DNA from: an uncultured Eubacteriales bacterium
GTDB taxonomy: Bacteria > Bacillota > Clostridia > Peptostreptococcales > Anaerovoracaceae
Length of the DNA stretch: 54,329 bases
Assembly (NCBI GenBank): GCA_900315485.1
Contig: OMZI01000019.1
Location: forward strand, 1-54,329
Direction: 5' to 3'
How positions within the stretch are numbered: position 1 is the stretch's first letter; each line of letters begins with the position of its first letter. Position numbers and translations under genes: made by a program. This document shows positions 1-54,329 of the stretch, in pieces. A model generated the notes under the pieces. The model saw only the letters and a list, made by a program, of their open reading frames with translations, did not search any database and was not told the DNA's origin.

Positions 1-22
1 TGCGGTTGGCAGTCTATTCGGC

Positions 23-91
23 GCGTCTTAAGACGCTTGCAAGTACGAGGCCCTTTTAGGGCTTGTGCATACCACCAGTTCAACTGGTGGT
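23..91. repeat. Cluster of three palindromes, possible IS200/IS605-type end or derived MITE
   Basis: Three consecutive palindromes are seen: a perfect 14-bp one at 23-36 (GCGTCTTAAGACGC), GCCC-TTTTA-GGGC at 50-62, and ACCACCAGTT-C-AACTGGTGGT at 71-91. A short imperfect hairpin near the element end is what TnpA of the IS200/IS605 family recognises, and the last hairpin resembles such ends. No tnpA or tnpB is present in the window, so this is either the edge of an element lying to the left or a non-autonomous derivative. The assignment is inference. Confidence 0.4.
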
Positions 92-126
92 TATGATTTC
101 TGATAAGCTGCATCCTGATCTACAGC

Positions 127-1263
127 ATGTGCATGAGTAGGCTTTTTCTGGCGGGTGCATTGTGCTGCTTTATAGGCGGCATGGCCAAAGTCATATGGAA
201 GCTGATCGTCGTTCTGGCAAAGCGCGATATTCCCGCCTTTTCGCGGGTGTTCCGCGTGCTGATGATAGGCGGTTTTGCGCTGATGCTGCTGTCGGTGATA
301 CTGAGCACGGTCAGGACCGTGGCCGGCGGCGGGGCTTTCGCGGACAGTGCGATGGCCGGCCTGTGGCGCGGCCTTACTTTCATGCCTGCGACGCTCTTCT
401 TTATTGCGGGGTTCGCAGGGATGTGCCTGATGGGCTGGCTCGGTTCACATATGGATAAGAGCGCAAGGTCGAACTGGATCGAAGAGCTGATCAACACGGC
501 CGCGCAGCTCGCGATACTTGCCGGGGTGGTGATCGTGTACTTTGGTATGAGCTACCAGCCGGGCGATACCGCGGCCGCTGCTCTTGAAGACACGGGCAGT
601 GTGCAGGTTACTGAAACTGAGGAATATTTTCTTTTCGATGGTGCAGGGACGGAGGCTGCTCTGGTTTTCTATCCTGGCGCCAGAGTAGAGGCGGCCGCAT
701 ACTCTCCGCTGATGAAGAAACTCGCGGAAAACGGGACTGACTGCTTTCTGTGCAGGATGAAGTATAACTTTGCCATGCTCGATGCTGATGCGGCAGAGGG
801 TGTGAGAGATGTAGCCGGAAACAATAGCTACAGACACTGGTATCTTGGCGGACATTCGCTCGGCGGCGTTACCGCTGCGGGACTTGTGACACAGGGCGAG
901 GCTGCTGATGGGACCTCTGACGCCGGAGAGGATGATGCTGACACCGCTGCAGATGCGGAAAAAAGCCCCGACTGGGACGGCATCGTTTTGCTTGCTGCAT
1001 ACCCGACCGCGCCGATCACAGTACCGGCGATCCTCATATACGGCACGAATGACGGGATCGTGGAGCCTGAGGAATACGGAAGGATCGTGGAGAATGGCCT
1101 GTGGCCGGAAGATTTCACTGAAGTCAGACTGGAAGGCGGAAACCATGCACAGTTCGGTGACTATGGAGAGCAGAACGGGGACAATGAGGCGGAGCTGTTA
1201 TTTGATGAGCAGCTGGATCAGACGGCGGATGCGATAACGGAATGGATAGAGGCGAGACGTTGA
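127..1263 (+). CDS. Membrane-anchored alpha/beta hydrolase
   Basis: A 378-residue protein whose first ~145 residues hold about four hydrophobic segments (near 3-25, 45-62, 83-106 and 127-145). They are followed by an alpha/beta hydrolase domain. The catalytic triad can be read: nucleophile Ser244 in GHSLGG, Asp309 in YGTNDG and His340 in GGNHAQ. A short acidic, Asp/Ala/Glu-rich loop follows the nucleophile helix and is probably a lineage-specific insertion. Substrate is not evident; the fold includes esterases and lipases. The stop overlaps the start of the following VanZ-like gene by 22 bases, which suggests co-transcription. There is no convincing ribosome binding site before the ATG at 127; it lies 35 bases after the palindromes at the window edge, so the start may be displaced. 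The domain is well supported, the role is not. Confidence 0.8.
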   Translation: MCMSRLFLAGALCCFIGGMAKVIWKLIVVLAKRDIPAFSRVFRVLMIGGFALMLLSVILSTVRTVAGGGAFADSAMAGLWRGLTFMPATLFFIAGFAGMCLMGWLGSHMDKSARSNWIEELINTAAQLAILAGVVIVYFGMSYQPGDTAAAALEDTGSVQVTETEEYFLFDGAGTEAALVFYPGARVEAAAYSPLMKKLAENGTDCFLCRMKYNFAMLDADAAEGVRDVAGNNSYRHWYLGGHSLGGVTAAGLVTQGEAADGTSDAGEDDADTAADAEKSPDWDGIVLLAAYPTAPITVPAILIYGTNDGIVEPEEYGRIVENGLWPEDFTEVRLEGGNHAQFGDYGEQNGDNEAELLFDEQLDQTADAITEWIEARR

Positions 1264-1709
1264 ACAGCGGCAGGAAAGGACTTCATTTTGCCCTGACTGC
1301 GGCGGTGATGATCTTCATCTTTATACAGTCTGCGCTGCCGGGCCATGTATCCGGAGCGGAGAGCAACATAATCGTCAGGATCATAACTTCGATAGTGCAG
1401 GCGGACCCTGAGACGGTGGGCTTTGTCGTGCGCAAAACGGCACACTTCACTGAATACATGGTGCTGGGCGCATGCCTTCTCCTGAATGTGCGGGACTGTT
1501 TTGCGCATCTGCAGCCGAGACAGATGTGGGGACTGGCGTGGATGCTCGGAACGGCGTATGCGGTGACTGACGAGCTGCACCAGCGTTTTGTGCCGGAAAG
1601 AAGCTGCGAGCCGCGTGACATGTGCATCGATGCAGCAGGCGTCGCTCTTGGTGCTCTAATTATGCTCGCAATAGTGATGAGGCAGAGAAGGAACAGGAAC
1701 AGAACTTAG
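1242..1709 (+). CDS. VanZ-like family membrane protein
   Basis: A 155-residue protein with VanZ-family signatures: an N-terminal hydrophobic segment ending in S-A-L-P-G, the R-K-T-A-H-F-x-E-Y block near residue 65, and D-E-x-H-Q-x-F-V-P-x-R near residue 110, each next to a transmembrane stretch. VanZ in enterococci gives low-level teicoplanin resistance; most homologues have no known function. It overlaps the upstream hydrolase gene by 22 bases, so the two are likely translated together. A strong intrinsic terminator follows at 1794. This is the first of three VanZ-like genes in the window (also 25050 and 25679). Confidence 0.8.
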   Translation: MDRGETLNSGRKGLHFALTAAVMIFIFIQSALPGHVSGAESNIIVRIITSIVQADPETVGFVVRKTAHFTEYMVLGACLLLNVRDCFAHLQPRQMWGLAWMLGTAYAVTDELHQRFVPERSCEPRDMCIDAAGVALGALIMLAIVMRQRRNRNRT

Positions 1710-1793
1710 AAAACAGCACGTTGCAGTGAGCGCGTGTTTAGGGTAAACTTTGGACAGGTCTTATCCGGCCGGGCCATACGCAGGCATACAGTG

Positions 1794-1824
1794 CGCAAGG
1801 ATATTTAGAAGCCTTGCGTTTTTT
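1794..1824 (+). terminator. Rho-independent terminator after the hydrolase/VanZ pair
   Basis: CGCAAGG at 1794-1800 pairs with CCTTGCG at 1812-1818 across an 11-base loop, followed by six T. It closes the transcription unit before the DUF4160/DUF2442 locus. Confidence 0.8.
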
Positions 1825-1829
1825 AATTG

Positions 1830-1858
1830 TTGCAAATAGGGGATATATACCCTATAAT
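1830..1858 (+). promoter_or_regulatory. Sigma-A type promoter with an internal palindrome
   Basis: TTGCAA (1830-1835), a 17-base spacer, then a perfect TATAAT (1853-1858). The spacer carries AGGG-gatatata-CCCT, an imperfect palindrome in a position where a repressor would block RNA polymerase. The downstream DUF2442-HTH protein is an obvious candidate autoregulator; that link is inference. The AGGAGG ribosome binding site begins only 3 bases after the -10 box, so the 5' leader would be extremely short. Confidence 0.6.
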
Positions 1859-1871
1859 GAAGGAGGTAGGT

Positions 1872-1951
1872 ATGCCAACAATCAGATAGGGAAAGAATTG
1901 GAGGAAATGTGGGAAAGCGGTGAATACACCAGACTCCCGCCAATAGAATGA
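1872..1951 (+). pseudogene. Remnant of a DUF4160-type gene (internally deleted)
   Basis: A perfect AGGAGG precedes an ATG that encodes only M-P-T-I-R before a TAG stop. The same frame resumes and encodes about 20 residues ending E-Y-T-R-L-P-P-I-E, with its stop one base before the next gene's ATG. From memory, DUF4160 proteins begin M-P-T/x-I, end in a P-P-I/L-type tail, and are usually coupled directly upstream of DUF2442 genes, as here. The simplest reading is a DUF4160 gene that lost its middle part while its start, tail and promoter survived. The family assignment rests on the two ends and the partner gene, so it is moderate at best. Confidence 0.45.
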
Positions 1952-1952
1952 T

Positions 1953-2423
1953 ATGTTTCACGAGGCGCTTGAATTAAAATTTAATGAGGGTACCGAGTTA
2001 GAAGTCACCTTCACTGATGGAATGGTAAAAGGCTACGATATGTCATGTCTGTATGACAAGTATCCCCAGTTGAGAGCACTGGAAGACAGGAAGCTGTTTA
2101 CGTCAGGATATCTTATCGGCCCCTATGTGATCGTATGGAATGATGACCTGGATATCGGAACAGATACAATATACGAAGAGGGGTGGACGGTAAAAAAATT
2201 GCCGCCGTTTCCGGGCCGCATATCAGGGCGTGCGGTAATGAAAGGAAGAGCTGAGCGGGAAATAACCCAGAAGCAGCTGGCTGTCTTAACCGGTATCGAT
2301 CAGTCAGACATATCTAAAATTGAGCGAGGGATTGCCAACCCGACAGTAGGAACCCTTGAGAGGATTGCTAATGCCCTTGGTATGGAACTGAAGATATCTC
2401 TTGTCGAAAAGGAAGACGCGTAA
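1953..2423 (+). CDS. DUF2442-like protein fused to an XRE-type helix-turn-helix
   Basis: A 156-residue protein. The N-terminal ~75 residues match the DUF2442 pattern (L-x-F-x-D-G...Y-D-M, then Y-P-Q-L with a V-W-N-D-D-L-D-I block). The C-terminal ~65 residues form an HTH_3/XRE domain (T-Q-K-Q-L-A...I-D-Q-S-D-I-S-K-I-E-R-G...P-T-V-G-T-L-E-R-I-A). DUF2442 proteins are usually paired with DUF4160 proteins in units that resemble toxin-antitoxin modules; here the DUF4160 partner is broken. The protein probably binds DNA and may repress the promoter at 1830. It has no ribosome binding site of its own and so depends on coupling with the remnant upstream. Confidence 0.75.
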   Translation: MFHEALELKFNEGTELEVTFTDGMVKGYDMSCLYDKYPQLRALEDRKLFTSGYLIGPYVIVWNDDLDIGTDTIYEEGWTVKKLPPFPGRISGRAVMKGRAEREITQKQLAVLTGIDQSDISKIERGIANPTVGTLERIANALGMELKISLVEKEDA

Positions 2424-2424
2424 T

Positions 2425-2697
2425 ATGAACAGCGAAAAAAGTGATATACTGTACAGGCTGATGCTGCGCAAGGGTTATCCCGAGGAGTTCGCGAGGATCA
2501 TCGCGGCGGAAATGAGCACGGATTTCACTGCCGAGCGGATGATCAGCTATATCGGGCGCGCGGGGCTCAGGCCGCTTGAAGAGGTCGCGGACGAGATGCT
2601 GGCGATACAGAGCGACCGCGACAGGATCCGCGACAAGCACATAAATGAGCACGCGCAGCAGAAGATCAACATTCTGTACAGAGATATTAATGAGTAA
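2425..2697 (+). CDS. Hypothetical protein, 90 residues
   Basis: The ATG at 2425 lies one base after the stop of the HTH gene and is preceded by GGAAG at 2411; a start 24 bases further upstream would lack a better site. The protein is charged and mostly helical by appearance (K-G-Y-P-E-E-F-A, I-A-A-E-M-S-T-D-F, then an Arg/Asp-rich tail). It has no membrane segment or metal motif that I recognise. It is likely co-transcribed with the regulator. I do not recognise the family. Confidence 0.6.
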   Translation: MNSEKSDILYRLMLRKGYPEEFARIIAAEMSTDFTAERMISYIGRAGLRPLEEVADEMLAIQSDRDRIRDKHINEHAQQKINILYRDINE

Positions 2698-2724
2698 AAG
2701 GAATGTGCGCAAAGGGCAGCAGTA

Positions 2725-3072
2725 TTGAACTGCTATCAGGATGACGCAAGGATGAATAGTGAAAGGGACCTGACAAAAATGGCAGACGGCAGATGGGTAA
2801 TGACTGAAGACGAACTGAACAGAACGGTCTGTGGATTCGATAACGAAAAGCGGGCGGACATGAGAAGCCTGCCTAACACAGGTAAACGCAAGGCGGTTGA
2901 TGACAGATCGGGCAAAGCGGAGCAAGTCTGTGCCTTCTGCGGTTCGGCAGACCTGATCACGGGACTCGGAGGATTCGGCGAGGGATACGGATACAAGTCG
3001 GCGCGCTGCAAGGCGTGCGGAGGTATCACGGAATTCGTGTACAAGGATGAAGCCGGGAAGTACTTCAAGTAA
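2725..3072 (+). CDS. Small protein with C-terminal zinc ribbon
   Basis: The last ~50 residues contain C-A-F-C-G-S and, 25 residues on, C-K-A-C-G-G, a typical four-cysteine zinc ribbon. The N-terminal half is polar with no recognisable domain. Start choice is uncertain: TTG at 2725 has AAAGGG at a good distance, and in-frame ATGs occur at 2752 and 2779. It may bind nucleic acid or act as a small regulator, but nothing in the context shows which. Confidence 0.6.
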   Translation: MNCYQDDARMNSERDLTKMADGRWVMTEDELNRTVCGFDNEKRADMRSLPNTGKRKAVDDRSGKAEQVCAFCGSADLITGLGGFGEGYGYKSARCKACGGITEFVYKDEAGKYFK

Positions 3073-3101
3073 TAAGAATCGATTATGGTAATAAAAAATG
3101 G

Positions 3102-3175
3102 GACGGTCCTATTGTGTCAGTGGGACCGTCTTCTTTTTTATTGGAGAGGGCAAAAAGGACCGTCCCTTTTGACAC
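3102..3175. repeat. REP-like palindrome (GGGACGGTCC family), also a likely terminator
   Basis: GACGGTCC at 3102-3109 pairs with GGACCGTC at 3123-3130 and is followed by a T-rich run, so it could terminate transcription. A further inverted copy, GGACCGTCCC at 3157-3166, follows and runs into TTTTGACACA. The same GGGAC-GGT core with flanking TGACA/TGTCA boxes recurs at 3708, 42541 and 43451, marking a dispersed repeat family. Confidence 0.7.
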
Positions 3176-3248
3176 ATTTCTTCTTTTATGAGAATCAGCT
3201 GTCTTGTATAATTAATTGCATAGAATAATTATTATTCAGGGGTGAAAA

Positions 3249-3695
3249 ATGAGTGAAACACGTGCGGACAGAGCGGAGGCTCTGTTCAGACAGGGATATA
3301 ACTGCAGCCAGTCGGTGTTCGCGGCTTTTGCGGATGTCGTTGGGATGTCTGTTGAGGAGGCGGCGCAGCTGGCGAGCCCGTTCGGTGCGGGATTCGGTAA
3401 GCTGAGAGAGGTCTGCGGCGCGGTGTCGGGTATGACGATGCTGGCGGGAAAGCTGAAAGGTTATTCGGACCCGGAGGCGCGCGAGGAGAAGGTAGAGCTG
3501 TATAAACTGATCCAGAAGATGTGCGCCGAATTCGAGGAGAAGGAAGGCTCGATCATATGCAGGGAGCTGCTGGGCCTCGAAAAGGGCGAGGACCTGGGCG
3601 AGCCTGCTGTGCGGACGGAGGAATATTACAGGAGCCGGCCGTGCGTGGGAGCATGCAGGACGGCAGCTGAGATCGCGGAGAAGTATTTGCTGTAA
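3249..3695 (+). CDS. C_GCAxxG_C_C family putative redox-active protein
   Basis: A 148-residue soluble protein with the family's cysteine pattern: N-C-S-Q-S-V near residue 18, V-C-G-A-V-S-G-M near residue 59 (the CGAxxG box), an I-C-R-E-L-L-G motif near residue 101, and R-P-C-V-G-A-C near the C terminus. The family is found mainly in strict anaerobes. It is thought to hold redox-active cysteines or a metal cofactor, but no reaction is established. It stands alone between two REP-like repeat clusters and has a weak upstream AGGGGTG ribosome binding site. Confidence 0.85.
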   Translation: MSETRADRAEALFRQGYNCSQSVFAAFADVVGMSVEEAAQLASPFGAGFGKLREVCGAVSGMTMLAGKLKGYSDPEAREEKVELYKLIQKMCAEFEEKEGSIICRELLGLEKGEDLGEPAVRTEEYYRSRPCVGACRTAAEIAEKYLL

Positions 3696-3707
3696 GCTAA
3701 TAAAGAT

Positions 3708-3798
3708 GATGACAACGGGGGCAGTTCTCTTTGTCATCTTCACCATATACTGAAAATAGTATGTAAAAGATGACAGTGAGAACCGTCCCCACTGTCAT
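3708..3798. repeat. REPIN-like inverted pair of REP sequences
   Basis: Two palindromic units face each other. Unit 1 runs from GATGACA (3708) to TGTCATC (3738) around a GGGGGCAGTTC core. Unit 2 runs from GATGACA (3769) to TGTCAT (3798) with core GAACCGTCCCC, the reverse complement type. The ~30-base linker is itself partly palindromic. Paired inverted REPs of this kind are called REPINs and are mobilised by RAYT transposases; no RAYT gene lies in this window. The pair lies just upstream of the MEMO-AMMECR1 gene. Confidence 0.7.
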
Positions 3799-3812
3799 AT
3801 CAGGAGGCTGCT

Positions 3813-5198
3813 ATGGCTATAATTGCAGGTTTCATGGTACCGCACCCGCCTATGATCGTTCCGGACATCGGCAGGGGAAGCGAAGAGCAGATAAGAGAGA
3901 CAACTGAGGCCTATGAGAAGGTCGCGGATGAGATCGCGGCGCTCAGGCCGGAGACGATAATAATAACGAGTCCGCATTCCGTGATGTATGCGGACTATTT
4001 TCACATATCGCCGGGAGAAGGCGCGACCGGGAATTTTGCAGGATTCAGAGCGCCGCAGGTCAGGTTCAGCGAGACCTATGACACTGAGCTCGCGGATGAG
4101 ATCTGCAGGCTCTGCGATGCGGAGGACTTCCCGGCAGGAACACTCGGTGAGAAGGACAGGAGCCTCGACCACGGGACGATGGTGCCCCTGTACTTTATAA
4201 GAAAGAAATACGACGGCGGCAGGATCATCCGCATCGGCCTTTCCGGTCAGCCGCTGATCGACCACTACAGGCTGGGCATGATAATCCGCGACGCAGTGAA
4301 CAACACGGGCAGACGCGCTGTCTTCGTTGCTAGCGGAGACCTCTCGCACAAGCTGCAGGACTACGGGCCTTACGGTTTTGCACCTGAGGGACCTGAGTAC
4401 GACGACCGCATCATGGACGTCATGAGCAGGGCGGCTTTCGGCGAGACACTGGATTTCGACACCACTTTCTGCGACAAAGCGGCGGAATGCGGCCACCGCT
4501 CCTTCGTCATCATGGCGGGGGCTTTCGACGGCATGGCTGTTAAGGCGGAAAGGCTGTCCCATCAGGATGTGACCGGCGTCGGCTACGGCATCTGCACGTT
4601 CTACCCTGAGGGCGAGGACGCGGGCAGGCACTTCCTCGAGAGGCACATGGACAGGCTCAGCGCGGAGATGCAGGCAAAACGCGAGCAGTCGGATGCCTAC
4701 GTCAGGCTCGCGCGCAAGTCGGTCGAGAGTTATGTGCTGAGGCGTGAGAGGATCAGGGTGCCGGATGACCTTCCGGATGAGATGCTGAGCAAAACGGCCG
4801 GCGCTTTCGTTTCGATCCATGAGCATGGAGAGCTGAGGGGCTGCATCGGAACGATCGCTCCGACAAGAAGCTCGGTCGCTGAGGAGATAATCGCCAATGC
4901 GATCAGTGCTTCGACGAGGGATCCGAGGTTCCCTGCGATCACCGCGGACGAGTTGCCGTGGCTTGAGATAAGCGTGGATGTGCTCGGCGAGCCCGAGGAC
5001 ATAGAGTCAACAGAGCAGCTGGATGTGAAGAGGTACGGGGTCATAGTATCCGCAGGTCATAAGAGAGGCCTGCTGCTGCCTGACCTTGACGGAGTTGATA
5101 CGCCTGAGCAGCAGGTGGACATCGCCATGAGAAAGGGCGGTATCCGCAGATCAGAGAATTACAAACTTCAGAGATTCGAAGTGATCAGGCATCATTAG
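3813..5198 (+). CDS. AmmeMemoRadiSam proteins B and A fused: MEMO1-like + AMMECR1-like
   Basis: A 461-residue fusion preceded by CAGGAGG. Residues ~1-265 are a MEMO1/class III extradiol dioxygenase-like (LigB fold) domain: P-H-P-P-M at the start, a T-S-P-H-S strand, a D-H-G-T-M-V-P-L block near 118, and an A-S-G-D-L-S-H motif near 172. Residues ~280-461 are an AMMECR1 domain with G-C-I-G-T-I-A-P, N-A-I-S-A-S-T-R-D-P-R-F, and D-V-L-G-E-P. The two proteins recur together with a radical SAM enzyme, which follows at 5264. The biochemical role of the trio is not settled to my knowledge. Two separate genes are common; here they are one polypeptide. Confidence 0.9.
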   Translation: MAIIAGFMVPHPPMIVPDIGRGSEEQIRETTEAYEKVADEIAALRPETIIITSPHSVMYADYFHISPGEGATGNFAGFRAPQVRFSETYDTELADEICRLCDAEDFPAGTLGEKDRSLDHGTMVPLYFIRKKYDGGRIIRIGLSGQPLIDHYRLGMIIRDAVNNTGRRAVFVASGDLSHKLQDYGPYGFAPEGPEYDDRIMDVMSRAAFGETLDFDTTFCDKAAECGHRSFVIMAGAFDGMAVKAERLSHQDVTGVGYGICTFYPEGEDAGRHFLERHMDRLSAEMQAKREQSDAYVRLARKSVESYVLRRERIRVPDDLPDEMLSKTAGAFVSIHEHGELRGCIGTIAPTRSSVAEEIIANAISASTRDPRFPAITADELPWLEISVDVLGEPEDIESTEQLDVKRYGVIVSAGHKRGLLLPDLDGVDTPEQQVDIAMRKGGIRRSENYKLQRFEVIRHH

Positions 5199-5263
5199 CC
5201 GGTAAGAATCATATCGCCGGAATACAGTGCGGCGGGCATGTATTGATAAAGGAAGAAGGATCA

Positions 5264-6187
5264 ATGGCGGTTTGCAATGTGTGTTTCAGACATTGTAATA
5301 TTCCCGAAGGAGGGCTCGGCTTCTGCGGGGCAAGGACCTGCAGGGACGGCGTAGTGACTGCAGCGAATTACGGCAGGATCACTTCGCTTGCGCTCGACCC
5401 GATCGAGAAGAAGCCTCTCGCACAGTTCCACCCGGGCAGCATGATAGTCTCGGCCGGGAGCTACGGGTGCAACCTGAGATGCCCGTTTTGCCAGAACTAC
5501 CAGATATCCTGGTCGGATGAGGCATTCAGTTATGCTGAAGAAAGGCACGCCGGACACGGTGCCGGACAGCATACTCCAGAAGGCAGCAATGGTATGCATC
5601 GTTCAGCGGAATACATATCGCCTGAGGAGCTGACTGCTATCGCGGCTTCGTGCCGTGACCGCGGCAATATAGGAGTGGCTTTCACCTACAATGAGCCGCT
5701 CATCGGTTACGAATATATAAGGGACACCGCCCGGCTGGTGCACGGTGCCGGGATGGTGAATGTGATCGTCACGAACGGGACGGCCAGCACCGGGGTCCTG
5801 CACGAGCTCGCACCGTATATCGATGCGATGAACATAGATCTCAAGGGTTTCACCGACCGGTACTATAACGGAGTACTCGGCGGCAGCAGGCAGATGGTCA
5901 TGGATTTCATCGCGGAGGCCGTGAAGCACTGCCATGTCGAGCTGACGACGCTGATCGTTCCGGGCGAGAATGACACAGAAGATGAGATGCGGGCGATGAC
6001 GGAGTGGATCGCAGGCCTTACGGATGCAGAGGGAAGGTCTGTGGGATGCAAAATACCGCTGCATATCTCGAGGTTCTTCCCGCGGTTCCATATGACAGAC
6101 CGCAGGGCGACGGATGTGCGGCAGGTGTACCGGCTCGCGGAGGTCGCTCGGGAGCGGCTGGACAGCGTTTATACAGGAAACTGTTAG
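5264..6187 (+). CDS. amrS: AmmeMemoRadiSam system radical SAM enzyme
   Basis: A 307-residue radical SAM protein. The cluster motif is C-N-L-R-C-P-F-C (CX3CX2C) in a G-C-N-L...Q-N-Y-Q-I-S context. Before it lie C-N-V-C-F-R-H-C and C-G-A-R-T-C, an extra cysteine-rich N terminus typical of this subgroup. Downstream are F-T-Y-N-E-P, a V-T-N-G strand, and D-L-K-G-F as expected. I place the start at ATG 5264, preceded by GAAGAAGGA, rather than TTG 5243. It follows the fused MEMO/AMMECR1 gene by 65 bases, probably one operon. The substrate cannot be read from the sequence. Confidence 0.85.
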   Translation: MAVCNVCFRHCNIPEGGLGFCGARTCRDGVVTAANYGRITSLALDPIEKKPLAQFHPGSMIVSAGSYGCNLRCPFCQNYQISWSDEAFSYAEERHAGHGAGQHTPEGSNGMHRSAEYISPEELTAIAASCRDRGNIGVAFTYNEPLIGYEYIRDTARLVHGAGMVNVIVTNGTASTGVLHELAPYIDAMNIDLKGFTDRYYNGVLGGSRQMVMDFIAEAVKHCHVELTTLIVPGENDTEDEMRAMTEWIAGLTDAEGRSVGCKIPLHISRFFPRFHMTDRRATDVRQVYRLAEVARERLDSVYTGNC

Positions 6188-6220
6188 AGATACAATTCAG
6201 AAAATAAAGGGGGACAGAAA

Positions 6221-7219
6221 ATGGGAGTAAGTCTTAAAGGAAGGAACTTCCTCACATTAATGGATTTCACACCGGAAGAGATAAGGTATCTTCTGGATCT
6301 TGCAAAGGAGCTCAAGGCTAAGAAGAAGGCGGGCATCAGGGGGGCTTCGCTTGCCGGCAAAAATATAGTGCTGCTGTTCGAAAAGACTTCGACGCGTACG
6401 AGATGTTCGTTTGAGGTCGCGGCTGCTGACGAGGGAGGCTATGCAACTTTCCTCGACCCTAAGAGCTCTCAGATGGGCAAGAAGGAGAGCATCGCGGACA
6501 CGGCCAGAGTCCTCGGCAAATTCTACGACGGCATCGAGTACAGAGGCTTCAGCCAGGCGATCGTCGAGGAACTTGCAGCCAACGCGGGCGTGCCTGTTTG
6601 GAACGGGCTTACTGATGAGGACCACCCGACTCAGATAATAGCAGACATCATGACCATCGAGGAGCACATTGACAAGCCGCTTTCAGAGGTCAAGGTAGTC
6701 TTCGTGGGAGACATAAGAAACAACATGGCATACGCCTGGATGTACGGATGTGCCAAAATGGGCATGAAGTTCGCCGCATACGGTCCGGCGGAGCTGGCAG
6801 AGCAGGTGGATGCGTCAGTGCTGGCCAGAGCTAATGCAGTAGCTGCAGAGACCGGAGCAGAGATAGTCGTAAGCAGCGGCCCTGACTGCCTTAAGGGTGC
6901 AGATGTAATATACACGGATATATGGGCTTCGATGGGCGAAGAGGATCAGATCCCTGAGAGGGTAAAGCTCCTCACCCCGTACAAGGTAACTGAAGAACTC
7001 ATGGCATCGACCGGAAACCCGGGATGCCTCTTCATGCACTGCCTGCCGTCCTTCCACAATTTTGACACGACGATGGCAGCGGAGCAGATGAAGCTCGGAT
7101 ACGATATCCGCGAGGTAACGGAGGAAGTCTTCTCGGGACCGAACTCGGTAGTCTTCGATGAAGCTGAGAACAGGCTTCACTCAATCAAAGCAGTAATAGT
7201 TGCCACAATAGGCGAATAA
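6221..7219 (+). CDS. argF: Ornithine carbamoyltransferase
   Basis: A 332-residue enzyme of normal length that joins carbamoyl phosphate and ornithine to make citrulline. The carbamoyl phosphate motif S-T-R-T-R is near residue 57, the D-H-P-T-Q motif near 136, and the ornithine/catalytic H-C-L-P-S-F-H near 272. A strong GGGGG ribosome binding site precedes the ATG. It follows the radical SAM gene by 33 bases but no other arginine gene is present, so anabolic argF and catabolic arcB are not distinguished by context. A clean intrinsic terminator begins directly after the stop codon. Confidence 0.95.
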   Translation: MGVSLKGRNFLTLMDFTPEEIRYLLDLAKELKAKKKAGIRGASLAGKNIVLLFEKTSTRTRCSFEVAAADEGGYATFLDPKSSQMGKKESIADTARVLGKFYDGIEYRGFSQAIVEELAANAGVPVWNGLTDEDHPTQIIADIMTIEEHIDKPLSEVKVVFVGDIRNNMAYAWMYGCAKMGMKFAAYGPAELAEQVDASVLARANAVAAETGAEIVVSSGPDCLKGADVIYTDIWASMGEEDQIPERVKLLTPYKVTEELMASTGNPGCLFMHCLPSFHNFDTTMAAEQMKLGYDIREVTEEVFSGPNSVVFDEAENRLHSIKAVIVATIGE

Positions 7220-7242
7220 TGCGTCCCCGCTGACGCATTTTT
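7220..7242 (+). terminator. Rho-independent terminator after argF
   Basis: TGCGTC (7220-7225) and GACGCA (7232-7237) form a 6-bp stem with a 6-base loop, followed by five T. The stem begins at the base after the TAA. Confidence 0.85.
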
Positions 7243-7316
7243 GCTATAATTCCGTATGGAAGAAAAAGATGACAGGGAAAAAACCATCACCGATGCCAGA
7301 AAAACGGAGAGGGGAA

Positions 7317-7463
7317 ATGACTGAACGCAATATTCTTATCACTTCACTGGATTCGATGGAGAACAGGCCGGAGCGCAGATACGACAATAAGAACATGAGG
7401 GGCGGCAGGCCTGACAGATCAGCTGATAACGGAACCGGTTCCGGTGACGCAGATAATAAATAA
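7317..7463 (+). CDS. Possible short peptide or truncated gene start, 48 codons
   Basis: An ATG with a good GAGAGGGGA site begins M-T-E-R-N-I-L-I-T-S-L and continues into a polar Gly/Asp/Arg-rich tail ending at a TAA. The opening strand looks like the start of a larger Rossmann-type protein rather than a stand-alone peptide, and the tail looks like noise. Because the radical SAM gene just downstream is also broken, I favour the truncated N terminus of a decayed gene. A RiPP-like precursor cannot be excluded but has no leader/core signature. Confidence 0.3.
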   Translation: MTERNILITSLDSMENRPERRYDNKNMRGGRPDRSADNGTGSGDADNK

Positions 7464-7496
7464 AAGGCGAGGGACTATCGCAGAAGGGAGAAGAAA

Positions 7497-7802
7497 ATGC
7501 TTGTTATCAACGTATTCTACACATGCAAAGAGGGAAAGAGAGAGGACTTTCTGAAGAGGATCGAAGAGGAAGGCGTACGCACAGGCTCGCTTGCCGAGGA
7601 AGGCAACCACGCTTACAGGTACTTCAAGCCTGTAGACTGTGAGAACGGACTCTTCCTGTATGAGGAGTGGGAGGACACAGATGCACACAACCTCCACCGC
7701 ACAATGCCTCACTACCAGAGACTCCAGGAGTTCCAGGGCGAGTATCTTGAGAAGCTCTCGGTAAACAAGTACTTCACAGACAAGAAGGAGATCTGCTTCT
7801 AG
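7497..7802 (+). CDS. Antibiotic biosynthesis monooxygenase-like (quinol monooxygenase family) protein
   Basis: A 101-residue protein with the ABM ferredoxin-like fold pattern: V-F-Y-T-C-K-E-G-K-R-E-D-F at the start, Y-R-Y-F-K-P in the middle strand, L-F-L-Y-E-E-W-E-D with the family's acidic turn, and a Y-F-T-D tail. These small dimeric proteins include quinol oxygenases and heme-degrading enzymes; many have no assigned substrate. The gene is intact with an AGAAGGGAGAAG ribosome binding site, although both neighbours appear degraded. Confidence 0.8.
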   Translation: MLVINVFYTCKEGKREDFLKRIEEEGVRTGSLAEEGNHAYRYFKPVDCENGLFLYEEWEDTDAHNLHRTMPHYQRLQEFQGEYLEKLSVNKYFTDKKEICF

Positions 7803-7820
7803 GGCAATCTATGCGGAGGG

Positions 7821-8340
7821 GTGATATTTTCCATTACCGGCCAGTGCAACTACAACTGCCTGCACTGCTCGGTGAATGCGCCGGAAGCACCACTCGGCGA
7901 GTTTTCGTTTGAAAGGATTGAGGAGCTTCTCGATGAGATGAAGGACTGCGGCCTCAAGAACATAGTTCTGATCGGAGGAGAGCCGCTTGTCAGAAGAGAC
8001 TTCATGCAGATCGTCGATGCGATCCTGCAGAGGGGAATGTTTGTGGTTCAGATATTCACGAACGGATCGCTGGTGAATGATGCTTTGCTGGACGAACTTG
8101 ATAAAAGAAATATCTCACCGACATTCATGATCAGCTTTGACGGTGTCGGCTATCATGACATAATGCGTGGAGTCACTGACTGTGTACCCGCCTGTTGAAA
8201 GCGGCCTGTGGAAAGACAGGAGATCTGCTCGGCTATGATCCGCAGATGTGCTATTTCTTTGAGCACGGTTTCCCTGAGAAGTTCCGGGAAGCGATACGGA
8301 GAGGCGAGGCAAAGCGGACTGAGAATATGTCGCTGCTGGA
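7821..8340 (+). pseudogene. Broken radical SAM protein gene
   Basis: A GTG start after GGAGGGG opens a frame with I-T-G-Q-C-N-Y-N-C-L-H-C (CX3CX2C), the G-G-E-P-L motif, a T-N-G-S strand and I-S-F-D-G. This is half of a radical SAM barrel. It stops at 8198 after only 125 codons. Another reading frame, shifted by one base, then runs G-Y-D-P-Q-M-C-Y-F-F-E-H-G-F-P-E-K-F-R and resembles the missing C-terminal part. The middle of the barrel is gone, so a deletion with a frameshift is the simplest account. The exact 3' end is unclear. Confidence 0.65.
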
Positions 8341-8376
8341 AAAGCTCATGAGCTGGAGATAAGAGTTAACACACAA

Positions 8377-9252
8377 TTACTGCCTTCGCAGCATGTTCAT
8401 GGTCTCCTCTGAAGGCGGCGGCGCTGCCAGCATAGCAATTTTGCGGTGTATAGCCTGTGCGTCAAAATTGTTCTCATCTGCACCGAATGTAAGCAGCAGA
8501 TTTGACTCCGGAAAGAATCCTATCTCGGCAAGCTGGTCCCAGCGCGTTACAGCATCAGTACGGTAACGGCTTCGCTTTGCCAAATTGCTGTGGAACCAGT
8601 TTCCCAGATGTTCAAATATCTTTGGGGTCATTGTGAACACGTCCAGTGCTGTGAAATCCGGATGAAGCAACTCGCCGTTGGCTTTATAAGGTAATTCAAA
8701 AATACTTGGCACGTTATAGATGAAGAATGCCTCGTGATGGATGCACTCAGCGCGGGACCGCATCGGGGTACCATCGAATGCCGTGACCTTCAACCCGGCA
8801 GGATCGAAAACCGGAAGCTTTTCCTTGAGAGCCAACTGTTCTGTCTTCCATTTATACACTTCAGGTTCTATGCGCAGGAACGGGTCATTTCCCGGCAGCA
8901 TATATGTCGAAGAAAGGAGCTCGTTGAAATCGGCAGCATTTGTCTTCCGGTAGATTCGCAGAAAATCTTCCATAACCCCGATGTTTGTTTCTATTACTTC
9001 TATGGCTTTCTTGTAAAGATGATGCGTACGGATCCCTCTGATTTCAGGATGCGTGTCGTCGCCAACATAAACATACCGCGCCTGCCCCGGAAACTTGACT
9101 GCATAAAAACTTTTGCCCTTTCTTACAGCACACCTCTTCATATATGCTCCATCAAAGGACTGGCTCTCAGAAAGATTCTTGATATATCTGTCTCTTAATT
9201 TATACTGCAGGTCTAGATCGTACTCTACTGCAGATTTGCATGAGTATCTCAT
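8377..9252 (-). CDS. PD-(D/E)XK nuclease-like protein, family copy A
   Basis: A 291-residue protein with an AGGAG site before the ATG at 9252. The N-terminal half has a basic helical stretch, then a beta segment A-R-Y-V-Y-V-G-D-D-T-H-P-E and a helix (H-H-L-Y-K-K-A-I-E-V-I-E). The C-terminal half carries E169 in S-R-A-E, D199 in H-P-D-F and E214-H215 in F-E-H-L-G, then N-L-L-L-T-F. The spacing E-30-D-15-E matches copies at 34026 (E-30-D-16-E) and 52784 (E-30-D-15-E). This order, with E-H in place of E-x-K, resembles nuclease domains attached to some superfamily 1 helicases. The start codon lies about 290 bases from a 52-bp tandem array. Function is not known. Confidence 0.6.
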   Translation of the reverse strand: MRYSCKSAVEYDLDLQYKLRDRYIKNLSESQSFDGAYMKRCAVRKGKSFYAVKFPGQARYVYVGDDTHPEIRGIRTHHLYKKAIEVIETNIGVMEDFLRIYRKTNAADFNELLSSTYMLPGNDPFLRIEPEVYKWKTEQLALKEKLPVFDPAGLKVTAFDGTPMRSRAECIHHEAFFIYNVPSIFELPYKANGELLHPDFTALDVFTMTPKIFEHLGNWFHSNLAKRSRYRTDAVTRWDQLAEIGFFPESNLLLTFGADENNFDAQAIHRKIAMLAAPPPSEETMNMLRRQ

Positions 9253-9540
9253 AATCTGATAACTCCTAAGTTAAAAGGTGGAATGTGCATCGCATCTGGA
9301 TTTTGTAACAGCAATTGTCTGTTTTAAAGGCTGCTTGTGCTAGTTGGTGTCATCCCTTAAAACGTTAAATACACAGCTGGTTGTAACTAGGAGTATATTC
9401 ATGAGAAAGACGATTCCAATAGGCATGTCGGAATTAGTGATTTAAATGTTGAAAGTAAGGGACAATAATATTATCCGTCAACCGGCGCTTAGAAGGACAT
9501 CGCAATTCCGAGCCGGTCGCAATACGCTCCCAGCAACTCA

Positions 9541-9955
9541 TATTGCACATACGATGCGCGAAAGGAGGATGTTGCGCATAGTGCATACTGAGTATGGCAA
9601 AAGTGATGCTCGAGAGGCGGCTGGTGCGTACGGTGCAAACTGAGTATGGCAAAAGTGATGCGCGAAAGGCGGATGTTGCGCATGGTGCATACTGAGTATG
9701 GCAAAAGTGATGCGCGAAAGGCGGATGTTGCGCATAGTGCATACTGAGTATGGCAAAAGTGATGCGCGAAAGGCGGATGTTGCGCATGGTGCAAACTGAG
9801 TATGGCAAAAGTGATGCGCGAAAGGCGGACGTTGCGCATGGTGCATACTGAGTATGGCAAAAGTGATGCGCGAAAGGCGGACGTTGCGCATGGTGCATAC
9901 TGAGTATGGCAAAAGTGATGCGTGAAGGGGGCGCGTTGCGCACAGTGCATACTTT
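9541..9955. repeat. Tandem array, exact 52-bp period, about eight units
   Basis: The segment AGTATGGC recurs at 9591, 9643, 9695, 9747, 9799, 9851 and 9903, exactly 52 bases apart, with degenerate units at each end. Each unit has TTGCGCAT and ATGCGCGA half-sites bounding a 38-bp element, with CATACT-G-AGTATG as a second palindrome inside. There are no unique spacers and units are nearly identical, so it is not a CRISPR array. Long open frames on the minus strand arise because the repeat lacks stops; 52 is not a multiple of three, so they are not convincing genes. The rest of 9253-10027 holds no gene I can see. Confidence 0.9.
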
Positions 9956-10075
9956 AGAGCTCGTAAAGCTTCTAAATGGAATGGCTTTCTGCCATAGAAG
10001 ACCATATGCTATCATATATACGTATTAGTGCTGGACGAAAGAGCATTTTGTTTGAGAGGAGAGCATAAACATAGC

Positions 10076-11335
10076 ATGAACGTGGAATTGCTGAATTGGA
10101 GCAGGGACCTGAGAACTGAACTGATGGATCTCTGCAACAGTGTGGACAGAAGTTATCTCTCTGACAGGCTGCCGTCGCCGTATACTGAGGCTGACGCTGA
10201 CTGGTGGCTTAACATGGTTAGTGAACATGACGGTGTGGACGGACTGTTCAGGGCGATAGTCCTTGACGGTAAGGCAGTCGGGAGCATTTCTGTTGAGTGC
10301 AGGCCTGATGTGTATCACCGCGACTGTGAGATAGGCTACATGCTTCTGACTGAATACTGGTCTCAGGGCATCATGACTGAGGCTGTAAGGCTGATGTGTG
10401 ATGAAGCATTTGAGAAGCTGGATATTGCCAGGATAACGGGCATCGTATATACGGAAAACGAGGCGTCGTGGAAGGTGCTTGAGAAGAATGGATTCGTGCG
10501 CGAGGGCCTGCAGCGTAGGTCGGCATGCAAGAAGGGCAAAATGCATGACATCTTCCTGTACGGAAAGCTCAGAGATGACAGGACTGCGATATCTGTTGAC
10601 CTGATGCGCAGAAGTGACGCTTATACGATAGAGCATTATGTGCCGAGTAAAGAGCTGATGTACCGGGCTGCATACGGGGTATACCTCGCTTACGACAGCC
10701 GGCGCGGAGAGGGCGCCGTATCTAACGGCATGCACGAAAGGAACCTCATGCCTGACGGCTGGCAGGGCAAACGGATCGCGATACTGACCGGCGGCGGCAA
10801 TAACGGCGGTGACGGATACGCGCTTGCCTGGATCCTGAAGGAAGCCGGCGTCGATTCTGTAGTGGTAAGGGTGTCCGACAAGCTCTCCGAGGACGGCAGG
10901 TACTACTGCGGGAAGGCAGAAGCTTGCGGAGTAACGATGTGCGATTTTGCGAAACCGGAAGCCGGCGGGGCGGATATGCGCGATTCTGCGAGTGCGGTAA
11001 CCCTCGGAGCATCGATCAGTGATTTTGCCGGCAATGCGGGTCTCTCCGGCTATGATGTGATCGTTGACTGCATCCTCGGTACCGGATTCAGGGGCGAGGT
11101 AAGAGGCAACGCGGCAGAGGCGATAAAGGCCATCAACGAGTCGGGCGCATATGTCATCAGCGTCGATATCAACAGCGGCATGAATGGGGATACCGGCGAG
11201 GCGGTGCTCGCAGTCAGGTCTGATCTGACCGTGTCGATCGGCTACTACAAGCAGGGTCTGTTCAGAGGAGACGCGGACAAGTACATCAAAGATATGACAA
11301 ATGTAGATATAGGTATCATTCTTCTGAACGAGTAA
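10076..11335 (+). CDS. GNAT acetyltransferase fused to NAD(P)H-hydrate epimerase (YjeF_N) domain
   Basis: A 419-residue protein with an AGAGGAGAG site before ATG 10076; the frame is open from GTG 10028 but without a good site. Residues ~1-165 are a RimJ/RimL-type N-acetyltransferase (G-Y-M-L-L-T-E-Y-W-S-Q-G-I-M-T-E-A acetyl-CoA loop, N-E-A-S-W-K-V-L-E-K-N-G-F). Residues ~175-419 are a YjeF N-terminal domain with G-G-N-N-G-G-D-G-Y-A, D-C-I-L-G-T-G-F-R-G and S-V-D-I-N-S-G. That domain epimerises damaged NADHX/NADPHX. The usual C-terminal dehydratase (NnrD) is absent. The pairing is unusual and suggests either a repair role for the GNAT domain or a recent fusion. Confidence 0.85.
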   Translation: MNVELLNWSRDLRTELMDLCNSVDRSYLSDRLPSPYTEADADWWLNMVSEHDGVDGLFRAIVLDGKAVGSISVECRPDVYHRDCEIGYMLLTEYWSQGIMTEAVRLMCDEAFEKLDIARITGIVYTENEASWKVLEKNGFVREGLQRRSACKKGKMHDIFLYGKLRDDRTAISVDLMRRSDAYTIEHYVPSKELMYRAAYGVYLAYDSRRGEGAVSNGMHERNLMPDGWQGKRIAILTGGGNNGGDGYALAWILKEAGVDSVVVRVSDKLSEDGRYYCGKAEACGVTMCDFAKPEAGGADMRDSASAVTLGASISDFAGNAGLSGYDVIVDCILGTGFRGEVRGNAAEAIKAINESGAYVISVDINSGMNGDTGEAVLAVRSDLTVSIGYYKQGLFRGDADKYIKDMTNVDIGIILLNE

Positions 11336-11401
11336 TTGAGATTCCGCAAGGATGGAAGAATCGCAGAAGATGGAGATCAAAAGATATAAAGGAGGAGTGC
11401 T

Positions 11402-11752
11402 ATGATTCGCAGAGCTGAAGAATGCAAAATAGAATACCGCGAGCACATGCGTGACGGCGACGGTACGGTCAAGCTGACAGGATTCATCAATGACCCGTCC
11501 GAGCTGTGCGGAAAGGGCCGCATGTTTTCCAGGATAACTCTGGAACCGGGATGCAGCATCGGATTCCATATTCACGAGAATGACTCCGAGCTCTTCTATT
11601 TCCTGACCGGGACCGGTGAATACAGTGACAACGGTGAGATCTGCACTGTCAAGGCAGGCGATGTCACCATCTGCCCTGCAGGAACGGGACATTCGATCGC
11701 AAACAAGGGAGATGAGACACTGGAACTCATCGCTGTGATCGTCTACGCTTAG
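11402..11752 (+). CDS. Cupin-domain protein
   Basis: A 116-residue single cupin. The first metal-binding motif is G-x-S-I-G-F-H-I-H-E-N-D-S-E-L-F-Y (two His and a Glu) and the second lies in G-D-V-T-I-C-P-A-G-T-G-H-S-I. An AAAGGAGG site precedes the ATG. Single-domain cupins of this size act as metal-dependent isomerases, dioxygenases or sensors; the substrate is not evident. It stands between the GNAT-NnrE fusion and a fructosamine kinase-like gene, 18 bases before the latter, so it is probably part of that unit. Confidence 0.85.
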   Translation: MIRRAEECKIEYREHMRDGDGTVKLTGFINDPSELCGKGRMFSRITLEPGCSIGFHIHENDSELFYFLTGTGEYSDNGEICTVKAGDVTICPAGTGHSIANKGDETLELIAVIVYA

Positions 11753-11770
11753 CTCCCGCACCTAACTGCT

Positions 11771-12685
11771 ATGAATGGTATTAACGATACCCTGAAAAAT
11801 ATATATGGCAATAATATTTCAGTCATGAGCAAAACGCCTGTGTCCGGCGGGGACATAAACAGGGCCTATGCGCTGCACCTTTCTGATGGAGGCAGGCTGT
11901 TCATGAAAGCCAACCGTAAGGAGAATGCGGATTTCTTCAGAGCAGAGGCAGAAGGGCTCGAGGCGCTGAGGTCGGCCGGGGCGATCAGTGTTCCGCGTGT
12001 GATCACAAGAGGCGTGGATGATAACGAGTCGTTTCTGCTGCTTGAATATATAGAAGAAGGTCGCAGAAGTCCTGTGGCATCAGAAGAACTGGGCAGGAGG
12101 CTCGCGCAGCTTCACATGGCAGATACCGGAATTATTACATCTGCTGATGATGCGACAGATCCTTCATCTTACGACCTGCGCGGCAGATACGGATTTCTGC
12201 ATGACAACTATATCGGAGCGGGATTCCAGTGCAATGAACCGGCAGATTCGTGGACGGAGTTCTTCATAGAAAGGAGACTGAGACCTCAGTTTGAGAGGGC
12301 ATCATATTACTGGGACATCGATGAGCGGAAAAGGATAAACAGATTCCTGGACCGTGTGGACAGATATCTTGCCGAGCCGGAAAGGCTGTCACTTCTTCAC
12401 GGCGACCTCTGGGCAGGCAATTACATGATCGACAGCAGTGGTGAGCCGTGGCTCATCGATCCTGCGGCATACGTCGGGCATGCCGAGGCAGACCTCGCGA
12501 TGACGGAGCTGTTCGGGGGCTTTGACCGCAGATTCTATGATTCTTACAGAGAGACTGCAGGGATCGATTCCGGCTATGCCGACAGGAAAGACCTGTACAA
12601 CCTGTATCACCTGCTGAACCATCTCAATCTGTTCGGGGGCAGTTATCTGTATTCCGTCCTGTCGATAGTTAGAAGGTATATTTAA
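11771..12685 (+). CDS. Fructosamine kinase family protein
   Basis: A 304-residue member of the fructosamine/ketosamine kinase family (aminoglycoside phosphotransferase-like fold). The N lobe has G-G-D-I-N-R-A-Y and an F-M-K-A-N lysine strand. The catalytic loop is L-H-G-D-L-W-A-G-N-Y and the metal motif is L-I-D-P-A-A-Y-V-G-H-A-E-A-D-L-A-M, both characteristic. Such enzymes phosphorylate sugar adducts on lysines so that they fall off. Together with the NADHX epimerase domain upstream, the cluster has a metabolite/protein damage-repair flavour; that is inference. Confidence 0.88.
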   Translation: MNGINDTLKNIYGNNISVMSKTPVSGGDINRAYALHLSDGGRLFMKANRKENADFFRAEAEGLEALRSAGAISVPRVITRGVDDNESFLLLEYIEEGRRSPVASEELGRRLAQLHMADTGIITSADDATDPSSYDLRGRYGFLHDNYIGAGFQCNEPADSWTEFFIERRLRPQFERASYYWDIDERKRINRFLDRVDRYLAEPERLSLLHGDLWAGNYMIDSSGEPWLIDPAAYVGHAEADLAMTELFGGFDRRFYDSYRETAGIDSGYADRKDLYNLYHLLNHLNLFGGSYLYSVLSIVRRYI

Positions 12686-12697
12686 AACGGGGAAATC

Positions 12698-13522
12698 ATG
12701 AAGGGATTAATGCTGAATGCACGGAATGGACATATAGAGCTAAACGGTTTTGACTGCGACTATATATCCTTCGGAAGAGGAGAGGATCCGCTTATTATGC
12801 TTCCCGGCGTAGGAGACGGGTTCAAGACGGCAAAGGGTATAGCCGTGCCGTTTGCGATGATGTACCGGTGCTTTGCTGAGAACTTCAAGGTGTACGCGTT
12901 CAGCAGGAGAAATGATCTGCCGGAAGGTTTCACAACAGCGGACATGGCCGATGATCTGAATGACATAATGGAGGCCCTGTCCATCGGGCCGGCACATATA
13001 TTCGGGGTCTCTCAGGGCGGCATGATCGCTCAGCAGATGTCGATCCGTCACCCGGATAAGGTGAAAAGCCTTGTTCTGGCAGTGACCGCGCCGCGTCCTA
13101 ATGATCTGATGCGGGAATCGCTGGGAGGCTGGCTTGAAATGGCGGACCGGGACGACTATGCGGGCATTATGCTGGATACGGCTGAAAGATCGTACACGGG
13201 CGCATATCTTGAAAGGGGCAGGATGCTCAACAGAATACTGGCGATGGCAAAGCCTGCAGACTATACGCGCTTCAGGGTCCTGTGCAGGTCATGTCTTGAG
13301 CACGATGCATACGATGATCTCGGTAAGATCACCTGTCCTGTATGGATAATAGGTGCTGATCAGGACAGAGTGCTGGGCGGAAATGCGTCGGTTGAACTGA
13401 ATGAGAAGATCCCGGGCAGCCGCCTGTACATGTATGAAGGCTACAGTCACGGGGTATACGAGCAGGCAAAGGATTTCAACAGGAGAGTCCTCAGATACCT
13501 GATGTGGGAGAAACTGAGATAA
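12698..13522 (+). CDS. Alpha/beta fold hydrolase
   Basis: A 274-residue soluble alpha/beta hydrolase. The nucleophile elbow is G-V-S-Q-G-G-M near residue 107, with the oxyanion-strand L-P-G-V-G-D-G upstream. An Asp follows in G-A-D-Q-D-R-V-L-G and the catalytic His is in Y-S-H-G-V-Y-E near the C terminus. The layout fits the BioH/haloperoxidase-like group. It lies 12 bases after the fructosamine kinase-like gene and 13 before the ferredoxin-type gene, in one probable operon. Substrate unknown. Confidence 0.85.
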   Translation: MKGLMLNARNGHIELNGFDCDYISFGRGEDPLIMLPGVGDGFKTAKGIAVPFAMMYRCFAENFKVYAFSRRNDLPEGFTTADMADDLNDIMEALSIGPAHIFGVSQGGMIAQQMSIRHPDKVKSLVLAVTAPRPNDLMRESLGGWLEMADRDDYAGIMLDTAERSYTGAYLERGRMLNRILAMAKPADYTRFRVLCRSCLEHDAYDDLGKITCPVWIIGADQDRVLGGNASVELNEKIPGSRLYMYEGYSHGVYEQAKDFNRRVLRYLMWEKLR

Positions 13523-13535
13523 GGAGTAAATCTGA

Positions 13536-14354
13536 ATGAAGAAGTACGCGGCTCCCATACTTATGCTGGCGATTTTTGAGACAATAGCTGTTACACTCTG
13601 GCTTACGAAAGGAAATATCTTCTATCTTTTCAATTTCAGCTACATCGGGTGTTCGATAGCGCTGGGCATGTTTCTGTTCATCAGAAACCACAAGCACACC
13701 AGACGCATCGTCCAGCTGCTGGTCGGAACCTATATGCTCATATATCTCGGGCTGATCTGCGGGGAAAACATGCAGATAGAAGGGTTCTGGTACTACCTGT
13801 TCACGGGCGTATTTGAGGCGGCAACTATTCATTATGCAGTGGCCAAAATCTTCGGGCCGCTGATCTTCGGACGCGGCTGGTGCGGCTATGCCTGCTGGAC
13901 AGCTATGGTACTGGACTTTCTGCCGTATAAGGTGCCGGCACAGCCGAGGAAGAACCTGGGATGGATCAGATATATCACTTTTGCGCTGTCGCTGATTTTT
14001 GTCGCGGCCCTGTTCCTCGCGCATGTCGGTAATATTGAGAGGATCATGTTCTGGGCGTTCATCGTCGGGAATGTTCTGTACTACGCGGTGGGGATCATTC
14101 TGGCATATGCATTCAAAGATAACAGGGCGTTCTGCAAATACATCTGCCCGGTCACAGTATTCCTCAAGCCGATGAGCTATTTTGCCCTGGTCAGGGTGAA
14201 GTGCGACAAGGAAAAATGCATCTCATGCGGGAAGTGCAGAAGAGTGTGCCCGATGGATGTTGATGTTACAGATAATTCAAGAAACAGAAAAAACGGCACT
14301 GAATGTATCCTGTGCATGGAGTGCGTGAAGAACTGCCCGAAGGGAGCCCTTTAG
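13536..14354 (+). CDS. 4Fe-4S membrane protein of the NapH/YccM type
   Basis: A 272-residue protein with about five hydrophobic segments and cysteine motifs facing the membrane edge: G-R-G-W-C-G-Y-A-C-W near residue 112 and C-K-Y-I-C-P-V near residue 200. The C-terminal ~50 residues are a two-cluster ferredoxin domain (C-I-S-C-G-K-C-R-R-V-C-P, then C-I-L-C-M-E-C-V-K-N-C-P). Such proteins pass electrons between quinols or flavins and soluble partners. No reductase catalytic gene adjoins it. It is the last gene before the integrated element. Confidence 0.85.
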   Translation: MKKYAAPILMLAIFETIAVTLWLTKGNIFYLFNFSYIGCSIALGMFLFIRNHKHTRRIVQLLVGTYMLIYLGLICGENMQIEGFWYYLFTGVFEAATIHYAVAKIFGPLIFGRGWCGYACWTAMVLDFLPYKVPAQPRKNLGWIRYITFALSLIFVAALFLAHVGNIERIMFWAFIVGNVLYYAVGIILAYAFKDNRAFCKYICPVTVFLKPMSYFALVRVKCDKEKCISCGKCRRVCPMDVDVTDNSRNRKNGTECILCMECVKNCPKGAL

Positions 14355-14375
14355 GCTACCAGGCTCTCCAGTCGC

Positions 14376-14498
14376 AGTCCTTTCAAATCCCTTACATTTT
14401 CCGGCTGTGATATACTTAAGTTCTATGTCCGCTACACAGGCGGAGTCTATGCCACTATCAATCCGGGAATGGCGATACAGTACATAGGTAAGAAATAA
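14376..14498 (+). pseudogene. Possible C-terminal gene fragment at the element boundary
   Basis: After the ferredoxin gene, the same frame stays open and encodes a stretch ending F-Y-V-R-Y-T-G-G-V-Y-A-T-I-N-P-G-M-A-I-Q-Y-I-G-K-K before TAA, directly ahead of a terminator. It has no start or ribosome binding site and the composition looks protein-like. It may be the tail of a chromosomal gene cut by the mobilizable element. I do not recognise the family. Confidence 0.3.
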
Positions 14499-14500
14499 AA

Positions 14501-14529
14501 AATGAAGCCTGTTCAAGGCTCCATTTTTT
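14501..14529. terminator. Rho-independent terminator at the left edge of the element
   Basis: AATGAAGCC and GGCTCCATT form a stem with one mismatch and a 7-base loop, followed by T6. The T-run overlaps the stop codon of the oppositely oriented recombinase gene, so it may serve both directions. Confidence 0.65.
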
Positions 14530-16021
14530 ATGGTGTCCCGGAGTCGAGTGTAATAGAACTGGAGTCGGGGTTGTTGTCAAAGTACCGTTCTATGTCGGCC
14601 GCTTCATAGTCTGAGACTTTGCCTTTCCGGTCTGAATTATTCAGGAATATATCGAAGTGATCATCATATAGATATATGCGGTCTATCAGGAGATTGACCA
14701 GTAGTTTCTGGTATTCCAGATCGTTGTGGCTGCATTCCCTTATGGACAGAAGGAAGCTTCGTGCAAGGATAGGGTCAATCTTTATCTGCTTTGCCTGCTC
14801 CTTCTGTAATTGTTTATTCAATGCGTCTAATTCATCCTCGCGCTGCTTCAGTCTGCCGGCCACTCTTGAAGAGTTAACCCCTGTTTCAAGCTGATCGATC
14901 AATATCTCAATCTTTTTCTCTGTTTCTTTTATTTCTTTTCGCAGTCTGATCGTGGCGGAGCTTTCAAGATCCTTCTGATTCTGATCTTCGATTGCATGTA
15001 CGATCTTATCGATTGCATCATTGTCCAAGAGACGGCGGCAGACGTCAAGGACGAGAGGTTCTATGAAGTCCTTACGGACATTTTTCTTATCACACTTTTT
15101 GGGAGACTTGAGACATTTGTAGTATCTGTAAGTTTTGCCCGTGCCCGATGTGCCCGATACTCCGTCCATTGGATCCTTGCAGTGACCGCAGAATACCCTG
15201 CCGGAAAGGAGATAATCCTCAATCGCAGGGCGGTGCCCATGCTTGCGGCGTTCTCTTATTTCCTGAACCTCGTCAAACAGTTCATCACTGATGATACGCG
15301 GAACGCCGCCCGGGATACGTACGTTATCGTAAATATAGATCCCTTTATACATTTCATTGCGAAGCACTGTTGAGAGGGAGCCACGCTTAAATGTATTTCC
15401 GCGCTGTGTCTTGATGCCTCGGTTATTTAGATCATCCATGATGGATTGTATCGTTTCGCCTGCAGCAACACGTTCATATATCTCAAGTACTATCGGTGCC
15501 TTCTGTTCGTCCAGTATAAAGTGGTCATTTTCATCAACTTTATAACCAAAAGGAATCGTGCTTCCGTTGTATTTGCATTGTGCTGCTCGCTGGAGCATTC
15601 CGCGAGTGACCTTTTCAGACAGCTGTGCGCTGAACCACTGGTTGATGGTTTCCAGCATACCTTCAGTGATAATGCCGGAGCTGTCGGCTGCAATGTTCTC
15701 CTTGGCGGAAACGACTCTAACACCATTGTCGGCAAGTATCTTCTTGTAGTAACCGGAGTCGTTCTTGTTACGCGCAAAGCGATCCAGCTGATACACGAGT
15801 ATTACTTCAAAGCCTCCAAACTCACTGTCAGCAATCATGTGGAGAAACTCCGGCCGCCTGTCTGTCTTCGCGCTCTGTGCCCGGTCAATATATTCATGTA
15901 CGATAAGAAGATTGTTTGCAGCCGCATAGCGCTTACACTCGTCTATCTGTCCCTCAATGGACATTTCGTTCTGTTTATCTGAACTGTATCTTGCATATAT
16001 TACTGCGTTTTTCATTTGCAA
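14528..16021 (-). CDS. Large serine recombinase (site-specific integrase)
   Basis: About 497 residues. The resolvase domain begins A-V-I-Y-A-R-Y-S-S-D-K-Q with the catalytic serine, followed by E-Y-I-D...Q-S-A-K-T-D-R-R-P and Y-Q-L-D-R-F-A-R-N. A Recombinase domain follows (F-G-Y-K-V-D-E through L-R-N-E-M-Y-K-G). Then come a zinc ribbon (F-C-G-H-C-K-D and Y-K-C-L-K-S-P-K-K-C) and a long Lys/Glu coiled coil (~370-440), the standard order for phage- and ICE-type integrases. The start is TTG at 16021 or ATG at 16015; GGAGA fits both. It should integrate and excise the surrounding element. Confidence 0.93.
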   Translation of the reverse strand: MQMKNAVIYARYSSDKQNEMSIEGQIDECKRYAAANNLLIVHEYIDRAQSAKTDRRPEFLHMIADSEFGGFEVILVYQLDRFARNKNDSGYYKKILADNGVRVVSAKENIAADSSGIITEGMLETINQWFSAQLSEKVTRGMLQRAAQCKYNGSTIPFGYKVDENDHFILDEQKAPIVLEIYERVAAGETIQSIMDDLNNRGIKTQRGNTFKRGSLSTVLRNEMYKGIYIYDNVRIPGGVPRIISDELFDEVQEIRERRKHGHRPAIEDYLLSGRVFCGHCKDPMDGVSGTSGTGKTYRYYKCLKSPKKCDKKNVRKDFIEPLVLDVCRRLLDNDAIDKIVHAIEDQNQKDLESSATIRLRKEIKETEKKIEILIDQLETGVNSSRVAGRLKQREDELDALNKQLQKEQAKQIKIDPILARSFLLSIRECSHNDLEYQKLLVNLLIDRIYLYDDHFDIFLNNSDRKGKVSDYEAADIERYFDNNPDSSSITLDSGTP

Positions 16022-16033
16022 TCATTTCTCCAG

Positions 16034-17044
16034 TTAACTTAATATCAGCTTTTTATTGCTCAGAAGGGATGCAATCATTTCCTTGTGTTCATTTACATCT
16101 GATAGTCTTGTAATCGTAGTTATACGCTTCCCGGCATCCTTGCTGCTGGCTCCACAGTGATAGATCTTCATCCCGACGGTATCATTATCAATTACTATAT
16201 ATCTGTCGTGTGTACGGTCTTTTGACCTGATGAAATCCACTCTTCTTGTCGGATGCTCCTTAAGGAAATCATTGTAATCCGAGAGTTTCAGTATTTTGAG
16301 CTTGTTGTCACTGATGATTGTAAGTTTCACACCCGGTTTCGCATGTACAAGATGATGCAGGGTTTTCACACCGATATAGTCATCAATGACGATAATAGAC
16401 TTCTTTGCGCTTTTATATATCTTCTGATATGCGACATCAGCCTTGAAAGGCTGTCCGTCAAGAATAAGTATCTCTTCGTTTTGGATTCCTTTATCAAACA
16501 GTTTAACGAAATCTGACAGGTCATCATGTGAGACCATCCTTTCTTCGATGCGTTTTATAGCCAGAGTATTATCAGCGGTTTGCGCAGAAATTGATAGTAA
16601 TTGCTGGTTAACTATAAGTGCAGGATTATCATTGACATAATCCTTCAAATACTTAAACATGCGAACCAGCTTGCGGCTTTGCTTTACCGCCAGATCACCC
16701 TTGAGAATAGTCATAAGCATGTAAATACCTTGCTCGGTAAATGCATATGGAAGAGTCCTGCGTCCACCCCAACTTGAAATCCGTTTTTCGGATTTCAAGT
16801 TGTTATACTCGTCTTTTGTAAGCTGAAAGCGGAACTCCTCTCCTTCAAACCGTTCTGCGTTATCCTTTACACGCTCATTCATCTTGCCGGTCGTATATCC
16901 ATATATTTCCGCAAGTTCAAAGTCGAGCATGACCTGGACCCCGCGTATGATGTATATCTTCTCTTTGAGCGAGCGTTCATCGACAAGTTCAACCGAGTTC
17001 GCTGCGGTCGTTTCTTCATTAATAGTGTCTGGCTTATTGCTCAT
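16034..17044 (-). CDS. ORF6N-domain protein with C-terminal PLD-like domain
   Basis: A 336-residue protein starting at ATG 17044 behind GGAAGGA. Residues ~10-130 are an ORF6N domain (I-Y-I-I-R-G-V-Q-V-M-L-D-F-E-L-A-E-I-Y-G, F-R-F-Q-L-T, A-F-T-E-Q-G-I-Y-M-L), a DNA-binding module common in phage and integrated elements. The C-terminal ~150 residues show I-I-V-I-D-D-Y-I-G and H-D-R-Y-I-V-I-D, which looks like a degenerate phospholipase D-type nuclease half-site (H-D-R in place of H-x-K). It is read in the same direction as the recombinase, 13 bases upstream of it, and is likely in its operon. Confidence 0.8.
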   Translation of the reverse strand: MSNKPDTINEETTAANSVELVDERSLKEKIYIIRGVQVMLDFELAEIYGYTTGKMNERVKDNAERFEGEEFRFQLTKDEYNNLKSEKRISSWGGRRTLPYAFTEQGIYMLMTILKGDLAVKQSRKLVRMFKYLKDYVNDNPALIVNQQLLSISAQTADNTLAIKRIEERMVSHDDLSDFVKLFDKGIQNEEILILDGQPFKADVAYQKIYKSAKKSIIVIDDYIGVKTLHHLVHAKPGVKLTIISDNKLKILKLSDYNDFLKEHPTRRVDFIRSKDRTHDRYIVIDNDTVGMKIYHCGASSKDAGKRITTITRLSDVNEHKEMIASLLSNKKLILS

Positions 17045-17177
17045 GGGATTCCTTCCAGGGTACAAATAGTACCCACATTCATTAAGCTTTTGCGACCTGT
17101 TTCGAGTTGTACGAATTACTATTACAACTCAGACTGACTGATCGTTGTAGTCAATTGCGTATTCCGACCTTGCAGGC

Positions 17178-17201
17178 CATTAAACTGACGTCAGTTTAAT
17201 G
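17178..17201. promoter_or_regulatory. Perfect 24-bp palindrome between two minus-strand genes
   Basis: CATTAAACTGAC at 17178-17189 is followed directly by its reverse complement, with no loop. A second inverted pair, GAGTTGT (17104-17110) and ACAACTC (17124-17130), lies nearby. Both sit upstream of the ORF6N/recombinase genes and downstream of the XRE regulator, so they are candidate operators; a terminator role for the first is also possible. Confidence 0.5.
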
Positions 17202-17235
17202 GGATTTTCCAAAGGGTTCAGAGGTTGCGCAAGTG

Positions 17236-17844
17236 TTACTCCTCGTTTCTTTTTTCGGTCTGTTTCTCTCTGTACAGCTGCAGGATCTTCAGAAGGTCTT
17301 CTTCGCTGTATATGGCGGTGTTGTCTCTTACTTCCATCGGTTTGCCTTGGGCCCCGGAGTCCATATTGTAATAGTAACCGTCCCTTTGTTCCGCATCCTC
17401 TCTGAGCATCGGATATTTATATCGCCACTCATCATACTCATCTTTGGATATGCTACCTGTCGTCAGCTTGTTTTTCATGACATACCATGCTCTGAGATCA
17501 TCGGCAAATTCCTTGTTGTATTTCGGATGGTTGATATCCTGCTTTAAGCATATATACCCATCAAGGACTGTAATGGTTAGTCCGTATAAATCTTCTATCT
17601 GAAAAAGGGTATGCATAAGACCGATCTTTGTGTCGATATCCGGGTTCTGAATAGCTTCCGGTGCAACATCAAAGATTTCCGCGAACTGCTCTATTACATC
17701 TTTCCTCGGCTCGCGCCGATTCCATTCATACTGAGCCACTCTGACATTGGTCGACTTCCCGGCAAAATCCATTGCTTCTCCGAGTTCTGCCTGTGTTAAT
17801 CCCTTGCGTCGTCTAAAATAACGAATCCTTTCTCCTGTTGACAT
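17236..17844 (-). CDS. XRE-family transcriptional regulator
   Basis: A 202-residue protein. The first ~65 residues are a helix-turn-helix domain (G-E-R-I-R-Y-F-R-R-R-K-G-L-T-Q-A-E-L-G-E-A...V-R-V-A-Q-Y-E-W-N-R-R-E-P). The rest is mixed polar/helical with no recognised domain, ending in a basic tail. I use ATG 17844, overlapped by AGAGAGGTGG, rather than GTG 17853. It faces away from the RepA-like operon, with the promoter at 17931 between them, and most likely controls element maintenance or excision. Confidence 0.85.
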   Translation of the reverse strand: MSTGERIRYFRRRKGLTQAELGEAMDFAGKSTNVRVAQYEWNRREPRKDVIEQFAEIFDVAPEAIQNPDIDTKIGLMHTLFQIEDLYGLTITVLDGYICLKQDINHPKYNKEFADDLRAWYVMKNKLTTGSISKDEYDEWRYKYPMLREDAEQRDGYYYNMDSGAQGKPMEVRDNTAIYSEEDLLKILQLYREKQTEKRNEE

Positions 17845-17930
17845 TTCAGCCACCTCTCTTTCTGAGGGGATTGTAGCATATTCTCAAAGCATATGCAAGA
17901 AAAATATAACAAAAAAGATTATACCAATGC

Positions 17931-17958
17931 TTGACTATGTCAGAAAAAGTTATATAAT
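17931..17958 (+). promoter_or_regulatory. Sigma-A promoter for the element's plus-strand operon
   Basis: TTGACT (17931-17936), 16-base spacer, TATAAT (17953-17958). It lies in the AT-rich divergent region between the XRE regulator and the first small gene at 18069; AATAGCTATT just downstream is a small palindrome that could be a repressor site. Confidence 0.7.
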
Positions 17959-18068
17959 GATCTACTTCCTAAAAAATAGCTATTAAAAACTATAGAAATA
18001 CATGGAGAGGCTAATGCCTTCCAGCAATGATGCAACTTATCACTTTGTAACACAGGAAAGGAGGTTTT

Positions 18069-18266
18069 ATGGAGCTAGCGGAAATACAGATAAGACAGTT
18101 TGTCAGAGCCATTATGCCGAAACTGTATGAGCTGCAGGCCTTATATAACTGGATCAATGAAATGGACAGTAAGAAGCCATATGAGCAGCAACACCAGCGA
18201 GGACATGGTCATGAGTCAATTAGGATCAAAAGGCTCAGACAGATAGAGCAAGCAAGGACGGCGTAA
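18069..18266 (+). CDS. Small helical protein of the element, 65 residues
   Basis: A strong AAAGGAGG precedes the ATG. The protein opens M-E-L-A-E-I-Q-I-R-Q-F-V, has an aromatic L-Y-N-W-I-N stretch, a His/Gln-rich linker and a basic end. No membrane segment. Small proteins of this kind precede replication genes in many integrated elements, but I do not recognise the family. Confidence 0.65.
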   Translation: MELAEIQIRQFVRAIMPKLYELQALYNWINEMDSKKPYEQQHQRGHGHESIRIKRLRQIEQARTA

Positions 18267-18296
18267 TTGAGAGAACGAGTGAGAGGAGGAGAGATC

Positions 18297-18461
18297 ATGG
18301 GAAAGATGACACCTATGAAAGCGATACGGGCTAAATGTCTTGACTGCAGCTGCGGCGAGAAAAAAGAAGTAAGACTATGCCCAATCGAATGGTGCCCGCT
18401 GTGGCCGTACAGGATGGGAAAACGTCCGGCAAATGATACAAACATCGATGAAAAGAATTGA
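18297..18461 (+). CDS. Cysteine-rich small protein of phage/ICE type
   Basis: A 54-residue protein with an AGGAGGAGAG site. It reads K-A-I-R-A-K-C-L-D-C-S-C-G, then V-R-L-C-P-I-E-W-C-P-L-W-P-Y-R-M-G-K. The cysteines probably bind a metal. Proteins with this C-x2-C...C-P-L-x-P-Y-R pattern are frequent in phage and integrative elements of Firmicutes and have no established function. Start chosen over the TTG at 18267 because of the ribosome binding site. Confidence 0.75.
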   Translation: MGKMTPMKAIRAKCLDCSCGEKKEVRLCPIEWCPLWPYRMGKRPANDTNIDEKN

Positions 18462-18562
18462 AAACAAAATAGTCGAGATAGCTAACGCTTTTTTATGAAA
18501 AACGCCCCTGAGACAGCAGTTTTTAAAAGGGGTATGGAAAGAACACAAATGGAGGTTAACGA

Positions 18563-19540
18563 ATGAAGGAAAACGATTACAAACTTATCAATATGAACGA
18601 TGTGGAGATAGAACAGGTCGAATGGCTCTGGGAAGGATATATCCCGGTCGGCAAGCTTACGATTCTGCAGGGAGATTCAGGCAAGGGGAAGACCATGGCA
18701 ATGCTCAATCTGATCGCAGCTTTCACTACGGGGCGGGATCTTCTTGATCCGCCGGGCAGCCCACAGATTAGAGAACCTATCAACGTCATCTATCAGACAG
18801 CCGAGGACGGACTCGCCGATACTGTCAAGCCAAGACTCGTTGCAGCCGGAGCAGACTGCAGCAGAGTCTCGGTCATTGATGAAGGGGAGAGGATGCTCAG
18901 CATGACAGATGAAAGATTGATCTGGGCGATCAGAGAGACGGATGCGGGGCTGGTGGTGCTTGATCCGATCCAGGCATATCTTGGAGAGAATGTGGATATG
19001 CACAGGGCAAATGAAGTCAGACCGAGATTGAAGCACCTTGGAGACATTGCTGCCGTAAACAGCTGCGGCATGGTGCTGATCGGGCATCTGAACAAGAAAG
19101 ATTCAGGTAAACCCGAATACAGAGGCCTTGGATCGATCGACTTCACTGCTGCAGCACGCAGCGTGATCCTGTGCGCAGAGTCTCCGCGCGACAGAGACGT
19201 GCGAGTATTGGCATCAACAAAGTGCTCACTTACTTATCCGCCTGACCCGGTCGCGTTTCGCCTGAGCAAGGAGAGAGGCTTCGAGTGGGAAGGCACTTAC
19301 GATATCACGGCGGAGGAATTATTGCAGAGCACGAGAGTCAAAGGACAGAAGACGATAGCGGCAAAAGAGTTTCTCGCATCAGAGCTCCCTGAACCTGGCG
19401 AGTATATCCCAAGTACCGAGCTTATGGAGAAAGCAAAAGAGAAGAAGATCGCTGAGAAGACACTGCGCAATGCGATGAAGGATCTCGGTATCACATCACA
19501 TAAAGAAGCGGACAGGTGGTACACGGGGTATGCAGTCTGA
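18563..19540 (+). CDS. RepA-like AAA/RecA-fold ATPase
   Basis: A 325-residue protein preceded by GGAGG. The Walker A motif is G-D-S-G-K-G-K-T near residue 37, Walker B is L-V-V-L-D-P-I near residue 136, and the sensor region is L-I-G-H-L-N-K near 172 followed by G-S-I-D-F-T-A-A-A-R-S. The last ~70 residues look like a winged helix. This matches hexameric plasmid-type RepA/AAA_25 helicases of phage and IMEs. It probably unwinds DNA during element replication or transfer. The candidate origin region follows it directly. Confidence 0.85.
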   Translation: MKENDYKLINMNDVEIEQVEWLWEGYIPVGKLTILQGDSGKGKTMAMLNLIAAFTTGRDLLDPPGSPQIREPINVIYQTAEDGLADTVKPRLVAAGADCSRVSVIDEGERMLSMTDERLIWAIRETDAGLVVLDPIQAYLGENVDMHRANEVRPRLKHLGDIAAVNSCGMVLIGHLNKKDSGKPEYRGLGSIDFTAAARSVILCAESPRDRDVRVLASTKCSLTYPPDPVAFRLSKERGFEWEGTYDITAEELLQSTRVKGQKTIAAKEFLASELPEPGEYIPSTELMEKAKEKKIAEKTLRNAMKDLGITSHKEADRWYTGYAV

Positions 19541-19553
19541 TCCATGCGATGAA

Positions 19554-19726
19554 GATGGCAAGATGGTAAGGCGGTACTTCTGAGCTGATGCTGGCATCTT
19601 ACCGGCTATTAACAGGTTGCTGCCAAATTGCCATGTTGCCATCTTGCCGCCTTAAGAGGCCTCGCCGATTGAGAGCGAAATACACCCATCGCACAAACCT
19701 TATGGTTTGTACTCTGTGAATTTCGC
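19554..19726. other. Candidate origin region (iterons plus oriT-like hairpin)
   Basis: Four direct 8-bp repeats of the TTGCCA type (CTGCCAAA, TTGCCATG, TTGCCATC, TTGCCGCC) lie at 19620-19651. Two inverted relatives, GATGGCAA and GATGGTAA, lie at 19554-19569. Further on, ACAAACC (19693-19699) and GGTTTGT (19704-19710) form a perfect hairpin, nested inside GCGAAAT (19675) and ATTTCGC (19720). The region lies between the ATPase and relaxase genes, where oriV and oriT are expected. I could not identify a nic site with confidence. Confidence 0.5.
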
Positions 19727-19782
19727 CTCGCGGGGCGACGCCTTCCCGCGCAGGTAATACAGAAAATGGAGGGAAATAGTAT

Positions 19783-20853
19783 ATGAGAAGAGCAAGTTAT
19801 ATAAGACACGAGAAACTACCGGATCTTATGGGCAGGATAAATTATATAAGCAGCGGCGAGGAACAGGAGCATCTTTATGCGGTTTATCAGACTCAGCCGG
19901 ACGAATACTGGAGAGAACTCGCAAAGGAAAATCGTGACAGTTTCTTCAGATCCGGCACAAGTGGAACGTGCATCGAGGCCAGAGAATTTATCATCGCTCT
20001 GCCGGAAGTCTACTACAAATACGGCTGGGATCCGGATAAAGTGTTGAAGCACTTTGTGAAATCTTTCAGAAAAGAGTACGGTGCTGAATGCATTGCCGCT
20101 CTCCATCACAATCATGATATGAACAATTATCACATCCATCTGATCTATTCTGAGAGAGAAAAACTGGAAGAACCGGTGATGAAAATAGCGACCAGGAATA
20201 TGTATTTTGATCCGAATGGCCGCCATCTGAGGACTAAAAAAGAGGCGACTGCAGACGGCAAGCTGTTGCCGGGATATACGATGATAGCCAAAGGAGAAGT
20301 ATACGAGCAGCACCTATTTGATAAGAAAAGCGCTGTCTTCAAGCAGAAAAACTTCACAACTCAGGCAAAGCATTTCTTCACTGACCTGATGAACCAGCCG
20401 TTGAGAGATGATCAGAAGCTACAGGTTTTTCCTAAGAACAGTCCTTACCTAGCAACGAAAAAGATAGGAAATAACAACCCAAAGGCAGATGAGATCAGAA
20501 GAACCAATGATCTAAGAAGACGCTGGAACAATCAGGTGGATCATGCGCTTAAGCGTGGTGCGCCACCAGAGAGCCTGCTGACTGTCAAAAGCGAGTTGAT
20601 ATCCAAGCCTGTAGCTGAATCGATCAATGAGTCCGGTGGGAAGAGGGATCCTGATAAATATGACAGCATCCTTATAAAAGCTGTACTTATAATCACAGAA
20701 ATGTGCAGGTCACTAAGTAAATATGGACCTGAAACATGGGTCGAAGCATGGGGCAATGCACTTGAAAAACTGATGCAGTATGCTATTGAAAGAGTTGGTC
20801 TTAGGATAAATGATCCGGTGAAAGGTTTACGAATTGATAGGGGCGCAAGATAG
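19783..20853 (+). CDS. MobA/MobL (MobQ-type) relaxase
   Basis: A 356-residue protein preceded by GGAGGG. The relaxase core is visible: a Tyr-containing N terminus, then C-I-A-A-L-H-H-N-H-D-M-N-N-Y-H-I-H-L-I-Y-S-E-R, the histidine motif that binds the catalytic metal. It nicks oriT and leads DNA into a recipient cell through a helper's secretion channel. The C-terminal ~80 residues are repeated almost intact at 23064-23309, evidence of a second related element. The family name is from motif reading; other relaxase classes are less likely. Confidence 0.82.
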   Translation: MRRASYIRHEKLPDLMGRINYISSGEEQEHLYAVYQTQPDEYWRELAKENRDSFFRSGTSGTCIEAREFIIALPEVYYKYGWDPDKVLKHFVKSFRKEYGAECIAALHHNHDMNNYHIHLIYSEREKLEEPVMKIATRNMYFDPNGRHLRTKKEATADGKLLPGYTMIAKGEVYEQHLFDKKSAVFKQKNFTTQAKHFFTDLMNQPLRDDQKLQVFPKNSPYLATKKIGNNNPKADEIRRTNDLRRRWNNQVDHALKRGAPPESLLTVKSELISKPVAESINESGGKRDPDKYDSILIKAVLIITEMCRSLSKYGPETWVEAWGNALEKLMQYAIERVGLRINDPVKGLRIDRGAR

Positions 20854-20875
20854 TCAGCCAAGCCTCGTCATGATG

Positions 20876-20910
20876 AAAAGTACCGGGGACAAACGATCCC
20901 CGGTACTTTT
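20876..20910. terminator. Strong bidirectional terminator after the relaxase
   Basis: A perfect 14-bp stem, AAAAGTACCGGGGA with TCCCCGGTACTTTT, and a 7-base loop. A-run and T-run on either side make it work in both directions, between the relaxase and the oppositely oriented sigma/anti-sigma remnant. The same structure, with one mismatch, recurs at 23332. Confidence 0.85.
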
Positions 20911-20940
20911 GTATGAGAAGACGCGAATCAAATACTTTCG

Positions 20941-21240
20941 TCAACAACAAAACTGTCGATGATTGAATGGAGCTGTTCCATTGAGAGCTACCCGGTTTAT
21001 AGCAATGTAGGCACCGTTCTTTTCCATGTATACAACAATAAGAGGGCTGGTCTGATCACGGAAGACAATGAGTTCGTACTCGCCATATGATTCTTTGCTG
21101 ATGTCAAAGCCTTCGTTGTCTGCATATACGATACTATCTTTGCTGATGCTTTGCTGCGCTTGTCTTATATTTGTCAGAAATAAGCTCTGCAAAGTCCTTA
21201 ATGATTGAAACAAGAAATGAAATAATGGATTCCTTCTGTG
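20941..21240 (-). pseudogene. Deleted copy of the sigma factor / DUF4367-type operon
   Basis: On the minus strand, the first ~21 codons of a sigma gene can be read (I-I-S-F-L-V-S-I-I-K-D-F-A-E-L-I-S-D-K-Y-K), but the start ATG has become ATT. It then joins a frame encoding D-N-E-G-F-D-I-S-K-E and Y-E-L-I-V-F-R-D-Q-T-S-P-L, the C-terminal part of the partner gene. The intact operon is at 23385-24578. More than 1 kb is missing between the two parts. The flanking 5' region also matches that upstream of 24578. The rest of 20854-21404 holds no other gene. Confidence 0.8.
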
Positions 21241-21404
21241 AGATAGTGATTTTGTTATAGTATGCGAAAAATGATTAATTCAAACTAGGTCACTATTTAT
21301 GAATTGTAGGGATTTATTAAATAGAGAGACAAGCACTTTTTCAGATTCCGAATATTCTCCAAAAGATACAAAGAAAATCGCATGAATCATGTCACATCTA
21401 TAGG

Positions 21405-21812
21405 GTGGTGCTAATGATGAGTGCAGTGACATTCGCCGCTGACCTAGAGACAGCTGTGACAGCGGATGATGCACTTCAAGAGGTTGCAGAAGTTAATACC
21501 GAAAAAGTGTCATTTGATCGCAATTCAGGAAGCGTGGAGATTGTAATAACTGCGGAAGGTATTGATGGTGATGGGAACTTTTGTATAAAAACGCCACGGA
21601 CAAATATGACGCTGTCAGGTGGAATAATTGAAGACTGTAACATGAAAAGTGATTCAAAAAAGCTTCCAAGCATTGCTGTATACGGATATGCAAAAAAGAA
21701 TTCTTGGAAGGGTAGCACATTGGAAATCGGCATAGGGTGTGAGGCAACTGGAAAAATAAAGACATATAAAGGAACTTGCACAGTCTATAAGGCTGATGGT
21801 ATAACAAAATAG
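21405..21812 (+). CDS. Probable exported protein with shortened signal peptide
   Basis: A 135-residue frame beginning at GTG, with M-S-A-V-T-F-A-A before the mature-looking D-L-E-T-A. This is a signal-peptide h-region and cleavage site, but the basic n-region is absent. The remainder is a beta-rich single domain (V-S-F-D-R-N-S-G-S-V-E-I-V-I, C-I-K-T-P-R, G-Y-A-K-K-N-S-W-K-G). The frame is open further upstream without a start. It lies just right of the first element's end, so its true 5' end may have been replaced by the insertion. Function unknown. Confidence 0.5.
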   Translation: MVLMMSAVTFAADLETAVTADDALQEVAEVNTEKVSFDRNSGSVEIVITAEGIDGDGNFCIKTPRTNMTLSGGIIEDCNMKSDSKKLPSIAVYGYAKKNSWKGSTLEIGIGCEATGKIKTYKGTCTVYKADGITK

Positions 21813-21994
21813 CTTCGAAGACTTTTTTGATGACAAATAATTCTGGCACGAAATATATGGTGAGACAGTATTTTTTTGGAATGGGGAAAAGCAAATCCTG
21901 CAAAGTGAAACTTAGCAACTTAACAGTTATAGACATATACGGCAGGAGCTCATCTATGACTCCAATATGGACAGGTGTGTTCAGGAAGTAAATA

Positions 21995-22705
21995 ATGTTA
22001 GTACAAATTCCATTAAATGAAATTAACAACGATGGGAAGGATTCTGGTATTACTATCGATCCTATGAATTGTAATGACAATTTGCAAAGATGCTATGGAG
22101 ATGAAGTAATACTCCGAATTATTAACGAAAACATAGGAGTTCAAATATCACTAGCGGATATAATTTTAACATGTAGCAGTGAAGATGATTACGAATCTCA
22201 AATATCTTATTTTTACCCGGTCGAGGGAGAAAAGAAAAGCAATTCAGTTGTCATGGCAATTTTTAGAGCCGTACATAAAGTTTATGATAAAAGCGGGCGC
22301 ATTATTGCATACGAAGTGTACTCGCCTACATCACAAGCCTGTAAACTGTTCAAAAATGCTTATGATAGGAAAATGCTAGACAAATGGATATATGTTTTCT
22401 ATTCCAAGGGAATAGCAGAAGACTGTACTGATATAGGATTATTCAGATATAATCCCAAAAACAAGTCTCGATTAAGAATAGCGATGATGAAAAATGAAAG
22501 ATTTTTCAGATACATTTTGAATGCAGGAGATTATGGGGTAACATTGCCGGGACTGCAGATTTCTCAGTATAATCTTTCCGAAATTGATCAAGTACCCTTT
22601 ATCGATGAAGTTGCTTCAATTGCCAATAATCTTTATGTAATTGTATTTCGAAAAGAAAAAGCAAACGGGAGTTATTACTACGGAAAGATGTTAACATGGG
22701 ATTAA
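21995..22705 (+). CDS. Hypothetical protein, 236 residues
   Basis: A soluble-looking protein in AT-rich DNA with no signal peptide or membrane segment. It has a repeated alternation of hydrophobic strands and charged turns, with S-G-R-I-I-A-Y-E-V-Y-S-P-T-S-Q-A in the middle and G-D-Y-G-V-T-L-P-G-L later. I do not recognise a family. Base composition clearly differs from the chromosomal genes on either side, so it is probably cargo brought in with the mobile elements. The ribosome binding site (GGAAG, short spacing) is weak. Confidence 0.6.
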   Translation: MLVQIPLNEINNDGKDSGITIDPMNCNDNLQRCYGDEVILRIINENIGVQISLADIILTCSSEDDYESQISYFYPVEGEKKSNSVVMAIFRAVHKVYDKSGRIIAYEVYSPTSQACKLFKNAYDRKMLDKWIYVFYSKGIAEDCTDIGLFRYNPKNKSRLRIAMMKNERFFRYILNAGDYGVTLPGLQISQYNLSEIDQVPFIDEVASIANNLYVIVFRKEKANGSYYYGKMLTWD

Positions 22706-23063
22706 TGTTTAGACAAAGATGAGTGTTTAATCGCAATATAAAAGCTGCTGTAGCACAAAGACATTGGTTTAGTGGCGTTGTGATTCGGCCGTTTTTATTC
22801 AGTTGCGCTCTCACACTAATCCGCTTCTTTATCAGAAAAAAGTGATTCGTTTATCAACACTGTCATACGTGATAATGATAATACTGAAGGAAGAAAGAAA
22901 AATAACAGCTTTCACCGCTAGCGGACAGAACTGGGGAGCTTTGAAAAAGGAGATCCAGTTCCGATCACGAGCCAGAGATGACAACATTATTAGTGCATCA
23001 GTAAACGCCCGCCGAAAGGTGTTGGTGTAAATATGGTAAATAGATAATCGAAGGGCTGAGTAA

Positions 23064-23309
23064 CCGGCAGCAGAGTCGATCAGGGAAGCCGGCGGCATAA
23101 GCGATCCCGGAAAATACAACAGCATACTTGTAAGAGCGGTAGCGATAGAAGCTGAAATGTGCAGACTCCTTAGCAGACAGGGAAGAGAGACCTGGGCAGA
23201 AGAATGGGGCAATGCTCTTGAAAAACTGATGCAGTATGCTATTGAGAGAATTGGACTTAGGATAAATGATCCAGTCAAAGAGTTACGAACTGATAGAGGC
23301 GCAAGATAG
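23064..23309 (+). pseudogene. C-terminal remnant of a second MobA/MobL relaxase
   Basis: The last 81 codons before TAG read A-E-S-I-R-E-A-G-G...Y-N-S-I-L-V-R-A-V...E-E-W-G-N-A-L-E-K-L-M-Q-Y-A-I-E-R and match the C terminus of the relaxase at 19783 very closely. Upstream the frame has a stop and the catalytic part is absent; 22706-23063 shows no gene. It marks the left side of what remains of a second element. Confidence 0.8.
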
Positions 23310-23331
23310 TCAGCCAAGCCTCGTCATGATG

Positions 23332-23367
23332 AAAAGTACCGAGGACAAAACAATCCCCGGTACTTTT
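23332..23367. terminator. Second copy of the bidirectional terminator
   Basis: AAAAGTACCGAGGA pairs with TCCCCGGTACTTTT with a single mismatch. It is the duplicate of the structure at 20876 and separates the relaxase remnant from the DUF4367-type gene. Confidence 0.8.
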
Positions 23368-23384
23368 GTATGAGAAGGCGCAAA

Positions 23385-24038
23385 TCAAATACTTTCATCA
23401 ACAACCAAACTGTCGATGATTGAATGGATCTGTTCCATTGAGAGCTGACCGGTTATGGCAATATATGTACCGTTTTTCTCCATGTATACAACAATAAGAG
23501 GACTGGTCTGATCACGGAAGACAATGAGTTCATACTCGCTATATATTTCTTTGCTGATGTCATAGCCTTCGTTGTCTTGATATACTATGCCATCTTTATT
23601 TATGCTTTCCTCTATTGTGTATTCCCGATCGTCATCGTCATGTGTATATGTGTAGAAAACAATTGAATCATTTAGATTCACTGTATCACTGTAGCTGTAA
23701 TGGTCGGCAATGTATTCAGGACGATAGAAGCAGGTGCCGTTCTCCTCGTCAAGACTTGTTATAACAATGAAGCCGTCTTTTATGTCAAATTTATAGTTGA
23801 AGATCTGAAGACCTAAAGCGGAGCAAACAACAACAGTCAGCGACATTATGAGGATCATCGCTGCACACAGTATTAACGTTCGCCTTGCAATGCGTTTTGT
23901 CGAACGAGTGCGAACAGGGAAATATGTTTCTGCCTGCATGACTCTGTCATCGGAACTAAAATAGCGGGCATGCAAATCAAACATTTTGCGGCCATATTCA
24001 GTCAGTATCTTCTCTGCTTCAGCTGTTTCTTTTGACAT
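23385..24038 (-). CDS. Membrane protein with DUF4367-like domain, probable anti-sigma partner
   Basis: A 217-residue single-pass protein: a soluble N-terminal ~60 residues, a transmembrane segment near 57-78 (T-L-I-L-C-A-A-M-I-L-I-M-S-L-T-V-V-V), then an external domain ending Y-E-L-I-V-F-R-D-Q...V-V-Y-M-E-K-N-G-T-Y-I-A-I-T-G. That last block is characteristic of DUF4367. Its ATG follows the stop of the sigma factor without a gap. Gene order and topology fit a membrane anti-sigma factor, but it lacks a recognisable zinc-binding anti-sigma motif, so this role is inferred. Confidence 0.75.
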   Translation of the reverse strand: MSKETAEAEKILTEYGRKMFDLHARYFSSDDRVMQAETYFPVRTRSTKRIARRTLILCAAMILIMSLTVVVCSALGLQIFNYKFDIKDGFIVITSLDEENGTCFYRPEYIADHYSYSDTVNLNDSIVFYTYTHDDDDREYTIEESINKDGIVYQDNEGYDISKEIYSEYELIVFRDQTSPLIVVYMEKNGTYIAITGQLSMEQIHSIIDSLVVDESI

Positions 24039-24578
24039 TCACACTTTCTCCCTGCTTAGAATCTCTGCAAGTTTTGTCTTTATCCGTTCCATGCGTTTTC
24101 TTAGTGTTTGGGGATTGATGCCCATAAGTTCAGATATTTCTTTGTAATTGTAGCCTGCACCATAGAAATAACATATGAGATCACGGTCTTCATTGCTGAG
24201 TTGTTTAAGGGCATCGGCGACTTCTTCGGAGAAGCCATATTCATCTTTGAATGCATCAATATCCGGCTGCCCTTCTATATTAATAAATCCCTCTACATCA
24301 GAAAATGTGACATCAGAGTCATGTTTTGCCTGCTGCTTGCGTATTTTTAAGGCGGCATTCTTAGTGACTGTGTATATATAGTTTCTCGCATCCGCAGAAT
24401 TGAGATCCGTTATTTTCCGCTGATTCCTGTGAACGGATAGCAGGGCATCCTGAACTGCCTCTTCGGCGTCCTCTCTGCTGCCGGTTATCTTAAGCGAGAG
24501 CTTCATCATCATCGCCTTATATTTATCAGATACGATTTCTGCAAAATCTTTTACAACTGAAACCAGAAATGAAATCAT
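24039..24578 (-). CDS. ECF-type RNA polymerase sigma factor
   Basis: A 179-residue sigma-70 family protein. Region 2 is K-L-S-L-K-I-T-G-S-R-E-D-A-E-E-A-V-Q-D-A-L-L-S-V. Region 4 is L-K-Q-L-S-N-E-D-R-D-L-I-C-Y-F-Y-G-A-G-Y-N-Y-K-E-I-S-E-L-M-G-I, ending in a helix-turn-helix. There is no region 1 or 3, as expected of ECF factors. It is immediately followed by its likely membrane partner. An AGGAGG-type site precedes ATG 24578. A degraded second copy lies at 20941-21240, so this operon appears to be cargo of the mobilizable element family. Confidence 0.88.
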   Translation of the reverse strand: MISFLVSVVKDFAEIVSDKYKAMMMKLSLKITGSREDAEEAVQDALLSVHRNQRKITDLNSADARNYIYTVTKNAALKIRKQQAKHDSDVTFSDVEGFINIEGQPDIDAFKDEYGFSEEVADALKQLSNEDRDLICYFYGAGYNYKEISELMGINPQTLRKRMERIKTKLAEILSREKV

Positions 24579-24713
24579 CGATTCCTCCTGTGAAATAGTG
24601 ATTCCATTATAGCGCGCAAAAAAGAATTATCAAAACATGTCACATTTCAAGACAGAGAGGGATTTATATAGATAGAGACCATTGGTCGGAGAAAACGGAA
24701 GGAGCTTTAAATA

Positions 24714-25019
24714 ATGAGAAAATCTTTGTTGATAATGATTGCCGCAATAGTGCTTTTGATTGGGTCGTCTTGTTCTAGCACAGCCACAGAAACAGATCAA
24801 GATGAATCATCAGCGTCGCTGGTGCCGAATGTAATAGGCATGGAATTGGAAGATGCCAAGAGCGCAATCAAAGGGAGCGGGCTGGAAGTCGGAAATATAG
24901 AATACATCGAGGGCGATGATTCTGGTAAAGAAGTTATCACCAGTCAGGATCCGCAGCCGGGTGAGGAAACAAGTAAAGGTGAACAAATCAGCTTAACAGT
25001 ATCGATAGCGACAAATTGA
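24714..25019 (+). CDS. PASTA-domain lipoprotein
   Basis: A 101-residue lipoprotein: basic start, hydrophobic segment, lipobox I-G-S-S-C with the cysteine near residue 20, a Ser/Glu linker, then one PASTA domain (V-P-N-V-I-G-M-E-L-E-D-A, S-G-L-E-V-G, Q-D-P-Q-P-G-E). PASTA domains bind peptidoglycan fragments or beta-lactams in serine/threonine kinases and penicillin-binding proteins. A stand-alone lipidated PASTA domain probably sits at the outer face of the membrane. It diverges from the sigma operon and may be a target of that sigma factor. Confidence 0.85.
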   Translation: MRKSLLIMIAAIVLLIGSSCSSTATETDQDESSASLVPNVIGMELEDAKSAIKGSGLEVGNIEYIEGDDSGKEVITSQDPQPGEETSKGEQISLTVSIATN

Positions 25020-25049
25020 TAAAAAGTTGGGAGGCGTTTTTTCTGGAAA

Positions 25050-25625
25050 ATGACAATTGTAATAACATCTGGTCTGTTTCTACTGATATCTATACTGATA
25101 ATACCGATTATCTGCTTATCATATTTATGTATTGGCAATAGAAGTAACGTAATTATGAAAGGGCGCAAAGAAGTATTCTGGACGGGATTATTTGCATTTT
25201 ACATATGTATTATTGTTTCGTTTACTATTTTGCCAATAAGAGTACCAGGAGAAATACCTTATGGTTTTGAATATAACCTAAATGTTTTGAATTTGCTTAA
25301 GGCTTTTACAAACAGAGCGGCACTAATATCGTACTGTGAAAACATACTTCTGTTCATGCCTGTAACTATTTTTGGACATTTAGGTAATGTACATATGGTG
25401 AAGTCATTAAAGGGGAGCGTTTTGATCTCATTTGTCATGTCAATCGGGATCGAATTGATTCAGGGGCTGGAGGCTATTCTTTGTATAGCTGAGGATATGA
25501 CGCCTATAATGGATGTTAATGATGTCATCTGCAATACGATTGGCGGTGCGATAGGATATATGCTGGTGTGCTTTTGCGCAGATCAGCACAAAAATGCAGA
25601 TTTTGATAACTTCCATTCTCTTTAA
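25050..25625 (+). CDS. VanZ-like family membrane protein
   Basis: A 191-residue protein with about five hydrophobic segments. VanZ features include N-I-L-L-F-M-P-V-T-I-F-G near residue 105, the S-I-G-I-E-L-I-Q motif near 130, and D-V-N-D-V-I-C-N-T-I-G-G-A-I-G-Y near 155. It begins 30 bases after the PASTA gene and is followed by another VanZ-like gene. Low-level glycopeptide resistance is known for VanZ proteins, but that function cannot be assumed here. Confidence 0.85.
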   Translation: MTIVITSGLFLLISILIIPIICLSYLCIGNRSNVIMKGRKEVFWTGLFAFYICIIVSFTILPIRVPGEIPYGFEYNLNVLNLLKAFTNRAALISYCENILLFMPVTIFGHLGNVHMVKSLKGSVLISFVMSIGIELIQGLEAILCIAEDMTPIMDVNDVICNTIGGAIGYMLVCFCADQHKNADFDNFHSL

Positions 25626-25678
25626 TTTGGAGTATCGAATTGATAATTGATAAGGCAATACATAGGGAAGTTGTTCTT

Positions 25679-26476
25679 ATGATTAGTTATTTGATTGAAG
25701 GAGCAAATATTGTAAGGGACGTTGCTTTTGTTGCCGTAAGTTGGATGATTGTAATCCTCATAATAAAAGGCCTTAAACATGACGAGATAATAAAAGCAAA
25801 TACCTATTTCATCACGGAATTCATCTTTTGTATATACAGTATTTCGATTTTAAGAATCACTGGATTAATTGGAGGACGCTGGCATATGTGTGAAAGCGTT
25901 TCTTTTAATCTAATTCCATTAGTAAACGAATCACCAAGACTTATGCTTTTAAACACTTTGCTTTTTGTGCCTTTCGGGTTCTTAGCACCTAGGCTTTTCA
26001 AGTTAAAGACATTAAAAAAGATGGTATTTGTAAGTCTGGCAATAATCGTTTTGATTGAGTTAGCACAGATGCTGTTTGTTGGGAGGCTGTTTGATATTGA
26101 TGACCTATTATTCAATATACTCGGAGCAGTAATTGGTTACGGCCTCTTTCATATGTGTGAGCGAATAAAGAAAAGGAATATACTTATTGAAACAAGGGAA
26201 CGAGGAGTAGGTAGCTTTTCATTAATTGCAGCAATTGCAGCAGTGGTAATAGGTTTGCCAATTAATAATATTACAATAGGTGATATTATGTTGTATCAAC
26301 TGGGGATTAACTCGTTGGGATCATTCACATTTAGAATTTCAGAAGTTATAGCAGCAGTGGTTGGGGTAATAGGCTTGACTTTGGGAATATATAAAAGAAA
26401 AGATCGATACGCATATGAAGGAATAGTTGCCTCAGCTGTAAGTTTAGTGATTGCAATTTGTAACTTCCGCTTTTAA
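25679..26476 (+). CDS. VanZ-like family membrane protein, second of a pair
   Basis: About 265 residues from ATG 25679 (GGGAAG upstream; a TTG at 25640 is an alternative). VanZ features are N-T-L-L-F-V-P-F-G-F-L-A-P, L-I-E-L-A-Q and F-D-I-D-D-L-L-F-N-I-L-G-A-V-I-G-Y. Compared with the preceding gene it has an added C-terminal part with two or three further membrane segments. Likely co-transcribed with the PASTA and first VanZ genes. Confidence 0.85.
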   Translation: MISYLIEGANIVRDVAFVAVSWMIVILIIKGLKHDEIIKANTYFITEFIFCIYSISILRITGLIGGRWHMCESVSFNLIPLVNESPRLMLLNTLLFVPFGFLAPRLFKLKTLKKMVFVSLAIIVLIELAQMLFVGRLFDIDDLLFNILGAVIGYGLFHMCERIKKRNILIETRERGVGSFSLIAAIAAVVIGLPINNITIGDIMLYQLGINSLGSFTFRISEVIAAVVGVIGLTLGIYKRKDRYAYEGIVASAVSLVIAICNFRF

Positions 26477-26478
26477 TA

Positions 26479-27057
26479 ATGCGTGATTATCATGATTTTA
26501 AAGTAATGAGCAACAGCAAAAACTCTGTATTAAAAAATATGCTTGTGGATATGGTTATCGCAACAGTTTTGGCTGCAGCGATTCTTTTCTTCATAAGACC
26601 TACGATAGTTAACGGAGAGTCCATGGAGAATACACTTCATAATGGGGACTATTTGATTATGGCAAGGAAAGCTTATAGCAAGCATGATCCCGAAAAGGGC
26701 GACATCGTAATCGTGAAAAGCTCACTTACAGATTATAAATCCGGGAAGCACAAGCTTATAGTCAAACGTGTTATTGGTGTACCTGGCGATAAAATAGCCA
26801 TCAGGGACAACAATCTTTTTCTAAATGATCAGAATTATATTGAAGAATATATAAAGGACGGATTCACACCTGCTGTAGATATTCCGGAAGATGGAAGCAG
26901 CGTAATCGTTCCAGATGGTTGCTATTATGTGCTTGGAGACAACCGATGCAACAGTACCGATTCCAGAAGCAGTGAAGTTGGTTTTATTAGCAAAAGCGAT
27001 ATCAAAGGAAAAGTAGTGCTACGGCTATTTCCGTTTAGCAAAATACAGATCTATTAA
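26479..27057 (+). CDS. lepB: Signal peptidase I
   Basis: A 192-residue type I signal peptidase with one N-terminal membrane anchor (residues ~22-40). The catalytic serine box is N-G-E-S-M-E-N-T-L, the lysine box is V-K-R-V-I-G-V-P-G-D, and the C-terminal G-D-N-R-C-N-S-T-D-S-R box is intact. It cleaves signal peptides of exported proteins. It starts 2 bases after the VanZ stop and lacks a clear ribosome binding site, which suggests translational coupling; ATG 26506 is an alternative start. Being in accessory DNA, it may serve the neighbouring exported proteins. A terminator follows. Confidence 0.92.
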   Translation: MRDYHDFKVMSNSKNSVLKNMLVDMVIATVLAAAILFFIRPTIVNGESMENTLHNGDYLIMARKAYSKHDPEKGDIVIVKSSLTDYKSGKHKLIVKRVIGVPGDKIAIRDNNLFLNDQNYIEEYIKDGFTPAVDIPEDGSSVIVPDGCYYVLGDNRCNSTDSRSSEVGFISKSDIKGKVVLRLFPFSKIQIY

Positions 27058-27070
27058 ATAATGAAAAGCA

Positions 27071-27094
27071 AAAAACGGCAACATTGCCGTTTTT
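27071..27094. terminator. Rho-independent terminator after lepB
   Basis: AAAAACGGCAA pairs perfectly with TTGCCGTTTTT around a 2-base centre; A- and T-runs make it bidirectional. Confidence 0.85.
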
Positions 27095-27168
27095 CAATTT
27101 ACCTTATTCATCTGTACTCTTACGGCGAATCCGCCGCGATAGAAGTAAAAGTTCGAATAGGTCAGTTG

Positions 27169-27244
27169 TGGTGTCCCAGGCGCGATTCGAACGCGCGACA
27201 CCCGCTTTAGGAGAGCGGTGCTCTGTCCCCTGAGCTACTGAGAC
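27169..27244 (-). tRNA. tRNA-Arg (anticodon CCU)
   Basis: On the minus strand a complete 76-base cloverleaf can be drawn, reading 5' to 3' from 27244. Acceptor GTCTCAG pairs with CTGGGAC, the D stem is GCTC/GAGC, the anticodon stem is CCGCT/AGCGG with loop CTCCTAA (anticodon CCT), and the T arm is GCGCG-TTCGAAT-CGCGC. CCA is encoded at 27169-27171. It lies at the right edge of the accessory region. No direct repeat of its 3' end was found in the window. Confidence 0.93.
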
Positions 27245-27532
27245 ATGTCGTTTTATCTGACCACGGTACAGGAGATAACGCCCCTATGCCGCGTGCCCGA
27301 ATATGATAACATAGTTTATGACAGATATCAAGGTTGAGAACAGGCAGATTACGGCATGCAACAGCAAAGAAGCAACGCTGTTATATTTTTGCTGGACTTG
27401 TCGTATAATAGGAGTATAATGATGGGCTCGGTATTGCGCGTGCAGACGCGGCCGGGACATAATCCGGATATAATTACACGAGGATAATATTTCCTGCAAG
27501 GTAATATGAATGTATATAGTAAGGAGGGATCT

Positions 27533-29476
27533 ATGGAGAAAAAAATTAGGATAGTGTTCTCTGCGGTGCTGGTTGCTGCGCTTGTTCTGGTACTCGGAGC
27601 ATGCAGCAAGGAGGACAAGGTGGAGATGGGGATCTCGACCGGTACTCTGAAGGAGGCAGCGCAGGACAGCATTACGATCAGCAGTGATGACGGACTGCAG
27701 CAGTTCAAGACCACCGGTGAGACGGTCTACGATCTCGGCGGTATGGATGAGCTGAACCTCGACGACGTAGTTGACGTTGAGTACCACTCATCCGGAGACA
27801 CCATGACGGCAGACAAAATCATTTTGCGCGAACACGTGCAGAAGGATCTGACGTTCAACGGACAGGTAGTTGATGTCACGGACAAGGCAGTCACAGTCAC
27901 GGGCAAGAGCCTCACGGTATCCTTTACCATCAATGATGAGACGGAGATCAAGGGCGAGCTGAGCAAGGGCGACGAGGTAGCTCTCGTGTACATGGGAGAC
28001 CTGAACGAGTATCCGTATGCGTCGGTCATCAACGTTTCGAAGGAAGCAGACAAGGTTCCTGAGAAGACGGTCGTCAGCGGAACGGTCACAGAGTTCACTG
28101 AAAAGTCCATGCTCGTAGCGATCGATTCATCGACATCTTACAGATTCGAGCTTGACAAGAACACAAGCGTCACCGGCGCATCAAAATACGTCAGAGTAGG
28201 CGATACCGTTAAGATCACATTCGAGGGTGATGTCAAGAGCTCTCCTAAGGCAAGCAACATAGACATTGTCAAGGAGAAGTCCGAGAAGACCGAGATCAGG
28301 CTTGTCAACGGAACCATCGAGAGTGTTGCCAAGAACTATGTGACACTGAACACCGGCAAGAAGGTCTACATGATCCAGACCGGAAAGAACACAAAGTACA
28401 CAGGCGACAAGCCGGCCAAGGGCTATAAGTCTGAAATCCAGTACACCGGAACTCTCAGCAGCGGCAAGGCGCAGGCGATCAACATCTACTGCGTAAAGCA
28501 GGCACCGACGCCGACTGTATACAAGGTCACATTCGTTGACGGATTCGGCAAAACGCTCAAGACCGTGAAGGTCGAGAAGGGCAAAGCCGCTTCGGCACCG
28601 GCAAATCCTCAGCACAGTGGCTACAAGTTCAAGGGTTGGGACAAGTCGTTCAACAAGGTCACCAAGGACATGACTGTTACGGCTCTGTGGGAGAAGGAAG
28701 CCAAGCCGGCACCTGCTCCGACACCGGCGCCGACACCGGAACCTGAACCAAAACCGGAACCTGAACCATCAGAGCAGACTGCAACTGTCGATGCTGTCAT
28801 CACAGAGTGGACCAGCGAGGCAAATCCTAACTCCTTCAAGGTCAAGGCCGATGACCAGACAGAGCTCGGACTCAACATCGAGGACGACCTCGACATCCCG
28901 AGCGGATATCTGCCTGCAGTAGGCGACAAGGTCAGAGTCACTTACATGGACAAGAGCATGAAGCTCATCAAGATGGAGCTGCTCGAGAAGGCCAAGAGTG
29001 ACGACAAGGACAAGGAAGAGGATAAGGACAAGCCTGAGGAAGAGACTAAACCTGATGATCAGAAGGAAGAGACCAAGCCTGAGGAGCAGTCTCAGGAGGA
29101 AACTCAGCCTGAAGAGAAGCAGGAAGAAGCTCAGCCTGAAGAGAAACAGGAAGAGCCTGCACCTGCGCCTGAACCGGAACCGGAGCCTGCACCTGAACCG
29201 GAACCTGTAATCGTAGAGCCTGAACCGGATGTCATAATCTCCGGCGAAGGGATCATCGAAGCAGGCGATCCGGCAACCAATACATTTACTGTTACGATCA
29301 ATGGCAGCAGCGTCAAGCTGAACTATGACAAGAACAGTAAATACGCTACCGGATACTTCCCGCAGAAGGGCGATAAGGTCAAGATCGAATACAACAAGAG
29401 TAAGATGCTGCTCAACGATATTCAGCTGATCGAAAGACCGGAACCTGCCGCAGCAGAGGCACCGGCCGAGGGCTAG
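27533..29476 (+). CDS. Large repeat-containing lipoprotein with InlB-type repeat
   Basis: About 647 residues from ATG 27533, preceded by AAGGAGGGA. Signal peptide with lipobox V-L-G-A-C. The body holds six related ~60-residue beta-rich modules, each with a G-x-V/I...T-V...G-D-x-V-x-V/I-x-Y pattern: four before and two after the central region. Between them lies one Listeria/Bacteroides-type repeat (F-V-D-G-F-G-K-T-L...F-K-G-W-D-K...A-L-W). Two low-complexity linkers follow, one Pro/Glu/Thr and one Lys/Glu/Asp rich. The protein is lipidated on the outer membrane face and probably reaches through the wall; ligand unknown. Confidence 0.8.
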   Translation: MEKKIRIVFSAVLVAALVLVLGACSKEDKVEMGISTGTLKEAAQDSITISSDDGLQQFKTTGETVYDLGGMDELNLDDVVDVEYHSSGDTMTADKIILREHVQKDLTFNGQVVDVTDKAVTVTGKSLTVSFTINDETEIKGELSKGDEVALVYMGDLNEYPYASVINVSKEADKVPEKTVVSGTVTEFTEKSMLVAIDSSTSYRFELDKNTSVTGASKYVRVGDTVKITFEGDVKSSPKASNIDIVKEKSEKTEIRLVNGTIESVAKNYVTLNTGKKVYMIQTGKNTKYTGDKPAKGYKSEIQYTGTLSSGKAQAINIYCVKQAPTPTVYKVTFVDGFGKTLKTVKVEKGKAASAPANPQHSGYKFKGWDKSFNKVTKDMTVTALWEKEAKPAPAPTPAPTPEPEPKPEPEPSEQTATVDAVITEWTSEANPNSFKVKADDQTELGLNIEDDLDIPSGYLPAVGDKVRVTYMDKSMKLIKMELLEKAKSDDKDKEEDKDKPEEETKPDDQKEETKPEEQSQEETQPEEKQEEAQPEEKQEEPAPAPEPEPEPAPEPEPVIVEPEPDVIISGEGIIEAGDPATNTFTVTINGSSVKLNYDKNSKYATGYFPQKGDKVKIEYNKSKMLLNDIQLIERPEPAAAEAPAEG

Positions 29477-29540
29477 CACCGGCTGCACAGCTGCGCTGAA
29501 GAGCAGGGCAGATATACTTGATATTTTGCATTGAAAACAG

Positions 29541-29573
29541 GAGCTCCGCTTCCCGTCAAGGGGAACGGAGTTC
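29541..29573 (+). terminator. Hairpin between the lipoprotein and alanine racemase
   Basis: GAGCTCCGCTTCCC and GGGGAACGGAGTTC form a long stem with one or two non-Watson-Crick pairs and a 5-base loop. Only a weak T-stretch follows, so it may attenuate rather than terminate. Confidence 0.4.
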
Positions 29574-29719
29574 TTGCTATGTAGGGTTTATAGGAGTAAA
29601 ATTTATGTGTACGGGAAGGCGTGCATATGCCTTCACGGCGCGTAATTGTAAGGTGGGTGTTAAACGGGACCGGTCATGCGAAAACAGTGCGGCCGGTTCA
29701 GGCTGTAAGGAGATTTGCT

Positions 29720-30886
29720 ATGTATAAGGAAACATTGAGACAGGTATGGGCAGAGATCGATATGTCTGCCTTTGACCATAATGTCAAGGAGATCAAGCGC
29801 CAGATGAAGTGCCCGAACATGATCGGCGTCATCAAGGCTAACGGATACGGACACGGCGCGACTGAGTGCGCCAAAGTCCTCAAATACAACGGAGTAGATC
29901 ATTTTGCCGTTGCTACTCTCGAGGAAGGCGTCAATCTCCGTGAGGACGGCATCGAGGGCAGCATCGTAGTTCTCGGCCTGACTCCGGCAGAGTGTGTCGA
30001 CACAGTCATCGAGTATGACCTGACTCCGGTCGTAATGCATTATGACTACGTCAAGGCTCTGAGCGATGAAGTAATGGCTGAGGGCGCTGAGCCTGTAAAG
30101 TGCCTCTTCGCACTTGACACAGGAATGGGCCGTATCGGATTCAGAGTTTTCACTGATGAAGAGCGCGACTATGCAGTTGAGCAGTACAAGAAGTTCTCTG
30201 AGCTCCCGGGCATCGAGCTTCCGGGAATCATCACACACTTCTCGACAGCTGACGAAGAGCAGAGAGAGTACACCGGACTTCAGATCAGCAATTACAACGC
30301 TTTCATGGAGAAGCTGAACGCAGCAGGATTCAATCCTAAGAAGATCTGCGCTAACTCGGCATCCATCATGGTATATCCTGAGATCCACTTTGATGCATGC
30401 CGTCCGGGAATCATCCTGTACGGACTTGCTCCATCGGGATACCTCAAGGGCAAGGTTCTCGACCTCAAGCCGGTCATGACCGTCAAGGCTGAGATCGTCA
30501 ACCTCAAGACTGTTCCGGCAGGAACTTCCGTAAGCTACGGCCGTAAGTTCACTTCGGACAAGGAGACCAAAATCGCTACTATCGGAATCGGATACGCTGA
30601 CGGTTATTCGAGACTCAACAGCGGCAAGATCAGCGTGCTGGTCGGCGGCATGAAATGCCCTGTTGTCGGCAACATCTGCATGGACCAGTGCATGGTAGAC
30701 GTAAGCGCTGTTCCTGATGTCAAGCTCGGCGACGAGGTTGTCATCATGGGTAAGCAGGGCGATGCAGAGATCAGTGCTGATGACCTTGCTGCTATCAACG
30801 GCACCATCAACTACGAGATCACATGCTGCTTCGACCTCAGGATCCCTAAGGTATACATCAACTATCCTGAAGGAATGTGCGAATAG
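29720..30886 (+). CDS. alr: Alanine racemase
   Basis: A 388-residue PLP enzyme that converts L- to D-alanine for peptidoglycan. The PLP lysine is in V-I-K-A-N-G-Y-G-H-G near residue 38, and the catalytic tyrosine is in I-G-I-G-Y-A-D-G-Y-S-R near 294. G-R-I-G-F-R and N-I-C-M-D-Q-C-M-V-D-V also fit. I place the start at ATG 29720, preceded by AAGGAG, because the first residues E-T-L-R-Q-V-W-A-E-I-D are the conserved beginning. Length is normal. A strong terminator follows. Confidence 0.95.
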   Translation: MYKETLRQVWAEIDMSAFDHNVKEIKRQMKCPNMIGVIKANGYGHGATECAKVLKYNGVDHFAVATLEEGVNLREDGIEGSIVVLGLTPAECVDTVIEYDLTPVVMHYDYVKALSDEVMAEGAEPVKCLFALDTGMGRIGFRVFTDEERDYAVEQYKKFSELPGIELPGIITHFSTADEEQREYTGLQISNYNAFMEKLNAAGFNPKKICANSASIMVYPEIHFDACRPGIILYGLAPSGYLKGKVLDLKPVMTVKAEIVNLKTVPAGTSVSYGRKFTSDKETKIATIGIGYADGYSRLNSGKISVLVGGMKCPVVGNICMDQCMVDVSAVPDVKLGDEVVIMGKQGDAEISADDLAAINGTINYEITCCFDLRIPKVYINYPEGMCE

Positions 30887-30948
30887 TTGAGCAGCATCAG
30901 CGAGTTGAACTGAGGCGCTCCGGCGGCATTCCGGAACTAAAAGACATC

Positions 30949-30981
30949 CGGGCGGGACAGTGATGTGTCCCGCCCGTTTTT
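30949..30981 (+). terminator. Rho-independent terminator after alr
   Basis: CGGGCGGGACA (30949-30959) pairs perfectly with TGTCCCGCCCG (30966-30976), followed by five T. Confidence 0.9.
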
Positions 30982-31108
30982 CTTAAGGGAGAGTTAAGGC
31001 ATACGCTGCATAATCTATGCAGTATCTGTATCGTGGTGAACAGGCACTGCGCAGATCAGGCGGCTTTCATTATAAACAAGATAAAGTAAGAGCGAGGGAC
31101 ATCATAAA

Positions 31109-31774
31109 ATGGATGGATTCACACAATTTGACGGAAATCTTCTTATAGGTATTCAGCAGACACTGAATGCGGACTGGCTGACGCCGGTCATGAAGGTGAT
31201 AACTATGTTCGGGGAAGGCGGCATATTCTGGATCGCGGTATGCCTGCTTCTTATGATATTCAAGCGTACGAGGAGGCTCGGCATTCTGTGCTCCCTGTCT
31301 CTTGCGTTCACCTTCCTGTGCTGCAACCTGGCTCTCAAGCCTCTTGTCGACAGGACCCGCCCGTGGATCACGTTCTCCGCGGTCAATGCGATGCTGCCGC
31401 CTCCGGGCGACTCGTCGTTCCCGAGCGGACACTCCGCGAACGCCATGGGACCTGCATGGGCAATGTTTATAAGCACTTTGCCCGTAAAACACAGAGTGAA
31501 AAACGAAGATACCGGCGAGGTGAGACTGATCCGGTCGTACCGTGAGGTGCCTTGCCTCGGATGGAAGGGCAGCGGCGTTGACGCTAAGAAAGCGCACGGA
31601 TTCGGGATCGCAGCGGTCGTTCTGGCGTGCCTGATCGGGCTCTCGAGACTCTACCTCGGAATGCATTATCCTTCAGATGTGATCTGCGGCTTGCTACTTG
31701 GGATGATTTGTGCTACGATTATTCACAGTTTTGTCAAAAAAGCCGAAGAAAAACGTGGTATTATCGGCGGGTAG
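31109..31774 (+). CDS. PAP2-family phosphatase
   Basis: A 221-residue membrane phosphatase. All three signatures are present: K-P-L-V-D-R-T-R-P-W (KX6RP), F-P-S-G-H-S (PSGH) and S-R-L-Y-L-G-M-H-Y-P-S-D (SRX5HX3D). There are about five membrane segments. An Arg/Asp-rich loop of ~30 residues is inserted after PSGH. Likely substrates are undecaprenyl pyrophosphate or other lipid phosphates in envelope synthesis, in keeping with the neighbouring alanine racemase. Confidence 0.9.
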   Translation: MDGFTQFDGNLLIGIQQTLNADWLTPVMKVITMFGEGGIFWIAVCLLLMIFKRTRRLGILCSLSLAFTFLCCNLALKPLVDRTRPWITFSAVNAMLPPPGDSSFPSGHSANAMGPAWAMFISTLPVKHRVKNEDTGEVRLIRSYREVPCLGWKGSGVDAKKAHGFGIAAVVLACLIGLSRLYLGMHYPSDVICGLLLGMICATIIHSFVKKAEEKRGIIGG

Positions 31775-31861
31775 GCACAGAAATTGGCCGGAGCGGCGGT
31801 TTCCGGCTGGTATATAGATAAAAGGACCAGACGAGAGCACTGAAGGGTGAAGGTAATCGAT

Positions 31862-32245
31862 ATGAAAGCGATCAAGATAATTACAGCAATAGCACTGATA
31901 ATTATGACGGCGGCAGCTACTATGGTAGTATTCACTGCCTGCAGCGATGATTCAGCAGTAGGATTCTGGATCGTTCAGAAGGTAACTGCCGGAGAAGTTG
32001 TCATGAACGAGCAGGATGCTGAGAGCATCGGTCTCAATGCTGTAGGAACCATCAAACTTCAGAAGAGCGGCAAATGCGAACTCAATCTTCTCGGCGAGGA
32101 GACTAAAGGAAAGTGGGAAAAGGCCAAGGACGGCACGATCACCATCAACTACGGAAACAAGCAGTCACTCACAGGCTCGATCAATGACAAGGGCATCATG
32201 ACACTGACTGACCCTCAGGGTGCAGAGTATATCCTTGCGAAGTAA
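31862..32245 (+). CDS. Small lipocalin-like lipoprotein
   Basis: A 127-residue protein with a long hydrophobic signal and lipobox V-F-T-A-C. The mature ~95 residues are a compact beta domain (V-G-F-W-I-V-Q-K-V, G-T-I-K-L-Q-K-S-G-K-C-E, K-G-K-W-E-K, I-N-Y-G-N-K) resembling small lipocalin-like domains. ATG 31862 has GAAGG upstream; a GTG at 31847 is less likely. Role unknown. Confidence 0.75.
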   Translation: MKAIKIITAIALIIMTAAATMVVFTACSDDSAVGFWIVQKVTAGEVVMNEQDAESIGLNAVGTIKLQKSGKCELNLLGEETKGKWEKAKDGTITINYGNKQSLTGSINDKGIMTLTDPQGAEYILAK

Positions 32246-32348
32246 TATGTAAGCGGATCGCTTATCAGCCGCTTATCAGCGGTGTGCGTTTACTTATCAG
32301 ACAGGATCGATCCGGTAAATGAAACCGGAGAACGGAATGTAATATGAG

Positions 32349-32377
32349 GCCCGGAGGCGAAAAGCTTCCGGGCTTTT
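32349..32377 (+). terminator. Rho-independent terminator after the small lipoprotein
   Basis: GCCCGGAGGC and GCTTCCGGGC form a 10-bp stem with one G-T pair and a 5-base loop, then TTTT. Confidence 0.8.
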
Positions 32378-32565
32378 GTGTTATAATCTTTTTACTGTGA
32401 ACGGGAATCCAGCCGGTCATGCCCTAACTGACCGGAGACAGTAACCTACGCAATGAAGGCGTCATGCAGATGCTGTGAGGAAGAAAAAAGCATCTGAAAA
32501 TGATTTCTGATTCAGAGGACATGGACATAAGACGGCCCGGTAGGGCTGACAGGAGAATAACAGAG

Positions 32566-33366
32566 ATGGTAACTATAGGTAATGACTGGGACGACCTGCT
32601 CAGGGACGAATGGGGCAAGCCGTACTATCAGAAACTCAGAGAGTTCCTGCGTGAAGAGTATAGCAGCGGGACGGTCTACCCGCCGGCTGATGATATTTAT
32701 AATGCGCTCAGGCTGACTCCGTACAGCGAGGTCAGGGCTGTGATCCTCGGGCAGGATCCGTATCACGAGCCGGGGCAGGCACAGGGCCTTGCTTTCAGTG
32801 TCCCTTACGAGGTGCCGCAGCCGCCGTCGCTCGTCAACATCATCAAGGAGCTCGATTCGGATCCGTGGAGGCTGCCCGGTTCAGCGGACTCCAGCTCTTC
32901 GGAAGGCGGAGGGGCTGCAGGCAGTTCACCGGAGAACAGAGGCCGCGGCTCTGTGCATGGGGACATGGAAGCTGCCATCGGACAGTTCACACACAGACAC
33001 ATAAGCGGAGTGCTCGTGCCGTGGACGAGGCAGGGCGTTTTGCTCCTCAATACATCGCTGACCGTGAGGGCCCATCAGGCCGGATCACACAGAGGCAAGG
33101 GCTGGGAGCAGCTCACCGACCGGGTCATCGAGCTGCTGGCTGAGAGAGAGAAACCTATGGTTTTCATCCTGTGGGGATCACATGCCGGCGCCAAAAGGGA
33201 TCTGATCCTGAACGCCCAGGGCACAGACAGAAGGCATCTCATAATTCAGGCGCCGCATCCGAGCCCGCTCTCGGCATACCGCGGGTTCTTCGGCGGCAGG
33301 TACTTCTCAAGATGCAACTACTTCCTTGAGGACAACGGCATCGAGCCGGTCGACTGGAGTCTGTGA
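32566..33366 (+). CDS. ung: Uracil-DNA glycosylase, family 1, with insertion
   Basis: A 266-residue enzyme that removes uracil from DNA. Motif A is V-I-L-G-Q-D-P-Y-H with the catalytic Asp; the Leu-loop motif is A-P-H-P-S-P-L-S-A-Y-R-G; L-W-G-S-H-A is also intact. The start at ATG 32566 (AGGAG upstream) gives the normal N terminus. Between P-P-S-L-V-N-I-I-K-E-L and G-V-L-V-P-W-T-R-Q-G there is extra sequence of about 30-40 residues, first Ser/Gly/Glu-rich and then charged. In E. coli Ung this link is short. The insertion lies on the surface near the DNA-facing side, so it may bind a partner. Confidence 0.93.
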   Translation: MVTIGNDWDDLLRDEWGKPYYQKLREFLREEYSSGTVYPPADDIYNALRLTPYSEVRAVILGQDPYHEPGQAQGLAFSVPYEVPQPPSLVNIIKELDSDPWRLPGSADSSSSEGGGAAGSSPENRGRGSVHGDMEAAIGQFTHRHISGVLVPWTRQGVLLLNTSLTVRAHQAGSHRGKGWEQLTDRVIELLAEREKPMVFILWGSHAGAKRDLILNAQGTDRRHLIIQAPHPSPLSAYRGFFGGRYFSRCNYFLEDNGIEPVDWSL

Positions 33367-33430
33367 GTCATTGTGATGTATGGCATGCGAGCCATTTCAG
33401 ACAAACAAGGTTATAGACTTTATGCCATTG

Positions 33431-33842
33431 TGGCGTAAAGCAGAAAGAATTCTTAATAGTTACGCCAACAGGATGATGGTATATGGAGCAGACAATTATG
33501 CGGATTGGCGTAAAAGCAGTGATTAAGGGAATTCCTACGCCACACAATCACTGCTTTTTTCTATTCTCCGACCGGTTTGATGGCGTAACAGACAGAGAGG
33601 ACCTTCCAAAAACGCCATCAAATACACAGAAACACGACGATGACACGGTACGTGATGGCGTAACGGACAGGGAGAAGCTACCAAAAACGCCATCAAATAC
33701 ACAGAAACACGACGAAGACACGGTTCTTGTTGGCGTAAATGAGACAGAGATTGAGACAAAAACGCCAACTCGCATCCCGTTTTGCCCGCATGATACGAAT
33801 CATGTTGGCGTAAAAATGGCAACGGTAGGGTAAGTTACGCCA
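33431..33842. repeat. Array of six 37-bp inverted-repeat elements, exact 75-bp period
   Basis: TGGCGTAA occurs at 33431, 33506, 33581, 33656, 33731 and 33806, each exactly 75 bases apart. Each is matched by an inverted half-site, (T)TACGCCA or AACGCCA, so that every element spans exactly 37 bases. The ~21-base interiors and the 38-base segments between elements differ, except that units 3 and 4 are closely similar. The layout recalls a CRISPR array but what is conserved is the pair of half-sites. A plus-strand frame (33483-33833) runs through as a 25-residue repeat because 75 is a multiple of three. The array ends 183 bases before gene 34026. Confidence 0.9.
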
Positions 33843-34025
33843 TCAGAAGAATGTATTGTTTTGCACTTTTTTACAAGGGTGATTTTATTGCAGGAATTCA
33901 TGCGCCGCTTGTTTGTGGTATTTTGCGATTCCGTCTATCATTTAAGGACAACAGTAAGGGCGGTGGGATAGCCGTGAATACAATGGCTATACAGATAAGG
34001 ACAATGGAGGAAAGGAGGCGGGATC

Positions 34026-34865
34026 ATGGATGCATCAACGATTCAGGTCCTGAAAAAGGAGCTTAAACTTATTGAAATGAACAAATCTGCTCTGGGGAAA
34101 AAGAAAGAAGAACTGAAGATGTATGAGGGGATGGTTCTCATACCATCAGTCAAGAGTTATGGGCGGGTGTACTACTATACAATTGATCCGAAGAGCGGCA
34201 GGCGGGTGTATCTCGGAGGCGAGGAGCACCCGGATGTGCAGAATATCAAGGCACTGCATCATATTAATCTGTCGATGAAGCTGATGGAGAATGATTCCTC
34301 GCTCATTGTGCCTGCTCTGGATAAGGCTGCGGATCACAGCCCCGATGCGGTGGAGCAGATGCTGCCAAAAGTGTACAGGAACAGCAGACTAAGTATGGGA
34401 AGTGAGCCGGACGTGAGAGCGGCAAAATGGAAGAAGGATAAGGAGGCGTTCAAGGCGGCCTATCTGGAAAAATACCCGGACAAATATCCTGAAACGCTTA
34501 CATATCAGAGGTGGACCGGGGAATGGATGCGGTCAAAGTCCGAGGGGTCGATTGCAGACATTCTGGACATGAACGGGCTGACGTGGATCTATGAATTGCC
34601 ACATAAGTGTAACGGGTACTGGCTGCTGTCGGACTTTACAGTCCTGTCGCCGCTGGATCTCCTGGCTGAAATAATTATCGAACACGCTGGGCGGATGGAT
34701 CTTGAATCCTACAGGAATAAATACATTTTCTCTCTTGAGCACTATATGAAGGAAGGATATCGCCCAAACATCAATCTCTTCTTCACTTTTGATAATCTGG
34801 ACCAGACCTTCAGTCAGATGCCGGTGCAGAGTATACTGGAGAACTGGCTGAGAGCCGGAGCGTAG
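34026..34865 (+). CDS. PD-(D/E)XK nuclease-like protein, family copy B
   Basis: A 279-residue protein preceded by GGAAAGGAGG. The first ~30 residues are a Lys/Glu coiled coil. A beta segment follows (Y-Y-Y-T-I-D-P-K-S-G-R-R-V-Y-L-G-G-E-E-H-P-D) and a helix with H-H-I-N. The C-terminal part has E173 in S-K-S-E-G, D203 in S-D-F and E219-H220 in I-E-H-A-G, then N-L-F-F-T-F. It shares this signature and domain order with 8377-9252 and 52784-53578, although overall identity is low. The first motif is S-D-F here where the other two have P-D-F. A terminator follows, and a 75-bp periodic array lies just upstream. Confidence 0.6.
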   Translation: MDASTIQVLKKELKLIEMNKSALGKKKEELKMYEGMVLIPSVKSYGRVYYYTIDPKSGRRVYLGGEEHPDVQNIKALHHINLSMKLMENDSSLIVPALDKAADHSPDAVEQMLPKVYRNSRLSMGSEPDVRAAKWKKDKEAFKAAYLEKYPDKYPETLTYQRWTGEWMRSKSEGSIADILDMNGLTWIYELPHKCNGYWLLSDFTVLSPLDLLAEIIIEHAGRMDLESYRNKYIFSLEHYMKEGYRPNINLFFTFDNLDQTFSQMPVQSILENWLRAGA

Positions 34866-34880
34866 GTGAAGGCTTGGCAT

Positions 34881-34909
34881 AAGAGCAAGGTGTAAAGCCT
34901 TGCTCTTTT
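34881..34909 (+). terminator. Rho-independent terminator after nuclease-like gene B
   Basis: AAGAGCAAGG (34881-34890) pairs with CCTTGCTCTT (34898-34907), followed by T. The gene therefore forms a single-gene unit. The remaining bases to 35161 show no gene I trust. Confidence 0.8.
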
Positions 34910-35161
34910 AAGGTAGCTTTAAGCCTGGTGAGTTAATCTAGTAAATGATGAGAATTGAGGCCCACAGGGTCCGGATCGAAGAGTGCCTCATAGAGTGTGA
35001 AAAGAGGAGTGACGCAGAATGCGAAGAGAAGAAGGACGCAGAGATTGTTGAATAATGGGCGTGCTTTTGGTAAAATCCTATTCTTGTGGGGCAGTTAATG
35101 AATGACCTGCGGTATGTGCGGGGCATAATGAATATATGTAATTGAAAGGACTTGTAAGAAA

Positions 35162-35800
35162 ATGAAGAAATTCAGAAGATCACCATTTACTATTGCATGC
35201 TATGTAATCGCGGCAATGTTCGCTGCTTATTTTGTAACTATCGTCATCAGCACAGTAACTACGATCAATCAGTACTATGCTGCATATGACATGTCGCCGA
35301 CATTCGGTGAGGTAGCATCATATCTCTTCCAGCAGGGCACAATGCCGCTGTTCGCTGCGATCGGCACATTCATGGCAGGCATCATTCTTGATGAAGTGAG
35401 AAAGGGCAACCCGGCTAACTGGGCATCCGATGAGGAGATCTCAGAGGCTAAGGAAGCAAAGAGACTCGCTAAGGAGGCAAAGCAGATCGCAAAGGGCGAG
35501 GCTGCTGCGGCTGCTGCAACTGCTGCTGCCGGTGCGGAGAAACTCGCTTCGGACGATTCGATCAAGCCTGAGTTTGCTGCTGTTGTTGCTGAGGAAAGCA
35601 ATAACACTGTAGTCTTTGATGATGACGATGAAGAGGCAGAAGCTGTAAATGAAGCAGCTGAGGCGTCAACAGATACTTTAGAAGAGGCTTCCGGAGACGC
35701 ATCTGCCGATGCGGAGGAAAAGGAAGAGGTTTCCGACGTATTTGAAGTTGAAGTTGCTGAGGATGCAGAAAAAACTGAAGAAGTTGAAGAAGAAAAGTAA
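35162..35800 (+). CDS. Two-pass membrane protein with long acidic tail
   Basis: A 212-residue protein. Two hydrophobic segments lie near residues 8-32 and 58-78. They are followed by a Lys/Ala/Glu helical stretch (A-K-E-A-K-R-L-A-K-E-A-K-Q-I-A-K) and an Ala-rich linker. The last ~70 residues are very rich in Glu and Asp with no folded look. The tail is probably cytoplasmic and could bind basic partners. I know no family for it. A terminator follows at 35878. Confidence 0.7.
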   Translation: MKKFRRSPFTIACYVIAAMFAAYFVTIVISTVTTINQYYAAYDMSPTFGEVASYLFQQGTMPLFAAIGTFMAGIILDEVRKGNPANWASDEEISEAKEAKRLAKEAKQIAKGEAAAAAATAAAGAEKLASDDSIKPEFAAVVAEESNNTVVFDDDDEEAEAVNEAAEASTDTLEEASGDASADAEEKEEVSDVFEVEVAEDAEKTEEVEEEK

Positions 35801-35877
35801 TTCAGCGATTATGCTGTTGAACCTTCCGGCTGTTTTCAGAGTCGGGCGGTGAACCCGTAATCAGAACAATATAATCG

Positions 35878-35917
35878 AGCCCTTTCTGACAGAAACGATT
35901 GCCAGAGAGGGCTTTTG
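35878..35917 (+). terminator. Rho-independent terminator
   Basis: AGCCCTTTCTG pairs with CAGAGAGGGCT with one mismatch, followed by TTTT, downstream of the acidic-tail membrane protein. Confidence 0.7.
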
Positions 35918-36092
35918 TTGTGGCTGTGTTTACCTGATGGTGGGCTGAGTTGTTTTCATAGCTGCCCGGGTGTCATTGTGCGCCATAAGCCTTTGTGGTA
36001 AAATCAAAAAATTAGAGGGGCGTTTAAATATTCTCCTCAGGCGTTGAAAGAACGAATCAATTACAGAATGAAAAAGGAATTTATCGACTGCC

Positions 36093-39000
36093 ATGAGAGA
36101 ACTTAATAAAAACAGAATTCACGGTCTTGCGAAGATGATGCTGACACTCACGCTTGCACTTATTGTTGCCGCAGGAATGGGTGGCGTTTTATTTTCAGAC
36201 GTTGCTTTTGCTGTCAATCCCGGGACGACAAGTATGGAGACGACCGGGACGGAAGTGACCGGGACAGAAACGACTGGTGCAGCTGTGTCTGCAGAAACAG
36301 CAGAGACTGGGGCAGTCGATTCAGCAGATAAAGAAGCAGCAGAAGCAGTTGATGCATCAGATTCAGCAGAAGCTAAGGCGGTTGAGACACCAGATACAGC
36401 GGAGGTCAAAACAGAGACCAAAGCAGGGCCGTCTTCAGATGCTTTGGGGGTAGCTGCCGATAGCGGAGTGCTTGCAGCCGGCCCTGATCAGATGGAAAAC
36501 TGTGATTTTCAGGTAACAGGTGCTGCCGGGTCTTATTCATTTGATGAAAACACCGGAGTTCTGACTGTCACCGGAGATGTCACTATATCCATGAAAGACG
36601 GAAAAGACAGCACTTCTCAGAGGATCGTGGTGGCGGACAATGCAAAGGTGACGATCGACGGACTGAAGATAACTGCTGAAGGCGGGCCTGCGGTAAAGGT
36701 AAACTCTGGAGTAAAAGCGACACTGACTGTCACCGGAACCAACGATGTAACAGGCGCTTCCGGATATGCAGGTGTAGAGTCAGGATGGGAGCAGGGAAAC
36801 CCTGCTGACCTTACGATCGAGGGAAAAGGCACCCTCAATGCGACCGGGGGCGACAAGTCAGCAGGCATCGGTGCATCTTACACAAATAAGGACTCAGGCG
36901 GAAAAAGCATTTCATCATATTGCGGCAACATAACGGTCAACAGCGGCACTATCAAAGCATCCGGAACTAACGGCGGTGCGGGAATCGGCAGCGCCAACAA
37001 CAATAATCGTAATGCCGACGGAACCTCCAATACTTCCGCCTCTTATAAAATGCTAACAACTAAATATGAGGATGGAGGCGTAAGGCCGGATATCGGTACC
37101 ATAACTATCAACGGCGGAGATATAACTGCGACCGGATCCAATGGCGCAGGTATCGGCGGCGGCAATCATTCAGAAAGCGGCAAGATCACGATCAATAACG
37201 GCAGCATCAATGCCAGTGGAGCATCGGGCATAGGATGCGGCACAGGAAGTCATGAGTATGAGAAAAATGATAAAGGCGGAAAGGGTCCCGGATACTACTA
37301 TACTGAGATAGAGATAAACGGCGGATCCATAACTGCAAAAGCGACCGGAGAGGATAACTGGGGCGGTGCAGGCATCGGAGGCGGAGGCTACTGTGATACG
37401 GATATCAAGATCACAGGTGGAGACATAACCGCGTACGGCGGCAGCTGCGGGGCAAATCACAACTCGGTACACCACGGCGGAGCAGGTATTGGCGGCGGAT
37501 ATGAATCACATGCAGATATCGAGATCAGCGGAGGTAATATCAAAGCGTATGTAGGAGATAACAGTGCGGCGGCTGCCATCGGCTCAGGAGGAACTCCGAA
37601 CAGCAACAAGGACAGAGGGAAAGACGGGAAGAATGGCCGGTCAACAGAATTCGGGATCGTGCATAATACGAGCACATCAGTCACGATCACCGGCGGCACG
37701 GTAGTTGCCGACGCGACCAAGGGACGCGGAGGCTCCGGCATCGGAGGCGGAACAAGCGCAGATAAAGTTTCAGTCACTATCGCCGGCGGCACGGTCACGG
37801 CGCTCGGTGCAAGATCCTCAGAAGCAGATAAGCTTGGCGGAGCCGGCATAGGAAGCGGGCTGTACGGAAAGGATGCTCAGGCTGAAGGCATGAACAAGCC
37901 GGACAGCAGCAGCTATCATGTGGAAACAGCTGTCAGTGTCAGTATCACGGGAGGTGATGTGACAGCTGTCGGCGGCTGGGGTGCTGCGGGAATAGGATCC
38001 GGAGCAAGAAACAAAATCGCGGATACTATTAATATAGATGCCAGCAAAGCAGACATTGAAGCATATGCAGACGGAACCAAGTTTGCAATAGATACCCGTG
38101 ATCTCAAACCGGACGGATCGACAGAAAGCTATACGGACGGACGGACAGTCCAGGGAAATATTCTCCAGGGAACCTTCGTACATGAATACGTATCTGAAGA
38201 CGGAGTCGACCAGGGAACTGAGGGCATCAAAGAAATACAAATCATAAATGATGCTGATGACAGTGACAAGGTCGTTCTGACAGGAATGGACACCTTTGGT
38301 CTCGACGGATACAGATCTTTTGCATCAAATGTCAGCTCGCCTGGAGATTACAACGTATATACTCAAGTGGACGAGATTGCTCATGGTGAGGGCCGTTACT
38401 TCAGCAAATGCAAAGACGACGTTCGTACGAAGGAAGATGTCGATACGAATCAGGATGTCGTCGAGAGAGGCGTAAAATACAGAGTCACAGGCAACTCTCT
38501 TTCAGATAATTTCTACCTCTTCCCGGTCAAAGCGGTAATCGTAACCAAGACCGTTAACTATGATGGGGACAAAACCGGACTGACCGGCGATGTGTATTTT
38601 TCACTCAGAAGATATACGACTGATGGTCAGGGGCGAAAAACATACGCCGATGATTTTGAGAAGAGAGAGAATAAGCAGTGGATCGAGTCCATCCACATAG
38701 AAAACGGAAATCCGAAAACCAGGGCGGAGTTCATCTGTGTAGATGAAGCATTCTATGACGTATGGGAAGTCACTAAGGATGGGACACCGGTCGATGTGAC
38801 AAAGATGGATGTCCGGCTCGGAGATGCAAAGCTGGTGAAAATCGAGACCAGACACGATGAACGTACCGCGGACTGTATTCAGATTGATAAAGAACACTGG
38901 ACAGACAGCCTTGAAGTGATCAATTACTACGAGGCGCCGCCGGATGAGGACGTTCCATCTGAGGATCCGGATACCGATCATGATCCTGACCGGGACCCTT

Positions 39001-39125
39001 CGTCAGGTAAGCCGAAGACCGGCGATGAGTCACACCTGACTTTATACATTGCGCTGCTGACTGCAGCAGCCATTGCAGGTGCAGCGGTGCTGGTGATCCG
39101 CAGGCGTAGCGGTGACGACGAATAA
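36093..39125 (+). CDS. Large cell-surface protein with Gly-rich beta-helix repeats and sortase-type anchor
   Basis: A 1010-residue surface protein. A signal peptide (residues ~15-40, ending A-F-A-V) is followed by a Thr/Glu/Ala linker. From ~130 to ~690, repeats of the type I-T-I-N-G-G-D-I-T-A-T-G...G-A-G-I-G-G-G recur about a dozen times, which should stack as a right-handed beta-helix. A prealbumin-like wall domain follows (T-K-T-V-N-Y-D-G-D-K-T-G-L-T-G-D-V-Y-F-S-L). The C terminus has a Pro/Asp/Glu stretch, P-K-T-G-D-E, a membrane segment and R-R-R, a sortase anchor in which Lys precedes P-K-T-G. No sortase gene lies in the window. Start ATG 36093 has only a distant AAGGAA. Confidence 0.85.
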   Translation: MRELNKNRIHGLAKMMLTLTLALIVAAGMGGVLFSDVAFAVNPGTTSMETTGTEVTGTETTGAAVSAETAETGAVDSADKEAAEAVDASDSAEAKAVETPDTAEVKTETKAGPSSDALGVAADSGVLAAGPDQMENCDFQVTGAAGSYSFDENTGVLTVTGDVTISMKDGKDSTSQRIVVADNAKVTIDGLKITAEGGPAVKVNSGVKATLTVTGTNDVTGASGYAGVESGWEQGNPADLTIEGKGTLNATGGDKSAGIGASYTNKDSGGKSISSYCGNITVNSGTIKASGTNGGAGIGSANNNNRNADGTSNTSASYKMLTTKYEDGGVRPDIGTITINGGDITATGSNGAGIGGGNHSESGKITINNGSINASGASGIGCGTGSHEYEKNDKGGKGPGYYYTEIEINGGSITAKATGEDNWGGAGIGGGGYCDTDIKITGGDITAYGGSCGANHNSVHHGGAGIGGGYESHADIEISGGNIKAYVGDNSAAAAIGSGGTPNSNKDRGKDGKNGRSTEFGIVHNTSTSVTITGGTVVADATKGRGGSGIGGGTSADKVSVTIAGGTVTALGARSSEADKLGGAGIGSGLYGKDAQAEGMNKPDSSSYHVETAVSVSITGGDVTAVGGWGAAGIGSGARNKIADTINIDASKADIEAYADGTKFAIDTRDLKPDGSTESYTDGRTVQGNILQGTFVHEYVSEDGVDQGTEGIKEIQIINDADDSDKVVLTGMDTFGLDGYRSFASNVSSPGDYNVYTQVDEIAHGEGRYFSKCKDDVRTKEDVDTNQDVVERGVKYRVTGNSLSDNFYLFPVKAVIVTKTVNYDGDKTGLTGDVYFSLRRYTTDGQGRKTYADDFEKRENKQWIESIHIENGNPKTRAEFICVDEAFYDVWEVTKDGTPVDVTKMDVRLGDAKLVKIETRHDERTADCIQIDKEHWTDSLEVINYYEAPPDEDVPSEDPDTDHDPDRDPSSGKPKTGDESHLTLYIALLTAAAIAGAAVLVIRRRSGDDE

Positions 39126-39170
39126 TACGTGCAAAATTTGCAGCGGTGAAGATCGATAAGCAGATAATGG

Positions 39171-39197
39171 CTCCGGTGAGAAATCGCCGGAGTTATT
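39171..39197 (+). terminator. Rho-independent terminator after the surface protein
   Basis: CTCCGGTGA and TCGCCGGAG form a 9-bp stem with one G-T pair and a 4-base loop, then a short T-rich run. Confidence 0.65.
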
Positions 39198-39336
39198 TAA
39201 AATAGGTATATTTTGGCGCATACATCATATGATATAATCACGACACTGATTTTGTAGTGTAGAAAGATAATATGAATTAGAGTAGAAACAGATAAAATAG
39301 AAAGATAGATAGAGGAGAAGAGAGACGGGAGGTCTT

Positions 39337-40299
39337 ATGATCAACTGGAAAGACGTTGAGCTGAGCGATAAGCCGGCGATCGAAGATAAAATCTGTGCGA
39401 GCGGATGTCATGGAGCGGACTATGGTTTTGCCAATCTGTACATCTGGCGCAAAGCATACAGGCCGCAGATCGCGTTCTGCGGACCGAGGCTGCTGGTAGG
39501 CATGCCGCAGTGGAACGTTTACGCTTACCCGAAGGGGGACGGCGACCCGGTGCCTTCGATCGAGCTGCTGCTCGAAGAGGCGCATGCGCGCGGACAGAAG
39601 CTCGTGATCAGGGGTCTGACTGACAAGACTCTGAATGAGTTCCTGCCGCTGTACGGTGACAGATTCGAGATCACCGAGGACCGCGACAATGCGGACTATA
39701 TCTATACGACGGAGAAACTGTGCAATCTGGCAGGCAGGCATCTGTCGTCCAAGAGGAATCACATCAAGCATTTTGAGAGAAACGGCGCGTGGGAGTTCCA
39801 CAGGATAGCTGCCGACTCATGCGGATGCTTCACTTCGGGCACGGGAGTCAGCTGTGATGAAGGCGGGATCCCGGCAAATAACGGATACAAGCTGTCATCC
39901 ATTGAGGATGCGAAGGCTTTCGTTGCGGAGTTCTACAAGGAGAAGAATGATCCTGATCTCGAGGCGGAGGCAGGCGCGATCGAGGAGATGTTCGCCAACT
40001 ACGAGGCGCTCGGTTTCATCGGCGGGCTTCTCTACCAGAACGGTGAGCCGGTGGCGTTCACTGCAGGCACCAAGCTGGACGAAGAGGTATTCGACGTCCA
40101 CTTCGAGAAGGCGCTGCCGGGAGTTGAGGGTGCGTACACCATGGTCAACCGCGAGTTTGCGAGGTTGATCCACGCGGAGCTGCCGGGCATCGGAGCTTTC
40201 AACCGCGAGGAGGACATGGGCCTCGAGGGTCTGAGGAAGGCCAAGGAGAGCTACCATCCTGACATCCTGCTGATGAAGTATTTTGCGAGAGAAAAGTAA
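39337..40299 (+). CDS. DUF2156-family (LPG synthase C-terminal-like) protein
   Basis: A 320-residue protein with two GNAT-like halves. The N half has Y-G-F-A-N-L-Y-I-W-R, and R-N-H-I-K-H-F-E-R near residue 145 is the family's central helix. The C half has D-V-H-F-E-K-A-L and I-N/N-R-E-E-D-M-G-L-E-G-L-R. This is the soluble catalytic domain type seen in lysyl-phosphatidylglycerol synthases, where aminoacyl groups are moved from tRNA to lipid, but here without the membrane part. The substrate is therefore open. It is followed by a GNAT gene 36 bases on. Confidence 0.85.
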   Translation: MINWKDVELSDKPAIEDKICASGCHGADYGFANLYIWRKAYRPQIAFCGPRLLVGMPQWNVYAYPKGDGDPVPSIELLLEEAHARGQKLVIRGLTDKTLNEFLPLYGDRFEITEDRDNADYIYTTEKLCNLAGRHLSSKRNHIKHFERNGAWEFHRIAADSCGCFTSGTGVSCDEGGIPANNGYKLSSIEDAKAFVAEFYKEKNDPDLEAEAGAIEEMFANYEALGFIGGLLYQNGEPVAFTAGTKLDEEVFDVHFEKALPGVEGAYTMVNREFARLIHAELPGIGAFNREEDMGLEGLRKAKESYHPDILLMKYFAREK

Positions 40300-40335
40300 A
40301 AGGAAGACGTGCGCTGACAGCACAGATTCAGATAA

Positions 40336-41451
40336 ATGGGATACAGAGTAGAGACAGTTGACTCGAAGGATAAATATGAAGGTCTGCGCGATCTGTGGTG
40401 CCGAGTATTCGGCGATGAGCCCGGGTTCGTGGACTTTTTCTATGAGTCGTTCGGCGGGGATATCCGTGGCTATGTCATCCGCAATGATGCGGGCAAAACG
40501 ATCTCCGCGCTGACCTGCTTCAGGTGCGGAGTTTTTCGTGATGCGCCGGGTGACGCAGAGGGCAGGCAGGCACATGATGCGCCGGATGGACCGGGCGGCG
40601 GTGCTGACAGCCTGCCAGTATATGTGTCATATGCCATATGCACAGATCCGGAATACCGGGGGCAGGGGCATGCGGCTGCTCTGACCGAGTATGTCAGGAG
40701 CATCGTGACTGCACCGCGTGGAACTGTTATACATGGAGAAGACGACGGGCTGCCTGCAGCTGAGGGCCTCGGCGGCATATCGCTCGTGTCCCCTGCGGAG
40801 GAGTCGCTCATCGGGTACTATGACAGACTCGGATACAGGGAGACCTTCTTTGTGGATGAGCACGCAGTACATGCGGGTGAAGAGGAACTGCCTGAGGAGG
40901 AAGATTGGGCCGTAGGCGCTGAGGCTGGTGAGCAGTCTGCATACATCGAAACCAGTGAGCAGAGTGCGGCTGCGGATACAAGATTCTGGGGCCTGGGGCC
41001 GGATGGTAATGCGGACTTTCTCGATGATGAAGAAGGAGAAGCATTCGAGCCTGAGTTAAGCGTGGAATCCGTCAGCGGGTCTATGTATAATAGGTACAGA
41101 GAAGAATTCCTGGCGGGGATCCCGCATGTGGAGATGAGTCCTGAGATGATGGAGTTCCTGAGAGCTGACGGCGACGGCGGACTGCTCGTGATAAACGGCG
41201 GAGATGCTGTATGCAGAGTGGTATATGCCGGGAATACCGTGATGCTCGATGAGCTTCTGGTCAACCCGCAGCTCAGGGCGCTCTCTGAAGAGATCGAAGA
41301 GGAGATAGCTTTGCGGATCGCGGAACACTTCGGGGCAGAGACACTTGTCTACAGGACACCGGGTTCTGGACGATGCCAGTCGATGAGCGCTGCGGCGAAT
41401 GGCGCAGAGGCTGCCGCTGAAGGAGCGTATTTTGGATTCCCGATAGAATGA
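40336..41451 (+). CDS. GNAT-family N-acetyltransferase
   Basis: A 371-residue protein. The acetyl-CoA motif is P-E-Y-R-G-Q-G-H-A-A-A-L-T-E-Y near residue 103 and the second GNAT helix is I-G-Y-Y-D-R-L-G-Y. Two low-complexity segments interrupt it: a Gly/Asp/Ala stretch near 75-90 and a long acidic one near 175-245. The C-terminal ~110 residues probably form a second, degenerate GNAT or sterol-carrier-like half as in Eis-type enzymes. Probably co-transcribed with the DUF2156 gene before it and thrH after it. Acceptor substrate unknown. Confidence 0.8.
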   Translation: MGYRVETVDSKDKYEGLRDLWCRVFGDEPGFVDFFYESFGGDIRGYVIRNDAGKTISALTCFRCGVFRDAPGDAEGRQAHDAPDGPGGGADSLPVYVSYAICTDPEYRGQGHAAALTEYVRSIVTAPRGTVIHGEDDGLPAAEGLGGISLVSPAEESLIGYYDRLGYRETFFVDEHAVHAGEEELPEEEDWAVGAEAGEQSAYIETSEQSAAADTRFWGLGPDGNADFLDDEEGEAFEPELSVESVSGSMYNRYREEFLAGIPHVEMSPEMMEFLRADGDGGLLVINGGDAVCRVVYAGNTVMLDELLVNPQLRALSEEIEEEIALRIAEHFGAETLVYRTPGSGRCQSMSAAANGAEAAAEGAYFGFPIE

Positions 41452-41470
41452 TGAAAGAAGAGGTAACAGA

Positions 41471-42070
41471 ATGAACGTTGTATGTCTGGATATGGAAGGT
41501 GTACTGGTACCTGAGATATGGATCGCTTTCAGTGAGGAGAGCGGGATCCCTGAGCTCAAGAGGACCACAAGGGACGAGCCTGATTACGACAAGCTGATGC
41601 AGTGGAGGATCGGCATCCTGAAGGAACACGGCCTCAAGCTGAAGGATGTGCAGAATACGATCGCAAGGATCGATCCGCTGCCGGGTGCCAAGGAATTCCT
41701 GGACGAGCTCCGTGCGACCACACAGGCTATCGTGCTCAGCGATACTTTCTCGCAGTTCGCACAGCCGCTCATGAAGAAGCTCGGCTGGCCGACCATTTTC
41801 TGCAATGAGCTCGTTATCGATGACGAGGGATATATCGCAGATATCAAAATGAGATGCGAGCACTCCAAGCTGACTACTGTCAGGGGCCTTCAGTCGATCG
41901 GATTCGACACCATCGCTGCAGGCGACAGCTACAATGACCTCGAGATGATAGAAGCGAGCAAGGCAGGATTCCTGTTCAGAACTACTGACAAAATCAAGGC
42001 TGACTATCCGCAGTACCCTGCATTCGAGGAGTACGACGAGTTCCTCGCAGCCATCAAGGCAGCACTGTAA
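41471..42070 (+). CDS. thrH: Phosphoserine phosphatase / homoserine phosphotransferase
   Basis: A 199-residue HAD enzyme. Motif I is C-L-D-M-E-G-V-L-V-P-E, the ThrH variant that has E-G in place of D-G-T. Motif II is L-S-D-T-F, and motif IV is A-G-D-S-Y-N-D-L-E-M. ThrH removes phosphate from phosphoserine and can pass it to homoserine. Length and motifs match the family end to end. AAGAGGTAAC precedes the ATG. The gene follows the GNAT gene by 19 bases. Confidence 0.92.
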   Translation: MNVVCLDMEGVLVPEIWIAFSEESGIPELKRTTRDEPDYDKLMQWRIGILKEHGLKLKDVQNTIARIDPLPGAKEFLDELRATTQAIVLSDTFSQFAQPLMKKLGWPTIFCNELVIDDEGYIADIKMRCEHSKLTTVRGLQSIGFDTIAAGDSYNDLEMIEASKAGFLFRTTDKIKADYPQYPAFEEYDEFLAAIKAAL

Positions 42071-42135
42071 AGTGCCGTTGAGGCGTTTTTTTTCGACACA
42101 CTGCTAATTTCCTACCACGCAAATAGGAATTTTGC

Positions 42136-42164
42136 TTGACAACCCATCATGCGGGTTGTAGTAT
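42136..42164 (+). promoter_or_regulatory. Promoter with embedded operator-like inverted repeat
   Basis: TTGACA (42136-42141), 17-base spacer, TAGTAT (42159-42164). ACAACCC (42139-42145) and GGGTTGT (42153-42159) form a perfect 7-7-7 inverted repeat that fills the spacer and touches both boxes. A dimeric repressor bound there would exclude polymerase. It drives the DUF1858 gene at 42249 after an ~75-base leader. Confidence 0.7.
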
Positions 42165-42248
42165 ATGCGATGGAACATAACGGGCGTTAACACGGACGCG
42201 CGAGACTGAACGGCGCTGCTGAGAGCAGCGGTGAAAGGAGATACAGAA

Positions 42249-42440
42249 ATGATTACTAAGGATATGATCATCGGTGATGTTATCAGCGAGCACCCAGAAC
42301 TGGTCCGCACATTCTTCGCTAACGGCATGATGTGCATCGGATGCCCTGCTTCCCAGGGTGAGTCCATCGAGGCAGCTGCTCAGGTTCACGGACTTGACGG
42401 CGACGCTCTGACAGCAGCACTGAACGAGGCTCTTGCTTAA
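42249..42440 (+). CDS. DUF1858-domain protein
   Basis: A 63-residue protein that is a single DUF1858 domain: T-K-D-M-I-I-G-D-V-I, H-P-E-L-V-R-T-F-F, and the C-I-G-C-P cysteine pair with S-x-E at the helix that follows. Such domains occur alone or attached to hybrid-cluster and redox proteins and are thought to work as disulfide/metal switches. GAAAGGAG precedes the ATG. The gene is controlled by the promoter with the inverted repeat at 42136. Confidence 0.88.
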   Translation: MITKDMIIGDVISEHPELVRTFFANGMMCIGCPASQGESIEAAAQVHGLDGDALTAALNEALA

Positions 42441-42540
42441 TTGCGGGGCGGATGCGCCACTGAAAATGCGGTGCATGCACTAAGATCAAAACTATGGAAT
42501 AGCGGCATGGGGATAACACCTGTGCCGCTGTTTTTGTAAG

Positions 42541-42612
42541 GATGACAGGGAGAGTGTCTGGTGACAAAGGGACGACAGGGAGAACGGTCCCCGTTGTCAG
42601 CAAATTGACACA
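42541..42612. repeat. REP-like repeat cluster
   Basis: GATGACA, TGACA, then GACGACAGGGAG-AACGGTCCCC-GTTGTCA occur within ~60 bases, ending with TTGACACA. The core is the reverse complement of the GGGGACGGTTC unit at 3708. A short hairpin before it (GCGGCA...GTGCCGC at ~42500-42530, then T5) is the likely terminator of the DUF1858 gene. Confidence 0.7.
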
Positions 42613-42684
42613 AGATGTAGATTAATCGGGCCCGAGGTTGTACAATATACGGGAAGGGTTAAAGACAGAGCAGGAGGAAATGAT

Positions 42685-43446
42685 ATGTTTTATGAAGTAA
42701 GCAAAGAGGTTTTTGACAAGCTGCCTACATTCGTGGTCGGCGTGGTCGCTGTAACAGGCATCGACAATTCGAGGGATGTGCCTGCGATCACTAAGATGCT
42801 CGAGGAGAATGCGGAGGCTGTAAGAAAGTATTTTGAAGAGAGCGGCAACAAAGCTAAGAACGACCCGTGCGTCGTTCCGTACCGCGAGGCTTTCCGTGCG
42901 CTTGGCATCAATCCTAACAGATATGCGTGCGCTGCAGAGGCACTGATGGACAGGATCGCCAAGGGCAAAGGAATGCCGGAGATCAATCCTGCCGTCGACC
43001 TCGGCAATGCTATCTCGCTCAAGTACAAGCTGCCTATCGGAGCTCATGACATCTACACCTTCGTCCGCCCTGACGGCACGGGCAGAGGTGCTGCAGACAC
43101 AGGTCTCGAGGTAAGACCGGCAACTGCTGAGGATACCTTCAGGCCTTTCGGCGCTGCTGAAGGCGAGTTCGACAATCCGGAAGACGGCGAAGTCGTATAC
43201 GTATCCGGCCACGAGGTCAGGACACGCCGCTGGACATGGAGACAGAGTGAAGTGGGCAAAATGACAGAGAAGACCGCGGGCGTTCTGTATCCTATCGACG
43301 GATTCAGCGATGTCAATCTGGCAGAGGTCAAGGCCGCAATGAAGGACTTCACAGAGCTCCTTGCCAATTACTTTGCAAGATCCGGCTACAGCTGCACTGT
43401 AGAGACAGGACTTGTAGACAAGGACAACCGCAGATTCGAGTTTTAA
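42685..43446 (+). CDS. B3/B4 tRNA-binding domain protein
   Basis: A 253-residue stand-alone B3/4 domain, the editing module of phenylalanyl-tRNA synthetase beta. Visible blocks are P-Y-R-E-A-F-R-A-L-G-I-N-P near residue 75, V-D-L-G-N-A-I-S-L-K-Y-K-L-P-I-G-A-H-D near 112, and R-R-W-T-W-R-Q-S near 180. Free-standing versions may clear mischarged tRNA or act in nucleotide metabolism; the role is not known. GGAGGAA precedes the ATG. Confidence 0.88.
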   Translation: MFYEVSKEVFDKLPTFVVGVVAVTGIDNSRDVPAITKMLEENAEAVRKYFEESGNKAKNDPCVVPYREAFRALGINPNRYACAAEALMDRIAKGKGMPEINPAVDLGNAISLKYKLPIGAHDIYTFVRPDGTGRGAADTGLEVRPATAEDTFRPFGAAEGEFDNPEDGEVVYVSGHEVRTRRWTWRQSEVGKMTEKTAGVLYPIDGFSDVNLAEVKAAMKDFTELLANYFARSGYSCTVETGLVDKDNRRFEF

Positions 43447-43450
43447 AAAA

Positions 43451-43480
43451 TGTGTCAGAGGGGACGTTCCGTTTTGACAC
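43451..43480. repeat. Single REP-like palindrome
   Basis: TGTGTCA and TGACAC bound a GGGGACGTTCC core; the same family as 3102, 3708 and 42541. A run of eight C follows. Confidence 0.65.
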
Positions 43481-43510
43481 CCCCCCCGATGATCCAAGAG
43501 GAGCATATAA

Positions 43511-44023
43511 ATGTACAGCATAGCAGAAACTGAAGAAAAGCTGCTGAAGGTAACGCCGCCGCCTGCAGAAGGGGCGGAGGTGCCTGAAGAGGTCAAGGCT
43601 GCCATGATCAGGCAGGCGATGGACATACTGAAGAATTCGTACGCCCCGTATTCACATTACAACGTTGCGGCGGCGGTTCTGATGTCTTCGGGCAAAATCT
43701 ATACCGGCGTCAATGTCGAGAGCGCGCTGCTTACGAATACGATATGCGCTGAAAGGAATGCTATTTTCCACGCGGCAGCGCAGGGCGAGAGGAAGATCAT
43801 CGCCATCGCCATCGTCGGCGGACCGAATTCGGACGATCCGGATGACCTCGCAAAGCACGACTACTGCACACCATGCGGAGTCTGCAGACAGGTGATGAGG
43901 GATTTTGCCCGCCCGGACAAGATGACTGTTATCTGTGCAAAATCTGAAACTGATTACAGGGAGTGGACGCTTGAGCAGCTGCTGCCTGAGAGCTTTGGAC
44001 CAGAGGACCTGGAAGAAGAGTGA
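43511..44023 (+). CDS. cdd: Cytidine deaminase
   Basis: A 170-residue zinc enzyme that converts cytidine to uridine. The catalytic motif is C-A-E-R-N-A-I and the other zinc ligands are P-C-G-V-C-R-Q. Y-A-P-Y-S-H-Y-N-V-A-A-A-V and V-N-V-E-S-A-L are the substrate loops. An N-terminal extension of ~30 residues (Glu/Pro-rich) and an acidic tail make it longer than the usual ~130. AAGAGGAG precedes the ATG. The SipW-type gene begins 13 bases after its stop. Confidence 0.92.
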   Translation: MYSIAETEEKLLKVTPPPAEGAEVPEEVKAAMIRQAMDILKNSYAPYSHYNVAAAVLMSSGKIYTGVNVESALLTNTICAERNAIFHAAAQGERKIIAIAIVGGPNSDDPDDLAKHDYCTPCGVCRQVMRDFARPDKMTVICAKSETDYREWTLEQLLPESFGPEDLEEE

Positions 44024-44036
44024 TTATGGAGTTGCT

Positions 44037-44693
44037 ATGAGCAGAGTAGAAAGACACAAGGACGAATACGCCAGGGAAGACAGAGCGGCCTTGAAGAGCA
44101 GGCCGGACGACCTCGGAGTCTGGGACCAGACGGAAGAGGAAAAGCGGAAGGCGCGCAGGGAGGCCCGCGCGATGAACGACGGCAAGCCTGAGTTCCACGG
44201 AGGCAGAGTCTTCGGCAAACTGATCAGCGCGATAGGAACTATCCTCCTCGTCGTTTCGATAATCGCATGCCTGGGACTGTCGGTGCCGCGTTTTGCCGGG
44301 ATCGAGCAGTACGTCGTTATCTCGGGCAGCATGGAGCCGGCGATACCTGTCGGAAGCATGGTCTACTCGGCGCAGACCGATCCGTCGACGCTTGAGGCAG
44401 GTGATATAATCGTCTTCTACAGCAATGAGGCCGGCAGCACCCCTGTCACACACAGGGTCGTTGAGAACCACGTCGCGGACGGCGAGATCATAACCAAGGG
44501 CGACGCGAACGAACAGAACGACATGAGCCCGGTCGTCTACGCGAATGTGCTCGGCAAGCTGGTCCTGCATGTTCCGATGCTCGGATACATCGCGGCTCCG
44601 CTCGGTACAATTACGGGCAAAATCGCAATGGGCTGCGTGATACTCGCCGCATATCTTCTCACGGTCGTGGGCAGCAAGCTCAGCGGGAAGTAA
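44037..44693 (+). CDS. SipW-type (ER/archaeal-like) signal peptidase I
   Basis: A 218-residue membrane protein. An unusually long, highly charged N terminus (~60 residues) precedes the first membrane segment (~64-84). The catalytic core reads V-I-S-G-S-M-E-P-A-I-P-V-G-S (serine), V-T-H-R-V-V (histidine in place of the lysine of LepB) and K-G-D-A-N-E-Q-N-D. A second membrane segment lies near the C terminus. In Bacillus, SipW processes biofilm fibre proteins. GGAG lies 6 bases before ATG 44037. Confidence 0.9.
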   Translation: MSRVERHKDEYAREDRAALKSRPDDLGVWDQTEEEKRKARREARAMNDGKPEFHGGRVFGKLISAIGTILLVVSIIACLGLSVPRFAGIEQYVVISGSMEPAIPVGSMVYSAQTDPSTLEAGDIIVFYSNEAGSTPVTHRVVENHVADGEIITKGDANEQNDMSPVVYANVLGKLVLHVPMLGYIAAPLGTITGKIAMGCVILAAYLLTVVGSKLSGK

Positions 44694-44764
44694 AGATCCG
44701 GCGCAGTGCAGGAAGCGCAGCAGGCTGAATGAGGATAGCGGCCTGGGGAAAAAGATAAGAAAGA

Positions 44765-44796
44765 AAAAAAGTTAGCGGGATACCGCTAACTTTTTT
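44765..44796. terminator. Strong bidirectional terminator
   Basis: AAAAAAGTTAGCGG pairs perfectly with CCGCTAACTTTTTT over 14 bp with a 4-base loop. It serves sipW from the left and probably pepT from the right. Confidence 0.9.
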
Positions 44797-44808
44797 AGTA
44801 TCTTATAT

Positions 44809-44949
44809 GCAGCGTCAGCAGTTTGTACTGCGAGTATTCATCATAAGGTATCCACCGCAAGCGGTACCCCTTATGATTGGTCCGCAGGGAGCGCTTTCAT
44901 AAAATGCTGCGCTCCCGAGGACGCGAGCAGGATGAACTGCTGACGCTGC
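44809..44949. repeat. Structured element: 15-bp outer stem with internal hairpins
   Basis: GCAGCGTCAGCAGTT (44809-44823) and AACTGCTGACGCTGC (44935-44949) are perfect inverse complements. Inside lie ATCATAAGG/CCTTATGAT (44840/44869) capped by ACCGC-aa-GCGGT, and GGGAGCG/CGCTCCC (44887/44910). The whole could fold into a branched RNA or be a small non-autonomous transposon. It lies between the terminator and the stop of pepT and contains no gene. Confidence 0.6.
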
Positions 44950-44955
44950 TTACTG

Positions 44956-46164
44956 CTACTTAACGCGCGCGATCTCTACCAGCACGTCAACCATCTTCTC
45001 GAGCGACTGTACCGGGATGTACTCCTGGTTGCTGTGGAAGTTGTGTCCGCCTGTCGAGAGGTTAGGGCAAGGCAGGCCCTTATATGAGAGCTGAGCTCCG
45101 TCTGTGCCGCCGCGGATAGCGATGACCTTAGGCTCTATGTCACATGCCTTGAATGCAGCCTTGGCGTCGTCGATCAGATACATGTGAGGCTCGACCAGCT
45201 CTCTCATGTTTCTGTATGCGTCCTTGATTTCGAGCTTGAGGACGTTGCCGTATTTTGCATTGATCATATCAGCTGCGATCTTCAGGAGATCCTTCTTCTT
45301 CTGGAAGAGGGCTGCATCGTGGTCACGCACCAGGTACTGCATCTCAGCGGATGTAACGCCGCCAACGAGCTTGGTGAGGTGGAAGAATCCGTCGTAACCC
45401 TCTGTGTATTCAGGTCTCATCTCCTGAGGCAGGATGCTGTCGAATTCACCTGCGATCCTTGCGGCGTTGATCATTTTGCCCTTGGCTTCGCCCGGATGGA
45501 TCTCCTTGCCGGTGATCGTGATGAATGCTGTAGCTGCGTTGAAGTTCTCGTACTCGATCTCGCCGATCGGGCCGCCGTCTACAGTGTAAGCGCACTCAAC
45601 GCCGAATCCCGGAACGTCGAAGTGGTCTGTTCCGCAGCCGATCTCTTCGTCAGGGGTAAAACCAAGTGCGATCTTGCCGTGCTTGATCGACGGGTCGTTC
45701 AGCAGACGCTCTGCCATCGACATGATCTCGGTAACTCCGGCTTTGTCGTCAGCGCCGAGGAGTGAAACGCCGTCAGTGACGATCAGGTCCTGGCCGACGT
45801 ACTTCTTCATGTCAGGGAACTCTGCAGGATCAAGGCAGACTTCGTCATTCAGTCTGATGACGCTGCCGTCGTAATTCTCTACTACTCTTGCATTGCTTGC
45901 GTCGCCGGAAGGTCCCGGAGCCGTATCCATGTGGGAGATGAATCCCAGAGTGCGGTCTGTGTCCGTGTTGGCAGGGATCTCGCCGTAAACGTAGCAGTGT
46001 TCTTCATCCATGCGTACATTGCTGACACCCATTTCCTTCATCTCGTCAGCGAGCATCCTGCACAGTGTGAACTGCTTCTCGGTGCTCGGGAAAGTATCGC
46101 TTTCCTCGGACGACTGAGTGTCTACTGAAATGTACCTGAAAAATCTCTCAGTAACTTTGCTCAT
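44956..46164 (-). CDS. pepT: Peptidase T (tripeptide aminopeptidase)
   Basis: A 402-residue cytosolic zinc peptidase of normal length that removes the N-terminal residue from tripeptides. Zinc and catalytic residues are visible in F-I-S-H-M-D-T, L-G-A-D-D-K-A-G, T-P-D-E-E-I-G, Y-T-V-D-G-G, H-P-G-E-A-K-G and S-T-G-G-H-N-F-H-S. It starts at ATG 46164 behind AAGGAG. No operon partner is present. Confidence 0.95.
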   Translation of the reverse strand: MSKVTERFFRYISVDTQSSEESDTFPSTEKQFTLCRMLADEMKEMGVSNVRMDEEHCYVYGEIPANTDTDRTLGFISHMDTAPGPSGDASNARVVENYDGSVIRLNDEVCLDPAEFPDMKKYVGQDLIVTDGVSLLGADDKAGVTEIMSMAERLLNDPSIKHGKIALGFTPDEEIGCGTDHFDVPGFGVECAYTVDGGPIGEIEYENFNAATAFITITGKEIHPGEAKGKMINAARIAGEFDSILPQEMRPEYTEGYDGFFHLTKLVGGVTSAEMQYLVRDHDAALFQKKKDLLKIAADMINAKYGNVLKLEIKDAYRNMRELVEPHMYLIDDAKAAFKACDIEPKVIAIRGGTDGAQLSYKGLPCPNLSTGGHNFHSNQEYIPVQSLEKMVDVLVEIARVK

Positions 46165-46616
46165 GATAATTGATTCTCCTTAGTAATAACATTCATCTTA
46201 GGGGAGCCGCCACCGCCTGGTGCAAAACCGCTGATCCGCCGCGTCGCAGCGTGACGTATCATGACGGAAATTTTGCGCCGCAGTGTACGACAGTATAGAA
46301 TGTGGTGCAAAGCACCCATATGTAATTGTAATACGTTTTTCAAACTTTTCAACCGCCTGTTTTGCCCGCAGCAGTACGAAGCGCATCGAACGCACCTCAG
46401 CAAAACCGTTTTGCCCGCAACTTCACACAAAGCTCATCTTTGCCTTATTTCGGTATGCGCGATATTGTGATAAAATAATTCGTGGCGGACCGGAGCAGAC
46501 GGCGTATCGCAAAGGCGTGCGGTTGAAGAAGCCGGCGCAGAGTATGACGCCCGAATGGACTCCGGTTATGTAAATGATATAAAAGCACTTGTTTTATTAA
46601 TGAGGAGGCAAAACTT
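46165..46616. other. Gene-poor interval with repeated TTTTGCCCGC motifs
   Basis: About 450 bases without a convincing gene. GTTTTGCCCGC occurs twice (~46358 and ~46406), the second as part of GCAAAAC-C-GTTTTGC (46400-46414). GGTGC-AAA-GCACC at ~46304-46316 is a small hairpin. The region contains a TGATAAAAT promoter-like box before the Ptb-like gene. Short frames on both strands look like chance. Confidence 0.5.
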
Positions 46617-47519
46617 ATGCTTAAAGATTTCAAGGCTATGGCTGAACTCGTGAAGGCTAATCCTGTCAAGAAGAGAATCGTTCTCTGCTGCGCTCATGAC
46701 GAGCATTCACTCGATGCTGTTTATGAAGCGTTCAAGGAAGGCATCGTTACACCTGTATTCGTTGGTAAGGAAGACGAGATCAAGAGCATATGCGCTGAGC
46801 ACGGATTTGACTTTGGCGATGTCAAGATCTACAACGAGGACGACGATGTTGAGGCAGCAAAGACTGCTGTCCGCCTGATCCGTGAGGGCGAGGGCGACTT
46901 CCTGATGAAGGGTCGCATGCAGACTGCTGACCTTCTGAGACAGGTAGTCAACAAGGAGACAGGACTCCAGGTTGGAAAGATCATGTCCCACGTAGGACTC
47001 TTCCAGGTACCTAACTATCACAAGGTAGTCGTTCTGACAGACGGCGGAATGCTGCTGCAGCCTGATCTTGAGCAGAAGGTCAAGATCATAAACAACGCTG
47101 TTGAGGTTCTCCACGCACTCGGTTATGAGAATCCTAACGTTGGCGTTATGTGCGGTGCTGAGGTACTGAACAAGAAGGCTCAGGAATCCGTAGACGCTGC
47201 AGCTCTTAAGGAAATGTGGCAGAACGGCGAGATCACAGGCTGCACAGTTGAAGGCCCGATCTCCTATGATATCGCTCTGAGCAAAGAGATCGCAGACTTC
47301 AAGAAGTTCGACAGCCCTGTTGCAGGTGAAGTCGATGCAATGATCATGCCATCCATGGCAACAGGAAACATGGTAGGCAAGGCATGGACTGTAAGCAGCA
47401 CAGGAATGATGGCAGGAATCATCGTAGGCGCCAAGGCTCCTATCGTTCTGACATCCAGAGGCTCCAGCGCTGAAGAGAAGTTCTACTCGATCGTACTCGC
47501 AGCAGCAGCTTCCAGATAA
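46617..47519 (+). CDS. Phosphate butyryltransferase-like enzyme (PTA/PTB family)
   Basis: A 300-residue acyltransferase. Family blocks: L-M-K-G-R-M-Q-T near residue 99, S-H-V-G-L-F near 124, L-T-D-G-G-M near 140, and E-G-P-I-S-Y-D-I-A-L near 210. V-D-A-M-I-M-P-S-M-A-T-G-N-M follows near 245. Such enzymes swap CoA for phosphate on butyryl-CoA or related acyl-CoAs in fermentation. A butyrate kinase gene is expected nearby but is not in the window. GAGGAGG precedes the ATG, and lysine codons are nearly all AAG, as in highly expressed genes. A terminator follows. Confidence 0.88.
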   Translation: MLKDFKAMAELVKANPVKKRIVLCCAHDEHSLDAVYEAFKEGIVTPVFVGKEDEIKSICAEHGFDFGDVKIYNEDDDVEAAKTAVRLIREGEGDFLMKGRMQTADLLRQVVNKETGLQVGKIMSHVGLFQVPNYHKVVVLTDGGMLLQPDLEQKVKIINNAVEVLHALGYENPNVGVMCGAEVLNKKAQESVDAAALKEMWQNGEITGCTVEGPISYDIALSKEIADFKKFDSPVAGEVDAMIMPSMATGNMVGKAWTVSSTGMMAGIIVGAKAPIVLTSRGSSAEEKFYSIVLAAAASR

Positions 47520-47604
47520 TAGCTGACATCAGCGAAGAGATGATTGCCAGGTTCTGGCCAAACAGACTCAGGAAAAAAGTTTATAAATTAAAGAATAGAG
47601 AAGT

Positions 47605-47649
47605 AAATGACGCAGGTCCGGGAATACATTCCATGTCTGCGTCATTTTT
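47605..47649 (+). terminator. Rho-independent terminator after the Ptb-like gene
   Basis: AAATGACGCAG (47605-47615) pairs perfectly with CTGCGTCATTT (47637-47647), then T-rich. Confidence 0.85.
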
Positions 47650-47660
47650 ATCAGTTGAGT

Positions 47661-47697
47661 TGGCGTAAAGTCGGGCGTAACGTCTGATTTTACGCCA
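47661..47697. repeat. Solitary copy of the 37-bp TGGCGTAA inverted-repeat element
   Basis: TGGCGTAA (47661-47668) and TTACGCCA (47690-47697) bound a 37-base element, exactly the length of those in the array at 33431. The interior is unrelated. No nuclease-like gene adjoins it, so the element is dispersed as well as arrayed. Confidence 0.8.
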
Positions 47698-47815
47698 CAT
47701 AGAGATCGACACCCTGCCCGAAAATAGCTTGACGGTCAGCTCATGCGGTAATAGAATTCAATGCGTCATTCCATGAAGGATGAATAGAAAAAACCCGGGG
47801 AGCAATTAGTAACTG

Positions 47816-48751
47816 ATGAATAAAGAACAAAACAAAGGGTATTTAATGGTACTGGCGGCAGGTTCGCTGTGGGGAACGATCGGGCTCTTCGCGACGCTGC
47901 TGTCGAATCTGGGACTGAGCGCCGGCCCTGTGGCTTTCTTCAGGGTCCTGTCTGCGACTATCATGCTGGCACTAATCCTGCTGGTTAAAGGAGGAGGGAC
48001 CAGTCTCTTCAGAGTGAGCCGGCGCGGACTCATCTCCTGCATGCTGGTAGGATTCATCTCGCAGGCGCTGTACAACATCTGCTACATGAACACGATCGAG
48101 CACTGCGGCATGGCTACGGCAGCTGTTTTCCTATACACATCGCCGGTATACGTAGCGCTGCTCTCGCTGATACTCTTCCGTGAGCCGCTGACAGGCAACA
48201 AGATCCTCGCGATCGTCATCAATATCATAGGCTGTATCCTGACTGTTACGGGTGGCGATTTCTCGGACATGAAGATATCGGGATTCGGCATAATCATGGG
48301 AATCCTTGCGGGCTTCACTTATGCTCTGCTTCCGATCCTCTCGAGGACGGGCGCAGATGAGGAGGATCCGTACACAGCTGCATTCTACGGGCAGTTCTTC
48401 GGCGCGCTGCTGCTCTTCTTCCTGATCAGGCCGTGGAACGGGATCGGTGTGCCGGTCACATGGCAGGTCATCCTTGTGTTTATCGGATTCGGCATCGTGC
48501 CGTCGGCGATGGGTTACATTACCTACTACAGCGGCATAAGCAAAATCACCGAGACCTCAAGGATCCCGGTGCTGGCTTCGGTCGAGACGGTGGTCGCTGC
48601 GATCATCGGGCTGGTCGTTTTCGGCCAGAGCCTGAGCCTTGCCAAGATCGCAGGCATCGCGCTCGTTCTTATCTCTATAGCGGTAATGAATATGAAAAAG
48701 CAGCATCTCTTCATCCGCGTCGAGCGGGACCGAGATGATGCTGCCGTTTGA
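47816..48751 (+). CDS. EamA-family (DMT) transporter
   Basis: A 311-residue membrane protein with ten hydrophobic segments in two EamA halves: A-A-G-S-L-W-G-T-I-G-L-F near the start, and G-I-L-A-G-F-T-Y-A-L-L-P-I-L-S-R near 160. The end of each half has the characteristic P-V-Y-V-A-L-L-S or I-P-V-L-A-S-V-E-T-V-V-A-A-I-I-G segment. These proteins export amino acids or other metabolites. It stands alone, and the substrate is unknown. Confidence 0.9.
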   Translation: MNKEQNKGYLMVLAAGSLWGTIGLFATLLSNLGLSAGPVAFFRVLSATIMLALILLVKGGGTSLFRVSRRGLISCMLVGFISQALYNICYMNTIEHCGMATAAVFLYTSPVYVALLSLILFREPLTGNKILAIVINIIGCILTVTGGDFSDMKISGFGIIMGILAGFTYALLPILSRTGADEEDPYTAAFYGQFFGALLLFFLIRPWNGIGVPVTWQVILVFIGFGIVPSAMGYITYYSGISKITETSRIPVLASVETVVAAIIGLVVFGQSLSLAKIAGIALVLISIAVMNMKKQHLFIRVERDRDDAAV

Positions 48752-48777
48752 GCAGGGCCGGCATTCCGGCTGAACGG

Positions 48778-49704
48778 CTACTGGATACCATTGATCAGTG
48801 AGTTGATGTCATCCGGATTCAGACCATAATTATCATCTCCGCCTGCTCCGTATGCAAGGATCGCAAAGCATGTGTCGTCGACCTGCCAGATAGTCTTTGT
48901 GGCTTCGCCTTCTCTGTTACCGAAGCATGTGACCTCGAGGCCCTTGATGTTCTGTGTCCATGTGTGAGCATACTCGTTGTAGTCTCCTGAGATATCGCCG
49001 TCTGTGGCAACATCAGCTCTGCCCTTACGGATAGTCATCTCGACTGCACCGACCGGCATTCTGACCTCAGCCAGACCGTCCATGTATCTGCACTCTTCAA
49101 CCTTGACTTCACCGATGCTGAGGACCGACGCTTCAGCGACACTGAATCCGTCAAGGCCGGCACCCTCAGCTGCAGCTTCCGGTGTGTCTGCTGTCTGCCA
49201 TGGGTTGGCCATGCCGGTGGACGCTTCGCCTTCTGCAGGCGCAACAGCAAATTCAAATGTCATATCCTTGGCGATATCTTCCTGATCATCCTGCCATGTC
49301 ATGGTGAGCTTGTCGCCGCTGTCGTCGAAGAACATGAATCCGTGGCCGCCTGTGTAGACCTCTTCCTGGGACTCTACAGTGCCGTCTTCCTTATATACAA
49401 AATCTGTTCTGACGCAGTCGTGATACTCGAACCTCTTCTCATCAGGATCGAAGGTTCCGGTCATCTCCCATGTGCTGTTCTCTGCAGCACTGCTTGACCA
49501 TGTCACTGACGCACTGGCGCCGTCCTTCTCATCTGTGGCACCGATGAGCACGGCTGCTCTGCCGCATACGTAATTACCGACATAGTTCATCACTGGATTT
49601 TGCCCGTCATCAGGCGCAGCCTCCTCGCTTGCCGATTTGCCGCCGCATGCTGTGAGCGCCAGAGCAAGTACTGCGATTATAAACAGGCTCAGATATTTCT
49701 TCAT
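48778..49704 (-). CDS. Lipoprotein of unknown function
   Basis: A 308-residue protein with a signal peptide and lipobox A-L-T-A-C. The mature part seems to hold two beta-rich domains: one with W-S-S-S-A-A-E-N-S-T-W-E-M-T-G-T-F and Y-T-G-G-H-G-F-M-F-F, the other with V-E-E-C-R-Y-M-D-G-L-A-E-V-R and D-D-N-Y-G-L-N-P-D-D. I do not recognise the family. It is convergent with the EamA gene (26 bases apart), and its promoter side abuts the IS110 element. Confidence 0.75.
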   Translation of the reverse strand: MKKYLSLFIIAVLALALTACGGKSASEEAAPDDGQNPVMNYVGNYVCGRAAVLIGATDEKDGASASVTWSSSAAENSTWEMTGTFDPDEKRFEYHDCVRTDFVYKEDGTVESQEEVYTGGHGFMFFDDSGDKLTMTWQDDQEDIAKDMTFEFAVAPAEGEASTGMANPWQTADTPEAAAEGAGLDGFSVAEASVLSIGEVKVEECRYMDGLAEVRMPVGAVEMTIRKGRADVATDGDISGDYNEYAHTWTQNIKGLEVTCFGNREGEATKTIWQVDDTCFAILAYGAGGDDNYGLNPDDINSLINGIQ

Positions 49705-49759
49705 TATTCCCTCCCTCGTATTATAGTGTCATAGCCATTTCATAGGATTTAGGCTATGC

Positions 49760-49940
49760 TGTTTAGGATACTGTGGATTGGTTGCCCCTCCCTACCACTT
49801 GATGGTTTTTTGAAGGCTCCAACCACAGTCTCTTTGTTAACTTGTTGATCAGTTAGATACCGCACGACGGTTTATGTAGAACGAGGTTACAACTGCAAAG
49901 AGCCCTGTGGATCCAAACAGTATCAAAACCTATTATTGAA
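49760..49940 (+). ncRNA. Candidate bridge RNA region of the IS110 element
   Basis: In IS110 elements the non-coding end upstream of the transposase gives rise to a bridge RNA. Here CTGTGGATTGG (49771-49781) pairs with CCAACCACAG (49819-49828) with one bulged A, forming a long first stem-loop. The remaining ~120 bases contain weaker hairpins. Target and donor loops were not identified, so this is a positional prediction. Confidence 0.4.
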
Positions 49941-49952
49941 AGGAGTGACGCT

Positions 49953-51047
49953 ATGATCCTTGTTGGAATCGATGTCTCTAAAGATAAGCATGACTGCTTC
50001 ATCTCAACCTCTGACGGTGAAGTTCTGTTCGATGTCTTCACCATCGCTAACACAATGGATGGTTTTTCAGATCTTTATGAAAAAATCTCATCTGTAGCTG
50101 ACGATTTTTCCAAAGTAAAAGTAGGTCTCGAAGCGACCGGCCACTATAGCTACAACATCCTGGGATTCGTTCTTAATAAAGGTCTGACCACCTATGTTAT
50201 TAATCCGTTACATACTAATCTTTTCAGAAAAGGTCAAAGCCTTAGAAAGACGAAAACGGATAGAATACTCAAGTCATTGACCCGTTATCGCTTCATAAAA
50301 GTCCAGGAGCGAGCAAAGTACAAGACTTCCGTTGCTCGCCTCGTAAACATCCTTTTTCCGGAGCTTGAGGATGTTGTCTCCTCGCTCCATATGAAGTCTG
50401 TATATACTCTCCTGTCTGAGTTCCCCGGTGCCTCACATATTGCCTCAGCCCATCTGACACATTTAACCCACTTACTGTATGTTGAGTCTAAAGGTCACTA
50501 TGGAAGAGACAAGGCTATTGAGATCCGTGAAGCAGCGAGATCATCCATCGGGTCAGTTATGCCTGCGAAGTCGCTGGAACTCAGCCACACCATCAACCTC
50601 ATAAACATCTTAAGCAACGAGATCGATGAGATCGAAGCAGAGATCAAATGCATCATGAATGAGATTGATTCTCCGATTTTAAGCATTCCCGGCATAAGTT
50701 ACCGCATGGGAGCTATGATCATTGCTGAGATTGGAGACTTTGACCGTTTTTCGTCTCCGGACCAGATTCTGGCATACGCAGGCATGTCACCATCGACCTA
50801 CCAGTCTGGGCAACTGACATCTTCCCATGCCCACATGGAGAAACGCGGCTCCAAATATCTTCGCTATGCGTTGTTCAATGCAACGATATATGTTTGCAAT
50901 TGGGACCCAACTTTCTCAGCCTATCTTGCTAAAAAGCGAGCCGAAGGCAAGCATTACTATGTCGCTATTACTCATGCAGCAAAAAAGCTTGTTCGCCTGA
51001 TCTATGCTCTGGAAAGCAGTGGCGAGCAGTACAGAATAGCTGCGTGA
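49953..51047 (+). CDS. IS110-family transposase with internal deletion
   Basis: A 364-residue DEDD transposase/recombinase preceded by GAAAGGAGTG. D7 (V-G-I-D-V-S), E60 (V-G-L-E-A-T-G) and D103 (K-T-K-T-D) are present. The fourth acidic residue, normally three positions later in T-D-x-x-D-A, is absent: the sequence goes from T-D-R-I straight to L-K-S-L-T-R-Y-R-F. By my recollection of the family about 30 residues are missing there, in frame, and the shorter total length agrees. The C-terminal Tnp_20 domain with the catalytic serine region (G-M-S-P-S-T-Y-Q-S-G) is intact. It is probably inactive. Confidence 0.85.
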   Translation: MILVGIDVSKDKHDCFISTSDGEVLFDVFTIANTMDGFSDLYEKISSVADDFSKVKVGLEATGHYSYNILGFVLNKGLTTYVINPLHTNLFRKGQSLRKTKTDRILKSLTRYRFIKVQERAKYKTSVARLVNILFPELEDVVSSLHMKSVYTLLSEFPGASHIASAHLTHLTHLLYVESKGHYGRDKAIEIREAARSSIGSVMPAKSLELSHTINLINILSNEIDEIEAEIKCIMNEIDSPILSIPGISYRMGAMIIAEIGDFDRFSSPDQILAYAGMSPSTYQSGQLTSSHAHMEKRGSKYLRYALFNATIYVCNWDPTFSAYLAKKRAEGKHYYVAITHAAKKLVRLIYALESSGEQYRIAA

Positions 51048-51068
51048 TCCTTACAATATGCTCTGCTT

Positions 51069-51089
51069 GGCGTCTTTGACGCCTTTTTT
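51069..51089 (+). terminator. Rho-independent terminator after the IS110 transposase
   Basis: GGCGTC (51069-51074) pairs with GACGCC (51078-51083), followed by six T. The remaining bases to 51340 show no gene. Confidence 0.85.
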
Positions 51090-51345
51090 GTCATGCAGTT
51101 TTCAAGGTTCTGATATATCTAAATGGATTTCTCCAAATTAGGCTTGATTTTTAATAGTTAGTCTTCAAACTGCTGTCCCGTGCGGTCCGCAAATTCAGAC
51201 TGCAGCTGTTTGTGGAAACACGCCATTTATCTCAACTGACAATAGTTACACTTTATGATAGCATGAATGTGATATTATTGAGAATGCCTACAGGTGAAAG
51301 CATAACCATTGCAATCTGTGATTGTTATACAGGGTACAGGGGCAG

Positions 51346-51460
51346 AAGGAGACATCTGTGTGTCTGATTGTTGTGACAGCACCGGTATGGGGAGAGAATG
51401 GCAAAATGGGACATCTGTGTGACAGCACCCGTATGGGGAGAGAAAGGCAGAAGGGGACAG
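51346..51460. repeat. Two-copy 46-bp direct repeat before the carbonic anhydrase gene
   Basis: TGTGACAGCACC-GTATGGGGAGAGAA occurs at 51372 and 51418, 46 bases apart, with GACATCTGTGTG between and before. The GACAG/GGGGAC elements resemble the REP family of 3708. The second copy ends about 20 bases before the ATG at 51466. Confidence 0.7.
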
Positions 51461-51465
51461 TCTTT

Positions 51466-51954
51466 ATGAACATAGATAAGAGCGTATTTATTGCCGAGGG
51501 CGCGAGGCTCGTCGGAGATAATATAACAATAGGAAAGGACAGCAGCGTCTGGTATAACACTGTCATAAGATGCGGTAATGAAGAGCACGTGGATATTGGC
51601 GAAGGGACCAACATCCAGGATCTGTGCATGATACACACAGGCCACGGGATCGATGTGAAGATAGGCAGCGGTGTAACGGCCGGCCACATGTGCCTGATCC
51701 ACGGCTGCACCATCGGGGACAACACCCTGATCGGCATGGGCTCGATCGTCATGGACAAGGCTGTCATCGGCAGCAACTGCATAATCGGTGCAGGCTCTCT
51801 GGTAACAGGCGGCACAGTGATACCCGATGGCAGCATGGCTTTCGGCCGGCCGGCCAAAGTCGTGAAGGAGCTGACCGCAGAGCAGGTGGATGCCGTCCGC
51901 TACTCCGCTGACCTGTATGTAGAGGAAAGCAAGGAGCATAAGGAAGAGCAGTAA
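51466..51954 (+). CDS. Gamma-class carbonic anhydrase-like protein
   Basis: A 162-residue left-handed beta-helix protein. Hexapeptide repeats such as V-G-D-N-I-T-I-G-K-D-S-S-V-W and I-G-D-N-T-L-I-G-M-G-S-I-V run through ~120 residues. Zinc ligands are expected in M-I-H-T-G-H-G and T-A-G-H-M-C-L-I-H-G-C. Such trimers hydrate CO2 or, in many bacteria, have no shown activity (YrdA/PaaY group). ATG 51466 follows AGAAGGGGAC. Upstream frame extension to 51322 is repeat DNA. Confidence 0.9.
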   Translation: MNIDKSVFIAEGARLVGDNITIGKDSSVWYNTVIRCGNEEHVDIGEGTNIQDLCMIHTGHGIDVKIGSGVTAGHMCLIHGCTIGDNTLIGMGSIVMDKAVIGSNCIIGAGSLVTGGTVIPDGSMAFGRPAKVVKELTAEQVDAVRYSADLYVEESKEHKEEQ

Positions 51955-52049
51955 TCACAGTTGCAGGCGTCAGAGCCGGCAATTAAGAAACACGGTCGCG
52001 GTAACAGAGTCTGCGGCCGATATATGCCGATATATAAGGAGGGGCAAAC

Positions 52050-52211
52050 ATGGGTGCAACTGAAATCATTCTAATAATAGTATGCGCAGCACTGGTCATA
52101 GGCGTATTCGCATACTCGATCAAACAACACAAAGACGAGAAGAGACCGCCTGTAGACTTCATCAGAGAACTCTTCAATCATTTCGGAGACGGCTCGAACT
52201 ACAAACGGTAA
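52050..52211 (+). CDS. Short single-pass membrane protein, 53 residues
   Basis: A near-perfect AAGGAGGGG precedes an ATG that encodes a hydrophobic helix (I-I-L-I-I-V-C-A-A-L-V-I-G-V-F-A-Y) and then a charged tail (K-Q-H-K-D-E-K-R-P-P-V-D-F-I-R-E-L-F-N-H-F). The topology is probably N-out with a cytoplasmic tail. Such peptides often regulate membrane partners. It follows the carbonic anhydrase by 95 bases and is closed by a terminator at 52296. Confidence 0.7.
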   Translation: MGATEIILIIVCAALVIGVFAYSIKQHKDEKRPPVDFIRELFNHFGDGSNYKR

Positions 52212-52295
52212 CAGCGGATCTCGCTTGATGAGAGGCGGTCAACGATCAGACGCGCGAAAAGCGAAATAGTCAAAATATCATTTGAAAAGATATAG

Positions 52296-52332
52296 AAAGC
52301 CCAATTCAGTTTTATACTGGACTGGGCTTTTG
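52296..52332. terminator. Rho-independent terminator after the short membrane protein
   Basis: AAAGCCCA (52296-52303) pairs with TGGGCTTTT, with an inner CAGT/ACTG pair and a 5-base loop. Confidence 0.8.
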
Positions 52333-52460
52333 CAGTGTATGGCTATGCCGGCCGTAAGCTCTGTTTCTGACGCACAATAAACCCGTTTACGCGCGCATTT
52401 GCCAATTCATTACTTCGTATGCTCAATTCTTCATAAGCGAAAGAGGAGTTTTATGAAATT

Positions 52461-52500
52461 GTGTACATTTAAAAATAATTTTGCCTAAAAATGAACACAA
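52461..52500. repeat. 40-bp inverted-repeat element, first copy at locus C
   Basis: TGTGTACATTT (52461-52471) and AAATGAACACA (52490-52500) are inverted half-sites with one mismatch, bounding a 40-base element. A second copy lies at 52715. The stretch 52333-52714 otherwise shows no gene. Confidence 0.75.
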
Positions 52501-52714
52501 AATGCTATAACGACCAGCTGCGCATTGCTGCTGACAAAAATATCTGAACATGAATAGATCTGCATCTAAAGGACTGCATTGGGCAAAGCCTTGAAAACAC
52601 TGGGTTTCATGGATCCGGTGATAATAGGCGCTATATGCGGAAATCATAGGGGTGGCCATAAACGTAGATGGAAGGACGGGTATCTGGCAAAAGACAGATA
52701 TGTATGCTATACTT

Positions 52715-52755
52715 TGTGTACATTTTTCGATGATTTTATTTTAAAATGAACAACA
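52715..52755. repeat. Inverted-repeat element, second copy, abutting nuclease-like gene C
   Basis: TGTGTACATTT (52715-52725) and AAATGAACA (52744-52752) repeat the pattern of 52461. A TATACT promoter-like box at 52708 lies immediately before, and the coding start is 28 bases after, so the element sits over the expected transcription start. A single half-site, AAATGAACA, also occurs after the gene at 53600. Confidence 0.75.
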
Positions 52756-52783
52756 AAACAAAAAAGTCCTCCGGAGGGATGTC

Positions 52784-53578
52784 ATGACGCACAGAAAAGA
52801 ACTGGAACGGATCCGGAAAATACTGCTTGAAAGAAAGGGCGCGCTTGAGAATGAATTGAGAACGCTGCCGGAAGGAACTTTGTATTGCTCCAGGCGCAAA
52901 GATTGGTGGGTGTATTACCAGCTGCTGCCGAAGAAGGGCAACAGGAAGAAGGAGAAGCGGATCGGGATCTCGCGCGACACGGAGCAGATATTCGGGCTGG
53001 TGCGGAAGAGGTATATCACGAAGGCGCTGGGACGGATAGATAAGGACATTAAGGTCGTGGATATGGCGCTCAGGCACTACACTGATATTGATGAGGCGTC
53101 TGTGATGGCAAAATTCCTGGCAAAGCACCCGGAGCTGAGCGATGGGATCTATCATGGGCGGCAGCGCGATGAGGCGTGGGCGGATGACTATGAAAGGCAG
53201 CAGGATTTCTATGCGGAGAAGCGCAAGCACACCGCAGCTGACGGAACATCGATGCTGTCCAAGAATGAGATGTACATTGCGGCGAGACTTGAGTTCTACG
53301 GGATACCTTATAGATATGAAGATTCCGTGGCGCACCCGGATGTGGACCGCATTCCTGATTTCAAGATCAGAAGGCCGCGCGACGGCAAGATTATTTACTG
53401 GGAGCATCTCGGCCTGACAGGTGATGACGGATACATGAAAGGGAATGAGCTGAAACTCACAGAGTACGAGAACTCGGATATCGTTCCATGGGACAACCTG
53501 ATCATAACCTATGACACGCCTGACGGGGGGATCGATGGCAAAATCATAGATGCTATGATACACGGATGGCTTCTGTAA
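52784..53578 (+). CDS. PD-(D/E)XK nuclease-like protein, family copy C
   Basis: A 264-residue protein preceded by GGAGGG. The N terminus is a basic coiled coil (R-K-E-L-E-R-I-R-K-I-L-L-E-R-K). A beta segment follows (W-W-V-Y-Y-Q...K-R-I-G-I-S), then helices, then the core: E162 in S-K-N-E-M-Y, D192 in I-P-D-F, E207-H208 in W-E-H-L-G, and N-L-I-I-T-Y. Spacing of the three acidic residues matches copies at 8377 and 34026. The P-D-F...W-E-H-L-G pattern is typical of DNA-cleaving domains that have H in place of K. Among the three copies this has the clearest nuclease-like core. Confidence 0.68.
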   Translation: MTHRKELERIRKILLERKGALENELRTLPEGTLYCSRRKDWWVYYQLLPKKGNRKKEKRIGISRDTEQIFGLVRKRYITKALGRIDKDIKVVDMALRHYTDIDEASVMAKFLAKHPELSDGIYHGRQRDEAWADDYERQQDFYAEKRKHTAADGTSMLSKNEMYIAARLEFYGIPYRYEDSVAHPDVDRIPDFKIRRPRDGKIIYWEHLGLTGDDGYMKGNELKLTEYENSDIVPWDNLIITYDTPDGGIDGKIIDAMIHGWLL

Positions 53579-53693
53579 GGTGCAACATGGGCTGGCGTGA
53601 AATGAACATATAGCTTCTGTCGAAAGTTGCAGAAAAGCCTTGACCATGATGTTACATCACGGTTTACGATGGACACACAGGAGGTGAAGAGCT

Positions 53694-54257
53694 GTGAAGA
53701 TAAATGAGCTTGAAGACTTGCTGGGGGTTTCAAAGGCGACAATCAGATACTATGAGGATCAGGGACTTGTTACACCGCCGCGCATGGAGAACGGCTATCG
53801 TGATTACAGCGATGAAGAGGTGCAGCTGTTCCAGAAAATCATAGTGCTGCGTAAGCTGGGGCTGGGTATTCCGGAGATAAGAGATCTGATAGATGGCAAA
53901 GTGGAACTGCATGATGTTCTGGAGGGCAATGTGGAGAGACTGCGCACACGCCAGGGTGAGATATCGTCTGCGATAGAGTTGTGCGGCAAGATTGAGGCAG
54001 AGACCGCTGACTTTGCCAGCCTCGATTCGCCGAAATATCTGAAACACATATACGAGAATGAACAGCAAGGCAGGCACTTCGCTGAGACAAAAGAAATAAG
54101 TGTCAGGCAGCTCAACCTGGCTATCACTCTGCTGGGAATGCTTGCGGGAACTCCCGTGATACAGAACAAAGAGTTCTCGGAGCATTCAAACGAACCGCTG
54201 CCGGCCGATATAAGAGCTAACAAGAAAGAAGGTTCTTCACGAATACTTGTGGGATAG
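53694..54257 (+). CDS. MerR-family transcriptional regulator
   Basis: A 187-residue regulator starting at GTG 53694, preceded by AGGAGGTGAAG. The winged helix is at the N terminus (I-N-E-L-E-D-L-L-G-V-S-K-A-T-I-R-Y-Y-E-D-Q-G-L-V...N-G-Y-R-D-Y-S), followed by the dimerisation coiled coil (~80-115). The effector region of ~70 residues has a L-L-G-M-L-A-G hydrophobic patch and no cysteine pair, so metal sensing is unlikely. No target operon can be assigned because the window ends. Confidence 0.9.
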   Translation: MKINELEDLLGVSKATIRYYEDQGLVTPPRMENGYRDYSDEEVQLFQKIIVLRKLGLGIPEIRDLIDGKVELHDVLEGNVERLRTRQGEISSAIELCGKIEAETADFASLDSPKYLKHIYENEQQGRHFAETKEISVRQLNLAITLLGMLAGTPVIQNKEFSEHSNEPLPADIRANKKEGSSRILVG

Positions 54258-54282
54258 CGAGTAAAAGCTATCCCGCTTTTTT
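54251..54282 (+). terminator. Rho-independent terminator overlapping the merR stop
   Basis: GGGATAGC (54251-54258) pairs with GCTATCCC (54267-54274), followed by a T-run. The stop codon TAG lies inside the left arm. Confidence 0.85.
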
Positions 54283-54329
54283 AGTCGGAATGCCCCGAGC
54301 GACCCGCGCTGCGACGGCGGTCACTAATC

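Follow-up and report, generated by a model that had tools for sequence, protein, structure and literature searches.

We analysed a 54,329 bp stretch of DNA (contig OMZI01000019.1 of assembly GCA_900315485.1, positions 1 to 54,329 of the forward strand; hereafter the window) carrying three divergent genes of one protein family, each preceded by its own array of inverted-repeat elements. On balance the evidence favours the view that the family consists of sequence-specific DNA-binding nucleases, each with its own element, and that gene and array form a REPIN-like, self-maintaining unit, with an unrelated protein as its basis. The observations behind this view are the fold of the proteins, the geometry of the elements, the helical phasing of their copies, the conservation of the half-sites, the correlation of half-sites with the proteins (among closer pairs, with a beta tip of the protein), one case of co-exchange and one loss in a sister genome; from these we infer DNA binding, a dimer on the element dyad, autoregulation, nicking and selfishness. 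The pairing of gene and array appears to be a novel type of partnership between protein and repeat, of putative function.

Family genes and element arrays in the window

The three genes were open reading frames at 8377-9252 (gene A, negative strand; protein P0001, 291 aa), 34026-34865 (gene B, positive strand; P0002, 279 aa) and 52784-53578 (gene C, positive strand; P0003, 264 aa). The initial annotation had noticed a common E-x29-D-F-x13/14-E-H-x-G pattern in these dissimilar proteins, and the relationship was borne out by alignment, which was possible over their whole length at 20-23% identity. The window's own genome had seven family genes, six of them with an array detected by our finder (see below). 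Among the ten ORFs around the window genes, three of which had no family match, no neighbour was common to the loci. A radical-SAM frame at 7821-8198, only 125 residues long, stops shortly before gene A and looks truncated or frameshifted, and directly downstream of the gene-B region lies a protein of 1010 residues (36093-39125) that matches a beta-helix repeat.

Inverted half-site elements, different at each locus, had also been described upstream of the three genes, and we found them there in seven (A), six (B) and two (C) copies. The A array (9574-9923) was made of seven GCGCAT-N26-ATGCGC units with a period of 52 bp, four of them exact and three with one or two mismatches; since matches to this pattern at three mismatches were not above chance in the whole window (32 found, 33 expected), the evidence for the A array is the tandem order of its units and not their count. 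The B array (33431-33842) held six elements of the type TGGCGTAA-N21-TTACGCCA with a period of exactly 75 bp, starting at 33431, 33506, 33581, 33656, 33731 and 33806, and two adjacent elements had their interior in common as well (89% over 75 bp). This pattern matched seven times in the window against 1.3 expected, and none of 100 shuffles reached as many; the seventh element, absent from the earlier description, was a solitary one at 47661-47697, between a gene of the PTA_PTB (phosphate acetyl/butyryl transferase) family and an EamA transporter gene. The two C elements, where none were expected, were a distal one (TGTGTACATTT..AAATGAACACA, 52460-52499, one mismatch) and a proximal one (52715-52754, three mismatches), which ends 29 bp before the start codon of gene C and has a TATACT promoter-like box immediately upstream; its position appears operator-like. 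Before gene B, a segment with TTTTGCACTTTTTTACAA(G/A)GGTG (33852-33896) recurred at G000:C57, G348:C78, G001:C140 and G016:C145 (loci L249, L250, L251 and L252) and is perhaps a common promoter or regulatory box.

Distribution of the family and its arrays

A profile of the seven own-genome proteins found relatives in 33 of 60 relative genomes, that is, in 33 of the 36 genomes of the window's genus versus none of the 24 others, and with a wider profile 39 genomes of the class, out of 291, had a match. In one scan of named genomes, 477 stretches were confirmed as relatives, and 80 of these were kept. The hosts of the latter were rumen or gut metagenome-assembled genomes (MAGs) named Mogibacterium or Clostridiales, Lachnospiraceae, other Bacillota and a few cultured strains (Pseudobutyrivibrio, Lachnoclostridium).

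Arrays were sought with two finders. The first and stricter one, based on exact 7-base half-sites, detected arrays upstream of 31/87 genes, downstream of 10/87, in 0/89 gene bodies and in 0/435 shuffles. The second used 8-base half-sites with at most one mismatch and an element length of 32-46, and required the same element to occur twice or more within 1 kb; it was settled on a first set of 89 members and run unchanged on a second set of 85 members, none of them in the first. It found arrays upstream of 49 of 87 genes of the first set, downstream of 15 of 87, in one of 89 gene bodies and in three of 261 dinucleotide shuffles; the corresponding counts in the second set were 39 of 80, 16 of 75, two of 85 and one of 240. 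Control windows 1.5-2.5 kb off on both sides gave 5/228, and those 2.5-3.5 kb upstream in the second set 1/46. The co-occurrence of gene and element, which the initial annotation had judged hard to ascribe to chance from three loci, was thus above chance family-wide. It had also been allowed that homologues might generally lack such elements; most had them on one side or the other (62/89 in the first set and 50/80 in the second), and arrays reached up to ten copies. Two counts weigh against the reading that we favour: 27 of 89 and 30 of 80 members had, at the threshold of this finder, no second copy within 1 kb, and downstream arrays amounted overall to 31/162, a placement that autoregulation does not need.

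Element geometry and helical phasing

When 119 arrays were centred on their dyads, agreement between copies was 0.75-0.95 at 10-18 bp from the centre and at background (0.52-0.59) for 0-7 bp and from 22 bp outward; the 8-mer match and the outer length of 32-46 of the finder fix the rough range, and the finding is the single narrow peak, at 15 bp. It follows that the half-sites stand about 30 bp apart and that the DNA between them is free. Spacings between copies clustered at 41-43, 51-53, 62-65, 72-75, 82-83, 93 and 104 bp, with stragglers at, e.g., 49, 60, 66-71 and 85 bp. In the first set (58 spacings) we obtained R = 0.65 at 10.5 bp with a mean phase of -0.3 bp (p about 2e-11), in the second (70 spacings) R = 0.66 with a mean phase of -1.1 bp at 10.5 and 0.4 bp at 10.3, and with one spacing (at most 90 bp) per 50%-identity protein cluster (n = 53) R = 0.71 (p about 3.5e-12), an 11 bp period being nearly equal in this short range (0.69); the p-values presume an independence that related loci have only in part. 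Spacing by whole turns places successive copies on the same side of the double helix. Together with the one common half-site per array, without compensatory pairs, it speaks for recognition of the element as duplex DNA rather than RNA.

Predicted fold and active site

The AlphaFold2 models of P0003 and P0002 had pLDDT values of 89 and 91 and pTM values of 0.52 and 0.64, the latter leaving the arrangement of arm and nuclease uncertain. In P0002, an N-terminal arm of coiled coil and beta tip (about residues 5-100) is followed by a C-terminal PD-(D/E)XK domain (about 165-279) with E173, D203, E219, H220 and G222. The alpha-beta-beta-beta-alpha-beta core of the PD-(D/E)XK superfamily was present in the models. 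Structure comparison matched the P0003 model with I-Bth0305I, TnsA, VRR_NUC and a Holliday junction resolvase, the nearest solved fold being the homing endonuclease I-Bth0305I, and the P0002 model had the same strand order. The PD-(D/E)XK fold that had been suspected from the motif alone was therefore recovered, and not a fold without a nuclease core.

E173, D203 and E219 did not vary among 41 and among 70 aligned members, and the whole set of E, D, E, H and G was invariant across the 70; in an automatic 89-row alignment of the first set, the counts were E 89, D 88, E 85 and G 88, so that invariance was not strict there, which tells against our reading. The lysine of the (D/E)XK motif was absent, the residue after E-H being A, L, E, F or M in alignments of 7 and 15 rows. 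A lysine in the next helix was at least 90% conserved over 70 rows, yet it is a serine in P0002. PD-(D/E)XK variants without the motif lysine are known. The conserved acids suggest that the family probably needs nuclease activity, which, as in the superfamily, would be metal-dependent DNA cleavage.

Conservation of half-sites and coupling to the protein

We compared all ten ortholog pairs with at least 75% protein identity and at least two upstream copies on both sides. Identical bases were 398 of 469 in half-sites, 325 of 497 in element interiors and 1425 of 2320 in the remaining DNA up to 330 bp from the start; in the six pairs with an unchanged half-site, a split chosen after the fact, they were 305/329, 250/363 and 928/1340, respectively. 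By this measure the half-sites are preserved, and the element interiors drift like the surrounding DNA.

Half-site similarity correlated with protein identity over 112 arrays (rho 0.18, 0/500 permutations), the value for the interior being 0.04; below 40% identity the correlation was no more than 0.07, a point against the preferred reading. Among the 132 pairs whose nuclease parts were 60% or more identical, the best predictor of the half-site was the beta tip (rho 0.52), with 0.42 left after nuclease identity was allowed for (0/500) and 0.10 for the nuclease after the beta tip; the same figures for the 1244 pairs at 40% or above were 0.45, 0.28 and 0.13. When all 5356 pairs were taken together, the beta tip did no better than the nuclease (rho 0.19 vs 0.22, partial 0.08 vs 0.14), which again counts against us. 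Of 15 close pairs, 12 showed lower conservation in the beta tip than in the nuclease part.

The clearest case of joint exchange, and a single one, was that of L114, whose MAG is assigned to the window's genus, and L213, whose genome belongs to a different family. The flanking ORFs had dS values of 0.02 and 0.01 and the nuclease part differed at 2 of 115 residues; strong divergence began at the first element, some 250 bp ahead of the start codon, and ended near codon 120. Elements and arm lie within one exchanged stretch. One of the two contigs may be misbinned or transferred, which leaves the comparison unaffected. Note that the array finder detected no element pair in L213, whose new half-sites are not cleanly readable, and this weighs against the preferred reading. 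The initial annotation had offered the link of each protein to its repeat as a conjecture; the correlations of half-site with protein and beta tip, together with this co-exchange, support it, and the closer pairs and the exchange also support the prediction that the beta tip recognises the half-site.

Dispersal and turnover of the elements

The B element was present in its own genome in about 26 copies at six places, in arrays between ordinary genes; we take these places to include the purH-purD gap, a site next to rnfC and another beside a cobQ-like gene, and a seven-copy array was located at C37. A search of 40 genomes of the genus for the exact B pattern gave 14 matches in the own genome, seven in G348, four in G030, one in G001 and one, shorter, in G008; the reversed-pattern control gave five matches in four other genomes. 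An orthologue of gene B at 92% was present in G348, and in G001 no close relative of gene B was detected (best 25%). G030 had four B-like elements with a best gene-B relative 27% identical, which counts against our reading.

At the orthologous site of the sister genome G001, the stretch with array and gene B (33376-35041) had no counterpart save a decayed first half-site, which remains at the join. The rnfC-side B array was missing from G001 as well, by an alignment gap, and one mixed element was kept there at purH-purD. In G348 the purH-purD array had TGACGTA half-sites alongside the old TGGCGTA one. Since G001 and G348 have a completeness of 74% and 67%, respectively, absence elsewhere is unproved. 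In another genome (L239:1033-2649; G035:C13) an insertion with a TnpB-like ORF was found at the purH-purD gap, where the own genome carries B arrays.

The C element had two extra copies in the own genome, both in relics of C-type loci (L265 at C18:44243 and L266 at C31:13495) that keep elements and leader without the gene, like the solo ends of a lost mobile unit; in one of them the leader and the first codons of the lost gene are still visible. The A element had three further matches versus none in the control, only one of them of the array's 38 bp length, and the element of the family gene at C47:38558 showed no excess (two further matches, three in the control). Of the spreading of repeats that the initial annotation had envisaged, the part that stands is the B element at its six places; the element at C47:38558 did not behave so. 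Of the four element types searched for in the own genome, a single one (B) clearly had copies far from family genes, and this is counted against the preferred reading.

Proposed mechanism and alternative explanations

In the mechanism that we propose, two protomers would join over the element dyad, the coiled-coil arm of each extending about 15 bp outward and its basic beta tip reading one 7-8 bp half-site, and the two nuclease domains would sit over the unspecific DNA between the half-sites. Because copies are spaced by whole turns, neighbouring dimers would lie on the same helix face, able to stack or loop. With sites near the start codon, the protein would probably repress its own expression. 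The nuclease would probably be restrained on the array, and occasional nicks or breaks would let arrays grow, shrink, recombine and swap specificity cassettes; gene and array would be a unit that is lost, moved and re-targeted fast, its sites being retained mainly while the gene is present. More tentatively, the family may represent a new class of array-bound nucleases, with dimers side by side on one helix face of a private phased array, poised there and self-limited, in which one cassette swaps tip and sites; REPIN-like symbiosis of protein and repeat would then have originated a second time, independently, and a code relating beta tip to half-site could be read.

The strongest competitor, which we still consider unlikely, is an autoregulated transcription factor, its elements being only operators (with looping between distant ones) and its PD-(D/E)XK fold having lost its nuclease role. 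In 24 of 88 upstream arrays the start of a copy lies 40-90 bp ahead of the assumed start codon, other copies are whole turns away and the motif lysine is missing, all as such a regulator would have it; the invariance of E, D, E, H and G in 70 members, the arrays of up to ten copies, the downstream arrays (15/87 and 16/75) and the B arrays adjoining ordinary genes of several kinds are hard to reconcile with it.

Less likely still is an anti-phage defence, in which the array would store or restrain the enzyme, to be freed by invading DNA or by a phage function. Fast change of specificity and several paralogues per genome would agree with such a role, and the nuclease domain is that of candidate defence proteins: the PADLOC models PDC-S68 and PDC-S69 matched 70/70 and 37/70 members, respectively, the best PDC-S68 match having an E-value of 4.4e-38. 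However, P0002 matches at the C-terminal end of PDC-S68, over positions 1093-1218 only of a 1221-residue model, and the window genes have no common neighbour among the ten ORFs around them. The two models matched by P0002 have 1221 and 1202 residues, whereas family members mostly have 255-340, and P0002 with its 279 aa does not reach the full length of PDC-S68 of about 1200 residues. Six ORFs of 619-952 aa in other Clostridia (L225, L229, L230, L232, L233 and L234) had the same nuclease domain and may be members of larger candidate defence proteins; an upstream array was found in 0/4 of those with enough upstream DNA.

We give a slightly lower probability to a homing-type selfish gene, whose enzyme would cut alleles without the unit, repair then copying the unit in. 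The nearest solved fold is a homing endonuclease, I-Bth0305I, reported to be dimeric on its target of nearly 60 bp (PMC3943268), and gene and array are missing at the orthologous site of G001. That one empty allele, at one locus, has a decayed half-site at the join and so looks like a loss and not an uninvaded site, and the arrays beside the gene contain intact sites, at which a homing enzyme would cleave the very chromosome that carries it. The family, whose motif is E..D..E-H-x-G, resembles this EDxHD enzyme in the fold of the catalytic domain; it differs in having a helix-beta-helix arm, intact sites retained in arrays next to the gene and one private half-site pair per gene.

A system acting at the RNA level, with arrays transcribed as hairpins and bound by the protein, similar to type III toxin-antitoxin pairs with their antitoxin RNAs, seems very improbable: the B array as RNA folded better than shuffles (z -4.5, 0/100 as good), but the copies of an array have one common half-site and not compensatory pairs, whole-turn spacing belongs to duplex DNA, and Rfam over the window gave nothing but a tRNA. 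Chance or an annotation artefact can practically be dismissed, although any short element by itself is weak evidence and most sequences are MAGs, by the low counts in gene bodies, shuffles and distant windows and by the downstream array found in a cultured strain, Pseudobutyrivibrio xylanivorans (L203).

Comparison with known systems

In the accounts of RAYT/REPIN systems, one protein is paired with its own inverted-pair repeats, beside the gene and extragenic, and both co-evolve, different proteins having different specificities (PMC8266576, PMC3116915); RAYT is described as an HuH enzyme acting on folded single-stranded DNA (PMC8266576). Like RAYT/TnpA-REP (REPtrons), our family has inverted repeats, putatively cognate, beside the gene (62/89 and 50/80), and its B repeats are extragenic too, with a specificity that seems to co-evolve as in those accounts. 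Unlike them, it has a PD-(D/E)XK fold; its half-sites stand about 30 bp from each other, the sequence between them being free; its arrays are in phase with the turns of the double helix; and its B element amounts to about 26 copies, at six places. We rejected membership in RAYT/REPIN, as the fold differs, the arrays are phased on duplex DNA and no HuH/Y1 transposase domain was found among the 25 listed of the 26 Pfam families that the 70 members matched at E 0.1.

Type I restriction specificity subunits exchange recognition cassettes, the rest remaining constant. The cassette exchange in our family is similar in that the remainder is unchanged, and different in that the elements lie within the exchanged stretch.

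A widespread unnamed family (477 confirmed stretches in one scan) now has a fold and a likely target, and with its many natural protein/half-site pairs and compact nuclease the recognition code could be learned. The comparison suggests that stable partnerships of a nuclease with its own repeat arose more than once in bacteria; if so, the question of RAYT/REPIN persistence becomes testable in a second, unrelated system.

A second dispersed element

Another dispersed element of about 75 bp, with inverted ends and a conserved interior, was located at L009:4251-4326 (own genome C47, about 21750-21825). Most copies had 79-87% identity to each other. Copies preceded the family genes at G000:C40, G030:C11 and G348:C129 by a few hundred bases, and a copy also adjoined the B array of G348:C91. 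The element may be a cognate repeat of older date or, alternatively, a miniature element that is unrelated.
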